This document shows, one piece after another, positions 1-52,112 of a stretch of DNA of 52,112 nt; position 1 is the first letter of the stretch, and the number at the start of each line of letters is the position of its first letter. Source of the stretch: Bacteroidales bacterium (GTDB lineage: Bacteria > Bacteroidota > Bacteroidia > Bacteroidales > UBA932). Made by a program: the position numbers and the translations under genes. The notes beneath the pieces are model-generated. The model worked only from the letters and a program-made list of their open reading frames with translations, ran no database searches and was not told the origin of the DNA. The DNA is taken from positions 1 through 52,112 of the forward strand of contig JAGCVJ010000012.1 of NCBI GenBank assembly GCA_017962375.1, in the 5' to 3' direction.

Positions 1-1705
1 CTTCAGTCTCCTCTTCCTGCTCTTCTTCCGATTCTTCTTCTGTTTCTTCTTCCTCGGTTTCTTCCTCAGGTTCCTCCTCGCTTTCCTCGGTCGGCTCTTC
101 CTCCTCAGCTACTTCTTCTTCTGTTTCTTCTCCTTCTCCGCCTCCTTCGGTTTCCTCCTCTTCAGGATTCTCGTCTTCCTCCTCCTCTGCTTCTCTTTCT
201 TCCGCTTCAGCCTCAGAATCAAAGTCTTCCGAATCTTCAGGGAAGTCTTCTCCGCCTGTGTCAGGACCATCCCATCCGTCAAAGCCTCCGAATCCGGCTC
301 CTCCAGCTCCGCCGGCTGCGCCAGCCGCACCTGCGGCTCCAGCAGCGCCAAGCACTCCGGAAGCAAGATCGAGAGCAGTCATCTCTCCTTCATCGTCGTT
401 GTAGCTGTCTTCATCGGCCCATCCACCGGTTATCGCTGAGTCTGTAAAGTCGTTCTCGCTTTCATCATAGTGGCTGTAAGAATCTCTGTCTTCACTGTCG
501 GAAGAATCGTTCTTTCCGGATTTCTTTCCGGATTTCTTGCCGCTTTTTTTGCCGGACTGCTTCCCGCTCTTCTTTCCGCTTTTTCTGGCTCCGGAATCTT
601 CTTCGAAGCTATCTTCATGCTTTTCGGCTTTCTCTGCTTTTTCGGCCTTCTCCGTGCCAGAGTTATCTAATGGATGTTCCTTGTAATAGTCGGTATACAT
701 CTTGTAGAAGTCCATGGTGCGGCCTGTTGCCTTTGTGTACATAGCCCCCATCTCGTTGCAGATGCGTTTGATTTCTCTCTTGTCGCCTCTTCTCTGGGCC
801 GCCTCGAGCTTAGTTTGGAGGTCCTGCATTTTGGCGCCGAATTCTTCAGCGTTGAAATTCGGGTCAATTTTAAAGTCTTTGACGGCTTCTTCGGTTTGCT
901 CCAGCCTTTTTGCTGCGTTCCTCAGATCATTAGTTTCTTTTTTCAGATTCTGGGCGTAGAGAGGAATGACAAGGAGAGCCACGATGAAGGCTCCAGCAAC
1001 GGCCGTTCTCCTGGTAGACTTGAGAATGAAGAATATCAGAGAGAGTATAAGGGCGCAAATCGCGATAAGCAAGGCCCATTTGAAATTCATGAAGTTAAGG
1101 CCTGTTCCGGCAAGAAAACCTAAAGTCATGCCGCTAAGAAAGCGGATGATGGAGGTTTGAGACGGAACATTTCTCTTGGATATCTTGGAAATCAGGCTCA
1201 AGAGGCCGCTTGTCAGCAGGCCGCCTTTCTGGCCGATGTTCTTTATCAGCACAACTGCGCCGGCAATTCCTACTAAGGATTCCTGCCACCTCTGGGTGAT
1301 ATTGAGGAAACTGTAAATCAAAAGGGCTATGGCCATGCCCAGCATAAAGACGGCAACTGCCGAGAAGCTGCTGAAAGCAAAGCTTTTGAAAAATCCCTTG
1401 AAGCCTTTGCCGAAGCCCGCGAACGGCTGACTGCCCTTGATGAAAAGGGGCATCAGAAGCGCGTTCAGGAGTGAAGCAATCAGGATTTTGCCCACTATAC
1501 CGCCTACGGCTCCCGCCACTCCGCCGAAGAGCCCTCCTTGGGCGAAGGTGAAGAAATTAAGATAGGATAAAGCCTGGCTGTCTTTGTATCTAGACTGGAG
1601 AAAGCCCAGCAGTATCCACACTAGCGTGATAATAAGGGTAGGCAGAAGAACAATGGGATGCTTGAGTATCTGCTTGAGTCTGCTGAAATAGGAAGTATTG
1701 CCCAT
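1..1705 (-). CDS. Multi-spanning membrane protein with long acidic tail (partial, runs off window)
   Basis: The minus-strand frame opens at the ATG complementary to 1703-1705 and stays open to base 1, so the C-terminus is missing. The first ~265 residues hold about six or seven hydrophobic segments (for example around residues 16-36 and 115-135). A charged, probably helical stretch follows. After that come a Lys/Ser/Gly-rich block with repeated SGKK units (about residues 385-405), an Ala/Gly-rich linker and a Glu-dominated tail of more than 100 residues. I do not recognise the family. It lies 43 bases downstream of cbiK on the same strand and may be read through from the cobalamin operon, but an 18-bp perfect dyad sits in that gap and could give it separate control. 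The tail might bind cations, but that is only a guess from composition. Confidence 0.75.
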   Translation of the reverse strand, partial: MGNTSYFSRLKQILKHPIVLLPTLIITLVWILLGFLQSRYKDSQALSYLNFFTFAQGGLFGGVAGAVGGIVGKILIASLLNALLMPLFIKGSQPFAGFGKGFKGFFKSFAFSSFSAVAVFMLGMAIALLIYSFLNITQRWQESLVGIAGAVVLIKNIGQKGGLLTSGLLSLISKISKRNVPSQTSIIRFLSGMTLGFLAGTGLNFMNFKWALLIAICALILSLIFFILKSTRRTAVAGAFIVALLVIPLYAQNLKKETNDLRNAAKRLEQTEEAVKDFKIDPNFNAEEFGAKMQDLQTKLEAAQRRGDKREIKRICNEMGAMYTKATGRTMDFYKMYTDYYKEHPLDNSGTEKAEKAEKAEKHEDSFEEDSGARKSGKKSGKQSGKKSGKKSGKKSGKNDSSDSEDRDSYSHYDESENDFTDSAITGGWADEDSYNDDEGEMTALDLASGVLGAAGAAGAAGAAGGAGGAGFGGFDGWDGPDTGGEDFPEDSEDFDSEAEAEEREAEEEEDENPEEEETEGGGEGEETEEEVAEEEEPTEESEEEPEEETEEEETEEESEEEQEEETE

Positions 1706-1713
1706 GGCGCATA

Positions 1714-1731
1714 TTGTTAGATGTCTAACAA
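1714..1731. promoter_or_regulatory. Perfect 18-bp dyad (candidate operator)
   Basis: TTGTTAGA, two bases, TCTAACAA: both 8-bp arms match exactly. It lies 9 bases upstream of the acidic-tailed membrane protein start and 18 bases after the cbiK stop. There is no T-run beside it, so it looks more like a dimeric regulator site than a terminator. Function is inferred from symmetry and position only. Confidence 0.4.
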
Positions 1732-1748
1732 ATATACGCAAAAAACGG

Positions 1749-2579
1749 CTAATTCAGATGCTGGATGAACAGGTCCTGAATTTCAGGCACTTGCCCCAGG
1801 CCCTCCATCTTCACGTCAACCTTGAGGCCAAGATTTTCCATGGCTTCTTTCCATTCCACGGATATGTCGTTGGCGGCGTGGTCGCCTGCAACAAACATGA
1901 AAGGAACCAGAGTTACAGACTTTGCTCCGCTGTTTTTCAGTACCTGGAACGCGTTTTCAATGGAAGGGAAGCCTTCAATGGTGGCCACGTGGAAGTTAGA
2001 ATAGTCCTTAGCCTGGAACATATAGTCTGCCTGGCAGTACATTGCGTTGGCAGGGTCATCGGTCCCGTGCCCCACAAGCAGAATGTGATGAGAAGGGGAA
2101 TCGGTCTTGTGCCTGAGGCCGAGTATGTCAATCACGGCTCTTGTGTCTTTTACGCTGTAAAGCAGAGGATTACCCACTGATAAGTCGCTGAACAGACTTT
2201 TCATTTCTTCAACTTCAGACAGGAGTTCCTTGTATTCCTTGCCCGGAATAATATGGGTCGGCTGCACGCGGACAGTCTTGTAGCCCTCGTTGTGCAGTTT
2301 CTCCAAAACTTCCATTGGAGTCTGCTTTTCAATGCCTCTTTCCTTGAGTTTCTTTATCACGATATTTGACGTATATGCTTCAAAGACATCGCATTCCGGG
2401 AAAGCTTCTTTTACCTTGGCATTGACTGCGTCTATGGTGAGAGCTCTGGTGTCGTCGTGAGTGGTGCCGAAATGAACCATCAGAATGGCTTTCTTGCCAT
2501 TGTCCTTGATTTCTTCTTTTTTATGTGAGCAGGCGGCAATAATTGCCAGGGCCGAAAGAATTACAAGTATCTTTTTCAT
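1749..2579 (-). CDS. cbiK: Lipoprotein sirohydrochlorin cobaltochelatase CbiK
   Basis: Predicted anaerobic cobalt chelatase, which inserts Co2+ into sirohydrochlorin (or its oxidised precursor) early in the oxygen-independent cobalamin route. The 276-residue protein starts with a lipoprotein signal ending at Cys17 (IIAAC), so the mature protein should be membrane-anchored outside the cytoplasm, like the periplasmic CbiK of sulfate reducers and unlike cytoplasmic Salmonella CbiK. Expected active-site residues are present: Glu115 in IIPGKEY, His171 in LVGHGT and His234 in AGDHA; His109 (PTH) is an extra ligand candidate. It is the last clearly cobalamin-related gene of the minus-strand operon, 10 bases after cobC. 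An export signal on an enzyme whose substrate is made in the cytoplasm is odd and leaves heme or corrinoid metal handling open as an alternative. Confidence 0.85.
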   Translation of the reverse strand: MKKILVILSALAIIAACSHKKEEIKDNGKKAILMVHFGTTHDDTRALTIDAVNAKVKEAFPECDVFEAYTSNIVIKKLKERGIEKQTPMEVLEKLHNEGYKTVRVQPTHIIPGKEYKELLSEVEEMKSLFSDLSVGNPLLYSVKDTRAVIDILGLRHKTDSPSHHILLVGHGTDDPANAMYCQADYMFQAKDYSNFHVATIEGFPSIENAFQVLKNSGAKSVTLVPFMFVAGDHAANDISVEWKEAMENLGLKVDVKMEGLGQVPEIQDLFIQHLN

Positions 2580-2589
2580 ATTGTGTGTT

Positions 2590-3120
2590 TTATATTGTCA
2601 ATGTGAGGATTCCGCCATATCGCGGAGCAATGCTGAAGCCGTTCTCAGGGGTGCAGACTCCGGCATAGACGGCGGCGCATACGATAGGGCCGCCGTGGGC
2701 GAAAATGGCCACTTTGCTGTAAGATTTAGTCTTGAGTTCATCCAGGAACCCGGAAACTCTCTTGTACAGGGCAGGGAAGCCTTCTCCGCCGGTTGCAGGC
2801 ATGTTCAGATAGTCTTTGTACCAGTCCTGGAGCTTTGGGTCCAGAATCTGGTCGTAGCGCTGCATTTCCCAGTCTCCCATATTCATTTCCTTGAGTCTTG
2901 CGTCTTGTTCAGCATCGGCGAATCCGCAAAATTCAGCAAGTTTCCTGGCCCTTTGGAGCGGAGATGTAAAGGCTTTGTCCACAGGTAGATACTGCTTTAG
3001 ATTAGCCAGAGTTTGGCTAGCCTCGGCAATGAAATCTTCAGTCACGTCCACGTCTGAAAAGCCGTAGCAGGTTCCTTGCGGTACATCGGGAGTAGTATGC
3101 CTTACAAGTATCAGTTCCAT
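2590..3120 (-). CDS. cobC: Alpha-ribazole phosphatase (histidine phosphatase family)
   Basis: Histidine-phosphatase superfamily protein of 176 residues. The N-terminal catalytic motif is VRHTTP with the phospho-acceptor His8, and a second catalytic His lies in FAHGG near residue 142. In cobalamin assembly CobC removes the phosphate from alpha-ribazole-5'-phosphate or from adenosylcobalamin-5'-phosphate, giving the finished nucleotide loop. It sits directly after cobS with no gap between stop and start, inside the cobU-cobT-cobS block, so the assignment rests on both family and neighbourhood. No export signal is seen; it should be cytoplasmic. Confidence 0.87.
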   Translation of the reverse strand: MELILVRHTTPDVPQGTCYGFSDVDVTEDFIAEASQTLANLKQYLPVDKAFTSPLQRARKLAEFCGFADAEQDARLKEMNMGDWEMQRYDQILDPKLQDWYKDYLNMPATGGEGFPALYKRVSGFLDELKTKSYSKVAIFAHGGPIVCAAVYAGVCTPENGFSIAPRYGGILTLTI

Positions 3121-3906
3121 TTAGATAAGAAATGTTGCAGTCAGGTATATGGAGAGTTCGGTGAGCAGGAAGATGGCGCCGTTGCAGTCTCCGGTATAGC
3201 CTTTTATCTTCTTGTATATGTAGAGGTTAAGCAGTGCGCAAAGCAGGGCCGGAACAAGGACCAGAATCAGTACCTGGGTGGTGTCCGGCTCAATGAGCCA
3301 GATGAAAAGCCCCAGCGGCAGCAGGCCTTGCAGCAGCAGGAATACATACTGGGGGAATTTGGCTCTGCGATAGATGTTATGGGCCTTGGAATCTTCTTCC
3401 CTCCTTGCGTATGGCATCATCATAACAGTCTGTGCGGCAAGCATCTTGGCAAATGGATCCGCCATGAATATGGTGAGAGCGGCCAGCTTGGGGCTCATGG
3501 TTGCCAGGCTGAACAGGCAGGCGCCAAGAATCAGGATGTAGCAGATAAGGCCAAGCACTCCGTAGGTGCCGATATGGGAGTCTTTCATTATGGAGAGGAT
3601 CTTCTCTCGGGAAGTTCCCCCGCCAAAGCCGTCAAAGAAGTCTGCCAAGCCGTCTTCGTGGAGAGCTCCGGTTACCAGAATGCGAATGACAATGGCGGCA
3701 AGTACGGCAATAAGAACATTGTAAGGCGCTATGAAATAGAGCACTGCGCCAGAAATGGCGGAAGTGAGCCATCCCACGAGCGGCCAGTATTCCACAACGC
3801 TCTCGTAGGCTTCTTTGGAAGGCTGGTGAAGCCTCCAGAAAGGCAGTCTTGTCAGGAATATGAACGCTGCCCAGATCCGGCTAAAAATATTTGGTGATTT
3901 TGGCAT
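3121..3906 (-). CDS. cobS: Adenosylcobinamide-GDP ribazoletransferase (cobalamin synthase)
   Basis: Integral membrane enzyme of 261 residues that joins adenosylcobinamide-GDP to alpha-ribazole or its phosphate. The family signature GALHEDGLADFFDGFGGG, an acidic metal-binding stretch, is seen around residues 82-99 and several hydrophobic helices follow. The start at 3906 lies 26 bases inside the end of cobT, which implies translational coupling; a later start is possible but would remove family-typical N-terminal sequence (FIFLTRLP). Membrane placement matches that of CbiB in the same operon. Confidence 0.92.
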   Translation of the reverse strand: MPKSPNIFSRIWAAFIFLTRLPFWRLHQPSKEAYESVVEYWPLVGWLTSAISGAVLYFIAPYNVLIAVLAAIVIRILVTGALHEDGLADFFDGFGGGTSREKILSIMKDSHIGTYGVLGLICYILILGACLFSLATMSPKLAALTIFMADPFAKMLAAQTVMMMPYARREEDSKAHNIYRRAKFPQYVFLLLQGLLPLGLFIWLIEPDTTQVLILVLVPALLCALLNLYIYKKIKGYTGDCNGAIFLLTELSIYLTATFLI

Positions 3907-4930
3907 TTTGGAAGTTGTTCATTTCGTTAATCATTCTCGCGGCGGATTCAATAATAGGGTAGGCGCAGAGGGCTCCGGTGCCTTCGCCGAGCCTCAGGCC
4001 CAGACTGAGAAGAGGCTTTGCTCCCATCACGTCCAGCATTCTGCGGTGGGCACATTCGTCTCCACAGTGGCAGAAGATCATATAGTCCTGGCATTCAGGG
4101 TAAAGCCTAGTTGCAGCCAGGGCGCAGGCGGTCATGATGAAGCCGTCTATGAGCACAATGGATTTCATCTCGGCGGCCTTGAGCATGGCTCCGATAGCGG
4201 CCACCATCTCAAACCCTCCGAAATACATTATGGTTTCTTCCGGAGTAGGTTCGGGATATTCTTCCAGGAATCTTTCAGCGGCTTCGGCGAGTATCTTTTT
4301 CTTGTGTTCAACTCCTTTGGAGTCAAGGCCGGCGCCGGCTCCAATGCACTCGTCCAGAGGAATATCGCCGAAAATGCTCAGCCAGATGCTGCTCGGCGAG
4401 GTGTTGGCAATTCCCATTTCACCGATGGAAAGGATGTTGCAGCCTTCGTCTATGCACTCCTCGGCAAGAGAGGCTCCCGTTTCAAGAGCTTCCAGATACT
4501 GTACCTCGGTCATTGCCGGGCCGTAGAGAAAGTCCTCCGTTCCCCAGCCGATCTTGCAATCCCTTATCTTTGAATAAGATGAGAGGTCGTAGTCCACTCC
4601 CATATCCACCAGTTGAAGCTTGAACTCATGCTGGCGGCAGAACATGTTCACTCCTCCGCCGCCCTTGGTGAAATTGATCATCTGCTGCCAGGTGATTTCC
4701 CTCGGCGATACGCTAACGCCTTCTTTCTCAATTCCGTGGTCTCCGCCCAGAAGCAGATGGCAAGGATGCTTGAGCTTGGGGCTGAGAGTCTGCTGTACCA
4801 GGCAAAGCTGCAGGGCAATATCCTCCAGCCTCCCCAGCGAGCCTTTGGGCTTGTTGAGGTTGTCTATCTTGTCTATGGCCTTCTGCCTTAGAGAATTGTC
4901 CGGCCGTTTTATGTTGAATTCCGCTAGCAT
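3881..4930 (-). CDS. cobT: Nicotinate-nucleotide-dimethylbenzimidazole phosphoribosyltransferase
   Basis: Activates the lower-ligand base by moving phosphoribose from nicotinate mononucleotide to a benzimidazole or other base, giving alpha-ribazole phosphate. The protein has 349 residues, the usual length. Visible family motifs include GEMGIANTSPSS, GAGAGLDSKG and the C-terminal GLRLGEGTGA, whose Glu316 matches the catalytic glutamate (Glu317 in Salmonella CobT). The start codon overlaps the cobU stop by one base and the end overlaps cobS. No benzimidazole synthesis gene (bza or bluB) is in the window, so the lower ligand must come from elsewhere in the genome or from the surroundings. Confidence 0.95.
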   Translation of the reverse strand: MLAEFNIKRPDNSLRQKAIDKIDNLNKPKGSLGRLEDIALQLCLVQQTLSPKLKHPCHLLLGGDHGIEKEGVSVSPREITWQQMINFTKGGGGVNMFCRQHEFKLQLVDMGVDYDLSSYSKIRDCKIGWGTEDFLYGPAMTEVQYLEALETGASLAEECIDEGCNILSIGEMGIANTSPSSIWLSIFGDIPLDECIGAGAGLDSKGVEHKKKILAEAAERFLEEYPEPTPEETIMYFGGFEMVAAIGAMLKAAEMKSIVLIDGFIMTACALAATRLYPECQDYMIFCHCGDECAHRRMLDVMGAKPLLSLGLRLGEGTGALCAYPIIESAARMINEMNNFQNAKITKYF

Positions 4931-5439
4931 TATCCTTTGATTTTTACCGGTATGCCTGATACCATAAGGTAGACTTCGTCTGCCATCTGGGCAATGTGCT
5001 GGTTAACCCATCCCTGAAGATCGGTGAACCGCCTCTGAAGTGGATTTGGGCTCACGCCGCCGCTTCCGATTTCGTTGGTCACGAATATGAAAGTTGCGTC
5101 TTGAGCTGTAAACTCATCCAGCTGTTTCTTTGCCTGCTCAAGAACGGAGTTAATCTCAAATTCCGGCTGGATAAGGTTCGTAAGCCAGAGGGTTACGCAG
5201 TCTATTACCGCAACCTTTCCTTCTATCTTGCAGGAAGAGAGGTTGTTCTCTTCTTCTATGTTGGTCCACTGACTTCCTCTGCGCTCCTGATGGAGGCGGA
5301 CTCTTTCCCTGAATTCCTCGTCCCAGACGTGGGCCGTTGCAATGTACACGGGGTTAGGGCTGAGGCTCAGCGCCAGATGTTCCGCGTATGTGCTTTTTCC
5401 GGATCTTTCTCCGCCGGTTATAAGTATTATCCTTTTCAT
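4930..5439 (-). CDS. cobU: Adenosylcobinamide kinase / guanylyltransferase
   Basis: Bifunctional enzyme that phosphorylates adenosylcobinamide and then transfers GMP to it. The P-loop GGERSGKST is at residues 9-17. His50, in RLHQERRG, sits where Salmonella CobU carries the guanylylated His46. The later motif VTNEIGSGGVSP is also typical. At 169 residues it is slightly shorter than most CobU proteins. Its start overlaps the end of cbiB by four bases and its end touches cobT, so it is tightly embedded in the operon. Confidence 0.93.
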   Translation of the reverse strand: MKRIILITGGERSGKSTYAEHLALSLSPNPVYIATAHVWDEEFRERVRLHQERRGSQWTNIEEENNLSSCKIEGKVAVIDCVTLWLTNLIQPEFEINSVLEQAKKQLDEFTAQDATFIFVTNEIGSGGVSPNPLQRRFTDLQGWVNQHIAQMADEVYLMVSGIPVKIKG

Positions 5440-6386
5440 AGATTCAAAAAGTATCTTGCCGAAAATCCCAGCCCTGCGGTCAGGATTATCATCATTGTTT
5501 CAGCTATCCGGTTGATTCTTACGGCCTTGTTCATGTCATCAGTTGTGAGGTCCTTTTCGTTTTCCCCGATGAACGGCTTGTCTATCACTTCCCCGAAGTA
5601 GGTGTGGGGGCCGCCGAATCTGCAGTCCAGAGCTCCAGCCAAAGCCGATTCGGGATAGCCGCTGTTAGGGCTGGCGTGGCATCTGGCGTACTTTCCCACA
5701 AACTTCAAAAGACCGAGCTTTCCGGTTGCAATCACCATCAGAAGTGCCGTAAGACGGGCCGGAATCCAGTTTGCCACGTCGTCTATCTTGGCAGCAACCA
5801 TTCCGAAATCTTTGTAACGGGCGGTCTTGTAGCCGATCATGGAATCCAGCGTGTTTACCATCTTGTATGCCGCCATTGCAGGCAAACCTCCGATCAGGTA
5901 CCAGAAAAGGGGAGCAATTACTCCGTCGCTAAGATTCTCTGCCAGGGTTTCCAGAGCGGCGGTCCTTATCTCCTGGGCCGAGAGTCCGGAAGTGTCTCTT
6001 CCCACAATCCTTGCAACCTGGCATCTTCCTTCCTCCAGAGACCTGTCAACAGCCTTGAAAACCTCCCTCACTTCCCTTATCAAAGTAGTGCCTGCAAGGA
6101 AGAAGAATACGAATATGCTACGCACTATTATTGCGCATATAATATGCAGTTTTATAGCGAAATAATCTATCGCTAAAAACAAAATAATAGTTATCGCGAT
6201 AAGAAGAACAGCCGTTAAAGCACCTTTCAGAACCCGGTTGTTTCCCTTGTTCAATTTCTTCTCGAAAAAGCCGATTGCCTTGCCGAACCATACTACCGGA
6301 TGGGGGAGGAAGGCCGGGTCTCCAAGTATCAGATCCAGGCTCCATCCTATCAGTATCGGAAGTATGTACAGCAGCGCCAAAGTCAT
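5436..6386 (-). CDS. cbiB: Adenosylcobinamide-phosphate synthase
   Basis: Membrane protein of 316 residues that attaches aminopropanol phosphate, or the ethanolamine equivalent, to adenosylcobyric acid. The N-terminus DLILGDPAFLPHPVVWFGK carries the family signature; further typical pieces are DGVIAPLFWYLIGG, NTLDSMIGYK and the ARCHASPNSGYPESALAGAL region. Several hydrophobic helices are spread along the chain. It overlaps cobD and cobU by four bases each (ATGA-type junctions). The aminopropanol phosphate donor would be supplied by CobD just upstream. Confidence 0.94.
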   Translation of the reverse strand: MTLALLYILPILIGWSLDLILGDPAFLPHPVVWFGKAIGFFEKKLNKGNNRVLKGALTAVLLIAITIILFLAIDYFAIKLHIICAIIVRSIFVFFFLAGTTLIREVREVFKAVDRSLEEGRCQVARIVGRDTSGLSAQEIRTAALETLAENLSDGVIAPLFWYLIGGLPAMAAYKMVNTLDSMIGYKTARYKDFGMVAAKIDDVANWIPARLTALLMVIATGKLGLLKFVGKYARCHASPNSGYPESALAGALDCRFGGPHTYFGEVIDKPFIGENEKDLTTDDMNKAVRINRIAETMMIILTAGLGFSARYFLNL

Positions 6387-7363
6387 CTTTTAAGAAAATC
6401 TGTAATTCCTTCTATAAGCTCGTCGTTATCCACGTCATTTGAAGAAGCCACCCTGAAGTGTCCTTCATACAGGCCTCTGAGGTTGGAGGCATCGCGGATG
6501 AGGATTCCTTTCTCCTTTGCCAGGAATTCCTTCAGGTCTGACGCCTTGCCTTTTTTCAGCCTGCACAGGATGAAGTTTGTCTTGGTTGGCCTGGCCTCGA
6601 TTCCTTCAATCGCGGAGAGAGAAAACCTGAGCCTCTGTGCGCATCTTAGGTATTCGTCCAGATTTCCCACGGCTGTATAGTTGTTCTTGAGCAGGAACTT
6701 TCCTGCCTCTATTGCGAGGGAACCTAAACTCCACGGGTGCATAAAACCTCTCAGGAGTCTTATAATCCCTATGTTGGCGGTTATGTAACCCACTCTGAGG
6801 CCGGGTATTGCATAGGTTTTTGTCAGGGAGTGGATCTGAATCAGGTTCGGTATCTTGATTCCTTCAGCCGGGCTCATCACCTTCTCCTTTGTATATCCTT
6901 CATACGACTGGTCAACGATCACATAGCGGTGCTTGTCCAGAAGGTCTCTGATGAAAGTCTCGGGGAAAAACTCTCCGGTAGGGTTGCAGGGGTTGCACAC
7001 CCACATAAGGTTGCCCAGCACGTCTTCCCTGTACATAAACATCCTGCAGGCATCTTCATACTCGCTGAATGCCGGATACTTGACGTTGAATGTCTGCCAG
7101 GACCTGAAAGTCTGGGCTATCAGATAGATGGCTTCGGTGGCCCCGGCTGTGGCCAGCACATTCTCTGCCGGTATTCCGTGATACTCGGCGATGGCTTTCT
7201 CAAGCGATGCGGCGTCCGGCTCCGGATAGGTCTTGATGCAGTCCAGACGCTCTTTCAGGAACTCTTTCAAAGGGCCTATATCTGCCCTCGGATAGATGTT
7301 GGACGAGAAGTTCAGCCTGATGTTCTCGTACTTGTAGATGTCGTCTCCGTGTCCGTCAATCAT
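6383..7363 (-). CDS. cobD: L-threonine-O-3-phosphate decarboxylase (PLP)
   Basis: Fold-type I PLP enzyme of the histidinol-phosphate aminotransferase-like group, 326 residues. It makes aminopropanol phosphate for the linker arm. The N-terminal HGDDIYKY matches the HGG(D/N) start typical of CobD. CNPCNPTG is at residues 123-130, and the PLP lysine is Lys182 in SLTKTYAIPGLRVGY. It is somewhat shorter than Salmonella CobD because it lacks that protein's C-terminal extension. Its start lies eight bases inside the end of cbiP. Position between cbiP and cbiB supports CobD over a true HisC. Confidence 0.9.
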   Translation of the reverse strand: MIDGHGDDIYKYENIRLNFSSNIYPRADIGPLKEFLKERLDCIKTYPEPDAASLEKAIAEYHGIPAENVLATAGATEAIYLIAQTFRSWQTFNVKYPAFSEYEDACRMFMYREDVLGNLMWVCNPCNPTGEFFPETFIRDLLDKHRYVIVDQSYEGYTKEKVMSPAEGIKIPNLIQIHSLTKTYAIPGLRVGYITANIGIIRLLRGFMHPWSLGSLAIEAGKFLLKNNYTAVGNLDEYLRCAQRLRFSLSAIEGIEARPTKTNFILCRLKKGKASDLKEFLAKEKGILIRDASNLRGLYEGHFRVASSNDVDNDELIEGITDFLKR

Positions 7364-8849
7364 TGCTAATAATCTGGTATAAAAGGTTCATGTCAAGGTG
7401 CTTGCGAAGGTGGGACGCGAGCAGGTCGTATTGCCTTTGCTTGAAGGCGGTATAGTCTTCAGCTTTGTTGGCGGCTTGTGTTTTCTCTTTGAATGGCTCC
7501 AGAAGGAAATCGGTGAAGGCCGGATTATCCAGTATTCCGTGGATATAGCAGCCCATGGACTTCTGGGTAATGATGCATCCTTCCTGTTTTCCGTCTTCCA
7601 TAATGGCCAGAGGCTTGATTTCCTCTCCGTTTGAAATGGTTTCTCCCATGTGGATCTCATAGCCCTGGAGGAGTTCCTTGTTGTTGGCCGGGGCAAGGGT
7701 GAATCGGCTCTGGCGTGTGGTCTTTTCACCTGTCATTTTTGTTGAAACAGGCAGAAGGCCAAGGCCAGGGAGCATTTCAATCTCTCCTTCTATATGGTCA
7801 GGATCAAGCACTTGAGTTCCCATCATCTGGTAGCCGCCGCAGATGCCAAGCACGCTGGCTCCGTTTCTGTGGGCCTGAATAATGGCCTGGGCGCAGCCGT
7901 TTCTTCTGAGCTCATAAAGGTCATCGATGGTGGACTTGGTGCCCGGAATAATTATAATGTCGCTCTTTTTGATGTCTTCCGTGTTGGAAGTGTAGTAGAG
8001 GTGGACTCTCGGATCCCTTTCCAGCACGTTGAAATCGGTGAAGTTGGATATGTGCCTGAGAAGTATTACAGCCACGTTGATCTTGCCCTTTTCTCTGGTG
8101 AAGCTCTTGGCAGCAAGATCCACGCTGTCTTCCTCTTCTATGTAAATGTCTTTGTAGTAGGGAACAACTCCGATTACGGGAACGCCGCAGATGTCTTCCA
8201 GTATCTTCTTTCCGCTGTCAAAGAGCCTCAAATCTCCCCTGAACTTGTTGATAATTATGCCCTTAATGAGCTTTTTGTATTCCTCTTTCTGGAGGGCTAT
8301 GCTGCCGTAGACGGAAGCGAAAACTCCGCCGCGGTCTATGTCCGCAACCAGGAAAACATCGGCATTGGCATACTTTGCCATAGGGAGGTTCACGATATCG
8401 CTTTCAGCGAGGTTCATCTCTGAAATGCTGCCGGCTCCTTCCATTACTATAGGATCGTACTTTGCTGACAGCCTGTCGAATGCAGCATTGACGGCAACAC
8501 GGAGCTCCTCCTTGCCTTCCTTGCGGAAATAGTCGTATGCGCTTGAGCTTCCTATAGGCTTGCCGTTTAGAACAACCTGGGATGTGTGGTCGCTCTGCGG
8601 CTTTAGAAGCAGGGGATTCATATCCGTATGGCACTCCAGTCCGGATGCTTCTGCCTGAACGGCCTGGGCACGTCCGATTTCCAGCCCGTCTTTTGTGGCA
8701 AAGGAATTCAGAGCCATATTCTGGGCCTTGAACGGGGCAGGGGAGTAGCCGTCCTTCAGGAAAATCCTGCAAAGGCCTGTGGCAATGATGCTTTTGCCCA
8801 CGTCGCTGCCAGTTCCGGCAAGCATTATATTATGGAGTCTGCGTTTCAT
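7356..8849 (-). CDS. cbiP: Adenosylcobyric acid synthase (glutamine-dependent)
   Basis: Amidates the b, d, e and g side chains of adenosylcobyrinic acid a,c-diamide, using glutamine and ATP. The 497-residue protein starts with the nucleotide motif GTGSDVGKS (residues 12-20) in a dethiobiotin-synthetase-like domain. It ends with a class I glutamine amidotransferase-like domain; the nucleophile region GICGGYQMMG is near residue 340, with a conserved His in YEIHMGET. It overlaps pduO and cobD by a few bases. The name cobQ is used for the same enzyme in aerobic-pathway organisms. Confidence 0.95.
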   Translation of the reverse strand: MKRRLHNIMLAGTGSDVGKSIIATGLCRIFLKDGYSPAPFKAQNMALNSFATKDGLEIGRAQAVQAEASGLECHTDMNPLLLKPQSDHTSQVVLNGKPIGSSSAYDYFRKEGKEELRVAVNAAFDRLSAKYDPIVMEGAGSISEMNLAESDIVNLPMAKYANADVFLVADIDRGGVFASVYGSIALQKEEYKKLIKGIIINKFRGDLRLFDSGKKILEDICGVPVIGVVPYYKDIYIEEEDSVDLAAKSFTREKGKINVAVILLRHISNFTDFNVLERDPRVHLYYTSNTEDIKKSDIIIIPGTKSTIDDLYELRRNGCAQAIIQAHRNGASVLGICGGYQMMGTQVLDPDHIEGEIEMLPGLGLLPVSTKMTGEKTTRQSRFTLAPANNKELLQGYEIHMGETISNGEEIKPLAIMEDGKQEGCIITQKSMGCYIHGILDNPAFTDFLLEPFKEKTQAANKAEDYTAFKQRQYDLLASHLRKHLDMNLLYQIISND

Positions 8850-9343
8850 TTCGAGTGTTTGAGAGCCATTGCAAAAAGACAGTCGGAGAGCCGGTTGAAG
8901 AAAACGAGTATTTCCTCTTTGACAGGGTATTCCCTGTTAAGAGTCCAGAGCCTTCTTTCAACCGTTCTTGCAGTACTTCTGGCTATGTGAATCTGTGAAG
9001 ACAGAAGGTTTTCTCCCGGGATTACGAAACCATCCGGAGAAGGAATGCCGTCTATATATTCTTCTATCCTCTTTGTCAGTTCATTGCAATGGAGGATTTT
9101 GGTATTTTCTATGCCTTCCGGAGTGGCTACATGGCTCATAATTATCATCAGTTCCTTCTGGATGGAAAGCAGGATTTCCTTCTCTGTTTTGTCCACGCTT
9201 GCCGCCCTGAACAGGCCCAGCTGAGAGTTCAGCAGGTCTATCATCCCGTTGGCCTCAATCCTGATGTCATCTTTGGGAACCCTTGTTCCGCCTTTGAGGG
9301 AAGTGGTTCCCTTGTCTCCGGTCTTTGTGTATATGTCTTTCAT
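8846..9343 (-). CDS. pduO: PduO-type ATP:cob(I)alamin adenosyltransferase
   Basis: Adds the 5'-deoxyadenosyl ligand to the reduced corrinoid. The N-terminal motif YTKTGDKGTTSLKGG is diagnostic of the PduO family, as are the helices around GFVIPGENLLSSQIHIARS and the ARTVERR segment that binds ATP. I place the start at the ATG complementary to 9341-9343 (MKDIYTKTGDKG), two bases after the cbiA stop, giving 165 residues. An upstream in-frame ATG at 9379 would overlap cbiA and add twelve unrelated residues. Within the operon it lies between cbiA and cbiP, where adenosylation fits the order of the pathway. Confidence 0.92.
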   Translation of the reverse strand: MKDIYTKTGDKGTTSLKGGTRVPKDDIRIEANGMIDLLNSQLGLFRAASVDKTEKEILLSIQKELMIIMSHVATPEGIENTKILHCNELTKRIEEYIDGIPSPDGFVIPGENLLSSQIHIARSTARTVERRLWTLNREYPVKEEILVFFNRLSDCLFAMALKHSK

Positions 9344-9345
9344 AG

Positions 9346-10593
9346 TCAGAATATTCCCAAAATGTCTTTGTCTCCCCAATAGAGGTGGGTGTAGCTGGCA
9401 ATGGTGTTCTTGATTCTTATTACTGATGATTCCGGCTGAGGATCAGTGAACCTTGTGTAGTGGAACTCGTGCCCCTTGATTTCAAGACCATTGATGTTCA
9501 GGCTTCTGTAGCCAAGACAGAGTTTCCTGTCCTCGGTTCTGGCCGTTATGCTGTAAGTCAAAACTCCGCACATAGGGAATTCTCCTTCATCGGTGAGGAT
9601 GCTGCGGCACAGGTACATCATTCCGCCGCACTCGGCAAGGATCTTTCCTCCCGATTCGGCATACTTTCTGATGGATTCCATTGTCTTTCTGCACTTTGAA
9701 AGGGGATCCAAATGCTTTTCCGGATATCCGCCAGGAAGATACAAAAGGTCTATGTCCTGAGGAATCTCCTCATCTTGTTCCGGGTTGAAGAATTCTATGT
9801 TTTTCCACCCGTCCAGATGCTCATGGTAGATGAAGGAGAAAGACTCTTCGTTTCTGGCAACCAGAACTCTTTTGTTGCCGTTGATTATCTTAGTGTTTGC
9901 GAATTCTTGTACAGGTCTTTCTGTCAGGGCGATCAGGCGGTCAATGTCCACATTGCCCTCAATCAGTTTTGCGGCAGATTCTGCCATCTGCATCGCTGAG
10001 AAATCCAGGCCCAGATATCTTGACTTGTTTTCAGCTTCCTTTGCTTTAGGAATGAAGCCGAGCGGTTCGAGATTGATGTCATGGCAGACTTCTTCCAGCA
10101 TCTTTCTGTGTTTTGGAGAGCCTACCTTGTTGAAAATAACTCCTATGATATTTACTTCCCTGGAGAAATCCTTGAAGCCTTTCAACAGGGGAGCAAGCGA
10201 GTAGGCTGTGCTTTTGGCATCCACAACGAGCACTACTGGAAGGTTGAGGATGGACGCGATTTCAGAGGCGGAGCCCTTGAAGCGGCTGTAGCCGTCAAAC
10301 AGGCCCATCATTCCTTCAACTATGCATATATCTGCGTTTTGCGAGTGTTCTGCATAGAGGTTTCTGATATGCTGTGAAGAGGCAAAGAAAGAATCCAGAT
10401 TGTATGACGGAGCATTGCAGACCTTCTGGTGGAACTTTGTGTCTATGTAGTCCGGTCCGCACTTGAAAGGCTGCACCTTCAGTCCCTTTTGCGCAAGGCA
10501 TTGCATGAGGCCTATGCTCACGGTCGTTTTTCCCGAACCGGAAGCCGGGGCTGCGATCATAAACTGGGGTATTTTTCTCTCGTGTGCGCTCAT
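9346..10593 (-). CDS. cbiA: Cobyrinic acid a,c-diamide synthase
   Basis: First gene of the minus-strand cobalamin operon. It amidates the a and c carboxylates of cobyrinic acid using ATP and glutamine. The N-terminal domain carries APASGSGKTT (a P-loop); the C-terminal glutamine amidotransferase domain carries AECGGMMYL with the nucleophilic Cys, and a later GHEFHYTRF. I choose the ATG complementary to 10591-10593 (MSAHERK), giving 415 residues. An upstream in-frame ATG at 10629 would lie outside the transcript, because a perfect Bacteroidetes promoter occupies 10599-10630. The gap from the -7 element to this ATG is only five bases, so the mRNA is predicted to be leaderless. Confidence 0.93.
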   Translation of the reverse strand: MSAHERKIPQFMIAAPASGSGKTTVSIGLMQCLAQKGLKVQPFKCGPDYIDTKFHQKVCNAPSYNLDSFFASSQHIRNLYAEHSQNADICIVEGMMGLFDGYSRFKGSASEIASILNLPVVLVVDAKSTAYSLAPLLKGFKDFSREVNIIGVIFNKVGSPKHRKMLEEVCHDINLEPLGFIPKAKEAENKSRYLGLDFSAMQMAESAAKLIEGNVDIDRLIALTERPVQEFANTKIINGNKRVLVARNEESFSFIYHEHLDGWKNIEFFNPEQDEEIPQDIDLLYLPGGYPEKHLDPLSKCRKTMESIRKYAESGGKILAECGGMMYLCRSILTDEGEFPMCGVLTYSITARTEDRKLCLGYRSLNINGLEIKGHEFHYTRFTDPQPESSVIRIKNTIASYTHLYWGDKDILGIF

Positions 10594-10598
10594 GCGCA

Positions 10599-10630
10599 CA
10601 AAGTTACTCGCTATTTTGAAATTATTCAAA
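10599..10630 (-). promoter_or_regulatory. Promoter of the cbiA-cbiK operon
   Basis: Read on the minus strand: TTTG (10627-10630), 20 bases, TAACTTTG (10599-10606). This is an exact match to the Bacteroidetes consensus TTTG-N19-21-TAnnTTTG. The cbiA ATG follows after five bases. No riboswitch can fit between this promoter and cbiA. Confidence 0.75.
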
Positions 10631-10661
10631 CAGGCTAATATAACATTGGTGTTACATTTTA

Positions 10662-10692
10662 TTTGTTTTGTCGGAAGAATTGTTTACTTTTG
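10662..10692 (+). promoter_or_regulatory. Promoter of the cobalamin riboswitch / btuB transcript
   Basis: TTTG (10662-10665), 19 bases, TACTTTTG (10685-10692): an exact match to the Bacteroidetes consensus. It points away from the cbiA promoter 32 bases to the left. The predicted transcript begins a few bases before the riboswitch. Confidence 0.72.
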
Positions 10693-10697
10693 CTTCC

Positions 10698-10870
10698 GAT
10701 TCAGGTAATCGGTGTGATTTTCATACCGGTGAAAGGGAATCCGGTGAAAGGCCGGAACTGTACCTGCAGCTGTATTTCCCTCAAACAGTCCGTTACGGAT
10801 TTGCCACTGGAAGTCTCCGGGAAGGTGTAACGGATGGGAAAAGTCAGAAGACCTGCCTGCCTCGCTCAGA
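10698..10870 (+). promoter_or_regulatory. Cobalamin riboswitch
   Basis: Class hallmarks appear in order: GGGAATCCGGTGAAAGGCC near 10733, GCCACTGGAAG near 10803, GGGAAGG near 10819, and a B12 box resembling AGTCAGAAGACCTGCC near 10843. It precedes the first BtuB-like receptor. The expression platform probably includes the GC-rich hairpin and T6 run at about 10873-10916, directly before the start codon, so high cobalamin should reduce expression of the receptor and the chelatase-like lipoprotein after it. Confidence 0.9.
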
Positions 10871-10923
10871 GTGGCCGCCTCTCAGGAAGAAGAGCCTCGG
10901 CGATCAGATTTTTTAATAGCGCA

Positions 10924-13059
10924 ATGAACAAATTGTTGGTGTCAGGCCTTTTGGCTCTGGCTTTATGCGTTTGCCAGGGTGCGGCGGCTCAGGATACCCT
11001 GAAGAAGTACGACCTTCAGGAACTTGTAGTCACCGGAACGGGTACGCTCCATCTTCTGAAGGAGGCCCCTGTGCAGACCGAGGTTATAACTGCCAAGCAG
11101 CTTAAGAATTATGGCGGAAGAAGCCTTCAGGACATTCTTTCCAGCCTTGCCACGTCTTTCGATTTCAACGAGGACGATATGGGAAGCCATATCACGATGA
11201 ACGGCCTAGGAAATTCCTACATCCTGATTATGGTGGACGGAAAGAGGCTTAACGGAGACGTTGGCGGAGACAACGATCTCCAGCTTATCGATCCGCAGAA
11301 CATCGAGAAGATAGAGATAGTGAAAGGCGCGTCTTCTGCCCTTTACGGCAGCGACGCCATAGCCGGAGTCATCAACATCATAACCAAAAAGCACGATGAC
11401 GGCCTGCTGCTGGAGAATTCCACCAGAGTGGGCAGCTACGGAGACATCCGCCAGCATAACGGCATAGGAATCCGCAGCGGCAAGTGGAACAGCTACACCA
11501 ATTTCCAGCTCCAGCATACAGACGGCTGGCAGAACACTTCCGTTGAACATACTTCTCCGCTGGAAGAGCCGATTCTGGACTCCAAGAACAAGACTCGCAA
11601 CCGCTTCACTTCCTGGCAGGCAGCCGAAAGACTCACTTACGATGCCGGAAGGGCCGGCGAGTATTACGCAGAAGGCAGCATCTACGGCAAAAGGATATTC
11701 CGCCCAAGCGGCAAATATCCTCATTATGACGTGAATACATACGACCTTGCATACCAGAATGCCGGAGCTTCGGTAGGGGGAAAGTGGAATCTGGAGGGCA
11801 AGGACTATATCAGTTTTGACGCGGACTGGAACCGCCACGCTTATTATTACAAGTTCACCGAGACCACTCTCGTTGAAGACTATGACAAAAGCGCGGGCAC
11901 CATATATTATCCATATTATCCATATCTAGCGGGACAGCAGGCTCTCCAGAGCGACCAGCAACGAACCCTAATCTCTGCCAAAGGGGTCTTTACTCTGCCT
12001 TACGAAAACCGGTTGAGCGGGGGAGCCGAGTTCCGCTATGATTATCTTAAGGCGCCAACCAGAGTTGTCGGCGGAAAAGCCGACGACTGGACGGCCGCCG
12101 TTTATGTCCAGGACGAGTACAATCCTCTCAAGAGCCTGAACATCACCGCAGGATTGAGGCTGAACCAGAACCACCAGTTCGGCTTCAAGGCCACTCCTAA
12201 GCTGAGCCTTATGTGGTCTGCACTCAAAGATCTCAGGCTCAGGGCATCGTGGAGCCAGGGCTTCAAGACTCCTACTCCTAAGGAGCTGGACTACATGTAT
12301 GTCAAGCAGATGACGGGCACTTACCTTTATCTTGGAAACAAGAACCTCAAGGCCCAGAGCAGCAACTACTTCTCCTTCAGCACGGAGTATTTCGTCAAGG
12401 ATTTTGTGTTCACTGCCAGCGCCTACTACAACAAGCTGGACAACATGATCACCCTGGTTACCATTCCAATTTACGAGGCTCCCGACGAGCTTATAGCAAG
12501 GTATGATCCTGTGAAGACCCGCCAGTACCAGAATATGGACAAGGCCAAGACTTACGGGGCAGATTTTTCTCTGCGATGGAAAATCGGTGAATTCCTTCTT
12601 AACGGGGGATACAGTTATGTTGATACAAAGGCAGACCAGTACGATTCTGACCACGAGACAGTAAGGCGGGTGAAGATTGACGGCGTGGCTCACCACAAGG
12701 GCAGTTTCTCACTGCTGTGGAACCACAGTTTCTCCTCCGCCTACAATATGAGCGCCGGTATCTATGGGAGAATGTCTTCAAAGCGCTATTACCAGACAGA
12801 CGGGGACGGAAAGGGCTATCAGCTGTGGAGGCTTTCCACAACTCACGACTTTGCCCGAAGCCGCAATTTCACCATCAGCATCCTGGCCGGCATAGACAAT
12901 ATATTCAACTACATAGACAAGACTCCGCACGGCCTGCATCTGGGCACAACCTCTGCCGGAAGGACATTCTATGCGGGAGTGATACTGAAATTCACCAATG
13001 GAAGAAAAACCATAAATAAGATAAAAACGAATTTAAACCAAAACGAAAATGAGAACTAA
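10924..13059 (+). CDS. btuB: TonB-dependent corrinoid receptor, BtuB-like
   Basis: Outer-membrane TonB-dependent receptor of 711 residues. I start it at ATG 10924, after the riboswitch; an upstream in-frame ATG at 10834 lies inside the riboswitch. The signal peptide ends near residue 23 (GAAAQ). The plug domain follows (ELVVTGTG, then the IEIVKGASSALYGSDAIAGVINI segment typical of receptors), then a beta-barrel rich in alternating aromatic residues that ends near FYAGVILKF. The riboswitch and the surrounding cobalamin genes point to corrinoids as substrate. The gene overlaps the next one, a CbiK-like lipoprotein, by 11 bases. This pair recalls the Porphyromonas IhtA/IhtB receptor-chelatase pair, so heme is a less likely alternative. 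Confidence 0.88.
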   Translation: MNKLLVSGLLALALCVCQGAAAQDTLKKYDLQELVVTGTGTLHLLKEAPVQTEVITAKQLKNYGGRSLQDILSSLATSFDFNEDDMGSHITMNGLGNSYILIMVDGKRLNGDVGGDNDLQLIDPQNIEKIEIVKGASSALYGSDAIAGVINIITKKHDDGLLLENSTRVGSYGDIRQHNGIGIRSGKWNSYTNFQLQHTDGWQNTSVEHTSPLEEPILDSKNKTRNRFTSWQAAERLTYDAGRAGEYYAEGSIYGKRIFRPSGKYPHYDVNTYDLAYQNAGASVGGKWNLEGKDYISFDADWNRHAYYYKFTETTLVEDYDKSAGTIYYPYYPYLAGQQALQSDQQRTLISAKGVFTLPYENRLSGGAEFRYDYLKAPTRVVGGKADDWTAAVYVQDEYNPLKSLNITAGLRLNQNHQFGFKATPKLSLMWSALKDLRLRASWSQGFKTPTPKELDYMYVKQMTGTYLYLGNKNLKAQSSNYFSFSTEYFVKDFVFTASAYYNKLDNMITLVTIPIYEAPDELIARYDPVKTRQYQNMDKAKTYGADFSLRWKIGEFLLNGGYSYVDTKADQYDSDHETVRRVKIDGVAHHKGSFSLLWNHSFSSAYNMSAGIYGRMSSKRYYQTDGDGKGYQLWRLSTTHDFARSRNFTISILAGIDNIFNYIDKTPHGLHLGTTSAGRTFYAGVILKFTNGRKTINKIKTNLNQNENEN

Positions 13060-14119
13060 AATTCTTTTGATTGCGGCTTTGGCCGCCGTATTCGGACTGG
13101 CTTCTTGCTCCAAGAGCGATGATGTAAAGTCTAATTACGACACTTATCAGAAGTCCGTAAACGAGACCGTAAAGTCTCAGAAGAAGAATAACAAGGTTAT
13201 CCTTCTGGTTGCTTTCGGAAGTACCTGGCAGCAGGCTTACGACGCATTTGACGCTACCGTAGCGGCTTACAAGAGCGCTTTCCCTGGCTATGACGTATTC
13301 CTTTCATTCTCTTCAGCCATCTGCATCAACCGTGCAGCTGCCGGCGAGAACGTGGCTCCAAGATACTTCTATGCTCCGCCATTCTGGCTCACCGCTTTTG
13401 CCCAGGACGGCGTTATGTATTCTGAGATTGTTGTCCAGAGCCTTCAGGTTATCCCTGGCGAGGAATACACCCGCGTAATCAACTACATCAAGGACTTTGC
13501 AAACAACGCAAACGGAGACCTTTCTGACAGCTATCTTTCAAAGGTTGTCCTCAAGCTCGGCGTTCCGCTGCTGCAGGATGCTGACGCAGACGTTAACGCA
13601 GTTGCCAAGGCTCTCGATGACCTTTACAAGGGCAAGGCAGCAAGCAATGTAGTTGCTTTCATGGGCCACGGTAACCCTGACTCATACGACACCTACAAGG
13701 CCAACATCCGATACACCCAGCTCGAGGAGGCTCTCCAGACCTACAGCCCTAACTACTTTGTAGGAACTGTTGACATGATGGATAACTTCAAGACCAACGT
13801 TCTTGCTAGAATGAAGGCAGCCGGCATCACTTCCGGCACCGTTTACTGCCACCCTCTGATGTCTATCGCCGGCGACCACGCCCACAACGACATGGCTGGT
13901 GACGACAACGAGAACGGCGAGCCTAACGAGGAAGGCGAGGTTGAAGATACCAGCTGGAAGTGCTACTTTGCAGCAAACGGCTTCACCTGCAATGACGACA
14001 CCCAGATTGTTAAGGGTCTGCTTGAACTTCCTACCGTACGCCAGATCTGGATGAACCATACCAAGGCAGCTATCAACGGCGAGCCTCTGGACTACTACCA
14101 TTCAAAGGATCCTGAGTAA
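13049..14119 (+). CDS. CbiK-like chelatase lipoprotein, second copy
   Basis: Lipoprotein of 356 residues (lipobox LASC, Cys20) with a CbiK-type chelatase fold. The likely catalytic residues Glu139 (IPGEEY), His207 (MGHGN) and His277 (AGDHAHND) are kept, but the position of His109 in the operon's other CbiK is Gln133 here. An acidic insert rich in Asp, Glu and Asn follows His277. The protein is about 80 residues longer than the cbiK product and clearly diverged from it. Because it is co-transcribed with a riboswitch-controlled receptor, a role at the cell surface in binding or metal-handling of captured tetrapyrroles is plausible, as proposed for Porphyromonas IhtB. Direct participation in cobalamin synthesis is the other option. 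Confidence 0.8.
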   Translation: MRTKILLIAALAAVFGLASCSKSDDVKSNYDTYQKSVNETVKSQKKNNKVILLVAFGSTWQQAYDAFDATVAAYKSAFPGYDVFLSFSSAICINRAAAGENVAPRYFYAPPFWLTAFAQDGVMYSEIVVQSLQVIPGEEYTRVINYIKDFANNANGDLSDSYLSKVVLKLGVPLLQDADADVNAVAKALDDLYKGKAASNVVAFMGHGNPDSYDTYKANIRYTQLEEALQTYSPNYFVGTVDMMDNFKTNVLARMKAAGITSGTVYCHPLMSIAGDHAHNDMAGDDNENGEPNEEGEVEDTSWKCYFAANGFTCNDDTQIVKGLLELPTVRQIWMNHTKAAINGEPLDYYHSKDPE

Positions 14120-14135
14120 AAAGTATTAGACCTTT

Positions 14136-14167
14136 TTTGCAAGTACTGGGATTTGCAGTTATCTTTG
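14136..14167 (+). promoter_or_regulatory. Promoter inside a terminator, for the second receptor operon
   Basis: TTTG (14136-14139), 20 bases, TATCTTTG (14160-14167), an exact consensus match. The -7 element lies in the loop of the terminator hairpin that ends the previous transcript. A new transcript would start within or just before the 3' arm. Confidence 0.65.
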
Positions 14168-14186
14168 TGAATCTCAGTACTTTTTT
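14142..14186 (+). terminator. Intrinsic terminator after the chelatase lipoprotein
   Basis: A 12-bp stem (AGTACTGGGATT at 14142-14153 with AATCTCAGTACT at 14170-14181, one G-U pair), a 16-base loop and a T6 run at 14181-14186. It should end the riboswitch-btuB-lipoprotein transcript. Confidence 0.75.
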
Positions 14187-14207
14187 ATCTGAGAGCAAGT
14201 GCATTTC

Positions 14208-16265
14208 ATGAAACTCAAGGCATTTTTGTCATCGATTGCGGTTTTGCTGTCTCTGGCTTCATCTTACGGCCAGATTCACACTTCGTCCGACACGTCTTCA
14301 AGGCAGAGCCTGAATCCGATTGTGGTGACCGGAAGCGGCCATCACCAGAGGCTGAAGAAGACGGCTTCTCCGGTAAGGGTGCTGTCTTCTCTGGAAATCC
14401 GCGAGCAAGGCATAACCAATCTTCAGGACGCTCTGATGAGAATGCTGCCCCAGGTTCAGACCACTCCTTCCTCTATGGGCAACTTCTTGAGGCTGAACGG
14501 ACTGGGAAATAAATATGCCTTGATACTGGTAAACGGAAGGAGAATCATCGGCGATATGGCCGGCAACGTGGACCTGGACCGCATAGACCTTTCCAGAGTG
14601 AAAAGAATTGAGGTTCTGGACGGTGCTGCTTCTTCTCTTTACGGCTCTGACGCCATAGGCGGAGTGATTAACATCATCACAGACCAGAGCGTGACCGATC
14701 TGGTTTCCGTACGCTCGATAACCTCTGCTTCGGGAAAAGGGAAATTCTCCCAGTCGGTGAACCTGAATATTGGAAAGGGCGGATTTAATTCCTTGACATC
14801 CTATTCCCACAACAGGGCCGACAGCTATTCCAACAACGAATATGAAGAGGTGAAAAAGGGCGAAGAAATTGTCCTAGAGAAAACTATAGCCCCGCTTTTC
14901 TCCGGCTACAGGGCAAACACCATTGGCCAGAAATTCTCCTATAAGGCAACCAGGCAGCTGGCTCTGAACATTGGAGGGGACTATTACGAGAAGATAACCT
15001 CCCGCCCAAGAACAAGGGAGGACGTAAAAGGCGGCACGGACTACGAGATGCGCTATCGCGGAGCAAGACTCTCTCTTGGAGGAATATACAAGTTCGACAA
15101 GAATAATTCTCTCCAGCTGAACTTTGACGCGGACCGTTACCGTTACGGACGAGAGTATCAGGCAGAGGGCAAAACATATTCAAAAGAGGATTACACACGT
15201 TCCAAGGACCAGGGAGCATATTCCGCCAATATCCAGGGCATTATGCATCTTATGTCTAACAGCACTTCCATTGCCGGACTCGACTGGCGAGTGGACAAGC
15301 TTGAGTCTTCCAGCGGAAACATAGACAACAGCGCCTACACATTTGCGGGCTATCTTCAGCACGAGATGCAGATTGTCAAGGGCCTGAACCTTACTGCAGG
15401 AGCCAGGCTCACAGCCCACAAGGACTTCGGCAGCAACTTCTCCCCCAAGGCCGCTCTGATGTATTCTCCTGGAGATTTCAACTTCAGGCTGACCTACAGC
15501 CGCGGATTCAGGACACCGGGCCTGGACGAGCTCCACTACAACTATTTCAGCGTAAACAAGGGCAAGCCTCAGATATCTATCGGAAGCACCGGCCTCAAGC
15601 CTGAAACCTCTGACTATTTCTCAGCGAACGTGGAGTTCAACAAGGATTTCCTGACCATTTCTGCCACAGGATTCCTGAATTACGTTGACAAGATGATCAT
15701 CAAGAAAAACATAAAGGTTGATGACGCGAAGAGGGCTGAACTTATGGCTTTATTCCCTGAAATGACAGAAGACCAGGCTGCTAAGCTGGAGAAATACGCT
15801 CTCTACTCCAACTCCGACAAGGGCAGGGTAAAGGGTTTCTCCCTTAATGTCAACGCATTCATAACCAAAGACATAGATCTTGGGATCAACTATACATGGA
15901 ACCGCGCCAAGTCCAAGAGCGAAGATGTATGGTCCAAGATGGAGCGTTCCGTGCTGAACACTTTGACCTTCTCCTCCAATTTCCACCACCAATGGGGAAT
16001 CTACGCCCTTAACCTTCGCCTTTCTGCCAGGTTGCAAAGCAAGACCTACTATCCTGGATACGAGAACGCTCCCGGCTACGGAATATGGAACCTGAACACT
16101 TCTCACTCCTTCAGGATTTCAGACAAGCTGAGGATTGAGCCAAGCCTGGGTATAGACAATATCTTCAACAGGGTTGACAGAAGGCCTGATTCAAGCCTGA
16201 GGAAATATGCGCTCTACAATCCCGGCCGAATGATTGTCGCCGGATTGCGCATCTCTTTTAATTAA
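14208..16265 (+). CDS. TonB-dependent receptor, second copy, cobalamin operon
   Basis: Outer-membrane receptor of 685 residues, started at ATG 14208 (a GTG at 14199 is less likely). A signal peptide ends near residue 22 (SSYGQ). The plug carries PIVVTGSG and the RIEVLDGAASSLYGSDAIGG segment, and the barrel ends in MIVAGLRISFN with a near-terminal Phe. It resembles the upstream BtuB-like protein in plug sequence but is diverged in the barrel. It has its own promoter and no riboswitch, and leads with a 17-base gap into the corrin-ring genes. The substrate is probably a corrinoid or precursor, or cobalt bound to a carrier; the sequence alone cannot separate these. Confidence 0.83.
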   Translation: MKLKAFLSSIAVLLSLASSYGQIHTSSDTSSRQSLNPIVVTGSGHHQRLKKTASPVRVLSSLEIREQGITNLQDALMRMLPQVQTTPSSMGNFLRLNGLGNKYALILVNGRRIIGDMAGNVDLDRIDLSRVKRIEVLDGAASSLYGSDAIGGVINIITDQSVTDLVSVRSITSASGKGKFSQSVNLNIGKGGFNSLTSYSHNRADSYSNNEYEEVKKGEEIVLEKTIAPLFSGYRANTIGQKFSYKATRQLALNIGGDYYEKITSRPRTREDVKGGTDYEMRYRGARLSLGGIYKFDKNNSLQLNFDADRYRYGREYQAEGKTYSKEDYTRSKDQGAYSANIQGIMHLMSNSTSIAGLDWRVDKLESSSGNIDNSAYTFAGYLQHEMQIVKGLNLTAGARLTAHKDFGSNFSPKAALMYSPGDFNFRLTYSRGFRTPGLDELHYNYFSVNKGKPQISIGSTGLKPETSDYFSANVEFNKDFLTISATGFLNYVDKMIIKKNIKVDDAKRAELMALFPEMTEDQAAKLEKYALYSNSDKGRVKGFSLNVNAFITKDIDLGINYTWNRAKSKSEDVWSKMERSVLNTLTFSSNFHHQWGIYALNLRLSARLQSKTYYPGYENAPGYGIWNLNTSHSFRISDKLRIEPSLGIDNIFNRVDRRPDSSLRKYALYNPGRMIVAGLRISFN

Positions 16266-16282
16266 TTTGTAAATTGCACGAT

Positions 16283-17686
16283 ATGGGAAAGATAATAGTC
16301 GCTGGCATAGGCCCCGGTTCTGAACAGGACATCACTCCTGCAGTCATTCAGGCTGTGGGAGAAGCCGATGTTGTGGTCGGGTACAAGTATTATTTCCGTT
16401 TTGTGGAGAAATACCTCAAAGCCGGAGCCGAGTGCATAGATTCCGGAATGCGTCAGGAAAGAGACCGCGCCGCCCAGGCTATGGAATATGCAAGGCAAGG
16501 CAAGACGGTTTGCGTGATATCCAGCGGAGATTCAGGCATATACGGCATGGCTCCGCTATTGTATCAGATGAAGAGCGAGACCAAGGAAGATATCGAGATT
16601 ATTACTCTTCCCGGAATCAGCGCCTTCCAGAAAGCTGCCAGCCTGCTGGGAGCTCCAATCGGCCACGACCTCTGTCTGATCTCCCTTTCTGACCTTATGA
16701 CTCCATGGCTTGTTATTGAGAAGAGAATTAAGGCGGCGGCACAGGCAGATTTCATTACTGCAGTTTACAATCCAAAGAGCCACGGAAGATACTGGCAGCT
16801 TTACCGTCTGGAGGAAATCTTTCTGGAAGAAGGGAGAAGCCCCAAAACTCCGGTAGGATGCGTGCGCCAGGCTGGAAGGGAAGATGAAAAGGTGTGGATA
16901 ACAACCCTTTCAGAGCTGAATCCGGAAGATGTGGATATGTTCACCGTGCTTCTGATAGGCAATTCACAGACATATATTTCAGGTTCGGCGATGATAACTC
17001 CAAGAGGCTATTACTCTGAGAACAAGGATACCGGCCGAAAGATAGGGCAGGACATAATGCACGAGAGTTTCCGCACTATATCATCAGAGCTTCAGCAAAA
17101 GGACTATCCGCTGGGCCACAAATGGGCTCTTCTGCACGCCATCCACACCACGGCTGACTTTGAGATGGAGAAGATTCTATACTCAGACGACAATGCAGTA
17201 GAGAGTATGTACTATAAAGTTGCTTCCGGCCAGATAAAGACCATTGTCACCGATGTTACTATGGCCGCAACCGGCATCCGAAAGGGAGCTCTCACCCGGT
17301 TGTGCATAGAGGCCAAGTGCTATCTGATGGACCCGAGAGTAGCTGATATCGCTGAGAAAGAAAATATAACCAGAACCCAGGCCGGAATTCGCCTGGCAGT
17401 GGAAGAGCATCCGGACGCTCTATTTGCATTCGGGAACGCTCCAACGGCACTTATGGAACTGTGTTCTCTCATACGGCAGGGCAAGGCTCATCCGGCAGGC
17501 ATAGTTGCCGCTCCTGTTGGCTTTGTACACGTGCAGGAATCCAAGTATATGCTTCTGCCGTTTAAGGATATACCAAAGATTATTGTCAAGGGAAGAAAGG
17601 GCGGAAGCAACCTGGCCGCAACCCTGTGCAACGCAATCCTCACCTTTGACGACGCAAAGAACCTGGACCCTGGAAGAGACCTTTAG
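16283..17686 (+). CDS. cbiHC: CbiH-CbiC fusion: cobalt-precorrin-3 C17-methyltransferase / cobalt-precorrin-8 methylmutase
   Basis: Two enzymes in one chain of 467 residues (start ATG 16283; TTG 16274 is less likely). Residues ~1-245 are a tetrapyrrole SAM methyltransferase: IIVAGIGPGSE at the start, SSGDSGIYG and TLPGISAFQKAASLLGAP for SAM binding. This is CbiH, which methylates C17 and contracts the ring. Residues ~258-460 are a precorrin-8X methylmutase: LLHAIHTTADFE carries the catalytic His288, then TDVTMAATGI, FGNAPTAL and PVGFVHVQESK. This is CbiC, which moves the C11 methyl to C12. The two reactions are not consecutive, so fusion probably secures stoichiometry rather than direct handover. 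Confidence 0.93.
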   Translation: MGKIIVAGIGPGSEQDITPAVIQAVGEADVVVGYKYYFRFVEKYLKAGAECIDSGMRQERDRAAQAMEYARQGKTVCVISSGDSGIYGMAPLLYQMKSETKEDIEIITLPGISAFQKAASLLGAPIGHDLCLISLSDLMTPWLVIEKRIKAAAQADFITAVYNPKSHGRYWQLYRLEEIFLEEGRSPKTPVGCVRQAGREDEKVWITTLSELNPEDVDMFTVLLIGNSQTYISGSAMITPRGYYSENKDTGRKIGQDIMHESFRTISSELQQKDYPLGHKWALLHAIHTTADFEMEKILYSDDNAVESMYYKVASGQIKTIVTDVTMAATGIRKGALTRLCIEAKCYLMDPRVADIAEKENITRTQAGIRLAVEEHPDALFAFGNAPTALMELCSLIRQGKAHPAGIVAAPVGFVHVQESKYMLLPFKDIPKIIVKGRKGGSNLAATLCNAILTFDDAKNLDPGRDL

Positions 17687-17689
17687 GCT

Positions 17690-18883
17690 ATGGCGCTGAG
17701 TTTTACCATAATAGGAATGTCAGACAATCCCCATCCGTTTTTTTCTCCGGATGTGACGGAAATCATTTCCCGTTCTGAATTTTTCTCAGGCGGGAAGCGC
17801 CACCGCCAGATAGTGGAGAATCTGCTTCCGCCAAAGCATCAATGGATAGACATAACAGTTCCGCTGGAGGATGTATATCAGAAGTATCGCGACATAGACT
17901 CTCACATTGTGGTATTCGCTTCCGGCGATCCGCTGTTCTTCGGCTTTGCATCCACTCTGCAAAGGGTTATGCCTGAGGTAGATATGAAGGTATTCCCGTA
18001 TTTCAACTCCCTCCAGATGCTTTGCCACAAGGCTCAGATTCCTTATCACGACATGCATATAGTGTCCTTGACCGGAAGGCCGTGGAAAGAGTTTGACAAT
18101 GCCCTGATAGAGCATAGGGGAAAGATAGGCGTTCTGACCGACCGCCAGAAAACTCCTGACGAGATTGCCCGCAGGATGATGGAATACGGTTTCACTTTCT
18201 ACCGTATGCATATTGGCGAGCGTCTGGGAAATCCAGAGGAGGAAAGGATACAATCGCTTAGCGTAAAAGAGGCGTCCAAAGTATCTTTTGCCCAGCCTAA
18301 CTGCCTTGTTCTCACCATAGAAGACAATGCTCCAATGAGGCGCTTCGGCATTCCGGAAAGTGAGTTCAACCTTCTAGACGGAAGGTCCAGGATGATTACC
18401 AAGATGCCGATAAGGCTGCTGACTCTCCAGAGGTTGGATCTTTACAGCAAGAAGACATTCTGGGACATAGGCTTCTGCACGGGCAGCGTGAGCATCGAGG
18501 CCAGGCTCCAGTTCCCGCATCTGGACATCAAGGCCTTTGAAATCCGTCCTGAAGGCAAAGACCTGGTGGAAAGCAACTCAAGAAAATTCTCCGCTCCTGG
18601 AATAGAGTATAGAATAGGTGATTTTCTCGAGGAAGAACTGACAGAAAATGAACTCTGCGATGCCGCTTTCATCGGGGGGCACGGAGGCCATCTGGAAGAA
18701 ATAGTCAGTAAGGCTTATTCTCATCTGACAAAAGGCGGATGCATAGTATTCAACAGCGTAACAGCGGAAAGCAAAGTAGCTTTCATCAAGGCTGCAGACT
18801 CGCTGAAGATGAAGCTGGAAGATCCTATGCATATAGAACTCGATAACAATAATCCAATAGATATCCTTAAAGCAGTAAAATGA
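17690..18883 (+). CDS. cbiET: CbiE-CbiT fusion: cobalt-precorrin-7 C5/C15-methyltransferase and decarboxylase
   Basis: A 397-residue protein with CbiE at residues ~1-210 (FASGDPLFFG at 76-85, SLTGRPW near 126) and CbiT at ~235-397, equivalent to CobL of the aerobic pathway. CbiE methylates C5; CbiT decarboxylates the C12 acetate and methylates C15. The SAM-binding motif of CbiT reads DIGFCTGSVSIE (259-270), where families usually have DxGxGTGS, so Cys262 replaces a glycine. The linker MITKMPIRLLTL also departs from the common TKREVR-type sequence. Both changes are seen directly; an effect on activity is unknown. It follows cbiHC after three bases and overlaps cbiGF by four. Confidence 0.92.
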   Translation: MALSFTIIGMSDNPHPFFSPDVTEIISRSEFFSGGKRHRQIVENLLPPKHQWIDITVPLEDVYQKYRDIDSHIVVFASGDPLFFGFASTLQRVMPEVDMKVFPYFNSLQMLCHKAQIPYHDMHIVSLTGRPWKEFDNALIEHRGKIGVLTDRQKTPDEIARRMMEYGFTFYRMHIGERLGNPEEERIQSLSVKEASKVSFAQPNCLVLTIEDNAPMRRFGIPESEFNLLDGRSRMITKMPIRLLTLQRLDLYSKKTFWDIGFCTGSVSIEARLQFPHLDIKAFEIRPEGKDLVESNSRKFSAPGIEYRIGDFLEEELTENELCDAAFIGGHGGHLEEIVSKAYSHLTKGGCIVFNSVTAESKVAFIKAADSLKMKLEDPMHIELDNNNPIDILKAVK

Positions 18884-20634
18884 AAACGGCGGTTGTATTG
18901 ATATCGGAACAGGGAAGGGGCACGGCGGAAAAGATTGCCGCCATCCTTGGCGGAGAAATAGTACGCAGAACTCAGATTCTCACTTTGTGGAACAATACAG
19001 ACTGCTTTGTGTTTGTGGGGGCTATGGGGATTTGCGTAAGGACGATTGCTCCGCTGCTCAAAGACAAGCATACTGATCCTGCGGTGCTTTGCGTGGACAG
19101 CTTGGGCAAGGAAGTGGTTTCCGTGCTCTCCGGCCACGTTGGAGGAGCAAACGAGATAACCTCCAAGCTGGCGCTGGAACTGGGAGCACATCCTGTAATC
19201 ACCACGCAGACAGACGGAAGCGGACTCTGGCCACTGGATCTTCTGGCAAAACGCTTCGGATGGAGAGAGGAGTCTGATGACCTTAACCGGCAGATATTTC
19301 TCTATGCGGAAGGGAAACCTACAGCTCTCCTTCTTGAAGCGGAAGACGAGGGAACCAGATGGCTGGAAGAAAACCCTGCCGGCAATGTAACCATATTCAA
19401 GAAGTTCAGCGATATAGACCTTTCCAGGTTTTCTCTTCTGCTTTCCGTATCGCCGATACGAAGGAAACTGGAAATCCCGAATATCCAGTGGGTTCCACGG
19501 TGCGTTCATCTTGGAATCGGTCTGGCACGTCAGGCGGGTCCTGTGGAAAAGGTGATTGATGAAATCTTCAACTGCCTAAGCAGTAACGGAATATGCAAAG
19601 AAGCCATTGCAAGCATATCATCTGCTCACATCAAGAAAGACGAGCCGGTGATGAAAGCTCTGGAGAAAGAATTCAAGACCAAGTTCTATTCTGCCGAAAG
19701 CCTTTCATCTATTGCCGTTCCTACTCCTAGCGAAGTTGTGGAAAAATGCGTAGGAACTCCTTCCGTTTCCGAGGCCTCGGCCATTCTTTCCGCAAACAAT
19801 CCTGATCTGCTGCTTCCAAAGCAGAAAGGGGAGAACTGGACAGTTGCCGCTGCCGTGGACTGGGATTTCATTCCTCATCCGCATATAGAGATTGTAGGAG
19901 CAGGACCCGGAGATCCGGACCTTGTAAGCGTCAGGGGCAGGAAGATGCTTCAGAAAGCGGACCTGATTCTCTATGCCGGAAGCCTTGTGCCAAAGGAACT
20001 TACATCTTGCGCAAAACCAGGCGCCACAGTTGTTTCTTCTGCCGATCTGGATCTGGAGCAGCAGTGTGAGCTGATGAAAAAGTTCTACGATCAGGGCAAG
20101 TTCATCGTCAGACTCCATACCGGAGACCCTTGCATCTTCGGGGCAATCCAGGAGCAGATGGCTTTCTTTGACGAGCATAATATGAGCTATCACATTACTC
20201 CGGGCATATCCTCGTTCCTGGCCGCTGCCGCAGAGCTCAGGAGCCAGTTTACCATTCCGGAAAGATGCCAGACCATAATCCTGACAAGGGGAGAAGGCCG
20301 TACTCCTATGCCTGAGAAGGAGAAACTCCACCTTCTGGCTAAGAGCAACAGCACAATGTGCATCTTCCTTTCCGCCGCCATTGTGGATGACGTGCAGAAG
20401 GAACTCCTTATGGAATATCCAGAAAACACGCCCGTTGCGGCTTGCTACCATCTTACCTGGCCGGACCAGAAGATTTATCGCGGAGTATTGAAGGACCTGG
20501 CAAAGATTGTAAAGGACAACCACCTGACTCTTACCACGATGCTGGTGGTTGGAGATGCCATTGACAACCGGCAGGGCCTTTCCGAACTCTATTCCAAGAA
20601 CTTTACTCATCTATTCAGAAAGGCCAGGGGATGA
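18880..20634 (+). CDS. cbiGF: CbiG-CbiF fusion: cobalt-precorrin-5A hydrolase / precorrin-4 C11-methyltransferase
   Basis: Protein of 584 residues. Residues ~1-330 are CbiG, which opens the delta-lactone and releases acetaldehyde; VGAMGICVRTIAPLL and SGHVGGANE (84-92) are typical, as is the C-terminal GIGLARQAG region. Residues ~335-584 are CbiF, which methylates C11, with IEIVGAGPGDPDLVSVRG at its start, YAGSLVP, LHTGDPCIFGAIQEQ and PGISSFLAAAA. CbiF acts just before CbiG, so this fusion joins consecutive steps. Four-base overlaps on both sides (ATGA) indicate coupled translation. Confidence 0.94.
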   Translation: MKTAVVLISEQGRGTAEKIAAILGGEIVRRTQILTLWNNTDCFVFVGAMGICVRTIAPLLKDKHTDPAVLCVDSLGKEVVSVLSGHVGGANEITSKLALELGAHPVITTQTDGSGLWPLDLLAKRFGWREESDDLNRQIFLYAEGKPTALLLEAEDEGTRWLEENPAGNVTIFKKFSDIDLSRFSLLLSVSPIRRKLEIPNIQWVPRCVHLGIGLARQAGPVEKVIDEIFNCLSSNGICKEAIASISSAHIKKDEPVMKALEKEFKTKFYSAESLSSIAVPTPSEVVEKCVGTPSVSEASAILSANNPDLLLPKQKGENWTVAAAVDWDFIPHPHIEIVGAGPGDPDLVSVRGRKMLQKADLILYAGSLVPKELTSCAKPGATVVSSADLDLEQQCELMKKFYDQGKFIVRLHTGDPCIFGAIQEQMAFFDEHNMSYHITPGISSFLAAAAELRSQFTIPERCQTIILTRGEGRTPMPEKEKLHLLAKSNSTMCIFLSAAIVDDVQKELLMEYPENTPVAACYHLTWPDQKIYRGVLKDLAKIVKDNHLTLTTMLVVGDAIDNRQGLSELYSKNFTHLFRKARG

Positions 20635-22391
20635 TTCTCGTTTTCGGCGGAACGACAGAGGGCCGACTGGCTGCAAAGGAACTGGAGGAATCCGGTTCCC
20701 GTTTCTGGTATTCTACCAGGGGAGGGGAGCAGCATCTGGACCTTCATCACGGCGTTGCCATTAGCGGAGCTATGGACAAGGACCAGATGACTGATTTTTG
20801 CAACTCTCATCAGATCAGGCTTATAATTGATGCAGCCCATCCTTTTGCCAGTGAACTGCATTCCAATATTTCCAAGCTGGGAATACCTGTCATACGTTTT
20901 GAACGCATTTATCCCGAAAGGGACGGACGCATCATCTGGTGCAGTGACTTTGCATCCGCCGTTCAGAAGATGAATGGCACTAATCGTCTTCTTTCCACTG
21001 CAGGAGTGCAGTCAATCCCGAAACTGAGGCCTTTGGAAGAAAGCGGTACGGAAATCTTTCACCGTATCCTCGACAGGGAATCTTCCAGAGAACTTGCCGC
21101 CCAATACGGCACAGATCCGGATCATCTCTGCTTCTACCATCCTGACGAGGATGAAACCGAAGAGATAAACAGGGTTAATCCCGATGCGATTCTTCTTAAA
21201 GAAAGCGGAGTATCAGGAGGTTACGAGAATAAGACTGAAGCGGCTCTGAATAAGGGCATAAAGGTTTTCGCCATCGCGAGGCCAAAATTGCCGGAGAGTT
21301 TCATTACCGTCAACGGCCCTTATGGCATGCGGCGCATGGTGGAAAAACTGCTGCCGGAGTTCTATCCTCTGCACAGTGGCCTTACTACCGGAAGCTGCGC
21401 CACCTCTGCCGCTCTTGCCGCTGCCCAGAGCCTGATTGAAGGCATATTTCCTGAAACGGTCAGTCTTCTTCTCCCCGACGGGGAAACCATTCAGGTTGAA
21501 ACAAAGGTCACAGAAAAAGGCAAGGCTTATGTGATCAAAGACAGCGGAGACGACCCTGATGTTACCGACAAGATGGAAATCCACGCCGAAGTTTCTCTCT
21601 TGCAATCTTCTGACATAGAAATAGATGGTGGAGAAGGCGTGGGGAGGATAACTCTTCCGGGCTTTGACTGCCAGCCTGGGCAGGCGGCTATCAACAAGGC
21701 TCCAAGGCAGATGATCAAGGACAATCTGGGCAAAAGATATCCTGGTCAGGGCTTCAGGGTAATCATTTCCGTTCCTGGCGGTGAGGAAATTGCCCACCGT
21801 ACTTTCAACCCTAGGCTGGGAATTGAAGGCGGAATCAGCATAATAGGGGTTAGTGGCATTATCAAGCCGTTCTCCGAGGAGAGTTTCATAAACTCCATCC
21901 GCAAATGCATGGAAGTGGCCAAGGCCAGCGAATCAAGCCGAGTGGTAATAAACTCAGGCGCTAAGAGCGAAAAGTTCCTCAAAGACTTCTACAAAGATCT
22001 CCCGCCTCAGTGCTTTGTCCAGTACGGCAACAAGATAGGGGATGCCATAAGCATTGCATACGATCTGGGTTTCAGGCAGATAACTCTTGGAATAATGCTT
22101 GGCAAGGCCGTAAAGCTGGCGGCTGGTAACCTGGATACCCACTCCAGCAATGTAACTATGGACAGGGATTTCATCGCTGAGCTGCTAAAATCTGTCAATT
22201 GCCCAAAGGAAATATCGGACAGGGCTTACAGCATCACCCTTGCCAGAGAGCTGTGGGATATTATTCCGGAGAATCTTCTCCAAGGCTTTGCAAATGAGGT
22301 CAAATCAAGATGCAAAACAGCCTGTGCACCGCTTTCAAAGGATGCGGAACTGACGGTTCTTCTGATAGACGATGACGGAAACATCAAATAA
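20631..22391 (+). CDS. cbiJD: CbiJ-CbiD fusion: cobalt-precorrin-6A reductase / cobalt-precorrin-5B C1-methyltransferase
   Basis: Protein of 586 residues. Residues ~1-243 match CbiJ/CobK: ILVFGGTTEGR at the N-terminus, IIDAAHPFA (65-73), and KESGVSGGYENK for the NADPH-dependent reductase. From residue ~246 the CbiD domain begins with SGLTTGSCATSAALAAA (249-265) and continues with the GEGVGRITLPGFDCQPGQ stretch, SVPGGEEIA and GGISIIGVSGI. CbiD methylates C1 and CbiJ then reduces the product, so these are consecutive reactions in reverse domain order. It is the last biosynthetic gene of the plus-strand run. Confidence 0.94.
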   Translation: MILVFGGTTEGRLAAKELEESGSRFWYSTRGGEQHLDLHHGVAISGAMDKDQMTDFCNSHQIRLIIDAAHPFASELHSNISKLGIPVIRFERIYPERDGRIIWCSDFASAVQKMNGTNRLLSTAGVQSIPKLRPLEESGTEIFHRILDRESSRELAAQYGTDPDHLCFYHPDEDETEEINRVNPDAILLKESGVSGGYENKTEAALNKGIKVFAIARPKLPESFITVNGPYGMRRMVEKLLPEFYPLHSGLTTGSCATSAALAAAQSLIEGIFPETVSLLLPDGETIQVETKVTEKGKAYVIKDSGDDPDVTDKMEIHAEVSLLQSSDIEIDGGEGVGRITLPGFDCQPGQAAINKAPRQMIKDNLGKRYPGQGFRVIISVPGGEEIAHRTFNPRLGIEGGISIIGVSGIIKPFSEESFINSIRKCMEVAKASESSRVVINSGAKSEKFLKDFYKDLPPQCFVQYGNKIGDAISIAYDLGFRQITLGIMLGKAVKLAAGNLDTHSSNVTMDRDFIAELLKSVNCPKEISDRAYSITLARELWDIIPENLLQGFANEVKSRCKTACAPLSKDAELTVLLIDDDGNIK

Positions 22392-22395
22392 GTTT

Positions 22396-22570
22396 TAACT
22401 TTGCAGCTATGAAAAATTCCGGTATAAAACAGTTTTGGATTTCGCTCGTGGCGATTGCCACATCTATTATAACTTTTAATTTTGCGTCTATGAAAAATAA
22501 ACCTGCTTTGAAACAGTTTTTGCTTTCTCTTCTGGCAACCACCATATCGATTATCCTTACTTTTGGAGTA
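22396..22570 (+). repeat. Tandem duplication of a promoter -7 element plus gene start
   Basis: Two diverged copies 81 bases apart. Each has a -7 element, five bases, then ATGAAAAAT: TAACTTTG (22396-22403) with ATG 22409, and TAATTTTG (22477-22484) with ATG 22490. The encoded peptides also match (KQFWISL and KQFLLSL, both followed by a hydrophobic run). The second ATG is in frame with the first. Confidence 0.6.
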
Positions 22571-23218
22571 TCATCAATCTTGGAGCACAGAAAGAATGAA
22601 GCTGCAAAGAAAGGTCTGGTTATGACCATCATCTACGATATGGACCAGACCATAGAGAAGGCCCGTCAGGCAGATTCCGCACTAAGGATAGCCTCTAAGA
22701 CTCAAATGGAAATTATAAAGAATCCTGATATTTATGACAGCCTCAGGACAAATTTTGTAGATGCTTTGCTTATTTCAAGTACGGATTTTTCCTTGATAAC
22801 ACAGAATATATTCTCGTCTAATATAGAGACATTCAGTACTATTGGTAATGTTAACTTTATTAACAATGTTGCTTCTTTTTATCAATACCGCAGCCTTTAC
22901 ATGACTCAGGTGATCGATGTTATGAAAAATACATTTGGCGATGGTACAAATCTTCTTGTTTCTATTGACGGATTGTTGAGCTATGATTTTCCTACCTTGT
23001 TTTTTGACAATGCCCTTTGGCTCAACGCCTTAACTGACCTTCGTAATAATTGCGTGAAAATTATGAAGTTAAGTGAAGAGGATATTCGGGAATTCAGCAA
23101 ACAGGCAGAGCTTTTGGATGTCAAAGACACCTCAAACAATGGTTTAGATGAGCTGATGGAGGAAATGTTTGAAGCTCAAGAAATTTTAAAAGAAGCTCGC
23201 GCAAAAAACAAGAAATAG
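22409..23218 (+). CDS. Hypothetical membrane-anchored protein with duplicated N-terminus
   Basis: Protein of 269 residues from ATG 22409, or 242 residues if the in-frame ATG 22490 is used. Both starts have their own TAnnTTTG element five bases upstream. The N-terminus has one hydrophobic helix per repeat copy (about residues 8-25 and 36-56), then a soluble, mostly helical region rich in charged residues. I do not recognise a family. It is more AT-rich than the cobalamin genes before it and ends two bases from the convergent ABC ATPase gene. Its position after cbiJD is probably incidental rather than a sign of a cobalamin role. Confidence 0.65.
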   Translation: MKNSGIKQFWISLVAIATSIITFNFASMKNKPALKQFLLSLLATTISIILTFGVSSILEHRKNEAAKKGLVMTIIYDMDQTIEKARQADSALRIASKTQMEIIKNPDIYDSLRTNFVDALLISSTDFSLITQNIFSSNIETFSTIGNVNFINNVASFYQYRSLYMTQVIDVMKNTFGDGTNLLVSIDGLLSYDFPTLFFDNALWLNALTDLRNNCVKIMKLSEEDIREFSKQAELLDVKDTSNNGLDELMEEMFEAQEILKEARAKNKK

Positions 23219-23220
23219 GG

Positions 23221-24009
23221 CTATCTACTGATTTTCACTCTCATCTGCGATTTCTCAAAGGTTATTCCTTCTCTTTCGATAAATTCTGAGAGGGCTCCGC
23301 TCTGTGCCACTTCTTCTGGTGTTCCGATAGTGATGTTTCCTTTCTGCATCAGCCAGATGCGGTCTGCGAGCTGGAGCGTGAGTTCCAGGTCGTGAGTAGA
23401 GAGGAAGATGGTTTTGCCGTTTTCCTTTGCCAGCTTTTTCAGCAGCTGCATTGTCTCGATCTTGGAAGGGAAATCCAGAAAGGCTGTCGGCTCGTCCAGG
23501 CAGATAATAGGGGTCTGCTGTGCTATGGCCTTGGCTATCATTACTTTCTGGCGCTCTCCATCGCTAAGGTTCTGGATCATTCTGCTGCACAGGTTATCTA
23601 TTCCTATCAGCGATATGGCATCTGAGACTATCTTCCTGTCTTCTTTCTCGAGTTTGCCCCAGAATCCGGTGTATGGGCTTCTGCCGAGGGCTACGAGTTC
23701 TTCCACGTTCATGTTCTGGATCTGAGGCCTGTGAGTGAGTACCACTCCTATCTTCTTTGAAAGTTCTTTGTCCGGATAGGCCTCCAGTTCCTTTCCGTCT
23801 ATAACGATGTTTCCTCCCAGTTTTTCCTGAAATGCGCACACTGTCCTCATAAGTGTGGACTTTCCCACTCCGTTGGGGCCTATTAGGCAGGTGAGTTCTC
23901 CGGCAAACAGGCTGGCGTTGATGCCGCAGGCTACTTCCTTGACGCTGCTTTTCCCCTTGTATCCGATTGAGAGGTTCTCCAGCCTTACTGTCTGCTTATT
24001 CTCTGACAT
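23221..24009 (-). CDS. ABC transporter ATP-binding protein, BtuD/FecE type
   Basis: ATPase of 262 residues for an iron-siderophore/B12-type importer. Walker A is GPNGVGKST (44-52), the Q-loop lies in LTHRPQ, the signature is LSDGERQK (about 147-154), and Walker B is IICLDEP followed by a D-loop and the switch His in STHDLE. It overlaps the permease gene by 14 bases, so the two are surely co-translated. Corrinoid import is inferred from the adjoining cobalamin locus and from the BtuF-like lipoprotein 8 kb away; heme or siderophore import would look the same at this level. Confidence 0.85.
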   Translation of the reverse strand: MSENKQTVRLENLSIGYKGKSSVKEVACGINASLFAGELTCLIGPNGVGKSTLMRTVCAFQEKLGGNIVIDGKELEAYPDKELSKKIGVVLTHRPQIQNMNVEELVALGRSPYTGFWGKLEKEDRKIVSDAISLIGIDNLCSRMIQNLSDGERQKVMIAKAIAQQTPIICLDEPTAFLDFPSKIETMQLLKKLAKENGKTIFLSTHDLELTLQLADRIWLMQKGNITIGTPEEVAQSGALSEFIEREGITFEKSQMRVKISR

Positions 24010-25030
24010 CGTCTTTCCTCCTTCTGAATATAACGGAAGCGATTACAGGCGCTCCGATCAAAGCGGTTACCGAGTTTACCGGAAGTGCTCCCTCAAAGCC
24101 CGGCATCCTGGCTACCAGGCTGCAAAGCAGTGCCAAAGCCGCTCCGGTCAGTATTGTGCCCGGTACAAGAATCCTGTGGTCCGATGTCCTGAATATAGCC
24201 CTGCAAAGGTGCGGCACGGCCAGTCCTATGAACATTATAGGTCCGCAGTAGGCCGTGACTATTGCAACCAGCACTCCGGAATTCAGTATCACCAGAGTCC
24301 TGGAACGGGACACATTCAGGCCCAGATTCCTTGCATAGTCATCGCCGAGAAGCATCAGGTTCAGAGTCTTTACCAGCAGGAAACTCAGTGGCAGTAGCAC
24401 AATCATCAACCCTACAAACAGCAGCATCTGGTCTCCTGACACCCTTGCAAAAGATCCCAGCCCCCATACCACAAATGCCTTTACATCTTCTTCTGAACTG
24501 AAGAACTTCAGCACTCCCACTATGGCAGATACCAGATATCCTATCATCACTCCGATTATCAGCAGCGTGACGTTTCCCTTTACTTTCTTGGACACCCACA
24601 CGATCAGCGTCATCACTGCAAGCGAGCCAATTATGGCTGCTATAGAGATAGCGGCGTCTCCTGCATATCCCATCCGGCTCAGCGACACTCCTGCCAGTGA
24701 ACTGGACATCATCACCACTATTGCCACTCCCAGGCTTGCTCCATTGGATATTCCAAGCACCGACGGTCCTGCCAGCGGATTGCGGAACACTGTCTGCATC
24801 TGGAGTCCTGCTACGGCCAGTCCTGCTCCTGCCATTATTGCCACAAGCGCCTGCGGAAGCCTGGACTTGAGTATGATGTTGGAGAATATCTCATTTGACC
24901 TGTCGCCGAACAATATGCCTAGTGTGTCTGCAAAAGGAATCTTTACGCTTCCCAATAGCAGATTCAGCGCCAGCAGCACCAGTATCAGTACCGTAATAAT
25001 TATGAGTTTTCCGCTATTTTTGAACATCAT
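23996..25030 (-). CDS. FecCD/BtuC-type ABC permease
   Basis: Inner-membrane permease of 344 residues with about nine or ten helices. Typical FecCD pieces are visible: LPQALVAIMAGAGLAVAG, RNPLAGPSVLGISNGAS, and GPIMFIGLAVPHLCRA near the C-terminus. A TATCTTTG element (complement of 25032-25039) lies one base from the first ATG, and a second ATG follows at once, so transcription may begin at or even after the annotated start. The partner binding protein is not adjacent. The accessory island begins just upstream, which suggests that an older btuF-btuC-btuD order was split. Confidence 0.86.
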   Translation of the reverse strand: MMFKNSGKLIIITVLILVLLALNLLLGSVKIPFADTLGILFGDRSNEIFSNIILKSRLPQALVAIMAGAGLAVAGLQMQTVFRNPLAGPSVLGISNGASLGVAIVVMMSSSLAGVSLSRMGYAGDAAISIAAIIGSLAVMTLIVWVSKKVKGNVTLLIIGVMIGYLVSAIVGVLKFFSSEEDVKAFVVWGLGSFARVSGDQMLLFVGLMIVLLPLSFLLVKTLNLMLLGDDYARNLGLNVSRSRTLVILNSGVLVAIVTAYCGPIMFIGLAVPHLCRAIFRTSDHRILVPGTILTGAALALLCSLVARMPGFEGALPVNSVTALIGAPVIASVIFRRRKDDVRE

Positions 25031-25039
25031 TCAAAGATA

Positions 25040-25381
25040 CTGCTTTTCAATTAAAAAAGATATGCCAAAACAAACTCTTTGCAATATTCAACCTTCTAAG
25101 TGATGGCATTCATAAACTCCACAAGAATTTGTATGTCAGGCACTGTACTACTTTAAACAATGCTTTGATTCATAAAAGGAGATTGCAGCAGCAACTCTTT
25201 GAAAAGTGTAACGTAAGTCTTATATTTACACTTGATAGACAAAATGAGTATAGTTATCACTATTTGGGAAGAAAAACACGTTCAAAAAAACAGCCACAAA
25301 TGCCCCTTCCGGTGCCCTTTGTTGAATTTTTCTGAACGAATTATTGCTATAATTGACATATTTGCAAATACTTATAGTTTT
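25040..25381. other. AT-rich gap without a convincing gene
   Basis: No frame here reads like a conserved protein; a 68-codon frame at 25129-25335 has no support. A perfect 12-bp palindrome TATTTGCAAATA lies at 25359-25370, twelve bases before the first 36-bp repeat. Confidence 0.4.
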
Positions 25382-25417
25382 GAGTTTTATTTTAGATAAA
25401 AAAGTGTTTACTTAAAC
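25382..25417 (+). repeat. 36-bp direct repeat, copy 1
   Basis: Identical over all 36 bases to 25911-25946. It contains two dyads: TTTTAT, five bases, ATAAAA; and GTTTA, two bases, TAAAC. It lies upstream of the orphan gene at 25532. Confidence 0.85.
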
Positions 25418-25450
25418 CAACAAACACAAAACCTTGTTTAAAACGTGATA

Positions 25451-25484
25451 ATTGGGAAAAAGTAAGGACAGAGGTTTTCCCAAT
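25451..25484 (+). other. 10-bp perfect inverted repeat (hairpin) before the orphan gene
   Basis: ATTGGGAAAA (25451-25460) and TTTTCCCAAT (25475-25484) pair exactly around a 14-base loop. No T-run follows, so it is not a standard terminator. It lies 47 bases upstream of ATG 25532 and could be a leader structure or a recombinase or regulator site. Confidence 0.6.
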
Positions 25485-25531
25485 AAACCAAGACGGAACA
25501 TTAGATAAAATGATAATTGAAAACAAAAAGT

Positions 25532-25897
25532 ATGGAAAAAATAGAATTAAGTAAAGAAGCGCTTGAATATTTGGAAAAACATAAGCCACTAATTGTTGGT
25601 GAATGGAGCGCAACAAGTTACAATAGAACATTTAAAGTAAACAACAAAGGCATAAAATTGGCCGCAAGGGAAGATGAAAACTTGGAATGGGTTCTATTCG
25701 ATTTGAACAAGAAGACCGTTTCTGTTAAAGTAAAAAATCCGACATTGCCATTAAATGTCCCAAGAGTTCTTGACTTGAGTGAAGCCGCGGAGTTTTTTGA
25801 AGAACTACGCAAAAACATTGAAATGCTTTTGATGACAAGAGGAACATTTGTGTCAGTTACACCAAATGCAGATAGAACCGTTTTTGAAATTGCATAG
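25532..25897 (+). CDS. Orphan 121-residue protein between two 36-bp repeats
   Basis: Start at ATG 25532 (MEKIELSKEALEYLEKHK); a TTG five codons upstream is less likely. The protein is soluble, has no signal peptide, and mixes helices with short beta-type stretches (WVLFDLNKKTVSVKV). I do not recognise it. It is the only gene between the two identical 36-bp repeats, with a hairpin in its leader, which gives the segment the look of a mobile cassette. Its base composition is clearly AT-richer than the genes to the left. Confidence 0.6.
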   Translation: MEKIELSKEALEYLEKHKPLIVGEWSATSYNRTFKVNNKGIKLAAREDENLEWVLFDLNKKTVSVKVKNPTLPLNVPRVLDLSEAAEFFEELRKNIEMLLMTRGTFVSVTPNADRTVFEIA

Positions 25898-25910
25898 TTA
25901 GCGAACTTTT

Positions 25911-25946
25911 AGTTTTATTTTAGATAAAAAAGTGTTTACTTAAACC
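25911..25946 (+). repeat. 36-bp direct repeat, copy 2
   Basis: Exact second copy of 25382-25417, 529 bases downstream and 14 bases after the orphan gene's stop. Confidence 0.85.
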
Positions 25947-25968
25947 TGCAAAAGTCAAAAATATTTCA

Positions 25969-26043
25969 TACATTTGCAGAAAGGATTGATTGGGCTTCTC
26001 ATAGTGGGTTTCGGCCCTTCGGGAAGATTTTCAGTCCTTTTTT
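25969..26043 (+). ncRNA. Candidate small RNA (promoter to T-run)
   Basis: TACATTTG (25969-25976) matches the -7 element; no clear -33 is seen. About 60 bases later comes T6 (26038-26043). In between, CTTCTC pairs with GGGAAG and encloses a small GGG/CCC hairpin. The T-run is separated from the stem by about 12 bases, so termination is less certain than for the similar unit at 29772. Confidence 0.35.
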
Positions 26044-26191
26044 ATATAATTTTCATGGTATAGACCATTTTTTCGGCTTGGTCCTTCACCTTACATTGGA
26101 TTGATATTCCGTTATAGGTAGCCTCATAAACCAAGAAATTACATGCATGATGCCTGCCTTCTTCTACCCCGGTCAATGTCGCTGATGGGTT
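26042..26191 (-). pseudogene. C-terminal gene fragment cut by a repeat copy
   Basis: The minus strand encodes about 49 residues with protein-like composition, including YEATYNGISIQCKVKDQAEK, ending in a TAA at 26042-26044. It has no start: the frame is cut where the third 36-bp repeat copy begins at 26189. It looks like the tail of a lost gene. The family is not recognised. Confidence 0.45.
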
Positions 26192-26208
26192 TTATTTTAG
26201 ATAAAAAA
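26189..26208 (+). repeat. Partial third copy of the 36-bp repeat
   Basis: Twenty bases match the first dyad half of the repeat (the part with TTTTAT and ATAAAA); the GTTTA/TAAAC half is absent. It lies 44 bases before the TerB/AAA+ gene. Confidence 0.7.
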
Positions 26209-26252
26209 ATGTGCCAAAGTTTTTGCTATATTGCATAAAATTCGTGGAAGAT

Positions 26253-27926
26253 ATGGGCGAGAAAAAGAATAACGGAAATGTGCTGACAGATTTTGGCTGC
26301 GGTGCTATCATCTTCGGCGTAGCATTGCTCATAGCCGCATGCATATTTGTAGGCAAGAATGCGGAAGTCGCTGCTTTTTTGTTGATAGCAGGGGGAGGGG
26401 TGCTGACATTGTCCATTATACTATTTCCAGTCTTTAACGGTAAGACGTCAGGTCCTGCCCGGAAATCTTCAGCTGCCGGCGGCAATAACAATGTTGTATT
26501 GTCTTTCAGGAGCTATCCTGTATTCAGCGTCACAAGCAGCTATTTTGATGATATAATGTTGGCTTGCTGCGCCATCAAAGACTTTGGAGAAAAACTGGCT
26601 GAGGATTCATCTTATGTAAAGGCTTTTGAATCAGTTGTTTCAGCAGATATTAGCAGCAATGGACGCGCTGTGGATGATTTCGGGGAGAAAATCAGGTTGA
26701 CTCTCTTTTATGATGCTCTGCGATGTCATCAGGGATTCGGATACAAGGTTGAAATTGGCAAGAGTGAAAGTCTCGGAATATTCATCTTTGCCTTGATGAT
26801 GTTTGACAGCGGCTGCCTTTTGCGATATGAAGACCTTGACAGATATTGTGCCGACAAGGGAGACACTGTCAGTAAAATTGTAAAGTCTGTGTTGGAATCA
26901 TCTGAAGACAACCCGGAAATATTCATCCACGAGCATGTCTTGGGCGGATTCAGCGTAGATCTGCATAATCAATATGTTATGCTGCTGTACCGTTTTGCTT
27001 CTCTGATTGCCAAGGCAGACCATGAGATAACTCCGGAAGAGGTCCGTTGGCTGAACAGGATTGTTGAGCTCAAGTCTGACTCCAAAGGCAGTTTGGGAGA
27101 CAGAGGGTTTTCATCTTTTGCCGGTAATGCTCTCCAAGAGCTTGAATCTCTTGTGGGTCTTGAGTCTGTAAAGCAAGAGGTGACTTCTCTGGCCAACTAC
27201 ATTAAGGTGCAGAAAATGCGTCAGGAGAATGGTTTGAAGGCGATTCCAGTTTCTTACCACTGCGTGTTTACAGGCAATCCAGGAACAGGGAAGACAACTG
27301 TCGCCCGTATCCTGTCTGGAATCTACAAAGATCTGGGAGTATTGAAAAAGGGTACTCTGGTTGAGACGGACCGTTCTGGGCTTGTGGCTGAATATGTCGG
27401 GCAGACAGCTGTCAAGACCAATAAGATCATAGATTCCGCCCTTGATGGTATCCTGTTCATCGATGAGGCTTATTCTCTGGCTGACGGCGGCAGCCAGGAT
27501 TACGGCAAGGAAGCGATAGCCACCCTCCTTAAGCGAATGGAAGATGACAGAGACAGGCTGATAGTGATCCTTGCCGGCTATACAGACCAGATCAGACACT
27601 TTATCGACTCCAATCCGGGACTCCAGTCCAGGTTCAACAGGTACATAGAGTTTCCCGACTATTCTGCCGAGGAACTTTTCCAGATATTCCTTTCCCGCGC
27701 CCGCAAGTATGACTATAAACTGTCTGAGCCTGCGGTTTCTACACTCAAACAAGTTCTTGCCGATGCTGTAAGCCACAAAGACAGGAACTTTGGCAACGGG
27801 AGATTTGCTCGTAACTTGTTTGAGAAAGTCATCGAGAAACAGGCTGGCCGGTTACTCTCGACTACAAACGTGTCGTCAGAGTCCCTTTCAACAATTGAAC
27901 CTGATGATATCGTAAAATCTGTTTGA
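26253..27926 (+). CDS. Membrane-anchored TerB-like / CbxX-SpoVK-type AAA+ ATPase
   Basis: Protein of 557 residues from ATG 26253 (a GTG at 26211 is less likely). Two hydrophobic helices lie at about 14-34 and 40-61. A region resembling the TerB core follows (ASLIAKADHEITPEEVRWL, 249-267). A CbxX/CfqX-type AAA+ domain fills the C-terminal half: Walker A GNPGTGKTT (341-349), Walker B ILFIDEAYSL (400-409), and arginine-finger candidates in PGLQSRFNRY (455-464). Such ATPases remodel protein partners; known relatives include rubisco activase CbbX, SpoVK and EccA of type VII secretion. It is followed by an unknown 540-residue gene on the same strand, which may be its partner. No cobalamin link is apparent. 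Confidence 0.82.
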   Translation: MGEKKNNGNVLTDFGCGAIIFGVALLIAACIFVGKNAEVAAFLLIAGGGVLTLSIILFPVFNGKTSGPARKSSAAGGNNNVVLSFRSYPVFSVTSSYFDDIMLACCAIKDFGEKLAEDSSYVKAFESVVSADISSNGRAVDDFGEKIRLTLFYDALRCHQGFGYKVEIGKSESLGIFIFALMMFDSGCLLRYEDLDRYCADKGDTVSKIVKSVLESSEDNPEIFIHEHVLGGFSVDLHNQYVMLLYRFASLIAKADHEITPEEVRWLNRIVELKSDSKGSLGDRGFSSFAGNALQELESLVGLESVKQEVTSLANYIKVQKMRQENGLKAIPVSYHCVFTGNPGTGKTTVARILSGIYKDLGVLKKGTLVETDRSGLVAEYVGQTAVKTNKIIDSALDGILFIDEAYSLADGGSQDYGKEAIATLLKRMEDDRDRLIVILAGYTDQIRHFIDSNPGLQSRFNRYIEFPDYSAEELFQIFLSRARKYDYKLSEPAVSTLKQVLADAVSHKDRNFGNGRFARNLFEKVIEKQAGRLLSTTNVSSESLSTIEPDDIVKSV

Positions 27927-28005
27927 CAGATATGCCAATTGCTTTAACTCGTTTCCATAAAGATTCGCTGCGTTGTTAAACATAAATAGCTTAAATAATT
28001 CGGGT

Positions 28006-29628
28006 ATGAGTATTAATGTTAGAGTCAGAACTAAAAGAAGAGACATTGACTATCATAAGATTCTAGTTTCTTTTGAAGGTGAAGGTTATAAACTGCTAGT
28101 GAACGAAATGAGACCAGAGATATGTGAGTTTTATATACATCGCATATCTACACGTCCTATAGACATCTGTTTAGAGGATAATGGCTATGAAATCCGAATA
28201 ACAACTTTAGCGTGCCGTGAGGACTATGTTCTTTTTGCAAGGACAATAGAAATAGTTCAAAATATGCTTGATGGCGATGTTTACTATGAGAATGACGACG
28301 ATGAAAGAATAGGCAATGTAAAAGAATACTTCAACCCGAGTTGGATTGACAGGCAGATGGAATCTGATGCGGACATTCTGCTTGTTATGATTCTGGGAAA
28401 ACATGTCAATTTTTCCTCGCATGAAGATAATCATGAAGTGGGTCTTTTCGGTCCCGTTTGTCAGTTCTATCTAGGTGAAAACTTACTTCGTGACCTAAAT
28501 ATAGATATCCATACAGACAGAAAGGAAGCCAGCAAAAAATTCATTGAGCTTTTTCGGTATAGTCAATATTCTCGTCCACGAGATATCAGGCGGACGACTA
28601 CTTCCATGTGCATTAATCTTGACAATAACCAAAATAAAGAAAACGATACTCTTCCCAGGCTTACGTTTTACGAGCAGAATGCATACGATATGATATCAAG
28701 GACAAATTATTTCATGTTATTGGCTGAGGGCGAAGAGCCTCTGTTGCTTATATATGAAGATTTTATGAAAGTTGCGCCAGAACAGTGGGAGCGTTTTGAC
28801 AATTCTCAATACTTCACATCTCCGCTAACAGACAAGCAGTTTAGTGAGTTTTGGAACAGAGCGTGTGAATATAGTATAGACAAGCCGGCCTCCAAACTTG
28901 AATATCAAGAAAAACGAGAAAATCAAGAAGGGGGTAGAATGGTTGAAGCTTTGTTCTTTGCAGATGTAGACTATGTAAGAGAAAAGACAACTCAACAGAA
29001 CCTGCCTCCTTGTTCTAAAGTAGCTCCATCCAAAGATGCCGTTCCTCCGTTTTTCTATGCAATAGCCAAGTGTCAAGAAATTATATTTGGTTCTGATGAT
29101 TATGCAGAAGAATATATGGCTGTGGTTGTAGAGATGAGAAAGCGCATAAGGGCAATGTTGGATTTTTGGGAAAAAGAGATGGAGATCCCAGAGTGGAAAT
29201 CAATACCCTTCAAAGCCTTCTCTGATATGTTCTATCTACCTGACGAGTTGGCTACCATAGCCGAAGTTATGGGATATGAACCTAAGGATTTCAGAGAAGC
29301 CGGTTTTAGTAACGCAAATCTGCTTTTGTATATGGATGCTGTAAAACTCGACTTCAAGAGTATGCTTAACAGGATAAAAGCAGGAACAGATCCTGATCTT
29401 GAAATATTTCCGGCAAGCGCTAAAGACAGGTTTTTCTGTGCAACTGAAGACATTAAGAATCAAGCATATTCCAGTTTTAAATACTTGTATGCATTATATA
29501 GATGGTATTTAGAGAAAGGTGAGATGATAATGCAGACTTCTGACTGCGGAAAAATAATCAGTTGTGCCGGATATTTGAAAATGCACGAGTATATGAAAGA
29601 GAATCGCAATAAGTATATTATCAAGTGA
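28006..29628 (+). CDS. Unknown 540-residue protein, likely partner of the AAA+ ATPase
   Basis: I start this at ATG 28006 (MSINVRVRTKRRDIDY); an in-frame ATG at 27973 would add eleven residues. There is no signal peptide and no membrane segment. The N-terminal ~150 residues look beta-rich, the C-terminal ~200 helical, with an acidic and aromatic bias. No catalytic motif stands out and I recognise no family. It lies 79 bases after the AAA+ gene on the same strand, with nothing between, so a two-gene unit is likely. Codon use and AT content match the island, not the core genes on either side. Confidence 0.72.
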   Translation: MSINVRVRTKRRDIDYHKILVSFEGEGYKLLVNEMRPEICEFYIHRISTRPIDICLEDNGYEIRITTLACREDYVLFARTIEIVQNMLDGDVYYENDDDERIGNVKEYFNPSWIDRQMESDADILLVMILGKHVNFSSHEDNHEVGLFGPVCQFYLGENLLRDLNIDIHTDRKEASKKFIELFRYSQYSRPRDIRRTTTSMCINLDNNQNKENDTLPRLTFYEQNAYDMISRTNYFMLLAEGEEPLLLIYEDFMKVAPEQWERFDNSQYFTSPLTDKQFSEFWNRACEYSIDKPASKLEYQEKRENQEGGRMVEALFFADVDYVREKTTQQNLPPCSKVAPSKDAVPPFFYAIAKCQEIIFGSDDYAEEYMAVVVEMRKRIRAMLDFWEKEMEIPEWKSIPFKAFSDMFYLPDELATIAEVMGYEPKDFREAGFSNANLLLYMDAVKLDFKSMLNRIKAGTDPDLEIFPASAKDRFFCATEDIKNQAYSSFKYLYALYRWYLEKGEMIMQTSDCGKIISCAGYLKMHEYMKENRNKYIIK

Positions 29629-29771
29629 TTGTTTCCAAGATACTAGTAAATTAGGGCAGTCTGAAGATATTTGCCATGGTTCACCATTTTCTCTTAGCGG
29701 AGAAACTTATGGAATTCGTCTCATTTATATGAAGAGGAAAATATGTTTTTTTTATCATCAAAATATTTATA

Positions 29772-29881
29772 TATCTTTGCACTATCAGAAATGATCCGAC
29801 GGGGCAACGGTTAATCCCTTGTGGAGCAAGACATGTGGGCTACTCCCAAATAAGGTCGCAATAGCGGCTTTATTTGTTTTT
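29772..29881 (+). ncRNA. Candidate small RNA with promoter and strong terminator
   Basis: TATCTTTG (29772-29779) matches the -7 element; the -33 position reads TTTT rather than TTTG. About 65 bases follow without an open frame, with short pairings such as CTTG/CAAG. The unit ends in a terminator at 29847-29881. The predicted RNA is about 95 bases. It resembles no riboswitch class I know. A minus-strand IS256-like fragment starts just beyond it. Confidence 0.5.
29847..29881 (+). terminator. Intrinsic terminator of the candidate small RNA
   Basis: A 13-bp stem (CAAATAAGGTCGC, 29847-29859, with GCGGCTTTATTTG, 29864-29876, two G-U pairs), an AATA loop and five Ts. All stem positions pair. Confidence 0.75.
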
Positions 29882-29898
29882 GCCAACTCCGGATAAAG

Positions 29899-30084
29899 TT
29901 ACCTGGGTATCCTGAACTCAAGTTTTAGCCCATGACCGTAGGTGTGCCCCAAGCGAAAGCCGTTACCCTTGTTGTGATCCTCCTGGTCGTGCAGGAACTC
30001 GCTCTGTTCCATCACCATCAGGCTCTCCAACATAATCTCCAGAAGGTCATGAAGACCATTTTCTTTCTCGGCATGGCTTGCACA
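29899..30084 (-). pseudogene. IS256-like (mutator) transposase fragment
   Basis: The minus strand encodes about 61 residues bounded by stops, including MEQSEFLHDQEDHNKGNGFR and TYGHGLKLEFRIPR. This is like the N-terminal region of IS256/mutator-family transposases, where a ...KGNGYR...G.G..LEFRIPR stretch precedes the catalytic core. Everything after FRIPR is missing: a TAA follows, and no DDE core is present. It is a dead remnant marking past transposition in the island. Confidence 0.6.
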
Positions 30085-30317
30085 TTACCTCAGAAAGTTG
30101 TTTCTTGTGTGAAAGTAATCATAAGTCTGTATTTTTAAAGTTGAACATGATTGTTCTACAAAATTCGGAGCATGACCACCCAGTCTCACGGCCCAAAATC
30201 CAGTTTTTGGTCTTATAGACCGTTTTTAGTGAAATAATGATTGATTAAAACATTTAGCTTTCGCCGTTTCTCGGTTTTTAGAAATTTATTGTATTTTTGC
30301 AGTAAATTTCGAGTCAA

Positions 30318-31580
30318 ATGATGCGTCAATACATTCAAAGGGATAGCTATCTGCAAAAACTCATTGTCAGGAAGGACAATGGTGAGGTTAAGGTCATTAC
30401 CGGTCCACGTCGTTCCGGCAAGTCATTTCTGCTGGATCCCATCTACAAGGACTATCTGATTGGGGTGGGTGTGCCCGAAAACCATATCATCAGTGTCTCG
30501 TTCGACATTGAGGATGAGGACACGCCCAAGGAGTTGCTGGATCGCAAGAAACTGAAGGAATACCTGTATTCCCGTATTTCAAGCCAAGATGAACCCTATT
30601 ACGTCTTCCTGGACGAGATTCAGGAGGTGACGGACTTCGAGCGGATCGTCAACGGATTGAACAAGCGGGCCAACGTCGACGTCTATATTACAGGGAGCAA
30701 CTCAAAGTTCCTCTCCAGCGATATCAACACTCTTTTCCGCGGAAGGGGCGATGAAGTCAATGTACGCCCGCTCACGTTCAAGGAATTTATGAAGGGACGA
30801 AAAGAGCCGGTCAGTGAGCTCTGGAAAGAGTACTACACATACGGTGGTCTACCGGCGCTTAGCAAGATGCCGACGGCTGAGCAGAAGATAGCCTATCTCC
30901 AGCGCCTGTGGCGGAAAACCTACATTGACGATGTTGTCGAGCGTCATCATGTTGAAAACCGTGAAGCCCTTGAGGCTATCGCGGATGCCTTGTGCTCATC
31001 TATCGGTTCCCTGACAAACACCACCAAAGTCACCAACATCCTCTCCAGCGTCCGACACATCAAGATTTCGGACGATACAGTGGCAAAGTATATCGGGTAT
31101 CTGGAGGATGCTTTCCTGTTTGCGGAGGCAAAGAGGTTCAATATTAAGGGAAACAAATATTACGAGAATATCAAGAAATACTATTCCGTTGATATCGGCC
31201 TCCGGAATGCCCGCCTCAATTTCCGGCAGCAGGAGATTTCCCATATCATGGAGAACGTCATCTTCAACGAGCTAATTTGCCGTGGATATTCTGTCGATGT
31301 GGGTGTCGTCGAACATCGTAAAAAAGTTGACAACCGATACCAGTATTTCCAATATGAGGTTGATTTCATCGCGACTAACGGAAACGAAAAGTACTACCTC
31401 CAGTCGGCCTTCGAGATGGGTACTGATGAGAAGAAGGATCAGGAGTTGAACTCCCTGACACGGATAGGCGATTCGTTCCGAAAGATCGTCATCGAGGGAG
31501 CTGACATCATGCCTTATACGGATGAAAAAGGGATCCAATACATGGGACTGTTCCACTTCCTCCAGAGCGACAGCTTATAG
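30318..31580 (+). CDS. AAA_14 / DUF4143-type ATPase
   Basis: Protein of 420 residues. The N-terminal ATPase domain shows Walker A GPRRSGKS (29-36), Walker B YVFLDEIQEV (about 93-102) and ITGSNSKFLSS. The C-terminal half has the YYTYGGLPAL motif and ends in a restriction-endonuclease-like segment around YEVDFIATNG. Bacteroidetes genomes carry many copies of this family and the cellular role is not established; some are thought to be mobile or toxin-like. The likely promoter element is TATTTTTG near 30291. Codon use is less AT-biased than the genes just to its left, so it may have arrived separately. Confidence 0.85.
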   Translation: MMRQYIQRDSYLQKLIVRKDNGEVKVITGPRRSGKSFLLDPIYKDYLIGVGVPENHIISVSFDIEDEDTPKELLDRKKLKEYLYSRISSQDEPYYVFLDEIQEVTDFERIVNGLNKRANVDVYITGSNSKFLSSDINTLFRGRGDEVNVRPLTFKEFMKGRKEPVSELWKEYYTYGGLPALSKMPTAEQKIAYLQRLWRKTYIDDVVERHHVENREALEAIADALCSSIGSLTNTTKVTNILSSVRHIKISDDTVAKYIGYLEDAFLFAEAKRFNIKGNKYYENIKKYYSVDIGLRNARLNFRQQEISHIMENVIFNELICRGYSVDVGVVEHRKKVDNRYQYFQYEVDFIATNGNEKYYLQSAFEMGTDEKKDQELNSLTRIGDSFRKIVIEGADIMPYTDEKGIQYMGLFHFLQSDSL

Positions 31581-31605
31581 CCTCTCGAAAAACGCTGCAA
31601 AATAA

Positions 31606-31725
31606 CGAAGAGATTCGACAGTAGATTTACGAGTCGGTGTGGCGTTTGTCCAGGAGGAGAAATACTACCCGGACAGTGTGGAGATCTCTCAGGAGGTGCA
31701 TTTCACCCTTTCCGACGCCAAGTAA
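31606..31725 (+). pseudogene. Short C-terminal gene fragment
   Basis: Between stops, 39 codons read like protein (FVQEEKYYPDSVEISQ, ending FTLSDAK). No start and no recognisable family. It lies directly before another broken gene, so it is probably debris. Confidence 0.3.
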
Positions 31726-31738
31726 ATGCAATTTTGAG

Positions 31739-31960
31739 AATGCAACTGTTGCCGGCAGGACTTTTACCGCTAAAAACGGCAACAGGATTTTCATTCCTTT
31801 CACGATGAATAGTAGAGGTTCAGCCTATTGCTGGTCTTCTACTCTACGCAACAACCTCTCTGATGCATATCCTTTATATTTGACACCTACTCTTGTGTAT
31901 ACTGATGCGTATCGTAATCGTTACGAGGCCAGTTCCGTCCGTCCTGTTTACGCAGAATAG
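31739..31960 (+). pseudogene. 3' fragment of a FISUMP-type surface protein
   Basis: The last ~74 codons of an open frame resemble the C-terminal end of Bacteroidetes surface lipoproteins of the Fibrobacter paralogous-domain type: FTAKNGNRIFIPF, AYCWSST and a terminal SVRPVYAE. No signal peptide or N-terminal domain precedes it in frame. It is most likely the tail left by a deletion or insertion at the right end of the island. Confidence 0.5.
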
Positions 31961-32011
31961 TATGATAGGAAAGAGTGGCAGGTAATCTGCTGATCATTAA
32001 AACTAAAGATG

Positions 32012-32050
32012 TAAGACCCTGAAGCTGTATCGCTGCAGGGCCTTATTTTC
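32012..32050 (+). terminator. Hairpin with T-rich tail after the surface-protein fragment
   Basis: CCCTG pairs with CAGGG, extended by AGC/GCT inside, followed by CCTTATTTTC. This is a plausible intrinsic terminator of the broken gene upstream. Confidence 0.5.
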
Positions 32051-32111
32051 GTAGGTGATATGTTTTGTCGCTGAACGGAAATATCTTTGCCTCGTCAAAG
32101 AAGTTCTCGGA

Positions 32112-32258
32112 ATGAAACGCGGAAAACACACGGTGAATCCTGTTGCTGCGAGTCTCAAAGATTTTTGGGAGGATTTCAAGTATATCGTGGCCATTACACC
32201 GTGGCCTGTGGTTCTTTTTTTCTCCATTTTGCTTGTCTGCACCCTGCTCGGAATATAA
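32112..32258 (+). CDS. Small single-helix membrane protein (48 residues)
   Basis: ATG 32112 gives a peptide with a basic N-terminus (MKRGKHTVNP), an amphipathic stretch (DFWEDFKYIVAI) and one strong C-terminal helix (VVLFFSILLVCTLLGI). A TATCTTTG element lies 22 bases upstream. The layout is typical of real small membrane proteins, but I know no family. It converges on the BtuF-like gene. Confidence 0.4.
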   Translation: MKRGKHTVNPVAASLKDFWEDFKYIVAITPWPVVLFFSILLVCTLLGI

Positions 32259-32312
32259 GATTCTGCAAATGGGCAGCGATGATGGTTAGCACTTGTTGTT
32301 CTCTCAGCTCAT

Positions 32313-33488
32313 CTACTTCAGCAGCTTGTAGAAGGTTCCCTCGTAGTTTTCTTCCACCAGTTCAGGATGGAAGATGGCAATGAAGTCTTTAAGCAGAAGG
32401 TCAGGATGGACAGGAGTCAGCTCGTAGTATGGGGTCTGCTTCATGTTGCAGTAGATGACCTTCTTGTTCTTGAAAGCGTCAAAGAGCGCATTTCTTGGCT
32501 CGGACTTCTTGAGGGCATCGTATGAGAAGTCTCCGGAGAAGCTGTTCAGGATCCTCCAGTAGTCTGCCTTGGCGCAGGTTGCGTACACTTTCTCAAACTC
32601 TATGTTCACTCCGCCGGTGTTCTCATCGTTGATAAGATACTCGGCACCGGCATCCCTGAATATCTGGGCCAGGTGGTTCTTTCCGCCAACGGCGTACCAG
32701 TTGCCTGAATGCATCTCGCCGCTGAATATGGTAGGACGGGTCTCGGTGTTCTCGGCCAGGGCTTTCATGTCCAGATAGTTTTTCTCGATCCTGGAGAATG
32801 TCTCGTTTGCGGTCTTCTCCTTGCCGATGAACATACCGATGAACTTTATCCACTCGGCCTGTCCCAGCGGAACCAGTTCCTTGTATCCAAGATGAGGAAC
32901 AAGAGTTATTCCGGTTTCCTTAATGGCATCGTAACCGCCTTTCTTAAAAGGAGATATGAAGATTATTTCAGGGTTGGCAGCCATTATCAGTTCCTGGTCG
33001 AAGTTGCCCTCGTGGCCGATCTTCTGCAGAGTGCCGTCTTCCACTTTTGCCAGGATGTCCTTGTTGAACAGGTTCTTTGTGCTGGTTATGGCGCAGAGCT
33101 TGTCGATGGCTTCAAGAGCGGTGAAGTTAGACATCTGGAGAAGAGTCATCGCGATGGTCTTCTGGACAGGAACCTTTACGACGGTATATCCCTCCGGAAC
33201 GAGCTTTTGGAAGATGGAGGAGTCCAGGCCCTTAGGGATAAGAGCAAACTGGTAGCCAACCGGCATCTTGTCTTCCTCGTCTGCCTGCGGATCCTGTATG
33301 TCCACAAGACGTATTCCGTCTTCAAGATACTTTACCGTAAAACCCTTTGCGTAAGAAGGGGAAATCCGAGCCGCCGAGTCTGTTATTGCAGCAATGTCAG
33401 CCGCAGTTTCAGATGAAATTTTAGGGCCAGTTTTACATCCTGTTAGACAGAAGGTTATAATACTCAGCGATAAGAGGATATTTCTCAT
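32313..33488 (-). CDS. BtuF/FepB-type substrate-binding lipoprotein
   Basis: Periplasmic binding protein of an ABC importer, 391 residues from the second ATG (33488); an ATG three codons upstream overlaps the previous gene by four bases. The lipobox CLTGC gives a lipidated Cys18. The body has the helical-backbone binding fold: AANPEIIFISPF and ETGITLVPHLGY are typical of the family. The fitting permease and ATPase are on the same strand at 23996-25030 and 23221-24009, beyond the accessory island. Corrinoid binding is inferred from that link; heme or siderophores are possible. Confidence 0.83.
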   Translation of the reverse strand: MRNILLSLSIITFCLTGCKTGPKISSETAADIAAITDSAARISPSYAKGFTVKYLEDGIRLVDIQDPQADEEDKMPVGYQFALIPKGLDSSIFQKLVPEGYTVVKVPVQKTIAMTLLQMSNFTALEAIDKLCAITSTKNLFNKDILAKVEDGTLQKIGHEGNFDQELIMAANPEIIFISPFKKGGYDAIKETGITLVPHLGYKELVPLGQAEWIKFIGMFIGKEKTANETFSRIEKNYLDMKALAENTETRPTIFSGEMHSGNWYAVGGKNHLAQIFRDAGAEYLINDENTGGVNIEFEKVYATCAKADYWRILNSFSGDFSYDALKKSEPRNALFDAFKNKKVIYCNMKQTPYYELTPVHPDLLLKDFIAIFHPELVEENYEGTFYKLLK

Positions 33489-33493
33489 TTTTG

Positions 33494-34639
33494 TCATTTT
33501 AACAATTCAGCTATAAGGTTTTTCCAGTGGCCCTGGAGGATGATGTGGTGGTTGCCGATAGGGTTCTGGAGGAAGTATTTTGTGGCTTGTTTGTCGGTGA
33601 AGCGGATGAGCTGCTGGGTGCGGCAGAGGTTAGGGGCCTTGCCGTTTTCTATGAGCTCTCCTTCCTCGGCGAAGAATCTGGTCAGGTCTCCGGAAACCTT
33701 GAAGACGGTTACGGGGCCTTCCTTCATATAGCCTCTGATTCCCACTCCGATGCCGGACTCGAAATGAGTGTCAAACTCATAGCGCTCCACCATGTTGAGA
33801 GGAATGGTGCAGTGGGCGAAAAGGACTTCTCCCTTCTCGACATCGATTCTTGCAGGGTTGGCCTGGAAGCCGGATTTGTCGGTAAGGCTTCTGGCGATTA
33901 CCATAGAGAGCATAGCGGGTCCGTCTCCCTCACAGCCAGCTACATAGCCCTCAGAGTTCAGCTTGGCGAGAGCCAGACAGCCGGTGTTCCTGAGACTTGT
34001 GAGAAGGTCGAAGCACCTGATGGTAAAAGCGTTGAGTCTGTGGCTATCAGCAACTGACTTGATTGCCTGGTAGATTGTCAAGGCCCCGTCTTCCTTTGGA
34101 CCTACGTTTTGGCAGAGCCGTTCAACTTCTTCAATCGGGATGTAGTCTATGTCAAAGCCGAGTTTATCCTGAACGGCCTCTCTGTTTACATCGCTGGCTA
34201 TCAGCCAGTCGGACGGTCTTCCTATTATGGCGGCCCTGGTGTTTTTGAGTGCTTTCCTCGCGGCCTCCAGTTGTGTGAGTTCCTGGATTCTGGAAGAAAT
34301 GTACTGGTGAGAGCCGTGGAGTATCTCTCCCCGGATTCCTCTCTGCCTCAGCCAGGAAAGAATTTCCATAGAAGCGGCAAGGGAGTTGTTGCTGTAGGAT
34401 GAGAGCAGATATACGCTTTTCTTTGCATCAAGCACATCCATATACCTCTGTTTGAACAGGTTTTCAGTACCGCCGGTCCTGACGAAGATCAGGTCCAGGT
34501 CCGCCTGCCCCCAGGTGGAGAAGTCTTCTCCCTTGTAGTCGAAGTCGAATTTCAGGCGGGAAAAGAACTCCTTTGTGTACTGCTCAATGCTCTGCTTGTC
34601 GTGAAGCGGTGATGTAAGGGTATATACTGATATGCTCAT
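33494..34639 (-). CDS. L-fucose/L-arabinose isomerase-like protein
   Basis: A 381-residue protein resembling the fucose isomerase superfamily: an N-terminal Rossmann-like part, then GCEGDGPAMLSM and a C-terminal GNHHIILQGHW stretch that recalls the metal-binding end of FucI. It is shorter than true FucI (about 590 residues), so the sugar-isomerase activity is uncertain. It is the middle gene of a tight operon, six bases after the nitroreductase fusion and overlapping the BtuF-like gene. Its link to an ABC importer rather than to sugar genes is unusual. Confidence 0.65.
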   Translation of the reverse strand: MSISVYTLTSPLHDKQSIEQYTKEFFSRLKFDFDYKGEDFSTWGQADLDLIFVRTGGTENLFKQRYMDVLDAKKSVYLLSSYSNNSLAASMEILSWLRQRGIRGEILHGSHQYISSRIQELTQLEAARKALKNTRAAIIGRPSDWLIASDVNREAVQDKLGFDIDYIPIEEVERLCQNVGPKEDGALTIYQAIKSVADSHRLNAFTIRCFDLLTSLRNTGCLALAKLNSEGYVAGCEGDGPAMLSMVIARSLTDKSGFQANPARIDVEKGEVLFAHCTIPLNMVERYEFDTHFESGIGVGIRGYMKEGPVTVFKVSGDLTRFFAEEGELIENGKAPNLCRTQQLIRFTDKQATKYFLQNPIGNHHIILQGHWKNLIAELLK

Positions 34640-34645
34640 TTTTGT

Positions 34646-35821
34646 TTATCTGCGTTTGGCGCTCAGGATACGGCCGATGTACATGTGGTGTACCTTGGTG
34701 TTAGGGCGGTTAGAGTAGAATTCCTTTCCTGGGCCAATCATGTTGTTCATGTCAAACGGGGCTTTGTAAATGAGTTCGCACTCATAGACCTCGTAGGCTT
34801 CCTGGTAGTAAGGGGCGCCGTGCTCGGTAAATTGAACGTGGAGCCCGAGAGCCTTGGCCTTGTCTTCGTCACGTCCGCTGTGGCTTCCCATATAGGCCAG
34901 GATGTCTTTTCTGGACTCGTCGAATGTCATTACGGTGAAGTACTTGCAGTTTTCCATCATCTGCTGGGTGTATCGTGATTCAGACACGTAAACAGTAAGA
35001 GTGTTGACATCGTGGCCCCAGAGATTGCCCAGAGCGCCCCATCCGATGGTCATGGCGTTGCTCTTTTCCTTGTCTCCAACTGCCAGCAGAAGGCCGTCTC
35101 CCTTGAACCAGAGGAACGGGTTGCCGGTGAAGTCGTCTGTGTAGTCGAAAGGCGAGAATACTGTATTTTCTGTCATCTTTTCCATATCTATAGTTTTTCC
35201 GTCTGCGCTTCCGTATCTGTTGTAAGAAACGTTGGCTGGTTTCCATTTGTCCTTAGGGGTTGGATTCTGGGCAGGATAGCCGATTACAACCACGTTCAGA
35301 GGAATAATGTTCTCAGGGAGAGAAAGCACCTCGGCGATGGACTTGCATCTGTCCAGATCCGGATAAACACCTGTCCAGACGGCTCCAAGTCCCACAGCGT
35401 GGGCGGCAAGAAGCAGGTTCTGCGTTGCTGCAGAAGCGTCCTGGATCCAGAAGTAACGTCCTCCGCCGTCCATTGCCTTGAGCATATCTCCGCAGACGGC
35501 TATCGCCAGAGGAGCCTTTGCCACCATTCCGGAATAAGGGCTGGTTTCGGACAGGGCCTTGAGCTGGTCCTTGTCGGTGATAACCACAAAGTGCCATGGC
35601 TGCTTGTTCATGGCGGTAGGGGCGGCCATTGCGGCCTTGAGCATCTTCTCTATCTTGGCCTGCTCAACAGGGACCTCGGTGTAAGCCCTTATGGATGTTC
35701 TTGTTGCAATGTTCTCCAGTACAACGCTTTCGGTGTCAACTTTGTTGCCTTTGCGGGTGAGGAAAAGCAGTATGGCAAGAGCCAGAACTGCCAGGGCGAG
35801 GAGGATTTTTGTGCCTTTCAT
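34646..35821 (-). CDS. Membrane-anchored nitroreductase-flavin reductase fusion
   Basis: A 391-residue protein with one N-terminal hydrophobic helix (about 5-22), a nitroreductase domain (RTSIRAYTEVP at 41-51; AAPTAMNKQPWHF; GLGAVWTGVYP) and a C-terminal flavin-reductase-like domain from about residue 230 (SNAMTIGWGALGNLWG). Both domains bind FMN in known relatives, so the chain could pass electrons between two flavins. The helix would tether it to the inner membrane; the side is not clear. A BluB-type benzimidazole synthase was considered because of the cobalamin setting, but the motifs are those of ordinary nitroreductases. It lies 10 bases after the MarC gene. Confidence 0.82.
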   Translation of the reverse strand: MKGTKILLALAVLALAILLFLTRKGNKVDTESVVLENIATRTSIRAYTEVPVEQAKIEKMLKAAMAAPTAMNKQPWHFVVITDKDQLKALSETSPYSGMVAKAPLAIAVCGDMLKAMDGGGRYFWIQDASAATQNLLLAAHAVGLGAVWTGVYPDLDRCKSIAEVLSLPENIIPLNVVVIGYPAQNPTPKDKWKPANVSYNRYGSADGKTIDMEKMTENTVFSPFDYTDDFTGNPFLWFKGDGLLLAVGDKEKSNAMTIGWGALGNLWGHDVNTLTVYVSESRYTQQMMENCKYFTVMTFDESRKDILAYMGSHSGRDEDKAKALGLHVQFTEHGAPYYQEAYEVYECELIYKAPFDMNNMIGPGKEFYSNRPNTKVHHMYIGRILSAKRR

Positions 35822-35831
35822 CTTAGATTAT

Positions 35832-36422
35832 TTATTGGTGCAGAATTTTCATCAGGTTGGTTGCAAACAGCTTAACGCTCATTGCCAGAAGAATGATGCC
35901 GAAGAATTTCCTCAGCACATAAACCGTGCTTTTGCCCAGAACTCTCTCAATCCAGGAAACTTTCCTCAGGACGATGAACACTATGATCATATTCAGTGCT
36001 ATCGCGATGATAATGTTGATTACAGAGTATTCTGCCCTGAGAGAGAGCATTGTGGTAAGGGCTCCGGCACCGGCTATAAGCGGGAAAATCAGAGGCACGA
36101 TGGTTGGGCTTCCGCCCGGAGAGTCGTTGTAGCGGAAAATCTCTATGCCGAGTATCATTTCAAGGGCCAAGGCGAAGATAACCAGGGCTCCCGCTGTGGC
36201 AAACTCGTAGATTTCAACGCCGAACAGAGCCAGCATCCAGTTTCCGGCAAAAAGGAAGAACATGAACAGCAAGAACGCCCCGATGGCGGCCTTGCCGGCC
36301 TCGATCTTCTTGCCCTTGGCCTGGAGGTCAAGCACAATAGGGGTGCTTCCGGTGATGTCTATAATGGCGAACATCACCATGAAAGCACTGGCTATCTCTC
36401 TTATGCTAAGATACATTTCCAT
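35832..36422 (-). CDS. MarC-family integral membrane protein
   Basis: A 196-residue protein with six hydrophobic helices. The start of the family pattern (FMVMFAIIDITGSTPIVLDL), the middle FATAGALVIFALALEMILG and the PLIFPLIAGAGALTTML stretch are typical of MarC/YhgN. The molecular function of the family is not settled; an early link to multiple antibiotic resistance has been withdrawn. It sits three bases after the desulfhydrase gene and is co-transcribed with it. Confidence 0.88.
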   Translation of the reverse strand: MEMYLSIREIASAFMVMFAIIDITGSTPIVLDLQAKGKKIEAGKAAIGAFLLFMFFLFAGNWMLALFGVEIYEFATAGALVIFALALEMILGIEIFRYNDSPGGSPTIVPLIFPLIAGAGALTTMLSLRAEYSVINIIIAIALNMIIVFIVLRKVSWIERVLGKSTVYVLRKFFGIILLAMSVKLFATNLMKILHQ

Positions 36423-36425
36423 AGG

Positions 36426-37439
36426 CTAAAGAGGGAAGGTGTCGCTGATAGGGAACAATCCGAACAGTCCGCCGGTGTGGATGAACAGCACGTTGTCCTC
36501 AGGGTTGATGGCGGTCTTAGGGTCGGCATTCTTCTGCAGCTCGTTCCAGAGGCCGTACATAGCCTTGCCAGTGTAGACCGGATCCAGGATGAGGCCCTCC
36601 AGGCGGGCAATCTTGCGGATGAATTCCAGTTCCTCAGGGCGGCTTAGGGCATAGCCTATGCCTACATACTTGTCATTTATCTCGATATTATCGCGCAATA
36701 ACACTGCGTTGCTATAATCTTCTGTGTCAAGAAATTCTTTAAGGAGTGGTTTGGCTTCATTAGAGATTCTGTCGGCAATGTCGGTAAAGTACTTGATATC
36801 GTCGCAGACAGCCATTCCTATACATCTCTTGCCGAGCTTGCCCAGCTCGTTTGCCAGATGCAGGCCGGCTATGGTGCCGCCGCTTCCGGTTGCCACAACA
36901 ATGGTATTGAAGGTAATTCCCATCTGCTTTTCCTGCTCGAGGATCTCCTGCATGCAGGTGTAGTAACCAAGGGTTCCAATGGCGTTGGACGCCCCTTCCG
37001 GAATTATGTAAGGCTTGTGGCCCTGCTTTCTGTATTTCTCGGCCATCTCCTCCATAATTTCCTGGCGGTAGTTGCGGTACTCGTCTTTGGTGCAGAACCT
37101 TACGTCCGCTCCTAGAAGGCGGTCCAGGAAGTAGTTGCCCCTTACCGGAGGCTCGTCGCTGATTCTAAGAAGAACAGCAGATTTCATGCACATGAGAGTA
37201 GCGGCGGCTACCGTTGCCCTGCAGTGGTTGGACTGAATGCCTCCGCAGGTAATCAGCATATCGCAGCCTTGCTCAATGGCGTCGGCCACTTCAAATTCCA
37301 GTTTGCGTACCTTGTTGCCGGTCAGCTCGCTGCCGGTCTGGTCGTCTCTCTTGATGTAGATGTTTGCGCCAAGCTCATTTGAGAGCCTTTCCAGGCGATA
37401 GATTTTGGTGGGCAGATTTGCCAGTCTTATTCTTTTCAT
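36426..37439 (-). CDS. dcyD: D-cysteine desulfhydrase / ACC-deaminase-family PLP enzyme
   Basis: Fold-type II PLP enzyme. The N-terminal YIKRDDQTGSELTGNKVRKL carries the PLP lysine; CGGIQSNHCRATV and VVATGSGGTIAG bind substrate and phosphate. The family includes D-cysteine desulfhydrase (pyruvate, sulfide and ammonia from D-cysteine) and ACC deaminase; the former is likelier in an anaerobe. I start at the ATG complementary to 37437-37439 (MKRIRLANLP, 337 residues). An upstream ATG at 37472 would fall before the -7 element at 37448-37455. First gene of a five-gene operon that ends with the BtuF-like lipoprotein. Confidence 0.85.
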   Translation of the reverse strand: MKRIRLANLPTKIYRLERLSNELGANIYIKRDDQTGSELTGNKVRKLEFEVADAIEQGCDMLITCGGIQSNHCRATVAAATLMCMKSAVLLRISDEPPVRGNYFLDRLLGADVRFCTKDEYRNYRQEIMEEMAEKYRKQGHKPYIIPEGASNAIGTLGYYTCMQEILEQEKQMGITFNTIVVATGSGGTIAGLHLANELGKLGKRCIGMAVCDDIKYFTDIADRISNEAKPLLKEFLDTEDYSNAVLLRDNIEINDKYVGIGYALSRPEELEFIRKIARLEGLILDPVYTGKAMYGLWNELQKNADPKTAINPEDNVLFIHTGGLFGLFPISDTFPL

Positions 37440-37447
37440 AGTAAGAG

Positions 37448-37455
37448 CAAATTTA
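37448..37455 (-). promoter_or_regulatory. Promoter -7 element of the dcyD operon
   Basis: TAAATTTG on the minus strand, eight bases before the chosen ATG. No exact TTTG is found at the -33 distance. Confidence 0.5.
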
Positions 37456-37505
37456 GTTAAATTTGTGCCCATCTGAAATACTTTGAATAGATAATTGATT
37501 AAGAT

Positions 37506-40500
37506 ATGCGTTCGTTAAGATTCATTTTGAGGGCAGCGGCGGTTTTGGCGGCTGCAGTACTTCTTCTTCCAACAGCCTCTTTTTCTCAGGGCAAGAATTA
37601 TCCCGATGATATTCTGAAGGGCAAGAATTCCGTTAAAGTAACTGATCTCAAGCAGTTTGACAAGGCCTCTCTGGCAGTCAGAGACTACCTGAGAACTCTT
37701 TCCAACGGAGTTAAGGTTCCTATCAAAGTGGAAAACGCCTACACGTTCAAGGGCAACGATTCTCTTTACGTGAATTTCAACAGAAATGTGGCGGACTTTC
37801 CTATCCGCCCAGAAGGCTTGAGCAAGATCTACGAACTGGTAAAGAGCAACCTGCCTTCATCGCTGAAGACCAAGAAACTGGCCATTTTTGCGGCTGGCAG
37901 CAAGCTGGAGCATCTGGTGACTCCTTTCTACAACCCGAACGGCAAGTTTGCCAAGACTCAGAAAGACGGTATAATTAAGGTGTCTTCCACTGAAAAAAGG
38001 CTGAAGGAACTGGAAGGCAAGCCTTATTCCATTTCCCGCGGCCTTCAGGACAGGCATATAGCCATGCAGAACAGCCACGGCTGGTTCTACGAGACTACTC
38101 TAGACCGCTGGGAGTTCCAGAGGGCCAGGCTGTTCGGAGTGGTTGAGGATACCTATACAATGAGCTATGTTGAGCCGTTCCTGGTTCCTATGCTCGAGAA
38201 TGCCGGAGCCGTGGTTCTGCTTCCAAAGGAGAGAGACTGGACCAAGGTGGAGGTGATTGTAGACAATGACACCCAGACAAACGGATACTCCTCTTCCAAC
38301 GGCTCTTACGCCTGGAACAAAGGTGATGAGCCTGGCTTCGCTCATCCTAAGAAGAGCTATGTCTTCGGCGAGAACCCATTCAAGATGGGATCTTATATGC
38401 AGGTTGAAGGCCTGCTTTCATCAGAGAATCAGGACAAGGCCGGCAAGTCTTTGAACGAGAGCACCATAACCTGGACTCCTACCTTTGAGGAGGATGGAGA
38501 CTATGCGGTTTACATCTCTTACCACACTCTTCCAAGCAGCGCAGACAACGTTTCCTACACCGTCAAGTACAGCGGCGGGCAGGCTGCCTATACTATCAAC
38601 CAGAAGATGGGTGGCGGAATGTGGATTTACCTGGGCACTTTCCACTTCAAGAAAGGAGTTCAGGACCAGGGAGTTACTTTGACCAATGCCAAGAGCTACG
38701 GAACTGTTACTGCTGATGCCTGCAAGTTCGGAGGCGGAATGGGCAACATCGCCAGAGGAAAGGGAGAGGGATTTGTCAGCGGAATGCCTCGTTTCCTTGA
38801 GGGCGCCCGCTACTATCTGCAGTGGAGCGGATTCGCCGATACGGTTTACTCAGTATCTCACAATGAAAACGACTATACAGACGACTACGTATCCAGAGGC
38901 AAGTTCGTCAACGCCATTGCCGGAGGTTCCAAGGCCCTTCGCAAATGGGGCGCAGAGAGCCGCCATATTCCGGTTGATCTGTCTTTCGCCTTCCATACGG
39001 ATGCCGGCAACGCTCTCAGCGATACCATTATAGGAACTCTCTCCATCTACACCCGCACTTGCAAGGACTTCGGCGGGGAGAATCTCTATCCTAACGGAGA
39101 CGACCGTCTTCTGGGCCGCTATCTGGCGGATATAGTCCAGACTCAGCTTGTTGACGACATTTCAGACAAGTACGGCTTTGCCTGGAGCCGCCGTCAGCTT
39201 TGGGACCGTTCTTACTCGGAGAGCCGTTCTCCTCAGGTTCCTGGAATGCTGCTGGAGTTCCTCTCTCACCACAACTATGCAGACATGAAGTTCGGCCTTG
39301 ACCCGGACTTCCGATTCACAGCATCCAGAGCTATTTACAAAGGTATCCTCAAGTTCCTCGCCATGAAGAACAACGTGCCTTACACCGTTCAGCCTCTGCC
39401 TGTCAACAATATGCAGGTGGCTTTCGAGAACCCTTCAAAGCGCGATGTTGAAGTTGAGAAGACCGTTCAGGCTCAGAAGAAAGGCGCCAAGAAGTCTCAG
39501 GGAGCCACAACTGTCAAGAAAACAGTGACTTCATTCGATGCAATGAGCGAGGGCGAGTTGCACGCCGTGGTTACCTGGTCCCCGGTTGAGGACAAGCTGG
39601 AGCCTACCGCAACTCCAACCGGCTATGTGGTTTACACTGCTATAGATGACAACGGCTTTGACATGGGAACCTACACCCAGGAGCCTAAATACCGCACCAA
39701 GATCCAGAAAGACCACATCTACCGCTTCAAGGTAACTGCCGTGAACGACGGCGGCGAGAGCTTTGCTTCCGAGGTTGTTGCCATCGGCACTCCTTCCAAG
39801 CGCAAGTCTGATGACATCGTGCTGGTAGTTAACGCTTTCGACAGGGTGGGCGCTCCTAAGTGGCTCCAGAGCCGCGACTCTACCATTGCCGGTTTCATGG
39901 CAGACTATGACCACGGAGTTCCTTACATCAAGGACGCTTCCTACCTTGGCAAGATGTACGAGTACAGAAGAGAGGTTCCTTGGACAGACGATGACGCTCC
40001 AGGCTTCGGCGCATGCTACAACGACCAGGCTGGAAACGTAATTGCCGGAAATACCTTTGACTACGCATACGACCATGGCCTGGCATTCATGCACAACGGT
40101 TATGCTTTCATATCTTCTACCAGAAGCGCTGTAGAAAGCGGCAAGACAGATATGAGCAAGTATTTCATCTGCGATCTTATCCTTGGCAAGCAGTGCCAGA
40201 GCAATGACGGCTCCCTGACCAAGCTGGTCAAGTTCCACGCCTACACTCCTGCGCTGAAGAAGGCTATAAAAGACTTCTGCTCAAACGGAAGAAACCTTCT
40301 CATTTCCGGTGCATACGTGGCTACAGACCTTGTAGACGCATACGAAGTTGACAAGAAGGAAGGCCCTAAGTTCCTCGGCGATGTGCTCAAGATCAAGTGG
40401 ATGACTCACTCCGCCGCCACTGACGGCAGGGTAGCTGCAGTTATGAACGACTACGGCTTCAGCGGAAACTACGAGTTCTACAGCGAACTTAACGACAAGA

Positions 40501-40712
40501 AATATGTCTGCGAAGCTCCTGACGCCTTCACTCCTGCAGGCAAGGATTCCTACACCATCTTCCGCTATCCACAGACCAGCATCAGCGCTGCTGTGGCTTA
40601 TCCTGGCAAGACTTACAAGAGCGTGGCCTTCGGCTTCCCGATCGAGACTCTCAAGTCTCAGGATCAGATAGACAAGCTCATCGGCCAGACCATAAACTTC
40701 TTCACGAAGTAG
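37506..40712 (+). CDS. Large secreted protein with amidase-like and golvesin-like domains
   Basis: A 1068-residue exported protein: the signal peptide ends near residue 27 (SFSQG). Residues near 185-192 read QNSHGWFYE and, near 495, FAFHTDAG; both resemble the zinc-site segments of N-acetylmuramoyl-L-alanine amidases but are far apart, because a golvesin-like beta domain (about residues 245-400) lies between. A fibronectin type III-like module follows near 680-770 (GYVVYTAIDDN, YRFKVTAVNDGG), then a C-terminal domain. Related Bacteroidetes proteins are often labelled xanthan lyase or amidase without proof. Peptidoglycan or glycan processing in the periplasm is plausible. It stands alone, divergent from dcyD. 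Confidence 0.75.
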   Translation: MRSLRFILRAAAVLAAAVLLLPTASFSQGKNYPDDILKGKNSVKVTDLKQFDKASLAVRDYLRTLSNGVKVPIKVENAYTFKGNDSLYVNFNRNVADFPIRPEGLSKIYELVKSNLPSSLKTKKLAIFAAGSKLEHLVTPFYNPNGKFAKTQKDGIIKVSSTEKRLKELEGKPYSISRGLQDRHIAMQNSHGWFYETTLDRWEFQRARLFGVVEDTYTMSYVEPFLVPMLENAGAVVLLPKERDWTKVEVIVDNDTQTNGYSSSNGSYAWNKGDEPGFAHPKKSYVFGENPFKMGSYMQVEGLLSSENQDKAGKSLNESTITWTPTFEEDGDYAVYISYHTLPSSADNVSYTVKYSGGQAAYTINQKMGGGMWIYLGTFHFKKGVQDQGVTLTNAKSYGTVTADACKFGGGMGNIARGKGEGFVSGMPRFLEGARYYLQWSGFADTVYSVSHNENDYTDDYVSRGKFVNAIAGGSKALRKWGAESRHIPVDLSFAFHTDAGNALSDTIIGTLSIYTRTCKDFGGENLYPNGDDRLLGRYLADIVQTQLVDDISDKYGFAWSRRQLWDRSYSESRSPQVPGMLLEFLSHHNYADMKFGLDPDFRFTASRAIYKGILKFLAMKNNVPYTVQPLPVNNMQVAFENPSKRDVEVEKTVQAQKKGAKKSQGATTVKKTVTSFDAMSEGELHAVVTWSPVEDKLEPTATPTGYVVYTAIDDNGFDMGTYTQEPKYRTKIQKDHIYRFKVTAVNDGGESFASEVVAIGTPSKRKSDDIVLVVNAFDRVGAPKWLQSRDSTIAGFMADYDHGVPYIKDASYLGKMYEYRREVPWTDDDAPGFGACYNDQAGNVIAGNTFDYAYDHGLAFMHNGYAFISSTRSAVESGKTDMSKYFICDLILGKQCQSNDGSLTKLVKFHAYTPALKKAIKDFCSNGRNLLISGAYVATDLVDAYEVDKKEGPKFLGDVLKIKWMTHSAATDGRVAAVMNDYGFSGNYEFYSELNDKKYVCEAPDAFTPAGKDSYTIFRYPQTSISAAVAYPGKTYKSVAFGFPIETLKSQDQIDKLIGQTINFFTK

Positions 40713-40748
40713 GGATCCAGCTTCGATAGAGCCTTTAAAAAGAAAATA

Positions 40749-40778
40749 AGAGAGACTGGCCATAAGGTCAGTCCCTCT
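40749..40778. terminator. Bidirectional terminator between the amidase-like gene and rnpB
   Basis: A 13-position stem with one mismatch (arms 40749-40761 and 40766-40778, 4-base loop). On the minus strand it is followed by TATTTTCTTTTT, a good tail for RNase P RNA; on the plus strand by ATTTTAAGG, a weaker one. Confidence 0.7.
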
Positions 40779-40785
40779 ATTTTAA

Positions 40786-41115
40786 GGTACGGGTTAAGCC
40801 GGATTCTGTCCCCTTGCGGGTCTTTATCATTTATCTGGCGCAGCTTACCCCTCGGCAAAGGACGGGCAGCCCTTAAATGCCGATATACATAGCCTTGCAG
40901 GATGCGGTGGAGTACCCTCGTCATGTCGCCATAACCAGTCGTGAGCTCTTGCCTCGCGTTTTCACCCTTACCTCTAGCCTTGCGGATAGGGGCGGTTGTT
41001 TTCTGTTACCCCGAACATAAGCTTACGCCCATCTGTGCTTTCTACAGCGCATTGCCCTTTCCTGTCCGGACTTTCCTCCGGTTTCCCGGCGATAAAGTCT
41101 CCCGTACCGGCGACA
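40786..41115 (-). ncRNA. rnpB: RNase P RNA (M1 RNA)
   Basis: Catalytic RNA that matures tRNA 5' ends. On the minus strand the conserved P4 region reads GAGGAAAGTCCGGACAGG near the 5' end. The 3' part has AGGGTACTCCACCGCATC and ends with ACAGAATCCGGCTTAACCCG, the universal closing motif. A TATCTTTG element lies just upstream of the 5' end (complement of about 41113-41120). Total length of about 330 bases fits the bacterial type A form; exact ends are estimates. Confidence 0.93.
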
Positions 41116-41174
41116 AAGATAATGCAAATTTCCGGGTCTCGGTCTTATTGATGGAATAATAGAGACTTCTTTTG

Positions 41175-41182
41175 TATCTTTG
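41175..41182 (+). promoter_or_regulatory. Promoter -7 element of the riboswitch-DASS transcript
   Basis: TATCTTTG just before the second cobalamin riboswitch. A TTG lies further upstream but at 24 bases, outside the usual spacing. Confidence 0.5.
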
Positions 41183-41185
41183 CGA

Positions 41186-41365
41186 TGCAAAACGGTGAGA
41201 TGACGGTTATCGGCCCGAATCTTTAAAAGGGAATCCAGTGAAAAGCCGGAGCAGTGCCCGCTACTGTAATATCCGATCCTTTGTGGATATATGGAATTTG
41301 CCACTGTTTCTTTGAAATGGGAAGGCCCGTAGGATAGAGTCAGGAAACCTGCCGGGTTGCTTAGT
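41186..41365 (+). promoter_or_regulatory. Cobalamin riboswitch before a dicarboxylate transporter
   Basis: A textbook match: GGGAATCCAGTGAAAAGCC near 41228, then GGAGCAGTGCCCGCTACTG, GCCACTG near 41300, GGGAAGGCCCG near 41320 and the B12 box AGTCAGGAAACCTGCCGGG near 41338. Downstream, TTCCAGC/GCTGGAA forms a hairpin (about 41402-41422) just before the start region and may mask translation. The only gene after it on the strand encodes a DASS transporter. Confidence 0.93.
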
Positions 41366-41435
41366 TAACAAAGTTCCCGGGCAAGGAACCTATTAATTAA
41401 CTTCCAGCGGTTAAAGCTGGAAAAACTTATTTGTT

Positions 41436-42941
41436 ATGTTCAGCAATTATATTGGTTTTGAGAAGGTTGACCAGTTCCTCAAGAAGTATTACGAGAGGTG
41501 GACTCATCCGGACAAGGCAGTAAAGAAACTTTACCAGGCCATTGTGGTGCTGGTACTTACCCTTTTCGTGTGGAATATGCCGTCTTCCTGGTTCGGGATG
41601 GAAGGTATAACCGTGGTTCAGCAGAGGCTTATCGCAATCTTTGTGTTCGCGATGCTGATGTGGGTGATGGAGGTTGTGCCGGCCTGGGCTACTTCCGTGG
41701 CAGTGATAGGACTGCTGCTGCTGTTTACGTCGGATTCGGGAATTGGGCCGATGTGCGATACCGAGAAGGTGGGGCAGCTGCTTAGCTACAAGGGAGTTAT
41801 GGCAACCTTCGCAGACCCTGTGATAATGCTGTTCATAGGAGGATTCATCTTGGCGATTGCAGCCACAAAGACCGGTCTGGACGCCCAGCTGGCAAAGGTG
41901 CTGCTGAAGCCTTTCGGAAGAAAGAGCGAGAACGTGCTGCTTGGATTCCTTCTGATTACAGGACTGTTCTCAATGTTTATCAGCAACACTGCCACCGCGG
42001 CAATGATGCTTACTTTCCTTACTCCTGTGTTCAAGCAGCTTCCGGCTAACGGAAAGGGCAGGATAGCAATGGCGCTGGCAATACCGGTAGCGGCCAATCT
42101 GGGAGGAATGGGAACACCGATCGGAACCCCTCCGAACACCATCGCGATGAAATACCTGAACGATCCGGAAGGGCTGAACCTGGGAATGGGATTCGGAGAG
42201 TGGATGATGTTCATGTTCCCGCTGGTAATTGTGCTGCTTTTCATCAGCTGGTTCATTATCAAGAAGATGTTCCCGTTCACGCAGAAGACAGTGGAGCTCA
42301 AGATAGAAGGCAATATGCACAAGGGATGGCACACAACGGTGGTTATTATCACTTTCTGCGTTACCGTGCTGCTGTGGCTCCTGGACTCAGTTACCGGAAT
42401 CAATACTTATACAGTGGCTCTGATTCCGTTTGTAGTGTTTGCCCTCACAGGAGTGATTCATCGCCGAGACCTGGAGGAGATCAACTGGTCAGTTATATGG
42501 ATGGTGGCCGGCGGCTTTGCCTTGGGTTACGGACTTAACGCTTCCGGACTGGCAAATCTGGCAGTAAAGAGCATTCCGTTCGGCAACTTCTCGCCGATGC
42601 TGATCCTGATAATCTCAGGCCTGATCTGCTACGCCCTTTCAAACTTCATATCCAACTCAGCTACAGCCGCTTTGCTGATGCCTATCTTGGCTGTTGTATG
42701 TACGGCAATGGGAGACAGCCTGAATGTGATCGGAGGCACTTCAACCGTGCTTATCGGCGTGGCCATTGCAGCATCCAGCGCAATGATTCTCCCGATTTCC
42801 ACCCCGCCTAACGCTCTGGCTTTCGCCACCAACCTTGTGCAGCAGAAAGACATGAGCAAGATAGGCCTGATTGTGGGCGTAATCAGCATGGGCCTGGGTT
42901 ACGGCCTGCTGTACCTGATGGGAACTTTCCACCTGATCTAG
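41436..42941 (+). CDS. DASS/SLC13-family sodium:dicarboxylate transporter
   Basis: Inner-membrane carrier of 501 residues with about a dozen hydrophobic segments. The two inverted-repeat signatures of the family are present: FISNTATAAMM with GTPIGTPPNTIAM, and SNFISNSATAALL with ISTPPNALAF. The SNT and TPPN motifs form the Na+ and carboxylate sites in VcINDY-like carriers, so succinate, fumarate, malate or a similar anion is expected. An N-terminal soluble segment of about 35 residues precedes helix 1. The cobalamin riboswitch directly upstream implies expression when cobalamin is scarce. The stop codon overlaps that of the convergent glutaminyl cyclase gene, with no terminator between. Confidence 0.9.
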   Translation: MFSNYIGFEKVDQFLKKYYERWTHPDKAVKKLYQAIVVLVLTLFVWNMPSSWFGMEGITVVQQRLIAIFVFAMLMWVMEVVPAWATSVAVIGLLLLFTSDSGIGPMCDTEKVGQLLSYKGVMATFADPVIMLFIGGFILAIAATKTGLDAQLAKVLLKPFGRKSENVLLGFLLITGLFSMFISNTATAAMMLTFLTPVFKQLPANGKGRIAMALAIPVAANLGGMGTPIGTPPNTIAMKYLNDPEGLNLGMGFGEWMMFMFPLVIVLLFISWFIIKKMFPFTQKTVELKIEGNMHKGWHTTVVIITFCVTVLLWLLDSVTGINTYTVALIPFVVFALTGVIHRRDLEEINWSVIWMVAGGFALGYGLNASGLANLAVKSIPFGNFSPMLILIISGLICYALSNFISNSATAALLMPILAVVCTAMGDSLNVIGGTSTVLIGVAIAASSAMILPISTPPNALAFATNLVQQKDMSKIGLIVGVISMGLGYGLLYLMGTFHLI

Positions 42942-43717
42942 TAGGTGATTTTGTAGAGGCGCGGCCAGTATTTGCCGGTAATGTAGATGCTGCCGTCAGA
43001 AGGATCACGGGCGATGCCATTGAGCACGTCCGTTTTCTTTGTCTTTAGATTGGCAGGCAGAATGTCTTTGCAGTCTATGTAGTCTGTGACAACTCCGGTT
43101 TCAGGATCTATTATCACGATATAGTCTGTGGTATAGACATTTGCCCAGATTTTGCCGTCAACCCATTCAAGCTCGTTGAGGTATTCCAGAGGCTTGCCGT
43201 CTTTGGTAACCCTGATCTTGGATGTGCAGTAGAAAGAAGACTTGTCCATGAAATACAGGAACGAGGTGCCGTCGCTCATTATCAGCCTGTTTCCGTCTGT
43301 AGTAATGCCCCATCCTTCGGTAGGGTAGGAAGGCCTGCCTATTTCCTTGAGCTTGTTCTCAGGATTCTTCAGGCTGAATACAAAGCAGACGTGCTCCATC
43401 CAGGTAAGGATGAAGAAACGGTCGTCCAGAACACAGCTTCCTTCAACAAAGTATTTTCTCTTGAACTTCCACTTCCTGAGCCACTTGCCGGTTTTAAGGT
43501 CGAGCTTGTTCAGGCAGCTTTCGCCGTACTGGCCGGTGGTTTCCCACAGGTGATTGTCGTAGAAGAAAAGCCCCTGGGTGTAGGATTTGGTGTCATGAGG
43601 ATACTCGGCGAGCACTTTCACCTTGTGTGAGCGGGCCTTCACCACATTGTCCTGAGACATTGCGGCGGCAGGCAGAAACAGCGCCAGAGCCAGTATTGCA
43701 AGGAATCTTCTGTTCAT
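42938..43717 (-). CDS. Glutaminyl-peptide cyclotransferase (beta-propeller type)
   Basis: Exported 259-residue protein with a signal peptide ending near residue 21 (AAAMSQ). The family pattern is clear: SYTQGLFFYDNHLWETTGQY, GWGITTDGNRLIMSDG, LNELEWVDGKIWANVYTTD and LNGIARDPSDGSIYITGKYW. These belong to the plant/bacterial-type glutamine cyclotransferase, which forms N-terminal pyroglutamate. In Bacteroidetes such cyclases act on exported proteins exposing N-terminal Gln after signal cleavage. It is four bases downstream of pyrG on the same strand and probably shares its transcript. Confidence 0.92.
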   Translation of the reverse strand: MNRRFLAILALALFLPAAAMSQDNVVKARSHKVKVLAEYPHDTKSYTQGLFFYDNHLWETTGQYGESCLNKLDLKTGKWLRKWKFKRKYFVEGSCVLDDRFFILTWMEHVCFVFSLKNPENKLKEIGRPSYPTEGWGITTDGNRLIMSDGTSFLYFMDKSSFYCTSKIRVTKDGKPLEYLNELEWVDGKIWANVYTTDYIVIIDPETGVVTDYIDCKDILPANLKTKKTDVLNGIARDPSDGSIYITGKYWPRLYKITY

Positions 43718-43721
43718 GGCA

Positions 43722-45383
<1,662 letters not shown>

Positions 45384-45416
45384 ATTAAAAAAACTGACAA
45401 ATACCGAATAAAAACT

Positions 45417-45424
45417 TATATTTG
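45417..45424 (+). promoter_or_regulatory. Promoter -7 element of the TPP riboswitch transcript
   Basis: TATATTTG, just upstream of the riboswitch. The -33 position reads ACTG with a 20-base spacer, a partial match. Confidence 0.5.
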
Positions 45425-45429
45425 CATCC

Positions 45430-45505
45430 GCTTAGGGGTGCCGTTTGGCTGAGATCATACCCTTGAACCTGATGCGGGCAATGCCGCCGTAGGGAAAGTG
45501 AGGCT
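45430..45505 (+). promoter_or_regulatory. TPP (thiamine pyrophosphate) riboswitch
   Basis: The THI-box motifs appear in order: AGGGGTGCC, GGCTGAGATCATACCC, TTGAACCTGATGCGGGCAAT, GCCGTAGGGAAAGTGAGG. It precedes a TonB-dependent receptor and PnuT, so high TPP should lower their expression. Confidence 0.95.
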
Positions 45506-45539
45506 TCGTCATTCCTGGGCTTTAGTTTTATGTCTGGTT

Positions 45540-47771
45540 ATGAAGAAGTTTTTTTTATATGCAGTTTTGTCTGCAATCTGCTTATGCTCAGCGATGAGTG
45601 CAGCCTCTCAGGATTCTTTGAGCCAGAGGCGTCTTGACAGTATAATTGTATCCACATCCAGGGCTGGAGTGAACACTCCTGTGGCAAACACCACAATTGG
45701 AAAGGATGTGATGGAAAGGGTGCCTTCCACATATTCCCTGCCTATGATGCTGAACATGCTGCCTTCCGTGGTTTCCACGACAGAGGGTGGCTTGGCTCTT
45801 GGATACAGCAACATGAGGGTCAGGGGAAGCGACGCTTCCAGAACCAACATCACTCTCAACGGCATAGCTATCAACGATGGCGAAAGCCAGGAGGTTATCT
45901 GGGCAAACATCCCGTCTCTGCCTAATTTCCTGCAAAGTGTCCAGCTCCAGAGAGGAGCCGGAACCAGCGCAAACGGTCCGGGAGCGTTCGGGGCATCGCT
46001 GAACATGCAGACAAAGACTCCTTCATTCGAGCCTTACGCCAACGTGGATTTCTCGGCCGGAAGCTACAAGACTTTTATGGAAAGCATAGCCCTTGGAACG
46101 GGTTCTATGAAGAGTGTAGGCAACGGATACTTCAGCGCGGACCTGGCTTATAACCACGCCCTGACCAGGGGATACATAAGAAACGCCAAGGCAAACCTCA
46201 ACTCACTTATGGTGTCAACTTCCTGGAGAAATGAGCGCAGCAGCGTCAAATTCATATATATGCTTGGTTCCCAGCATACGGGAATTACCTGGGAGGGGTG
46301 CCCGATAGACATCTATTACACCAACCGCAAATACAATGTGGCGGGAGAGTACTATGACGATGAGGGTAACGTCCATTACTATGACAACGAGACCGACAAT
46401 TACCGCCAGCACCACTTCCAGCTTCATTATGTGCATCAGTTCTCCCCGAAGCTGAGCCTGAGCTCAACTCTCCATTTCACAAAGGGAGACGGTTACTACG
46501 AGAACTACAAGTATGATGTGAAGTTCTCCAAATACGGCCTTGACCCTCAGGTTATTGACGGAAAAACTTACAAAAAGACGGACGTCATTATCCGCCAGAG
46601 CATGGACAACAGCTACGTTGCAGGTGTCCTTAACCTCAAGTACAGGACCGGAAAGCTTGACTTTGCTTCCGGAATCAACTACTCGTTCTATGACGGAGAC
46701 CACTTCGGCAACATTCTCTGGAGCAAGTACAACCAGAACCTGGACTTGTCAAAACCGTGGTACACGAACAACGGCAAGAAGGCCGATGCCAGCGTCTTTG
46801 CCAAGGCGGAATTTGCCATTGCCAGGAACCTTACGGGGTTCATAGACCTCCAGTACCGCTTCATAAACTTCAGGCTCAGCGGAATGGACAAGGATTTCGT
46901 CAGCCTTGCCAACAAAAAGGAATACAATTTCTTCAATCCGAAGGCAGGTCTGAACTACAAATTCGGGAAATATTCACGGCTCTATGGCTCTGTGTCTGTA
47001 GCTCACAGGGAACCTAGCCGCAGCGATATAAAAGAGTCCATCAAGGCCGGCAAGCAGGATCTTCTCAAGAGCGAGCGTATGCTGGACTTTGAATTTGGCT
47101 GGCAGGTGAAAACCAACAGGATTGAGACAGGAATCAATTTCTACTCAATGGAATACAGAAACCAGCTGGTTTCCACGGGAAGGCTCACCGAGACCGGTTA
47201 TGTTATCCAGGAGAACATTCCTGACAGTTACCGCAGGGGAGTGGAAGTTTCTCTTGCCTATAAGCCGGTCAGGTTTATTACGGTTTTCGGCACAGGAACA
47301 TTCTCCAGGAACAAGCTGAAGAACTATACGCTTTTTGTTGATGCCTACGACAATTCTTCCGACTGGAACCCGGTTCCGCAGAAAGAGGTTTTCCTCAAGA
47401 AATCCAACCTTACGCTTTCTCCTGAACTCATTGCTTCCGGCGGATTCACGGCAAAGCCTGAGGCAAACACGGACATCACAATCACCGGCAAATATGTGGG
47501 CAAACAGTATATGGACAACTCCAGTCTGGAGGTTGCAAAGGTGCCTTCCTATTTCACGATGAGCCTGGATGCTGCCAAGACATTTGTCTTCAGGAACAAC
47601 AGCAAACTGCGCATTTCTTTTTGCGTAGATAATCTTCTGAACCGCAAGTACTACTCATACGGCTGGATTTACCGTGCCGTGTTTGATGACGGCTCGGATG
47701 ACTATATTGAAAAGGGTGTTTACGCTCAGGCTACCATCCACTTCATCGGCAAGATCCAATTCACTTTCTAA
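45540..47771 (+). CDS. TonB-dependent thiamine-type receptor
   Basis: Outer-membrane receptor of 743 residues, started at ATG 45540. An upstream in-frame ATG (45498) overlaps the riboswitch end. The signal peptide ends near residue 24 (SAASQ). The plug domain includes NMRVRGSDASRTNITLNG and SVQLQRGAGTSANGPGAFG; the barrel ends in IGKIQFTF with a terminal Phe, the BAM-type signal. Its place behind a TPP riboswitch and before a PnuC-family transporter fits the Bacteroidetes outer-membrane thiamine receptor; that assignment is by context, since the barrel itself does not show the substrate. Confidence 0.87.
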   Translation: MKKFFLYAVLSAICLCSAMSAASQDSLSQRRLDSIIVSTSRAGVNTPVANTTIGKDVMERVPSTYSLPMMLNMLPSVVSTTEGGLALGYSNMRVRGSDASRTNITLNGIAINDGESQEVIWANIPSLPNFLQSVQLQRGAGTSANGPGAFGASLNMQTKTPSFEPYANVDFSAGSYKTFMESIALGTGSMKSVGNGYFSADLAYNHALTRGYIRNAKANLNSLMVSTSWRNERSSVKFIYMLGSQHTGITWEGCPIDIYYTNRKYNVAGEYYDDEGNVHYYDNETDNYRQHHFQLHYVHQFSPKLSLSSTLHFTKGDGYYENYKYDVKFSKYGLDPQVIDGKTYKKTDVIIRQSMDNSYVAGVLNLKYRTGKLDFASGINYSFYDGDHFGNILWSKYNQNLDLSKPWYTNNGKKADASVFAKAEFAIARNLTGFIDLQYRFINFRLSGMDKDFVSLANKKEYNFFNPKAGLNYKFGKYSRLYGSVSVAHREPSRSDIKESIKAGKQDLLKSERMLDFEFGWQVKTNRIETGINFYSMEYRNQLVSTGRLTETGYVIQENIPDSYRRGVEVSLAYKPVRFITVFGTGTFSRNKLKNYTLFVDAYDNSSDWNPVPQKEVFLKKSNLTLSPELIASGGFTAKPEANTDITITGKYVGKQYMDNSSLEVAKVPSYFTMSLDAAKTFVFRNNSKLRISFCVDNLLNRKYYSYGWIYRAVFDDGSDDYIEKGVYAQATIHFIGKIQFTF

Positions 47772-47776
47772 AACTT

Positions 47777-47784
47777 TATCTTTG
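47777..47784 (+). promoter_or_regulatory. Internal promoter -7 element of pnuT
   Basis: TATCTTTG, five bases before the pnuT ATG. This would let pnuT be transcribed as a leaderless RNA, outside riboswitch control, in addition to read-through from the receptor gene. Confidence 0.45.
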
Positions 47785-47789
47785 CAGTT

Positions 47790-48407
47790 ATGGAACAGGT
47801 GATTCAGTTTGCTCAGCAGAATTGGGACGATATCTTTGCTCTGGTTACGGGTGTGCTTTTCCTGATATTCGAGGTTAAGCAGAAGAACTTGATGTGGATA
47901 ATCTGCATCTTCTCCTCTTCCGTTACCGCGTATGTTTTCTTTACGGAAAAACTGTATGCTCAAATGGCTCTGAACCTGTACTATCTTCTCACGGCATTTT
48001 GGGGTATATGGTCCTGGGCAAGGGACTCTCGCAAACTTAAGGCGTCAGTATCATCATCTGACAAATCGGCTCCGACAGTGCACTTGACAAGACTTACCAA
48101 TAAGGTCGTGCTGATTAGTGTCATAAGCTTTATTGTGGTTGCTCCTGTTGTCTGGAGAATTCTTGTCTGGCTTGATGACGCCAATCCGATAATGGATGCC
48201 ATTGTATTTACAATCAGCATAATAGCGACAATCTGGCTGGTGAAATCCTATCTGCAGCAATGGCTTGCGTGGATGGTGGGAGATATTGTCCTGACTGCAA
48301 TGTGCATAGTTCAGGGAATGCCGGTAATGGCCGCCCTTTACATCTTCTACACCCTTAGTGCCATCTACGGCTACTTCCACTGGAAGAAGAGGGGAGTGTA
48401 TGTTTAA
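47790..48407 (+). CDS. pnuT: PnuC-family vitamin transporter, likely thiamine (PnuT)
   Basis: Inner-membrane protein of 205 residues with seven predicted helices and the Trp/Tyr-rich pattern of the PnuC family (FWGIWSWARDSRK, IWLVKSYLQQWLAW, YTLSAIYGYFHWKK). PnuC homologues take up NMN or nicotinamide riboside, PnuT takes up thiamine and PnuX riboflavin. The TPP riboswitch at the head of the cluster points to thiamine. A thiamine pyrophosphokinase gene, often next to these two genes in relatives, is not present here. The transporter works by facilitated diffusion, so trapping by phosphorylation must occur elsewhere. Confidence 0.88.
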   Translation: MEQVIQFAQQNWDDIFALVTGVLFLIFEVKQKNLMWIICIFSSSVTAYVFFTEKLYAQMALNLYYLLTAFWGIWSWARDSRKLKASVSSSDKSAPTVHLTRLTNKVVLISVISFIVVAPVVWRILVWLDDANPIMDAIVFTISIIATIWLVKSYLQQWLAWMVGDIVLTAMCIVQGMPVMAALYIFYTLSAIYGYFHWKKRGVYV

Positions 48408-48482
48408 TCAAGTTGCATTAAAATATCAATAATAATTTACTAAAAAGGTTGTAGCGTTATAACTATTTTCAAAGATTTTTTA

Positions 48483-48490
48483 TATTTTTG
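48483..48490 (+). promoter_or_regulatory. Promoter -7 element of the Fic gene
   Basis: TATTTTTG, 28 bases before ATG 48519. No exact -33 TTTG at the usual distance. Confidence 0.4.
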
Positions 48491-48518
48491 CATCATTGAT
48501 TGATACATTTACATTCGT

Positions 48519-49586
48519 ATGAAATATCTTAATGTCAAGAATGCGCTGGCTGCGTGGCAAGATTTGCAACCATTGTCAGAGAAGGACAGAGGCAGACTTA
48601 GCCGTCGCTTTACTGTGGATTTCAACTACAACAGCAACCATATTGAAGGTAACACACTGACTTATGGGCAGACGGAAATCCTCCTGTTGTTTGGTAAGGT
48701 GATAGGTGAAGCCGATGTGCGTGATGTTCAGGAGATGACAGCGAGTAATGTAGGACTGAAGATGATGAGGGAAGAGGCTGCGGTGAAGGAAGTGCCACTG
48801 ACGCAGAACTTTATACGGACATTGCATAAAACTTTACTCAAAGAAGACTATACCGTCCATCGGGAACTTCCAGGAGGCGTACAGACAAGTTATGTTATCC
48901 ATGCAGGACAGTATAAGACCCGCCCTAACAGCGTCATCACTCGCTATGGTGACAGGTTTGAATATGCCTCACCAGAAGAAACTCCCGGTTTGATGGCCGA
49001 TTTAGTGGATTGGTATAACAAGGCCGAGCAGGAAGGAAAGCTTTCACCGGTGGAATTAGCGGCTCTGTTTCACTACCGTTATATTCGCATCCACCCTTTT
49101 GAAGACGGCAATGGACGCATTGCCCGCCTAATGGTGAATTTCATTCTTTCACGCCATGATTATCCCATGATTGTGGTTCGCAGCCGTAAAAAGAGCGAGT
49201 ATCTAGAGGCTCTCCATCAGACTGATATTGAGGTGGGGCCAGTGCCTAGCGATGGTGCTAATGCGGATATCAAGGATATCAAGCCATTCTTGAAGTATTT
49301 TAATGAAATTGTGGCTAAAGAGATATATAATGATGTGCTCTTTGTGAGTGAAAAGGATGAAAATGTATGGTGGTATGATGGTGAACGAATAGCTTTCCGC
49401 ACTCCTAATTATACAAAGATACTGAATGCCATGCGCACAGAACCTGCACTGACTTTAGCTGATATGAAAGAACTAACTGGAATCAGTGTCGCTGCCATTC
49501 AGAAGCTGCTTGACCAACTGATTCAGAAAAAGTTCGTTGAGCGTGGAGAGAAGAATGGTAGCTGGAGGGTGTTTTTGACGCAGTGA
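48519..49586 (+). CDS. Fic-family AMPylase, self-inhibited (class II)
   Basis: A 355-residue Fic protein. The active motif HPFEDGNGRIAR is at 192-203, with catalytic His192. An N-terminal inhibitory motif of the (S/T)xxxE(G/N) form is present as SNHIEG (Ser39, Glu43), which makes it a class II Fic whose inhibitory helix is in the same chain. The flap region includes VIHAGQYKTRPNSV. The C-terminus (about 290-355) is a winged-helix-like module (LADMKELTGISVAAIQKLL). Such proteins modify target hydroxyls, usually with AMP; the target here is unknown. It marks the start of the right-hand accessory region. Confidence 0.92.
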   Translation: MKYLNVKNALAAWQDLQPLSEKDRGRLSRRFTVDFNYNSNHIEGNTLTYGQTEILLLFGKVIGEADVRDVQEMTASNVGLKMMREEAAVKEVPLTQNFIRTLHKTLLKEDYTVHRELPGGVQTSYVIHAGQYKTRPNSVITRYGDRFEYASPEETPGLMADLVDWYNKAEQEGKLSPVELAALFHYRYIRIHPFEDGNGRIARLMVNFILSRHDYPMIVVRSRKKSEYLEALHQTDIEVGPVPSDGANADIKDIKPFLKYFNEIVAKEIYNDVLFVSEKDENVWWYDGERIAFRTPNYTKILNAMRTEPALTLADMKELTGISVAAIQKLLDQLIQKKFVERGEKNGSWRVFLTQ

Positions 49587-49652
49587 CATCCCAGGTTGAT
49601 ACTATATTGAATGGTGAGTGTTATTTATGATTTCAATCAATGAGGATTTATA

Positions 49653-49808
49653 ATGGAAGAAAGAACTGTTTATCAAAATGGTGTGACGCCAATTTATATA
49701 GAGAATAATGAAGGTCAAATCTATGTAGGTAATGTCTATGTGGAGGAGGCTTCAACTGCTTTTAGTAAAGGTTCTTATGAACTGAAGGAGTCATTTAATT
49801 ATTGGTAA
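49653..49808 (+). pseudogene. 51-codon open frame, probable 5' remnant of a larger gene
   Basis: ATG 49653 opens a frame of 51 residues (MEERTVYQNGVTPIY start, KGSYELKESFNYW end). Its last ten bases overlap the tail of the cut methyltransferase on the other strand. The short sequence before the stop resembles the leading segment of larger Bacteroidetes proteins, such as STAND-type NTPases, but that is from memory of pattern, not a match. It is most likely a gene start left at a deletion junction. Confidence 0.35.
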
Positions 49809-50329
49809 TGAACATCATAACCACAATAATCTTCAAATGTCTTACGTATAACTTTCCATGTTCGCCCATGATCGTGCTTAAACAAACCTTGAACATTCTC
49901 GAATATGAATACTTTCGGCTGGCACTCTTTTACCACACGAGCGAATTCACGAAACAACGTACCTCGTGTATCTTCAAAGCAACGTTGTTCTCCGACGATT
50001 GAGAAAGCCTGACATGGTGCTCCGCCAACAAACAAATCGACCTTGCCATTATATGGACTAGCATCAAATTCATGAATATCTGTATGCCAACGGTCATCAC
50101 TTATATTATAGTTTGCAGAATATACAATTTTACAATTCTTGTTTATGTCTCCAGCAAAAACAATCTCGGTTTTGAGACCAAGTCGTTTTAATGCATATTC
50201 AATAGCGCCAATGCCGCTAAAAGATGTGGCAAGACGTATAGTCCTCTCGGGATGACTAAATTCTCTATCAACCCAAGATAGGCCATCCCAATCAATATTC
50301 TCTTTACTATTTTGTAATGCGTCTGCCAT
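49799..50329 (-). pseudogene. DNA C5-cytosine methyltransferase, truncated
   Basis: The N-terminal half of an m5C methyltransferase: motif I SFSGIGAIEYAL (36-47), motif IV GGAPCQAFS with the catalytic Cys106, and motif VI FIFENVQGL (141-149). The frame ends after 176 residues at YDVHYQ, whereas such enzymes need a further 150-250 residues carrying motifs VIII-X and the target recognition domain. These are not found in any frame downstream on the minus strand. The methyltransferase is therefore inactive. The break abuts the end of the 51-codon fragment on the plus strand, which marks a deletion or insertion joint. Confidence 0.85.
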
Positions 50330-50331
50330 AC

Positions 50332-50610
50332 TTATGCTACATTTATTCCTAGAGCCTTTTGAAGCTCTTCAAGTCCTATGGAGTAAATATCGACTCCTTC
50401 TTTCTTGCAAATATCAAAACTTTCATCCATGAGTCGATTATATACAGCACATTCGTCAAGCGTAAATGTGTTAATACCACCTTCACATGAAACGTAATCC
50501 TAAAACATGTCGTCGGGATGGAAATTGACCTTCCTCTCAGACACTATGTGATGGAAAAATGTCTCAACATCCTTCACCGTCTTGATATGTGATTCGTTCG
50601 TATAAGTCAT
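50332..50610 (-). pseudogene. Small gene with in-frame stop, restriction-modification neighbour
   Basis: ATG at the complement of 50608-50610 opens a 92-codon reading frame (MTYTNESHIKTVKDVETFFH start, LEELQKALGINVA end) that is interrupted after 36 codons by a single TAG (complement of 50500-50502). The sequence is coherent on both sides of the stop, so it was one gene until recently. It ends two bases before the methyltransferase start. The family is not recognised; its position between an XRE remnant and a methyltransferase suggests part of the same locus. Suppression of the stop is possible but unproven. Confidence 0.6.
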
Positions 50611-50612
50611 AA

Positions 50613-50711
50613 TCAATCTTCTGTCAAAAGTTCACGTTTTTCAACTTCAAGCAATTCTGCTATTCTGCTTAGAGTCTTTAAATCAGGTTGAGTCTTTTGA
50701 GAGCACCATGT
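50613..50711 (-). pseudogene. C-terminal remnant of an XRE-type helix-turn-helix regulator
   Basis: About 32 residues before a TGA read QPDLKTLSRIAELLEVEKREL, the usual end of an XRE domain (compare NPTLETLLKIAKAL..). The frame is closed by a TAA upstream, so the DNA-binding helix pair is missing. It fits a controller gene of a restriction-modification system that has decayed. Confidence 0.55.
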
Positions 50712-50714
50712 TTA

Positions 50715-51060
50715 ATATTTTAAATTGCGAGAAAAAATAATAATTAATTTTCTTTTTCGAATCACCAAGCCTTAATATAATTAATAAATAATGTGATTTT
50801 TTTGTGATTATTAACTAAACTTCCATTCACAGATGCCATTTTCATGTATTAAACTAAACCGCAATAAGAAAAAAGACGATATTGTTTTCTATGATATTAT
50901 TTCGTTGCACTCATGGCAAAGTCTGCCAATTTGACATTATACAATAATTGCAGTAGTCTATCATTGCCCTCCTCTTATGATTGTAATGTTTGGCGTCGTT
51001 TTTGCTTCAATTTAAATTGGAGTAATGTAGATCCCAATAAAGATATTTGAAAAATAAAAT
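50715..51060. other. AT-rich gap without a gene
   Basis: Several runs of A/T, including TTAATATAATTAATAAATAA near 50772, and no protein-like frame on either strand. It presumably holds the promoter of the metallo-beta-lactamase-fold gene, but no TAnnTTTG element stands out close to its start. Confidence 0.4.
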
Positions 51061-52044
51061 ATGCAATACGAGCTTACAATAATTGACGTTAAGGATGCTG
51101 ACGCCATAGTAATCAACTACCATGATGGTAATCGTTGGTGGACTGCGGTGGTTGATGCAGGAAATATTGGTGATGCAGATAAGGTGAAACTCTATGTTAA
51201 ACATAAGGAGGGTAATAAATTCATCATTGATCACGCTTTCTGTACCCATCCGGATAAGGATCATAAAGGTGGATTCTTCGATTTGCTGACCGATTCACAG
51301 GTGGAAATATCTAATTTCTATATCCGTAGGCCTGATACGCTTATGCGGAATGATTTTAGAAGGTTACAGTATAATGTTGGTGAATTAGAAAGAGCTTCTA
51401 AGGTTGTTTATAATCACCCTACTGATTCGACTCGAAATTTGATAGATGAGGCAATAAGGTACTCTCATTTAGTTGAACCCACTTTAGGGCTAGATGTAGT
51501 GGGTATGCCTTTGATGGTAATTGGACCAAGATTGAAATTCTTCCAAGATGCATGCTATCAAATGGCTATAAGCTTTGCCGAGTTAGTGGACGAGGCAGAT
51601 GCAGAAAACTATGCAGAAGATGAATTGCCTACAGAGGAAGAAGCCAAGAGTGTGATGGATGAATTAAAGGAGGAATCGCCTACTAATAAGTCAAGTTTGA
51701 TTTTACTGTTTCACCCTAATGGCCGAAACTTTTTGTTGGCTGGTGATGCGTGTAGTGCAACATTGAAGGATGCTGTTGAAGATTATCCTCAAAATATTCC
51801 TGGTAGTGTATTAAAAGTACCTCACCATGGAAGCAAGCATAATTTGACCACAGAAGTAATTAATATGCTAAAACCATCAAGTGCTGTTATTAGTGCCAAG
51901 GGTAGCAAAAAGCACCCAAATCGGGCCGTTGTGCATTTCCTTAGTAAACACTGTAATGTATATTCCACCTCAAAAAGTGGTTCATTAACTTATCAAAGTG
52001 CACCAGTGACACGTCCTGCAATAGCATTAAGAAACAAACAATAA
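51061..52044 (+). CDS. Metallo-beta-lactamase-fold protein, ComEC-type
   Basis: Soluble 327-residue MBL-fold protein. The metal motif THPDKDHKGG gives the HxDxDH pattern (His63, Asp65, Asp67, His68). Other ligands are likely Asp in LLAGDACSATL near residue 238 and the histidines of VPHHGSKHN near 257. The layout matches the stand-alone MBL domains related to the ComEC C-terminus, many of which are nucleases or phosphodiesterases. No signal peptide or helix anchor. An acidic insert (DEADAENYAEDELPTEEEA) interrupts the fold near residues 177-195. A second gene starts 14 bases after its stop, so the two probably form a unit, next to a decayed restriction locus, which is typical of defence islands. 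Confidence 0.82.
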   Translation: MQYELTIIDVKDADAIVINYHDGNRWWTAVVDAGNIGDADKVKLYVKHKEGNKFIIDHAFCTHPDKDHKGGFFDLLTDSQVEISNFYIRRPDTLMRNDFRRLQYNVGELERASKVVYNHPTDSTRNLIDEAIRYSHLVEPTLGLDVVGMPLMVIGPRLKFFQDACYQMAISFAELVDEADAENYAEDELPTEEEAKSVMDELKEESPTNKSSLILLFHPNGRNFLLAGDACSATLKDAVEDYPQNIPGSVLKVPHHGSKHNLTTEVINMLKPSSAVISAKGSKKHPNRAVVHFLSKHCNVYSTSKSGSLTYQSAPVTRPAIALRNKQ

Positions 52045-52058
52045 TAGATTCAAAGATT

Positions 52059-52112
52059 ATGAACTTCAAGTATTACGATGTGCTTAGTACATTGATTAGT
52101 GGTGTTGTCTTA
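52059..52112 (+). CDS. Start of a further gene, cut by the window end
   Basis: ATG 52059 opens a frame of 18 codons that runs to the last base (MNFKYYDVLSTL, then ISGVVL). The final residues are hydrophobic, which suggests an N-terminal membrane helix. It lies 14 bases after the MBL-fold gene and is likely its operon partner. Too little is present to name it. Confidence 0.5.
   Translation, partial: MNFKYYDVLSTLISGVVL

Follow-up and report, generated by a model that had tools for sequence, protein, structure and literature searches.

A cobalamin riboswitch upstream of a DASS/SLC13 carrier gene in a Bacteroidales genome, with a possible role in succinate handling

The gene metE encodes the classic B12-independent isozyme, and VcINDY is a Na+-coupled dicarboxylate carrier that works as an importer, with SNT motifs that form the binding sites for substrate and sodium. 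Cobalamin riboswitches of the family RF00174 have been described over B12-independent isozymes such as metE (PMC2211319, PMC9600662), and the locus presented here shares with these systems the aptamer family, the kissing loop and the principle that a substitute is made under B12 shortage, whereas its target is a DASS secondary carrier and not an isozyme or a known corrinoid or cobalt importer. For Tannerella, a metatranscriptome study from 2020 placed a cobalamin riboswitch upstream of 4-hydroxybutyryl-CoA dehydratase, in one sentence labelled adenosylcobalamin biosynthesis and with succinate unmentioned in that passage (PMC7160235). Regarding DASS carriers, one DASS gene of Phascolarctobacterium faecium is consecutive with a succinate pathway cluster, and both gave higher read values when a succinate producer was grown alongside; import of succinate was proposed, with no mention of 'riboswitch' counted in that paper (PMC7568257). 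In Xylanibacter ruminicola, succinate builds up when B12 is absent and propionate is made when it is supplied; according to the same study, B12 altered the expression of the mutase and of little else in the propionate pathway, and none of the four predicted riboswitches was near propionate pathway genes (PMC11575231). The choice of end product, succinate or propionate, in rumen and gut Bacteroidales affects the glucose supply of the host and cross-feeding. No paper on a cobalamin riboswitch paired with a DASS/SLC13 or dicarboxylate carrier was found in the open PMC literature (subscription journals were outside the scope), and as far as these searches show the pairing would add a new class of targets to a known riboswitch.

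The DNA analysed, here called the window, is a stretch of 52,112 nucleotides from a genome (G000) of 2.17 Mb in 18 contigs that is 87% complete. The original prediction, that a cobalamin riboswitch lies directly upstream of a 501-residue DASS carrier, was borne out on both counts. The aptamer (Table 1) was matched by cmscan of the window with an E-value of 1.2e-19 over positions 1-189 of the RF00174 model, i.e. the full aptamer, and it was also matched by the model R1, which was built from 25 sequences including the window's own. The carrier scored 246.4 bits against TIGR00785 'dass' (NCBIfam), for which the curated cut-off is 198.6. The loop of the P13-L13 hairpin holds CGGGCA, the reverse complement of the L5 bases TGCCCG, a 6-mer that occurs nowhere else within 41181-41380, and the aptamer thus appears to have its usual kissing-loop partner, as judged by six-base complementarity. 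The aptamer end and the start codon of the carrier are 65 nt apart. Two hairpins were seen in the leader, of which only one is weakly terminator-like, so that a strong intrinsic terminator was rejected as expression platform; the second hairpin is perhaps part of that platform. The box TATCTTTG, right where the aptamer match begins, resembles TAnnTTTG, which we take to be the Bacteroidetes promoter consensus; a sigma-70 scan gave no convincing promoter in the same region. Further upstream, an RNase P RNA (40782-41108, Rfam scan of the window) lies on the opposite strand. The carrier was also correctly predicted to be alone on its strand: the next large ORF (42938-43717, Glu_cyclase_2) is on the other strand, which makes the carrier look like a single-gene unit and the sole gene controlled.

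Table 1. Positions in the window of the features of the carrier locus and of the other cobalamin riboswitch.
Feature	Position	Strand	Basis or remark
Probable promoter region, with TAnnTTTG-like box TATCTTTG at 41175-41182	41130..41183	+	Sequence reading
Cobalamin riboswitch aptamer, RF00174	41176..41370	+	Rfam, 85.2 bits (gathering score 31.5); model R1, 116.5 bits
L5 loop bases TGCCCG, pairing partner of the L13 loop	41255..41260	+	Sequence complementarity
P13-L13 hairpin, loop CGGGCAA, able to kiss L5	41373..41389	+	Hairpin and complementarity
Second hairpin between aptamer and start codon, with weak terminator-like tail	41402..41422	+	Perhaps part of the expression platform
DASS/SLC13 carrier, 501 aa, VcINDY-like	41436..42941	+	ORF call, TIGR00785, Pfam and PDB searches
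Other cobalamin riboswitch	10686..10874	+	Precedes TonB receptor and CbiK, amid cobalamin synthesis genes

Pfam matched the carrier to CitMHS (153.4 bits) and to Na_sulph_symp (146.7 bits); characterised CitMHS members move metal-citrate. Among solved structures, VcINDY is the nearest relative (135 bits by sequence, aligned over 119-489, and 179 bits by profile). The PDB entries 6wu1 and 6wtw, among which LaINDY, of the exchanger type, is presumably found, scored 45 and 44 bits by sequence and were absent from the profile result. An SNT motif is present at 183-185 and the second site reads SNS (T to S), while the carriers of G091, G113 and G124 have SNT and SHT. The protein thus has the SNT motifs in common with VcINDY and other SLC13 carriers, and differs by the SNS second site and by its riboswitch control. 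A paralogue in the same genome (26% identity) showed no Rfam riboswitch in the 4.3 kb examined.

Two cobalamin riboswitches were found when G000 was searched, both of them inside the window. Cobalamin synthesis genes in this genome comprise two CbiK, DBI_PRT, two CobB/CobQ-like genes and CbiD-CbiJ, and, given the gene region behind the other riboswitch, the organism probably makes its own B12. The two CbiK genes of that region (1749-2579 and 13049-14119) have lipoprotein-like N-termini by eye, a trait shared by the first of the CbiK genes next to the carrier in the related locus L129. Two matches to PF01642 bear out the assumption of the original prediction that the B12-dependent methylmalonyl-CoA mutase route is available, so the B12-dependent counterpart is present in the genome. 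None of the other tested B12 substitutes was found, i.e. the 87% complete genome yielded neither metE (PF01717) nor 4-hydroxybutyryl-CoA dehydratase; a match to the MetH activation domain (PF02965) was likewise missing. The cobalt importers CbiM and NicO gave no match above either cut-off in the 13 genomes searched, G000 included; sub-threshold NicO matches were seen in G093 and G115.

The suggestion to look for the same riboswitch-DASS pairing in related genomes proved fruitful, as it recurs in nine other genomes on several branches, and the predicted pairing is therefore more general than the window alone could reveal. Within the same family, a carrier at 42% identity or more was present in 24 of 149 genomes. 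With the relatives on named contigs added, members of the carrier group lie behind a cobalamin riboswitch, directly or within an operon, in ten genomes including that of the window. The riboswitch directly precedes the carrier in G000, in G091, G113 and G124 (gap of 36-37 nt) and in G093 (gap of 179 nt). The order is riboswitch, metE, carrier and porin in G081 and riboswitch, TonB receptor, CbiK and carrier in G034, while in G115 metE is directly upstream of the carrier, a porin-like ORF (judged by eye) follows, and the contig ends upstream. Among 80 relatives on named genome contigs, a riboswitch was located upstream on the same strand in three: directly before the carrier in L081, with a cobA/btuR gene (corrinoid adenosyltransferase) in between in L130, and with a TonB-type ORF (by likeness to that of G034) and CbiK in between in L129, where CbiK and a PduO-type adenosyltransferase also follow downstream. 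The layouts of the ten switched carriers are thus direct (window, L081, L016, L018-L020), metE-carrier-porin (L073), cobA-carrier (L130) and TonB-cbiK-carrier (L129, G034). Two further loci, L083 and L136, hold two DASS carriers in tandem and then a cobalamin riboswitch; since it lies downstream of the carriers and faces the next gene, it was rejected as a carrier switch.

The carrier tree comprised 96 carriers, one of which (L017, whose contig ends in metE) was left out of the change count; L009 (the same record as L079), L021, L023-L025, L028, L030-L037 and second copies from the family search were kept off the tree. The ten switched carriers among the 95 scored require at least six gains or losses (shuffled mean 9.7), of which well-supported branches force five, which suggests several separate gains with different partners as the simplest reading of the tree. 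For the remaining 85 of the 95, no riboswitch was found in the upstream stretch examined (0 to 4 kb per named locus, so that 'no riboswitch' means none within that stretch, and some contigs end close upstream). Many of the unswitched carriers come from mutase-bearing rumen Prevotella, including X. ruminicola Ga6B6. The nearest relatives of the window carrier are those of G119 (= L079; 96%) and L080 (88%), which have in common a different leader without riboswitch match, and the RNase P neighbour is shared by these nearest relatives (by Rfam in L009, by eye in L080). With both close sisters lacking the switch and carrying another leader, the switch of the window would most simply be a recent gain, an ancestral riboswitch in this lineage being less likely; read from these leaders, the riboswitch-carrier link is unstable within the window's own lineage, too.

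The other targets of the riboswitch in the family were surveyed in 60 regions and 30 loci, which overlap and are a subset of the family's riboswitches (L171 and L203 had no ORF call). TonB-receptor-like ORFs, recognised by eye, were the largest cluster of first genes in the regions surveyed, and anaerobic ribonucleotide reductase (NrdD) formed a cluster of at least eight, of which the one tested scored 932 bits against TIGR02827. In G133, G122 and G007, the riboswitch heads an operon of 4-hydroxybutyryl-CoA dehydratase, CoA-transferase, iron alcohol dehydrogenase and succinate-semialdehyde dehydrogenase. The dehydratase was found in four of the 149 family genomes (these three and G006; search at E 1e-60), each time preceded, on the same strand, by a cobalamin riboswitch (about 170 nt away in one pair of genomes, about 800 nt in the other) and with mutase matches in the genome. 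Enzyme identities were checked by Pfam and PDB in the G122 copy, where the nearest solved structures were 1u8v (dehydratase/isomerase, 837 bits) for the dehydratase, 3eh7 (4-hydroxybutyrate CoA-transferase, 578 bits) for the CoA-transferase and 8cei (480 bits) for the succinate-semialdehyde dehydrogenase; a further nearest solved entry for this operon was 30sm, named Cvir-Hbd2 (383 bits). Judged by its enzymes, the operon is a predicted B12-independent drain from succinyl-CoA towards butyrate. The dehydratase riboswitch of Tannerella has in common with these four genomes the succinate-linked route and the same switch, and differs from the locus of the window in that an enzyme operon, not a carrier, is the target. 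The predicted targets across the family thus include ways of doing without B12 (metE, NrdD and the 4-hydroxybutyrate operon).

Several further arrangements were seen in the survey. G006 has a second riboswitch before an acyl-CoA dehydrogenase and two Etf-subunit-like ORFs (by eye), an arrangement that would fit a B12-gated succinate-to-butyrate switch. A riboswitch in G015 (L213) precedes an ORF that clusters with the CoA-transferase of the 4-hydroxybutyrate operon, and those of L046, L051 and L059 (G014, G144 and G134) precede a conserved lipoprotein-like ORF of 411-416 aa in the stretch examined.

Methylmalonyl-CoA mutase was matched in eight of the ten switched and in 25 of 43 unswitched genomes (searched in 38 of the 80 named loci). 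The difference has the expected direction and is not significant (p = 0.18, one-sided Fisher test that ignores kinship). No mutase match was obtained in two of the switched genomes, G081 (81% complete) and that of L129 (G173). Even where the mutase is present, carriers of this group mostly lack the switch.

Gene neighbours were read in 76 of the 80 named loci, as L129, L138, L141 and L152 had no ORF call for the carrier. KorB (2-oxoacid:ferredoxin oxidoreductase) is immediately upstream of the carrier in 14 of these 76, relatives without the switch and mostly rumen Prevotella, and a glutamate dehydrogenase cluster is immediately downstream in five; Pfam confirmed one example of each. In X. ruminicola Ga6B6 (L134) the carrier follows KorA-KorB, and no riboswitch was found. 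These neighbours point to C4/C5 dicarboxylates as substrates, with many of the 14 KorB loci being close relatives on the tree. Porin_O_P adjoins the carrier in G113, G091, G124, G093 and G081 and was set aside as a substrate clue, being hardly informative on substrate or direction. Next to the carrier, 11 loci have an M49-type peptidase ORF (one tested); a mutase was found in none of the six genomes of such loci that were searched for it (L132, L144, L146, L148, L151, L154).

The best supported reading, which draws on genomic context, is that of a B12-riboswitch-gated dicarboxylate carrier that acts as succinate outlet or exchanger when B12 is scarce, and we consider it about as probable as not. 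Its footing in the sequences is the riboswitch, the carrier family, the recurrence, the mutase genes and the other targets in relatives. When B12 is plentiful, the cobalamin riboswitch would hold the carrier off, and the carrier would be made when B12 is scarce. Succinate would then become the end product in these fermenters, because B12 is needed to convert succinate to propionate, and the carrier would most likely let out or exchange succinate or a related C4/C5 dicarboxylate; B12 repression, succinate as substrate and outward flux are what we infer. Across the family the same riboswitch likewise precedes other B12-independent substitutes, namely metE (in one operon with the carrier in G081), anaerobic ribonucleotide reductase and, in some genera, the 4-hydroxybutyrate operon. 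The B12-independent routes among these targets support the B12-gated handling of succinate that had been predicted, and the 4-hydroxybutyrate operon is the strongest independent support for a switch that acts on succinate overflow. The predicted export step fared less well, as VcINDY imports by Na+ symport and the SNT motifs are kept in the window protein (the second as SNS), which would argue against an outlet. Direction of transport is the weakest step: since an inward Na+ gradient biases a Na+ symporter towards import, export would require that the carrier works by exchange, that its Na+ stoichiometry is low and the succinate gradient steep, or that the coupling has changed.

Import is what two of the alternatives propose. 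Under B12 shortage the carrier could take up fumarate, malate, succinate or 2-oxoglutarate by Na+ symport and so feed fumarate reduction or glutamate synthesis, as the VcINDY-like sequence with its sodium and substrate motifs, the KorAB and glutamate dehydrogenase neighbours in relatives and the proposal of succinate import for the DASS genes of P. faecium (PMC7568257) would suggest; such uptake is improbable in our view, as it leaves the tie to B12 lack and the metE operon unexplained, and X. ruminicola has a surplus of succinate in any case when B12 is missing (PMC11575231). The carrier might also import cobalt bound in a metal-carboxylate complex, or a different small anion needed for B12 synthesis, and be induced together with the B12 acquisition genes, much as the original prediction had allowed for a cobalt or corrinoid role. 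This idea gains from the carriers of G034, L129 and L130, which share their operons with B12-related genes (a TonB receptor and CbiK, or the corrinoid adenosyltransferase CobA) and would suit B12 acquisition too, from the many cobalamin synthesis genes of G000 in the face of no CbiM or NicO match, and from a CitMHS score as high as that of Na_sulph_symp. It loses from the NCBIfam and PDB assignment to the VcINDY-type dicarboxylate carriers, from the 2-oxoacid or glutamate enzymes that often adjoin unswitched relatives, and from the distribution of CbiK, which was found in six of the ten switched genomes, is hence not universal with the link, and was not found in G113, G093, G081 and G151 (incomplete MAGs, with CbiK as the sole chelatase searched), so that cobalt for de novo synthesis is unlikely to be the reason there. 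Overall we regard cobalt import as unlikely.

An accidental link, in which a promoter-plus-riboswitch replaced the native leader in the window's lineage without any selected role, would agree with the absence of the switch from the two closest relatives found and their different shared leader. That the carrier tree forces the link to have changed five times or more makes this very unlikely, and the genomes concerned hold between one and eight cobalamin riboswitches each among the matches listed (two to four in the seven switched genomes of the family set).

Carried beyond the window, the reading as a succinate outlet leads to the tentative proposal, which we hold to be somewhat doubtful, that control of succinate disposal by a vitamin sensor has arisen repeatedly in the Bacteroidales of rumen and gut: when B12 is scarce, the riboswitch would open the way either for a succinate carrier, in some cases with a porin, or for an operon that leads from succinate to butyrate. 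If true, gene control could act at the exit and not on the pathway. If the carrier is Na+-coupled and works outward, one may speculate that succinate efflux could pump Na+ and so replace the Na+-pumping methylmalonyl-CoA decarboxylase, which stops without B12.

Another vitamin-related part of the window (45424-45512 and 45498-48407) holds a TPP riboswitch ahead of a TonB receptor and an NMN_transporter-family gene, which together are probably a thiamine uptake unit.
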